DNA of 9,764 nucleotides from assembly GCA_001799195.1 (NCBI GenBank), contig MGSU01000140.1, positions 1-9,764 on the forward strand, written 5' to 3'. This DNA is from Deltaproteobacteria bacterium RIFOXYA12_FULL_61_11 (GTDB lineage Bacteria; Bdellovibrionota_F; JAHFAK01; YA12-FULL-61-11). How positions within the stretch are numbered: position 1 is the stretch's first letter; each line of letters starts with the position of its first letter. Both the position numbers and the translations under genes were made by a program. Below the pieces are notes generated by a model. It saw only the letters and a program-made list of their open reading frames with translations, was not told the DNA's origin and did not search any database. Shown here one piece after another: positions 1 through 9,764 of the stretch.

Positions 1-535
1 CGAGGAACTCGAGCAGGGGACCGAGTCCCGTCGAGAGCGCGCGTTCGAGGTTCGAACCTTCGGCGGTGCAACGCACCACGGCCAGATCTCCGCGGCCGAG
101 TTCGGAGTCGAAGATCAGGGCTCGTTCCCGTCGCTCCCCACCCGAGAGCACGATGGCTTCGGCCAGGGCCTCGGCTCGCGAGACGAGCAGCACGCGCCGG
201 GGTTGCATACCCAACGAGGCGGCGAGGCGCTCGACGTCCATGCTGGTGTTGGGGGGGCGCACGGCGAGCAACTCGTCTCGACCCGAGGGCACCACCGTGC
301 CAACGTCGCTGAGACATGCCACCGGCCAGAAGGTGTCGAAGAGCAAGAGATGCTCGACCTCCGAGGGAAGACATCCGGCAGTGGCCAAGGCCCGCCCCAA
401 GGCCACGGAGGGAAAACCGAAACCCTCCAGGCGGTGTTGGACCCGTTCCTCATACTCCACCGCGCACCACGTCCCATCCCGCATCACCGCCACGGCCGGA
501 TTACCGCCGATACCGATCACCACTGCTACTCCCAC
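1..535 (-). CDS. Carbamoyltransferase-like protein (NodU/CmcH type), N-terminal part, cut by window edge
   Basis: The reading frame is open from a GTG at 535 to the window edge, giving 178 residues with the C-terminus missing. The GTG has a good Shine-Dalgarno site (GGAAGGAG) about seven bases upstream. The layout follows the N-terminal half of NodU/CmcH/TobZ O-carbamoyltransferases: an opening beta-strand VVIGIGG, then AVAVMRDG, then the EER stretch (EYEERVQHRLEGFGFP, residues 27-42), a helix, and EVEHLLLFD (59-67). These enzymes move carbamoyl from carbamoyl phosphate to hydroxyls of sugars or antibiotics. Important residues differ. The usual His-Asp after the first strand is absent (GGNPAV), and where the family has a His-His-x-x-His stretch this protein reads VSRAEALAEA (118-127). 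It may be a non-catalytic homologue or have changed function. The fold-level call is fairly good; activity is doubtful. The G/C-rich third codon positions match the host-like genes. Confidence 0.62.
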   Translation of the reverse strand, partial: MGVAVVIGIGGNPAVAVMRDGTWCAVEYEERVQHRLEGFGFPSVALGRALATAGCLPSEVEHLLLFDTFWPVACLSDVGTVVPSGRDELLAVRPPNTSMDVERLAASLGMQPRRVLLVSRAEALAEAIVLSGGERRERALIFDSELGRGDLAVVRCTAEGSNLERALSTGLGPLLEFL

Positions 536-569
536 TGTTCCACTCCTTCCATGAGCGACCCAGGGGCGT

Positions 570-598
570 AGCATAGCACTGTGGTTCGACGAGGTGAA
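570..598 (-). promoter_or_regulatory. Candidate sigma70 promoter for the carbamoyltransferase-like gene
   Basis: Read on the minus strand, TTCACC (598-593) is followed after exactly 17 bases by TATGCT (575-570), and the -10 box is preceded by TGC (extended -10 form). Each box matches consensus at four of six positions. Transcription would start near 563 and leave a leader of roughly 30 bases before the GTG at 535. The spacing and position fit, but the match is only moderate. Confidence 0.4.
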
Positions 599-811
599 CC
601 CAAGGGCTCCCGTACACCCCCTGTCTTCAATTTTTATACTGTATTATCTAGGAGTTATTTTTCCGCTCGCCTGTCTGGTCTACCAAGAACACGTTAAGAA
701 TGTCGTTTCCGACCCCCCGCATTGGCGAAATCCCTGTTTTGGACAAGGGTGACACAGCAGGTGGGATGAGGTACAACTCTGTGCCAAGGAAGAACGACAA
801 GGTCCCGTCTG
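599..811. other. Unassigned stretch between the carbamoyltransferase promoter and the hsdS remnant
   Basis: It contains an AT-rich patch (about 628-665) and short open frames without recognisable similarity. The plus-strand frame from ATG 700 gives 37 codons (MSFPTPRIGEIPVLDKGD, and so on) ending at 810. It has no good ribosome site and I do not recognise it. It may be debris from the missing 5' half of hsdS or from the event that deleted it. The left edge of the accessory region probably lies here. Confidence 0.4.
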
Positions 812-1404
812 ATGCCATCGCTTCCTGATGACCTCGTAAAGCCACCGGCCCCCGACGTACCAGCCTACTCTAACAAACCCTACTCAAAAGACATCGCCCG
901 CCTTCGACTCGCGCTTCCATCTGCCCCCGAGCAGCAAAAAATCGCCGATTGTCTGACTTCGCTGGACGAGCTGATCGTCGCCGAGAGTCAGAAACTCAAA
1001 GTGCTCAAGGCCCACAAACAAGGGCTCATGCAACAGCTCTTCCCCCGCGAAGGCGAAACCCGGCCGCGGCTACGCTTTCCTGAATTCCAAAACGCCGGGG
1101 AGTGGGAGGAAACCCGTCTGGGGCGATTGGGAGAACTTTTCAGCTTTTCCAATCTGACAGATACCAGAAGCAAGTCGCGGGAGATCTCGGTGCTACGATT
1201 AATTCGATCAACGGAGGCCAACTGTTGAAATACGAGTTCTTCGTTCCGAAGCCGCCCGAACAACAACGCATCGCCTCGTGCCTGAGCAGCCTCGACGCCC
1301 TGATCACTGCCGAAACTCAGAAGCTCGAAGCCCTCAAGACCCACAAGAAAGGCCTGATGCAGCAGCTATTCCCCTCCGGAGGAGGGGTGGCAGGCGAAGC
1401 CTGA
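812..1404 (+). pseudogene. hsdS: Type I restriction-modification specificity subunit, decayed (TRDs lost, frameshifted)
   Basis: HsdS normally has two target-recognition domains, each followed by a conserved coiled-coil helix block, and directs HsdM/HsdR to a split DNA site. Both blocks remain. Block 1 (926-1045) encodes PEQQKIADCLTSLDELIVAE...GLMQQLFP and block 2 (1255-1374) encodes PEQQRIASCLSSLDALITAE...GLMQQLFP. They are 40 codons each and identical at about 30. The linker REGETRPRLRFPEFQNAGEWEE after block 1 is the usual entry to the second TRD. The blocks start only 329 bases apart, which is too short for a TRD and not a multiple of three, so they lie in different frames. The frame from 812 stops at 1228, while the tail (SDRYQKQVAGDLGATINSIN, then block 2) is read in another frame to 1404. 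TRD1 and the N-terminus are absent, and no hsdM or hsdR is in the window. It cannot make a working subunit. Confidence 0.88.
926..1374 (+). repeat. Pair of 120-base direct repeats: HsdS conserved helix blocks
   Basis: The segments 926-1045 and 1255-1374 encode the same 40-residue coiled-coil block beginning at PEQQ and ending at QQLFP. They are the two structural repeats found in one HsdS chain, not recent duplicates, since they differ at about ten residues. They serve as landmarks showing that the second target-recognition domain between them has largely been removed. Confidence 0.85.
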
Positions 1405-1893
1405 CGGGGTGGTTACATGACAGAACGAGACATGAAAGCAACCACCCCCCGCCTACGGCGTACCCCTCCGGAGGAGGGGAATAACATCGTGAAGCCTGAC
1501 AGGGGGGGGAAATCACGGCACACCCAAAATTACCTGTCGTTGCCATTCAATCCCCAGTTGAAAGAAAGGGCGAAGGCGCTGCGTCGGGCAGGTAATTTAT
1601 CCGAAGTGCTGCTCTGGAATCAGCTCAAAAGGGGGCAGTTCGAGGGGCTCGATTTCGACCGACAAAAGATCATTGGCAATTACATTGTCGATTTTTATTG
1701 TGCCGAGAAAAACGCTGTCATCGAGGTGGATGGCAGCAGCCACGACGACAAAGCGGAATACGATGCGCAACGCGATGCTTTTTTGACGGGCCTTGGTCTA
1801 CATGTAATCCACATCCTGGACAAGGATGTAAAGCAGGACATAGCCGCTGTCATGGATCTCTTGATGCAGCAGCTTTTCTCGCCTCCGGAGGAG
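1355..1893 (+). repeat. Direct repeat of the hsdS 3' end flanking the DUF559 cassette
   Basis: Copy A begins at 1355 and copy B at 1862, an offset of 507 bases. They share TGATGCAGCAGCT, then nearly the same TTC-rich bases, then CCTCCGGAGGAGG; the differences are one substitution, a small change after TTC and a two-base indel. Copy A is the end of the hsdS remnant (LMQQLFPSGGG). Copy B lies inside the DUF559 frame (LMQQLFSPPEEVEA, stop) directly before the rhuM-like ATG. The arrangement looks like an insertion that duplicated, or brought along, the hsdS tail. Confidence 0.75.
1369..1481. repeat. Palindromic inverted-repeat pair at the 5' end of the DUF559 gene
   Basis: The left arm (1369-1414) starts with TTCCCCTCCGGAGGAGGGGT and ends with GGGGTGGTT. 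The right arm (1440-1481) is its inverse: AACCACCCC first, then a near-perfect reverse copy of the opening palindrome. The arms flank 25 bases that include the ATGs at 1417 and 1432. A third partial copy follows, because GAAGCCTGAC from the left arm (1396-1405) recurs at 1491-1500 and is again followed by a G-run. Each arm has its own internal palindrome (CCTCCGGAGG). This resembles small dispersed palindromic elements often found beside DUF559 genes. Genome copy number cannot be judged from one window. Confidence 0.8.
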
Positions 1894-1905
1894 GTTGAAG
1901 CATGA
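1417..1905 (+). CDS. DUF559 family endonuclease-like protein (Vsr-related PD-(D/E)XK fold)
   Basis: The product is 162 residues from ATG 1417. The DUF559 domain spans about residues 42-148: LPFNPQLKERAKALRRAGNL, SEVLLWNQLKRGQF, DFDRQKIIGNYIVDFYC, VIEVDGSSHDDKAEYDAQRD, and GLHVIHILDKDV. Candidate catalytic residues of this Vsr/nickase-like fold are intact: E63, D92 and the E103-x-D105 pair followed by H109. Residues before about 35 are encoded by palindromic repeat DNA (PPEEGNNIVKPDRGGK). The start could therefore be ATG 1417, ATG 1432, or GTG 1489, the last with GGAGGAGGGG nine bases upstream, supplied by the palindrome. The C-terminus (LMQQLFSPPEEVEA) is not DUF559 but an HsdS tail. The stop overlaps the next ATG (ATGA). 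Such genes often sit in restriction operons; the biological role is not established. Codon use is less GC-biased than in the flanking host genes. Confidence 0.85.
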   Translation: MTERDMKATTPRLRRTPPEEGNNIVKPDRGGKSRHTQNYLSLPFNPQLKERAKALRRAGNLSEVLLWNQLKRGQFEGLDFDRQKIIGNYIVDFYCAEKNAVIEVDGSSHDDKAEYDAQRDAFLTGLGLHVIHILDKDVKQDIAAVMDLLMQQLFSPPEEVEA

Positions 1906-2054
1906 ATGGCCTCATCCTCTACACAACCGAGGACGGCCCAAGCCAAATCAAACTGCGGGCAAAGGATCAAACCGAACACCCTGCAGGCGGGCTTCAAAAG
2001 AGAACTGGGGCTTTCTTTGCTGCCTCCAGATTGAATTGGCAGGTGCTGAGCTGA
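1902..2054 (+). pseudogene. rhuM: RhuM-like (virulence RhuM family) gene, N-terminal remnant only
   Basis: The ATG at 1902 overlaps the preceding stop (ATGA), which indicates translational coupling. The first 24 residues, MNGLILYTTEDGPSQIKLRA and then KDQT, match the conserved start of RhuM-family proteins, which commonly sit in type I restriction operons after hsdS. Similarity then stops: the frame continues TEHPAGGLQKRTGAFFAASR and ends at 2054 after 50 codons, while intact RhuM proteins are several hundred residues long. The rest was evidently deleted where the accessory locus joins the host gene at 2054. The last base of its stop codon is the A of that gene's ATG. The family call rests on a short but characteristic N-terminus. 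Confidence 0.65.
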
Positions 2055-3961
2055 TGTCCTTTTTCCGCCTGCCCGAGCATTCGGCCGTTCTCTCCGCCCT
2101 GCCGGCCGTCCTGGCGTGGATGGTCCCATTCCTGGCGCACCTCACCCTGGTCGCACCGGGAGTGACCTGGGGCGATGCGGGAGACCTCCTCGTCGCCGCT
2201 CACGATGGCGGCGTACCCCACCCCAGCGGCTATCCTCTCTATATGCTCCTCTGCCGTGCCCTGCTCTGGATCGTACCAGGGCTCGATCCGGCCCCCTGGA
2301 TAGCCCTGCTCTCGGTCCTCGCAACGAGCGCGACCTCGTACGTGCTGTTCCGCACGGTGCGAGAGCTCACCGCTGATCCCCTGTCCTCCCTGTGGGCTGC
2401 CCTGCTCTATGCCCTCGCCCTCGAACCGAGCGCCGCGGCCCGCCAGGTCGAGGTCTACGCCCTGCACCTGCTCTTCTTCGCGCTGTTCCTCATCACCCTG
2501 CAACAGTGGTTCGTCGGCGGCCGAGGCCGCTCCCTCTACCTTGCCTGTCTGGTCACCGGCCTGGGTCTCGCCCACCACCTGACCACCATCTTCCTGCTCC
2601 CCCCGCTCGGCCTGGCCTTGTTCCTCCACCTCCCGGGTCTGCCGGAGCACCGGAAGAAGCTCAGAACCCTGCTGGCAGCCTCGAGTCTCGCGATCCTCCC
2701 TGCCCTCTTCTACCTCTATCTCCCCCTGGCCACGCTCTTCGCTCCACCGACAACCCTCTGCTGGAACGAACCGACCACCTGGTCGGCCTTCCTCGGCCAG
2801 GTCCTGGGCTCGGAATACCGCATCTTCTGGACTTTTGAACCGAGCGCGGTGTTCTCGAGGGTCGGGGAACTCGGTTCGGTGCTGCTCCAGCAGTTCGGCC
2901 CACTGCCCTGGCTCCTGGCCCTGCTCGGAGCTTCACTCCTCCTCCGCCGGCACAAGGCCCTGGCCGCGGCTCTGCTGCTCACCCTCCTGGGCTTCTTCAT
3001 GCATGCCGCCACCTACCAGGTCAATGATTACACGCAATATTGCCTGCCCATCATCGCGACCGGGGCCCTGCTCGCCGGGCTCGGCGCAGCAGCCCTCTCT
3101 ACCTACTGCTCCCGCAGAGGTTCCCGTCGCCTCGGATTGCTGCTCGGCTCCGCTCTCTTCCTCCTGCCCCTCTCCGAAGCCCTGGACAACCGGTTCCTCC
3201 TGCACGTCGGCGCAGCCTCGGAGGAATACGCCTCTAGGGTTTGGGAGCTCACCCCCCCGGGCAGCCTGATCGTGGCGGGGGACGACAACACCTTCTTCCC
3301 GCTGTGGTACCAAGCCCGGGTGCGTGACCCCGACCGCTCCCGGGCCGTGGTCTCGGCCGGCCTGTTCCTCCACAGGATCTGGTACCGGAACTACCTGCGC
3401 CGCGCCATGCCCGAGCTCCGTCTCCCCGACGAGGCCAGCCTCCGGGGACGCACCCTCGACCTGCACGCCGACCTGCTCGGTCCGAACTACCGCCCCGGGC
3501 ACACTTTCCTGCGTTTCTCGCCCCTGCCGAACCCCGCCGATCTGACCGTCCTCAATCGCGGTCTCCTCAATGAACTCGTACCCACCTCGGCCTCGCCCCT
3601 GGAAGCGAACACCACCCTCGAGGCCGTGACCCTCTCCCATGCGAGATCCTACTACCGCGAGGATCATTGGCTCCACTTCCCGTACCGCCTGGACGGCCCC
3701 TTTTCCCCTGGCCTCCCCATCCATTGCACGCTCACCTGGGCCGACAATCATCCTCATGCGGTCTCTTGGGAATGGTACGGCCCACGAGACACCCTGCTCC
3801 GGCAAGACCGTCGTGAACACTCTTCCGGTGAGCGGGAGAGCCGATCGATCCTCGAGATCCCCGAGGACAAACCCCACCTCAGAGGCGCTTGGCGGGTCGA
3901 GGTCCGGGTGGACGGCCGCTTGGTCGCCCGAAGACCCTTTCTGGTGGTCCCCGGACCATGA
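2054..3961 (+). CDS. DUF2723 family GT-C-type membrane glycosyltransferase
   Basis: The product is 635 residues from ATG 2054. An in-frame extension to 1895 exists but overlaps the DUF559 and rhuM sequences and lacks family similarity, so I reject it. The N-terminal half is a polytopic membrane region with about ten hydrophobic segments. It carries DUF2723 marks: TWGDAGDL (38-45, with D41 the likely catalytic acid of the first periplasmic loop), PHPSGYPLY (55-63), QVEVYALH (131-138) and GLGLAHHLT (169-177), and later NDYTQYCLP (324-332). The family includes the eukaryotic TMEM260 O-mannosyltransferase, so transfer of a lipid-linked sugar to an extracytoplasmic target is likely, but donor and acceptor are unknown. 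A soluble part from about 380 contains the conserved PPGSLIVAGDD and RAVVSAGLF stretches. The last 110 residues look like a beta-sandwich (GAWRVEVRVDGRLVARRPFL). The stop overlaps the next ATG (ATGA), so the two genes are coupled. Confidence 0.85.
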   Translation: MSFFRLPEHSAVLSALPAVLAWMVPFLAHLTLVAPGVTWGDAGDLLVAAHDGGVPHPSGYPLYMLLCRALLWIVPGLDPAPWIALLSVLATSATSYVLFRTVRELTADPLSSLWAALLYALALEPSAAARQVEVYALHLLFFALFLITLQQWFVGGRGRSLYLACLVTGLGLAHHLTTIFLLPPLGLALFLHLPGLPEHRKKLRTLLAASSLAILPALFYLYLPLATLFAPPTTLCWNEPTTWSAFLGQVLGSEYRIFWTFEPSAVFSRVGELGSVLLQQFGPLPWLLALLGASLLLRRHKALAAALLLTLLGFFMHAATYQVNDYTQYCLPIIATGALLAGLGAAALSTYCSRRGSRRLGLLLGSALFLLPLSEALDNRFLLHVGAASEEYASRVWELTPPGSLIVAGDDNTFFPLWYQARVRDPDRSRAVVSAGLFLHRIWYRNYLRRAMPELRLPDEASLRGRTLDLHADLLGPNYRPGHTFLRFSPLPNPADLTVLNRGLLNELVPTSASPLEANTTLEAVTLSHARSYYREDHWLHFPYRLDGPFSPGLPIHCTLTWADNHPHAVSWEWYGPRDTLLRQDRREHSSGERESRSILEIPEDKPHLRGAWRVEVRVDGRLVARRPFLVVPGP

Positions 3962-5874
3962 CCCACGTGCTCCTTGCCGCGCTCTTCCTCGCCGGGCTCT
4001 TCCCCGCTAATCTCCCCGCCCTGGATACCAGCCTGTCCGCCGACGGTTCGAGCGGCCTGCTCACCGTTCCCGGGGGCTATCTCCTCGACCGCAGGGAACT
4101 CTCGTTCGGGATCGCCGCTCCCATGGACGCCGGGGGTTTCAACCCCGGTGTACGCCTGGCCCTGGCCCCCTGGTCCAGACTGGAAGCCTCAGCGGCCGTC
4201 AGCCTCTTGGCCGAGGACGACGCCTCGACCCCGAACTCGCAGCGCACCCTACGGACCGTGGGTTTGAAACTGCTCTTGGTGGAAGAACGCAGCTTGCTCC
4301 CTACCGTGGTCGCCGGTTGGCAAGACCTGCCGCTGGGACCAACCGAACGCTCGCGGCCCTATCTGGCTCTCTCCAAGAGTTTCTTCGGTTCCACCCGCCT
4401 CACCGCAGGCTGGGCCTTCGGTCCGCACCTTCCCGGCGGACCTCTCCTCGGCCTGGAATCCACCCTCAGGTCCAAGCTGACCCTCCTCACCGAGTACCAG
4501 GATCGGGCCCTCGGACTGGGGCTGCGTCTTTCCCTCTTCTCCACCGGACCCAACCGGGGGGAAGACCTCCGCTCGGACCTGACCCTGGGCTTGCGCTCCT
4601 CGCAAGAAATGGTGCTCGCCTGGCAACTCCACTTCTCCAACCAACGGCCGCTAAAATCTCCCGACGAACCCGAGGTCCCGCTCTCGGAGTTGCACCTCTT
4701 CTCCACCTCTCCCGTTCCGGCAGATCCTCACTGCGCACCGCTCGTCGCATTGCTCGAGAGAAGCGGCTTCGAGGACGTGACGGTGAGCAAGCACCGCCGA
4801 GGTGAAGAGGTCGTACTCGCGATCGCATACGAGAACCGAATCTTCTTCCGCAATCCGGGAGACGGTGTGCGCCGGGTCCTGGAGTTGGCCCTCGCCGTCG
4901 TGCTCGAAGAGGGCTATCTGTTCCTCGTCATTGAGCGACGCAACAGGGTGCCACTGTTCTTCCTCGAGGCGAGGCGGGGCAGGCTTCGCAGCCTGCTCGA
5001 CGGAGATGAGTCACAGCTCGGCGCTGTGCGCCTAGGGCATGGCAAAGTACCCTCGCCCGGGGGCAAACTCTTGGCTCGCGCCGAAGGCCATCGGCGGTCT
5101 TTCTTGCACGCAGACCTGGTATTCGCGCCGATCCTGGTCCATCGCCTGGACCGGGGGGACGATTTCCGCGCCTTCGGCCTCGACCTCGGAACCAGGCTCG
5201 ACGTACCGCTCTGGACCGGCTCCCTGCTCGAGACCGGCCTCTCGTTCTCCGGCCCCAGGTTCTTCGGCCTCGCCGAACCGGCCCCGCGGATCCGCCCGAC
5301 GCGGATGGTCCTGCACCAACTCCTCCCACCCTGGGGAGGGGCTCTGGTCGTGCGACACGCCCTCGGCCTCGGTCTCCAAACCGAAGACCTGTTCGGGCTC
5401 GGCTTGCAGACGCTCTTCTCCCTTCCCGGCGCGCCGTACGCCCTCGTGCTCGACCACCGGGCTTTGACCGCCACCGACCTGGCACGGCCCCGGCTCCACC
5501 ACCTCCTGGGCTTCCACTACCGTTGGAGGAACCTCTTCCTCTCGACCCGCGGGGGAACCTTCCTGGCCGGTGATCGCGGCGGTAGTCTCGTGCTCGGCGC
5601 CTTCCTGAGAGCCTTGCGCACCGAGGTCTTCGCCACCTGGACCGAACTCGATCGGCTCGTCGGCTTCACCCTGACCCTGCCGCTGACCTTCCGCAGAGAA
5701 CCCCTCGAACCCTGTTTCCTGCGACCGCGCTTGGCCGAGGAGTTCCCCCTGACCATGTCCACTGCGCCCCTCGTGGCGGGTCTCGACCTCCAGGACCCCT
5801 TCGCCCTCGACCACCTCCTCTTCCGCCGGGGCCTGGACCCTGTGTCGCTCCGCCAGACTCTTGCGACTCCCTGA
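3958..5874 (+). CDS. YjbH-like outer-membrane beta-barrel protein
   Basis: The product is 638 residues from ATG 3958, four bases into the end of the DUF2723 gene. An earlier in-frame ATG at 3889 would put charged residues ahead of the signal sequence, so 3958 is preferred. A Sec signal peptide covers about residues 1-21 (VLLAALFLAGLFPANLPA). The mature part begins with the YjbH pattern SSGLLTVPGGYLLDRRELSFG, followed by amphipathic strands (70-230) with SRPYLALSKSFFG and LTLLTEYQDRALGLGLRL. An alpha/beta middle section (about 258-346: GFEDVTVSKHR, AYENRIFFRNPGDGVRRVLE) matches YjbH organisation. A second barrel region (about 385-580) ends in ATWTELDRLVGFTLTLPL. In enterobacteria YjbH belongs to the yjbEFGH exopolysaccharide operon. 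Here its only coupled partner is a GT-C glycosyltransferase. The family call is strong at the N-terminus, and the polysaccharide role is inferred. Confidence 0.75.
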   Translation: MTHVLLAALFLAGLFPANLPALDTSLSADGSSGLLTVPGGYLLDRRELSFGIAAPMDAGGFNPGVRLALAPWSRLEASAAVSLLAEDDASTPNSQRTLRTVGLKLLLVEERSLLPTVVAGWQDLPLGPTERSRPYLALSKSFFGSTRLTAGWAFGPHLPGGPLLGLESTLRSKLTLLTEYQDRALGLGLRLSLFSTGPNRGEDLRSDLTLGLRSSQEMVLAWQLHFSNQRPLKSPDEPEVPLSELHLFSTSPVPADPHCAPLVALLERSGFEDVTVSKHRRGEEVVLAIAYENRIFFRNPGDGVRRVLELALAVVLEEGYLFLVIERRNRVPLFFLEARRGRLRSLLDGDESQLGAVRLGHGKVPSPGGKLLARAEGHRRSFLHADLVFAPILVHRLDRGDDFRAFGLDLGTRLDVPLWTGSLLETGLSFSGPRFFGLAEPAPRIRPTRMVLHQLLPPWGGALVVRHALGLGLQTEDLFGLGLQTLFSLPGAPYALVLDHRALTATDLARPRLHHLLGFHYRWRNLFLSTRGGTFLAGDRGGSLVLGAFLRALRTEVFATWTELDRLVGFTLTLPLTFRREPLEPCFLRPRLAEEFPLTMSTAPLVAGLDLQDPFALDHLLFRRGLDPVSLRQTLATP

Positions 5875-5904
5875 GCGGGTTGTCCTAGACTGATGGAATG
5901 CACA

Positions 5905-6954
5905 TCACTCTTCGAAGAACTCCACGAACTTCTCAATGTACTTTTTGTAGTGGAGGGCGGTGAGGACATGACCTCTCTTGGACCTGATCACGGAAGGATA
6001 ACTCCCTGTCTCGGGTCTCGAGAAAGCCGTGCGGAGTTTTTCTTGGTAGGTGGTGGGTACGAACCGGTCATGGTCGCTGATGACCATGATCACATCCTCG
6101 GGTTCCCTCAGGATCGCGAAATCCAAAGGATCCATATGCATCTCGGCCTCGAGGTACTTCTCCACCTCTTCGGGAGTCGCGAGGTTTTCCAGTCTCATGC
6201 GGTTCTCGCGGATCTTCACCAGGCGACTGAACAGGGTATCCTTGATGATGCCGGGGATATCGCCACCTCCTACCACCTCGGCCATTTTCTTGATCCTCGG
6301 TTCTACGCCGAAGGCGAGGGAAGCCCTGATGCCACCTAGGCTTATGCCGTAAGCATAGATCCTGTCTCCATCAACCTCAGGCAGTGCCTCCAGCACATCA
6401 AGACACATTCTGGTGACGATGACCTCTCTGATCAGCAGGTCGTCGAAGTGGTCGAGTGACCGCGACAGGTCCATAATGGACTCGCTGGGCACGATGACAG
6501 CGGCATGATAGCCGTGTTGCACGAAAACCCCAGAAGACCAGGTATCCAGGTATTGGGTCCCGGTGAAGGGCGGGAAGACAAGGACCAGCGGTAAGGCGGC
6601 CTCGCCGGATTTCCTGAAGAACCTGATGTCTTGCACGAACTCACCTCGCTGCCCCAGAGGGTCGTCAATGGTGAGTCGGATGGTCTCCCGGGAATATTTC
6701 TGGCTTTTCTTTTCCAACGTCCTCTCCACCGAGAGAACGGCGGAGGAAGTGTAGTCGAAGAGGGCCAAACGCTTCTTGGCTTTCTCCAGGGTAGAAAGAG
6801 AGGACTCCTGTTCAGGGGTAACAGAAAAGGAGCGTGTGCCCGCTACCGCCTCGATCCCTGCCGAGGTGAGGAGCAAAGGAAAGACGAGCAAAGATGCAAC
6901 GACAACCGCTGTTCCGAGATCCGCTTTGTAACGTAGGTTTCTCGGCTCATGCAT
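5905..6954 (-). CDS. Exported or membrane-anchored alpha/beta hydrolase
   Basis: The product is 349 residues from ATG 6954, with a weak GAGG ribosome site ten bases upstream. A hydrophobic segment at residues 14-38 (TAVVVASLLVFPLLLTSAGI) is a signal peptide or anchor. The catalytic core begins near 120: PLVLVFPPFTGTQYLDTW forms the first strand and oxyanion loop, the nucleophile elbow is G203-I-S205-L-G207, the acid is D296 in SDHDRFVP, and the base is H329 in KRGHVLTAL. All three triad residues are therefore present. The substrate is unknown; a dienelactone-hydrolase-like or lipase/esterase-like enzyme would fit. The region 45-115 before the core has no recognised domain. The gene converges on the YjbH-like gene with a 30-base gap and no clear terminator. 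Its codons are less GC-biased than those of the neighbouring pair, so it may be an acquired gene. Confidence 0.78.
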   Translation of the reverse strand: MHEPRNLRYKADLGTAVVVASLLVFPLLLTSAGIEAVAGTRSFSVTPEQESSLSTLEKAKKRLALFDYTSSAVLSVERTLEKKSQKYSRETIRLTIDDPLGQRGEFVQDIRFFRKSGEAALPLVLVFPPFTGTQYLDTWSSGVFVQHGYHAAVIVPSESIMDLSRSLDHFDDLLIREVIVTRMCLDVLEALPEVDGDRIYAYGISLGGIRASLAFGVEPRIKKMAEVVGGGDIPGIIKDTLFSRLVKIRENRMRLENLATPEEVEKYLEAEMHMDPLDFAILREPEDVIMVISDHDRFVPTTYQEKLRTAFSRPETGSYPSVIRSKRGHVLTALHYKKYIEKFVEFFEE

Positions 6955-7167
6955 GTTGCACAGAACCTCGTAGAAGCTGGATCAACACCAAAAACAAGAA
7001 GCAAATATCTTACCAAGCTAATTAATATTTTTTCTATATTTAAACAATTGCTTGAAATACATCTATTGTGACTTAAATGCCTATGGGACATACAATACCC
7101 ACTGGTACACCAGCCATACAAGCCACCTCGGACTTCGAATAGAATAGCATGCACATACTGTGTCTTT
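6955..7167. other. AT-rich divergent intergenic region
   Basis: This separates the leftward hydrolase from the rightward AbiE-like module. It is strikingly AT-rich between about 6995 and 7080 compared with everything around it. I see no convincing -35/-10 pair for the hydrolase and no RNA gene. An open frame crosses it on the minus strand (7154 to 6843) but reads as low-quality sequence overlapping the hydrolase start. The base composition suggests an acquired module boundary or a curved regulatory region. Confidence 0.45.
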
Positions 7168-7196
7168 TTGACTTCGCAACATAACCGGCTTACGAT
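7168..7196 (+). promoter_or_regulatory. Strong sigma70-like promoter for the AbiE-like module, predicted leaderless
   Basis: TTGACT (7168-7173, five of six to consensus) is separated by exactly 17 bases from TACGAT (7191-7196, four of six). The usual start, seven bases after the -10 box, would be 7203, which is the A of the ATG of the small gene. No Shine-Dalgarno sequence lies between the -10 box and that ATG, which fits a leaderless message. Confidence 0.65.
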
Positions 7197-7202
7197 AGCG
7201 CC

Positions 7203-7469
7203 ATGACCACGACACTCAGCACCTACTTCTCCAAGATCGGGAGGAAAGGCGGGAGGAAGAGCAGGAGGAAGCTATCTTCTTCCGAAGCAAGGGAGATGGT
7301 GAAGGTCCGGGAGGCCAGGAAGATGTACAGAAAATTCCATACCCAGTGTTTCTGGTCCTTCGATCCCGCGTACCTCATCACCTCGAAGGACCTCGACTGG
7401 GTAGTGCAACAATTAAAACGACACGGCGACCGGAGCGCATGGGAGGCAGGGGAAAAATTATGCCGTTGA
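7203..7469 (+). CDS. Small basic protein paired with AbiEii-type nucleotidyltransferase, putative antitoxin
   Basis: The product is 88 residues from ATG 7203. The N-terminus MTTTLSTYFSKIGRKGGRKS is rich in lysine and arginine with a glycine-rich turn. It is followed by a helix (LSSSEAREMVKVREARKMYR) and a conserved-looking centre TQCFWSFDPAYLITSKDLDW, then VVQQLKRHGDRSAWEAGEKL. I recognise this arrangement as a conserved small protein encoded just upstream of AbiEii-family nucleotidyltransferases, where it is the likely antitoxin. It differs from the well-studied AbiEi proteins, which are larger with a winged helix. Its basic N-terminus could bind nucleic acid. The last ten bases overlap the start of the next gene, so the two are translated together. 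There is no ribosome site upstream, which agrees with the leaderless promoter. Function is inferred from context. Confidence 0.7.
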   Translation: MTTTLSTYFSKIGRKGGRKSRRKLSSSEAREMVKVREARKMYRKFHTQCFWSFDPAYLITSKDLDWVVQQLKRHGDRSAWEAGEKLCR

Positions 7470-8272
7470 CGGAATTCCAGGCAGACCTTGCCAGGCTCCT
7501 TGCGACCAACCGAACACCGGAGAGCTACCTCGCCGGAGGAGCAGCCATCAACCTCGAACCCAACACCCTTCGCTACAGCAACGACCTGGATTTTTTCAAT
7601 GATTCGGTTGAACGCACGAGCACAACCTACGCACACGACGTCAACCTGCTGGAGTTGCATGGGTACACGGTGACCTTGCGCATCTCCCAACCTGGCTATC
7701 TCAGCGCTCAGGTCAGCAAAGCCGACCAGTCCACGAGAATAGACTGGGCCCATGATTCGGCCTGGCGCTTCCTGCCCACCCTTTCTCACGATCGGTACGG
7801 CTATCTCCTGCACCCCATCGATCTGGCCATCAATAAGGTCCTAGCCCTGGCCGGCAGGGATGAGCCCAGGGATTTCCTGGATACCCTTTGTGTCCACGAC
7901 ACCATCCTGTCGCTGGGGGCACTGTGCTGGGCCGGCGCTGGCAAAGACCCTGGTTTTTCGCCACATTCCTTGCTGGAACTGTTGAAACGTCGCGGAAAAT
8001 ACCATCAATCCGATTTCGATCGCCTGCGACTCGCTGCTACCGTCTCCCTGACGGAACTGAAGACCAGGTGGCTGGTCGCTTTGGCCTCAGCCGAACGCTT
8101 TATCAACTCCCGCCCCATGAACGAGATCGGCTGCCTTTATTATTCACTATCCGGGAAATGCTTCGTCACCCCCTCGCCGGAGGACCGACCAGAAGACCTC
8201 GCCTTGCATTACGGAAAGCCCGGAGGCGTGCTGCCCCAGGTAGGAGATGTTCCCGGCCCCTCCCTCGACTGA
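7460..8272 (+). CDS. AbiEii/AbiGii-type nucleotidyltransferase, putative toxin
   Basis: The product is 270 residues from ATG 7460, with AGGGGA eight bases upstream; the frame is open further upstream but overlaps the small gene, so this start is preferred. The polymerase-beta-type nucleotidyltransferase signature is present: YLAGGAAINL (23-32) followed by LRYSNDLDFFND (37-48), where D42 and D44 are the metal-binding acids. A second mark lies at KVLALAGRDEPRDFLDTL (126-143), with K126, R137, D138 and D141 matching the conserved AbiEii motif. AbiEii toxins are thought to transfer nucleotides to RNA and halt growth, with the partner gene acting as a type IV antitoxin; abortive phage infection is the described role for lactococcal AbiE. 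The C-terminal half (165-270) is helical and unassigned. Key residues appear intact, so the protein is probably active. Confidence 0.82.
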   Translation: MPLTEFQADLARLLATNRTPESYLAGGAAINLEPNTLRYSNDLDFFNDSVERTSTTYAHDVNLLELHGYTVTLRISQPGYLSAQVSKADQSTRIDWAHDSAWRFLPTLSHDRYGYLLHPIDLAINKVLALAGRDEPRDFLDTLCVHDTILSLGALCWAGAGKDPGFSPHSLLELLKRRGKYHQSDFDRLRLAATVSLTELKTRWLVALASAERFINSRPMNEIGCLYYSLSGKCFVTPSPEDRPEDLALHYGKPGGVLPQVGDVPGPSLD

Positions 8273-8343
8273 ACCGTGCCATACTCCAACCGATGACGGC
8301 AAACTGCCGAGTTCGGTGTGGAGTAACAAAGTGTGGGCAAGAG

Positions 8344-8382
8344 CAGATCGAGGCGATCTGGAACCTACAGGACCGGGGTTCC
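8344..8382. repeat. Two consecutive hairpins downstream of the nucleotidyltransferase gene
   Basis: CAGATCG (8344-8350) and CGATCTG (8354-8360) form a perfect seven-pair stem with a three-base loop. Directly after it, GGAACC (8360-8365) pairs with GGTTCC (8377-8382) around an 11-base loop. Neither is followed by a T-run. They stand close to a terminator candidate and could protect the 3' end of the module transcript or form a small structured RNA. Confidence 0.5.
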
Positions 8383-8398
8383 ACCATCTACCACTGTG

Positions 8399-8417
8399 GC
8401 TACTTCTGTAGCTTTTT
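8399..8417 (+). terminator. Candidate intrinsic terminator of the AbiE-like module
   Basis: GCTAC (8399-8403) pairs with GTAGC (8408-8412) over a TTCT loop and is followed immediately by five Ts. The geometry suits a Rho-independent terminator, but a five-pair stem is short, so its strength is uncertain. It lies about 130 bases after the nucleotidyltransferase stop. Confidence 0.4.
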
Positions 8418-8565
8418 GTATTGGAAGAGTTATTTATGAGGTGATGGAGAAGACGGGCTTGACAAGCACCTGTCGGCCTGTTCTTCTTGATCCCGTGAAC
8501 CGCTCGACCCAACTTCTCCGGCTCGGTGACGCCCTCCTCCCTCCCAGCAAGCAGGAGGTCTGGCC

Positions 8566-9642
8566 GTGAGGCTTTTTGCCCCCCTGGTCGTCACCGTCCT
8601 CTGCTTCCTTGCCGTGGGTACCCTCTTCGCCCACGCTGAGGAGCCCGACCTCGTCGACCAGCTCGTCGCCCGTGGGGCTCAGGAAGACGGCTCGACGAAG
8701 CCCTCGCCCAGCGATCACCTCCTCGTGGGCGAGTTGCCCCCGTGGGCCGAACGCGGCATGCTCGGGCCGGGGTATACCTTCGTCGTCGGTTCGGCCAACG
8801 AGGACGAGTTCGGTGACGCCGAACGCAACGCCAGGAGGAAGGTCTGGCTGGACATGGTCGTCCGGCTCAAGGAGCTGGGCTACGAGGGTCTCCCCCCCAC
8901 TATGCGCGATTGGTTCCGGGCGGAAATGACCCGTGTCGGCAACGAGAGGATCAAACCCTATTTCCGCTACCTCGCCCAGCAGGGGACTACCCTCGAGGGG
9001 CGTCCGGCCGAAGTCCTGGCCCGCTTCGATGGCCGGAATTTCTTTCGCGACAGCGTCATGCCCCTCCTCGGAGGCTTGCAGACCAGGGCTTCCGGGATGG
9101 GCCGGGCTCTGGCCGCGACCCAGCGGGGCCAACTCGGAACCTGGATGAACACCCTCGCTTCGCACTATTCGGCCGAACCCGCCCTCAACGCCGGGAGCCC
9201 TTCCCAGCACGAGAACACCACTCCCGGGGGTCCACCGGCCTGGTTGACCACGGTGCCCGAAGTGCCGGGCTACCTGTACGCGGTCGGCGCCGCCCCCTCT
9301 GGGACGGCCGTCGAGATGGTGACCCGACAAGCAAGCGAGGCCGCTGCCAAGAGAGAGCTGGCCGAACGATTACTCCTCTTCCTGCAACGCACAAAAATCA
9401 TTACCGACAAACGCGGCAAGCGCGTCCGGCCCTCCCCGAGTACGCTCCAGAGTACCCTCACGACCGCGATCGTGGTCGAACGCTGGGTCGACCAGGCCGG
9501 CCTCGCAGGATCCGCGGGAACCGCGTACACCCTGCTCCGCCTGTCTCTCGAGGAGGTCGAGACGGTCTTACGGGGCAAGGGAGCGAACCTCCGCCCCGCG
9601 GAGGAGTCGGCCCCTGAAACGGGCCAGGAAGACAGCCCCTGA
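8566..9642 (+). CDS. Secreted protein with two LPP20-like half-domains
   Basis: The product is 358 residues from GTG 8566, with a strong ribosome site AGGAGG (8553-8558) seven bases upstream. A Sec signal peptide (1-24, LVVTVLCFLAVGTLFAHA) carries an AHA cleavage site before EEP. There is no lipobox cysteine at that site, so it should be soluble in the periplasm. Two segments share one layout: PPW (58-60), nine bases of residue spacing to GYTFVVGSA (69-77), and PAW (224-226), again nine residues to GYLYAVGAA (235-243). Each is followed by an alanine-rich helix (DAERNARRKVWLDM; QASEAAAKRELAERL). This is the pattern of LPP20/SPOR-unrelated small envelope domains. Residues 110-200 and the acidic tail (345-358) are unassigned. 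The family call is tentative and the precise function is unknown. Codon use is host-like. Confidence 0.6.
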   Translation: MRLFAPLVVTVLCFLAVGTLFAHAEEPDLVDQLVARGAQEDGSTKPSPSDHLLVGELPPWAERGMLGPGYTFVVGSANEDEFGDAERNARRKVWLDMVVRLKELGYEGLPPTMRDWFRAEMTRVGNERIKPYFRYLAQQGTTLEGRPAEVLARFDGRNFFRDSVMPLLGGLQTRASGMGRALAATQRGQLGTWMNTLASHYSAEPALNAGSPSQHENTTPGGPPAWLTTVPEVPGYLYAVGAAPSGTAVEMVTRQASEAAAKRELAERLLLFLQRTKIITDKRGKRVRPSPSTLQSTLTTAIVVERWVDQAGLAGSAGTAYTLLRLSLEEVETVLRGKGANLRPAEESAPETGQEDSP

Positions 9643-9654
9643 TGAAGAGCAGTC

Positions 9655-9683
9655 TTGACAGCATTCGCACCAATGTCCATAAC
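9655..9683 (+). promoter_or_regulatory. Sigma70-like promoter for the gene beginning at the window end
   Basis: A perfect TTGACA (9655-9660) is followed after exactly 17 bases by CATAAC (9678-9683, four of six to consensus). Transcription would start near 9690, giving a leader of about 70 bases. It begins 13 bases after the stop of the LPP20-like gene, so the next gene has its own transcription start. Confidence 0.55.
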
Positions 9684-9701
9684 CACGGAGTAACGTCAGG
9701 C

Positions 9702-9720
9702 CCCGAGGCACCCCCTCGGG
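9702..9720 (+). promoter_or_regulatory. Leader hairpin before the last gene
   Basis: CCCGAGG (9702-9708) and CCTCGGG (9714-9720) form a perfect GC-rich stem of seven pairs with a five-base loop. It is located between the promoter and the start codon. No T-run follows, so it is not an obvious terminator or attenuator; it could affect message stability or ribosome access, or terminate the upstream gene weakly. Confidence 0.5.
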
Positions 9721-9759
9721 ACCATGAACGACCGACACTCCTTACCGAGAGGCGACCCC

Positions 9760-9764
9760 ATGAA
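9760..9764 (+). CDS. Start of a further gene, cut by window edge
   Basis: ATG 9760 has GAGAGG (9747-9752) seven bases upstream, a good ribosome site. An in-frame ATG at 9724 would add 12 residues (MNDRHSLPRGDP) but has no comparable site. Only the first codon and part of the second are visible, so the product cannot be named. Confidence 0.45.

Follow-up and report, generated by a model that had tools for sequence, protein, structure and literature searches.

A nuclease gene and paired palindromes in the last codons of hsdS

In the 9,764-nt stretch of DNA analysed here (the window), a DUF559 endonuclease gene sits at the 3′ end of the specificity-subunit gene hsdS, has palindromes around its start and closes on what looks like the end of HsdS itself. 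This raises the question of how such an arrangement arose, and whether the nuclease gene and the palindromes belong together. The window hsdS is a remnant, read in two overlapping plus-strand frames that each match PF01420. Positions 812–1228 (22.5 bits; from the list of open reading frames) hold the part with the central conserved region, with LMQQLFP near 1026–1050, and positions 1102–1404 (30.9 bits) hold the C-terminal part, ending in LMQQLFPSGGGVAGEA and a stop. Plus-strand DNA encoding LMQQLF is found at 1355–1371 (TGATGCAGCAGCTATTC; direct repeat D3) and, offset by 507 bases, at 1862–1878 (TGATGCAGCAGCTTTTC), the two being identical at 16 of 17 positions; a third copy of this type lies at 1026–1042 in the central region of hsdS. 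The element junction, CAGCTA^TTCCCC (caret, boundary), falls at 1369 and is common to ten loci. The left repeat extends from there to 1414 (plus strand). It was recognized by a triplex-motif detector, is carried as the same unit by relatives and encodes the final residues of the 1102–1404 frame, with like tails in nine other loci. A short core (1415–1439, plus strand) containing the ATG of the DUF559 frame (1417), 12 nt past the HsdS stop, separates it from a second repeat in inverted orientation at 1440–1482 (minus strand; inverted repeat I1, also found by the triplex detector). The two repeats together form a MITE-like unit. A decayed third piece at 1491–1521 (plus strand; direct repeat D4), 74% identical to 1396–1426, gave a third match of the same kind.

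The DUF559 gene (1417–1905, plus strand) encodes 162 amino acids, of which residues 48–153 (Pfam core 1558–1875) match PF04480 with 104.8 bits, above the curated cut-off of 20.6. Its 3′ end is fused to an HsdS tail and reads LMQQLFSPPEEVEA before the stop; this duplicate of the hsdS terminus (1862–1905, plus strand) has the natural length seen in the tails of uninterrupted plasmid systems (L090–L097). The TGA of the frame (1903–1905) overlaps an ATG at 1902–1904, which opens a rhuM 5′ fragment (1902–2054, plus strand). The first 24 amino acids of this fragment are identical at 21 positions to the RhuM (PF13310) found in the same position in L007, and unrelated sequence follows. The palindromes CCCCTCCGGAGGAGGGG occur at 1371–1387 and 1463–1479, with a weaker one at 1880–1896. 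The initial annotation had drawn attention to the duplicated LMQQLF DNA, its 507-base offset, the tail, the stop–start overlap and the palindromes, and all of these are present. We considered the 1880–1896 palindrome as a right-hand repeat and rejected it: it is the DNA encoding SPPEEV of the HsdS tail, and has no third arm. The host genome (a 4.64-Mb assembly, ~87% complete) contains one DUF559 gene and one repeat pair of the window type. Elsewhere in the window, at 7203–8272, a small open reading frame (7203–7469) is followed by an AbiEii-like nucleotidyltransferase gene (7466–8269; PF08843 just below cut-off), and the two look like a type IV toxin–antitoxin pair.

The palindromes resemble intrastrand triplex repeats

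In the repeat unit, a pyrimidine arm is followed by its purine complement and, beyond a spacer, by a third arm (GGGGTGG) in mirror image to the purine one; in the left repeat (1369–1414) the purine arm and the third arm are separated by a short hairpin. When the third arm is asked to mirror the purine arm with at most 2 mismatches in 8 triads, both 1369–1414 and 1440–1482 show the layout of pyrimidine arm, purine arm and mirrored third arm. We therefore identify the palindromes as putative potential intrastrand triplex (PIT) repeats, with the layout of the PIT, BoxC and TM_ECO repeats surveyed by Holder et al. (2015; PMC4666352). The ITxF search of that survey used loops of 1–6 nt. Because the second spacer of the window repeats is ~16 nt long, exceeding that range, and can form a hairpin of its own, they are probably a long-spacer PIT variant rather than a strict member. 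A simple role as terminator or attenuator was set aside once the third arm of the triplex layout and the inverted arrangement of the pair had been recognized.

Knowledge of PIT/BoxC repeats goes back to the 1990s. Neisseria and cyanobacteria carry them in abundance, and in E. coli they have been associated with genome instability (PMC4666352). The same survey described inverted pairs of two repeat types and instability at PIT sites, and found no mobility-providing genes near TM_ECO sites.

Triplex repeats accompany DUF559 genes and follow their lineages

The larger finding, absent from the initial annotation, concerns the palindromes, which prove to be repeats cognate to the DUF559 nuclease. 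With a detector purpose-written for the triplex layout, 50 of 55 distinct DUF559 genes were found to have a PIT motif no more than 650 bp away; the corresponding figures were 11 of 115 for control segments of those loci and 3 of 275 for shuffles. An unselected sample from genomes of many families gave a PIT repeat near 18 of 21 DUF559 genes, the triplex detector finding none near the other three, whereas of 30 genes for HNH nucleases in those 59 genomes only 1 had a repeat (P about 3e-9). The more alike two DUF559 proteins were, the more alike were their repeats (Mantel r 0.79, 0/2000 permutations), and the correlation persisted when each cluster was reduced to one member (21 cluster representatives; r 0.37, 2/2000 permutations). 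Within one DUF559 lineage the repeat sequence is the same across phyla, and between lineages it differs: the GGAGGGGT repeat is common to members of the window clade in Proteobacteria, Cyanobacteria and Bacteroidota, GGGGGAG characterizes one alphaproteobacterial clade, and GGGAGAGGG types are found in others. Similar repeats beside related DUF559 genes could also come from common descent of the locus.

The pairing extends to whole genomes. Among 242 cyanobacterial genomes, the repeat was present in all four with the window DUF559 clade and in 6 of the 238 others (P 1.5e-6), and a reversed control pattern was found in none; the six were thus repeat-positive with no match at E 1e-30 to that clade, the only one searched. 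One cyanobacterial genome (G981) holds 36 copies of a GGAGGGG-type repeat, but a search at E 1e-30 gave no match to the DUF559 clade cognate to it; the enzyme may have been lost, the genome may be incomplete or another mobiliser may be at work.

In E. coli MG1655, the DUF559 gene ycjD (1351407–1351760) lies 168 bp from TM_ECO no. 9 (1351204–1351239), one of 18 TM_ECO sites listed for the 4.64-Mb genome (Table 1 of PMC4666352). By simple arithmetic, the chance of such closeness with 18 sites in 4.64 Mb is about 0.003. The final ~45 nt of E. coli ycjD are repeated once downstream (L099, 2780–3000; L100, 1780–2050), with a partial repeat between the two copies and the full TM_ECO site past the second, a layout that resembles the duplicated gene end at hsdS. 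In Neisseria gonorrhoeae, the DUF559 gene NGO0050, whose product has a solved structure (3hrl), has triplex-type repeats beside it; six matches follow the gene (L098, 2380–3340). Our literature search, in which coverage of subscription papers was limited, returned no paper in which DUF559 is linked to triplex or to inverted repeats.

The hsdS end as an insertion site

A scan of bacterial genomes yielded 29 relatives of the window locus, and later searches added more. The left junction, (C/T)TA^TTCCCCT, is identical in ten loci of several classes and is preceded by CAGCAG in nine of them. In relatives that lack DUF559, hsdS ends in LMQQLFP plus seven residues, or near that. Plasmid systems pairing hsdS with an AAA-ATPase gene (L090–L097) served as empty sites, and an overlap between the hsdS TGA and the ATPase-gene ATG was observed in seven of the eight. 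These uninterrupted relatives bear out the proposal that the ancestral order was hsdS and then the next gene, joined by an ATGA overlap. The specific junction that had been proposed, hsdS directly followed by rhuM, gave no match in a pattern search of 369 gammaproteobacterial genomes; it is the plasmid ATPase systems that show the natural tail. The recurrence of the left junction in nine loci besides the window, together with ATGA tails of the same length in systems that lack DUF559, rules out chance as the source of the window arrangement. The exact hsdS-plus-repeat pattern had no match in viral contigs, which contained one DUF559 relative, and plasmid and phage records contained only distant ones.

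The suggestion that a usable HsdS tail lies on both sides of DUF559 held up. On the left, the repeat itself supplies a look-alike tail and stop (LFPSVGGVAGEA or LFPSVGGVPEGRGG in most loci), and in most hsdS-site copies DUF559 starts 0–12 nt downstream of that stop. On the right, the window, L007, L009 and L010 keep a natural-length HsdS tail with the ATGA overlap 3′ of DUF559. The idea that the boundary always falls at LMQQLF survived for the left side, which lies at the same codon in ten loci. The duplicated LMQQLF tail is present in only part of the hsdS-site copies; the remaining copies retain their own DUF559 C terminus (FLSxHPxF in L005, L008 and L014). No target duplication of constant length was found: a 17-nt LMQQLF duplication occurs at some hsdS loci, and none is obvious at other insertion sites. 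Because the fused tail has one form common to its carriers, we suggest that it reflects one ancestral event spread by transfer, with no fresh duplication at each insertion. Repeats flank both sides of DUF559 in many other loci, and the right-hand repeat is absent at the window, L005, L007, L008 and L009; the window unit may be stuck as it stands.

How often this site has been entered is a separate matter. A single ancestral insertion, after which an hsdS–DUF559–rhuM cassette spread by transfer of restriction loci with no continuing site preference, would explain the left junction being identical in all ten loci and the same fused downstream tail in the window, L007, L009 and L010, and restriction-modification loci are mobile. 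Several observations sit less easily with it. DUF559 DNA identity between loci (69–98%) is unlinked to hsdS-end identity (49–81%; r −0.11), although hsdS recombination could explain part of this. In three loci (L004, L006 and L086) the second LxxQLF copy has a repeat unit too, and the downstream genes vary among rhuM types and an AAA ATPase. Among 300 Burkholderiales genomes, moreover, three had the hsdS-end repeat with DUF559 and one (G232) had it without a close DUF559 gene. The G232 repeat is a 45-nt solo copy, in frame at the same hsdS codons and with a different loop, and removing it from the hsdS tail leaves the natural seven residues. We regard the single-cassette account of this site as plausible, if somewhat short of probable. 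It is compatible with a general element model, and the hsdS pattern may reflect either repeated insertion or the spread of one cassette plus hsdS recombination.

Dispersed derivatives and other insertion sites

The genome of a Laspinema (G070) contains 67 repeat copies, dozens of them without the gene. Twelve of 20 sampled arrays hold the DUF559 5′ flank, the start codon and up to ~12 codons, and in most of these the retained piece runs straight into the 3′ flank of the DUF559 gene. Alignment scores for the arrays were 49–85, against a shuffled maximum of at most 27. The 12 arrays are internal-deletion derivatives of the DUF559 element, standing to it as MITEs do to an autonomous transposon. 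Most of the G070 arrays (L101–L120) are enclosed by another dispersed sequence, whose ends resemble GTTTCATTCTCCC... and GCTTTACAGCCC..., so the triplex repeats of this genome appear to lie inside a larger repeat family or to belong to it.

Whole repeat–DUF559–repeat units also lie in frame within coding genes, namely HsdR (L018 and L027), an R-M-like open reading frame (L021) and the radical-SAM gene YgiQ (L025; compared with E. coli YgiQ). The two HsdR units, from one Bacteroidetes and one Brocadiaceae genome, share one loop ahead of the nucleotide-binding motif, as judged against intact HsdR relatives (L122 and L123), and differ in both DUF559 lineage and repeats. In a plasmid-borne HsdR of Cyanobacterium sp. 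HL-69 (L121), the same loop holds a low-complexity insert of ~75 residues without DUF559. Because the loop also accepts unrelated inserts, its use may reflect tolerance, not targeting. Units of DUF559 plus palindromes were found at hsdM/hsdS junctions and between genes as well. These sites run counter to the original idea of a unit defined by targeting and restoring hsdS ends, and we dropped the notion of an hsdS-specific element. In three cyanobacterial loci (L129, L130 and L131), DUF559 of the window clade lies at hsdM–hsdS junctions or is fused in frame ahead of hsdM, which suggests that the liking of this clade for type I R-M operons extends beyond hsdS ends.

Type I R-M operons commonly host DUF559 genes of the window clade: the window, L004–L010, L017, L018, L086 and L129–L131 all lie within such operons, as do six of seven unselected matches to the clade (3/3 in Burkholderiales, 3/4 in cyanobacteria). 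One might accordingly take DUF559 for a Vsr-like nuclease that resides in type I loci and serves repair or defence, with the PIT repeats as separate parasites or recombination hot spots that gather next to it. The Caulobacter DUF559 protein VsrA offers a precedent, as it works in concert with a methyltransferase and has been linked to mismatch repair, SOS induction and DNA damage signalling, not to mobility (PMC12907096). However, most of the other repeat-bearing DUF559 genes lie away from type I R-M genes, DUF559 genes of one lineage share their repeat sequence even between phyla, HNH genes of the same genomes are nearly free of repeats, and fragments of DUF559 gene ends are present inside dispersed repeats. 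We consider a purely resident nuclease very unlikely.

The enzyme is predicted to have a Vsr-like fold

An AlphaFold (AF2) model of the window DUF559 protein (pLDDT 86, pTM 0.81) matched, in order, 3hrl (Neisseria NGO0050), the catalytic domain of I-Bth0305I and Vsr in model-based Foldseek searches. The I-Bth0305I match had a Foldseek E of 1.5e-4 and a TM score of 0.77 on the target, and the profile comparison gave E 0.004. The residues of an ExDGxxH motif are invariant. The protein is thus predicted to be a Vsr/EDxHD-type endonuclease with a PD-(D/E)XK-type fold, not an HUH/Y1 transposase, and the modelled fold supports both the homing-endonuclease relationship and the Vsr kinship that had been proposed for DUF559. 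A dN/dS of 0.05–0.09 against L007, L009 and L010 places the window protein under purifying selection.

This fold invites a further explanation, in which DUF559 is a free-standing homing endonuclease that cuts an empty hsdS, hsdR or hsdM site; repair would then insert a copy of it, and the repeats would be no more than flanking homology. The closeness to I-Bth0305I, the recurrent use of the hsdS end and the presence of two unrelated units in one HsdR loop all fit such behaviour. Against it, the unit occupies varied sites, often loops that tolerate insertion, neither an intron nor an intein was seen, and both the non-autonomous dispersed copies and the dozens of repeats that lack the gene in a single genome are transposon-like rather than homing-like. 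We think homing in this sense unlikely.

A model for a nuclease with triplex ends

We consider it likely that the DUF559 gene (1417–1905) and the palindromes (1369–1482) are one mobile unit, a cognate nuclease with triplex ends. Cognate pairs like this are carried by many bacteria, with repeat sequence following nuclease lineage. Under this model, the full unit would be the autonomous element, and gene-less repeat pairs and single repeats would be non-autonomous derivatives of it. The window copy occupies the final hsdS codons, where the left repeat provides HsdS with a replacement tail and stop, DUF559 starts 12 nt after the new stop, and the former HsdS tail ends the DUF559 frame, which preserves the coupling to rhuM. 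The nuclease may nick or cut the repeats in their folded form, or G/C-rich target DNA that resembles them (for example TTCCC at the hsdS end), after which repair would copy the unit into the target. The hsdS end would then be one favoured or tolerated site, and insertions within coding genes could survive as in-frame linkers because the repeats often have no stops in the frame that is read.

On balance, we favour the broader proposal that DUF559 nucleases are the missing mobilisers of PIT/BoxC repeats and represent a new class of mobile element, tolerated in frame in hsdS, hsdR and ygiQ, whose Vsr/EDxHD-type enzyme would recognize the triplex-forming ends cognate to it and mobilize both its own unit and copies without the gene. 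PIT/BoxC repeats occur in hundreds of bacteria, and the DUF559 family is the best candidate yet for the spreader of these long-unexplained triplex repeats. If true, this would give a role to a large family of unknown function and define a type of mobile element whose enzyme belongs to none of the known transposase classes. The presence of a cognate nuclease, ycjD, in E. coli K-12 makes the origin of PIT/BoxC repeats directly testable.

Comparison with known systems

The window repeats share with PIT, BoxC and TM_ECO repeats the pyrimidine, purine and reverse-Hoogsteen third arms, the inverted pairs, often of two types, and a spread over E. coli, cyanobacteria and Neisseria, with TM_ECO no. 9 lying beside ycjD. 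They differ in the longer, hairpin-capable second spacer (~16 nt) and in being tied to a nuclease gene.

REP–RAYT systems are similar in that short palindromes in inverted pairs are matched by lineage with one flanked chromosomal enzyme gene and also occur as non-autonomous copies. RAYTs are HUH/Y1 transposases, whereas DUF559 is predicted to be a PD-(D/E)XK/EDxHD-type nuclease of unrelated fold. The EDxHD homing endonuclease I-Bth0305I resembles DUF559 in catalytic-domain fold and sequence profile; the DUF559 unit differs in having no intron or intein, in being bounded by triplex repeats and in occupying many sites. Vsr and VsrA are alike in fold, VsrA being itself a member of the DUF559 family and a trigger of DNA damage signalling, but Vsr works in repair and has not been described with cognate repeats, and the likeness of the window protein to it is one of fold only.

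Rickettsia palindromic elements are palindromic repeats that are likewise inserted in frame within protein-coding genes. To our knowledge no mobilising enzyme has been linked to them, and their sequence is unlike that of the DUF559-associated repeats. The internal-deletion derivatives in 12 of the 20 G070 arrays, finally, are what an insertion sequence with its MITEs displays.
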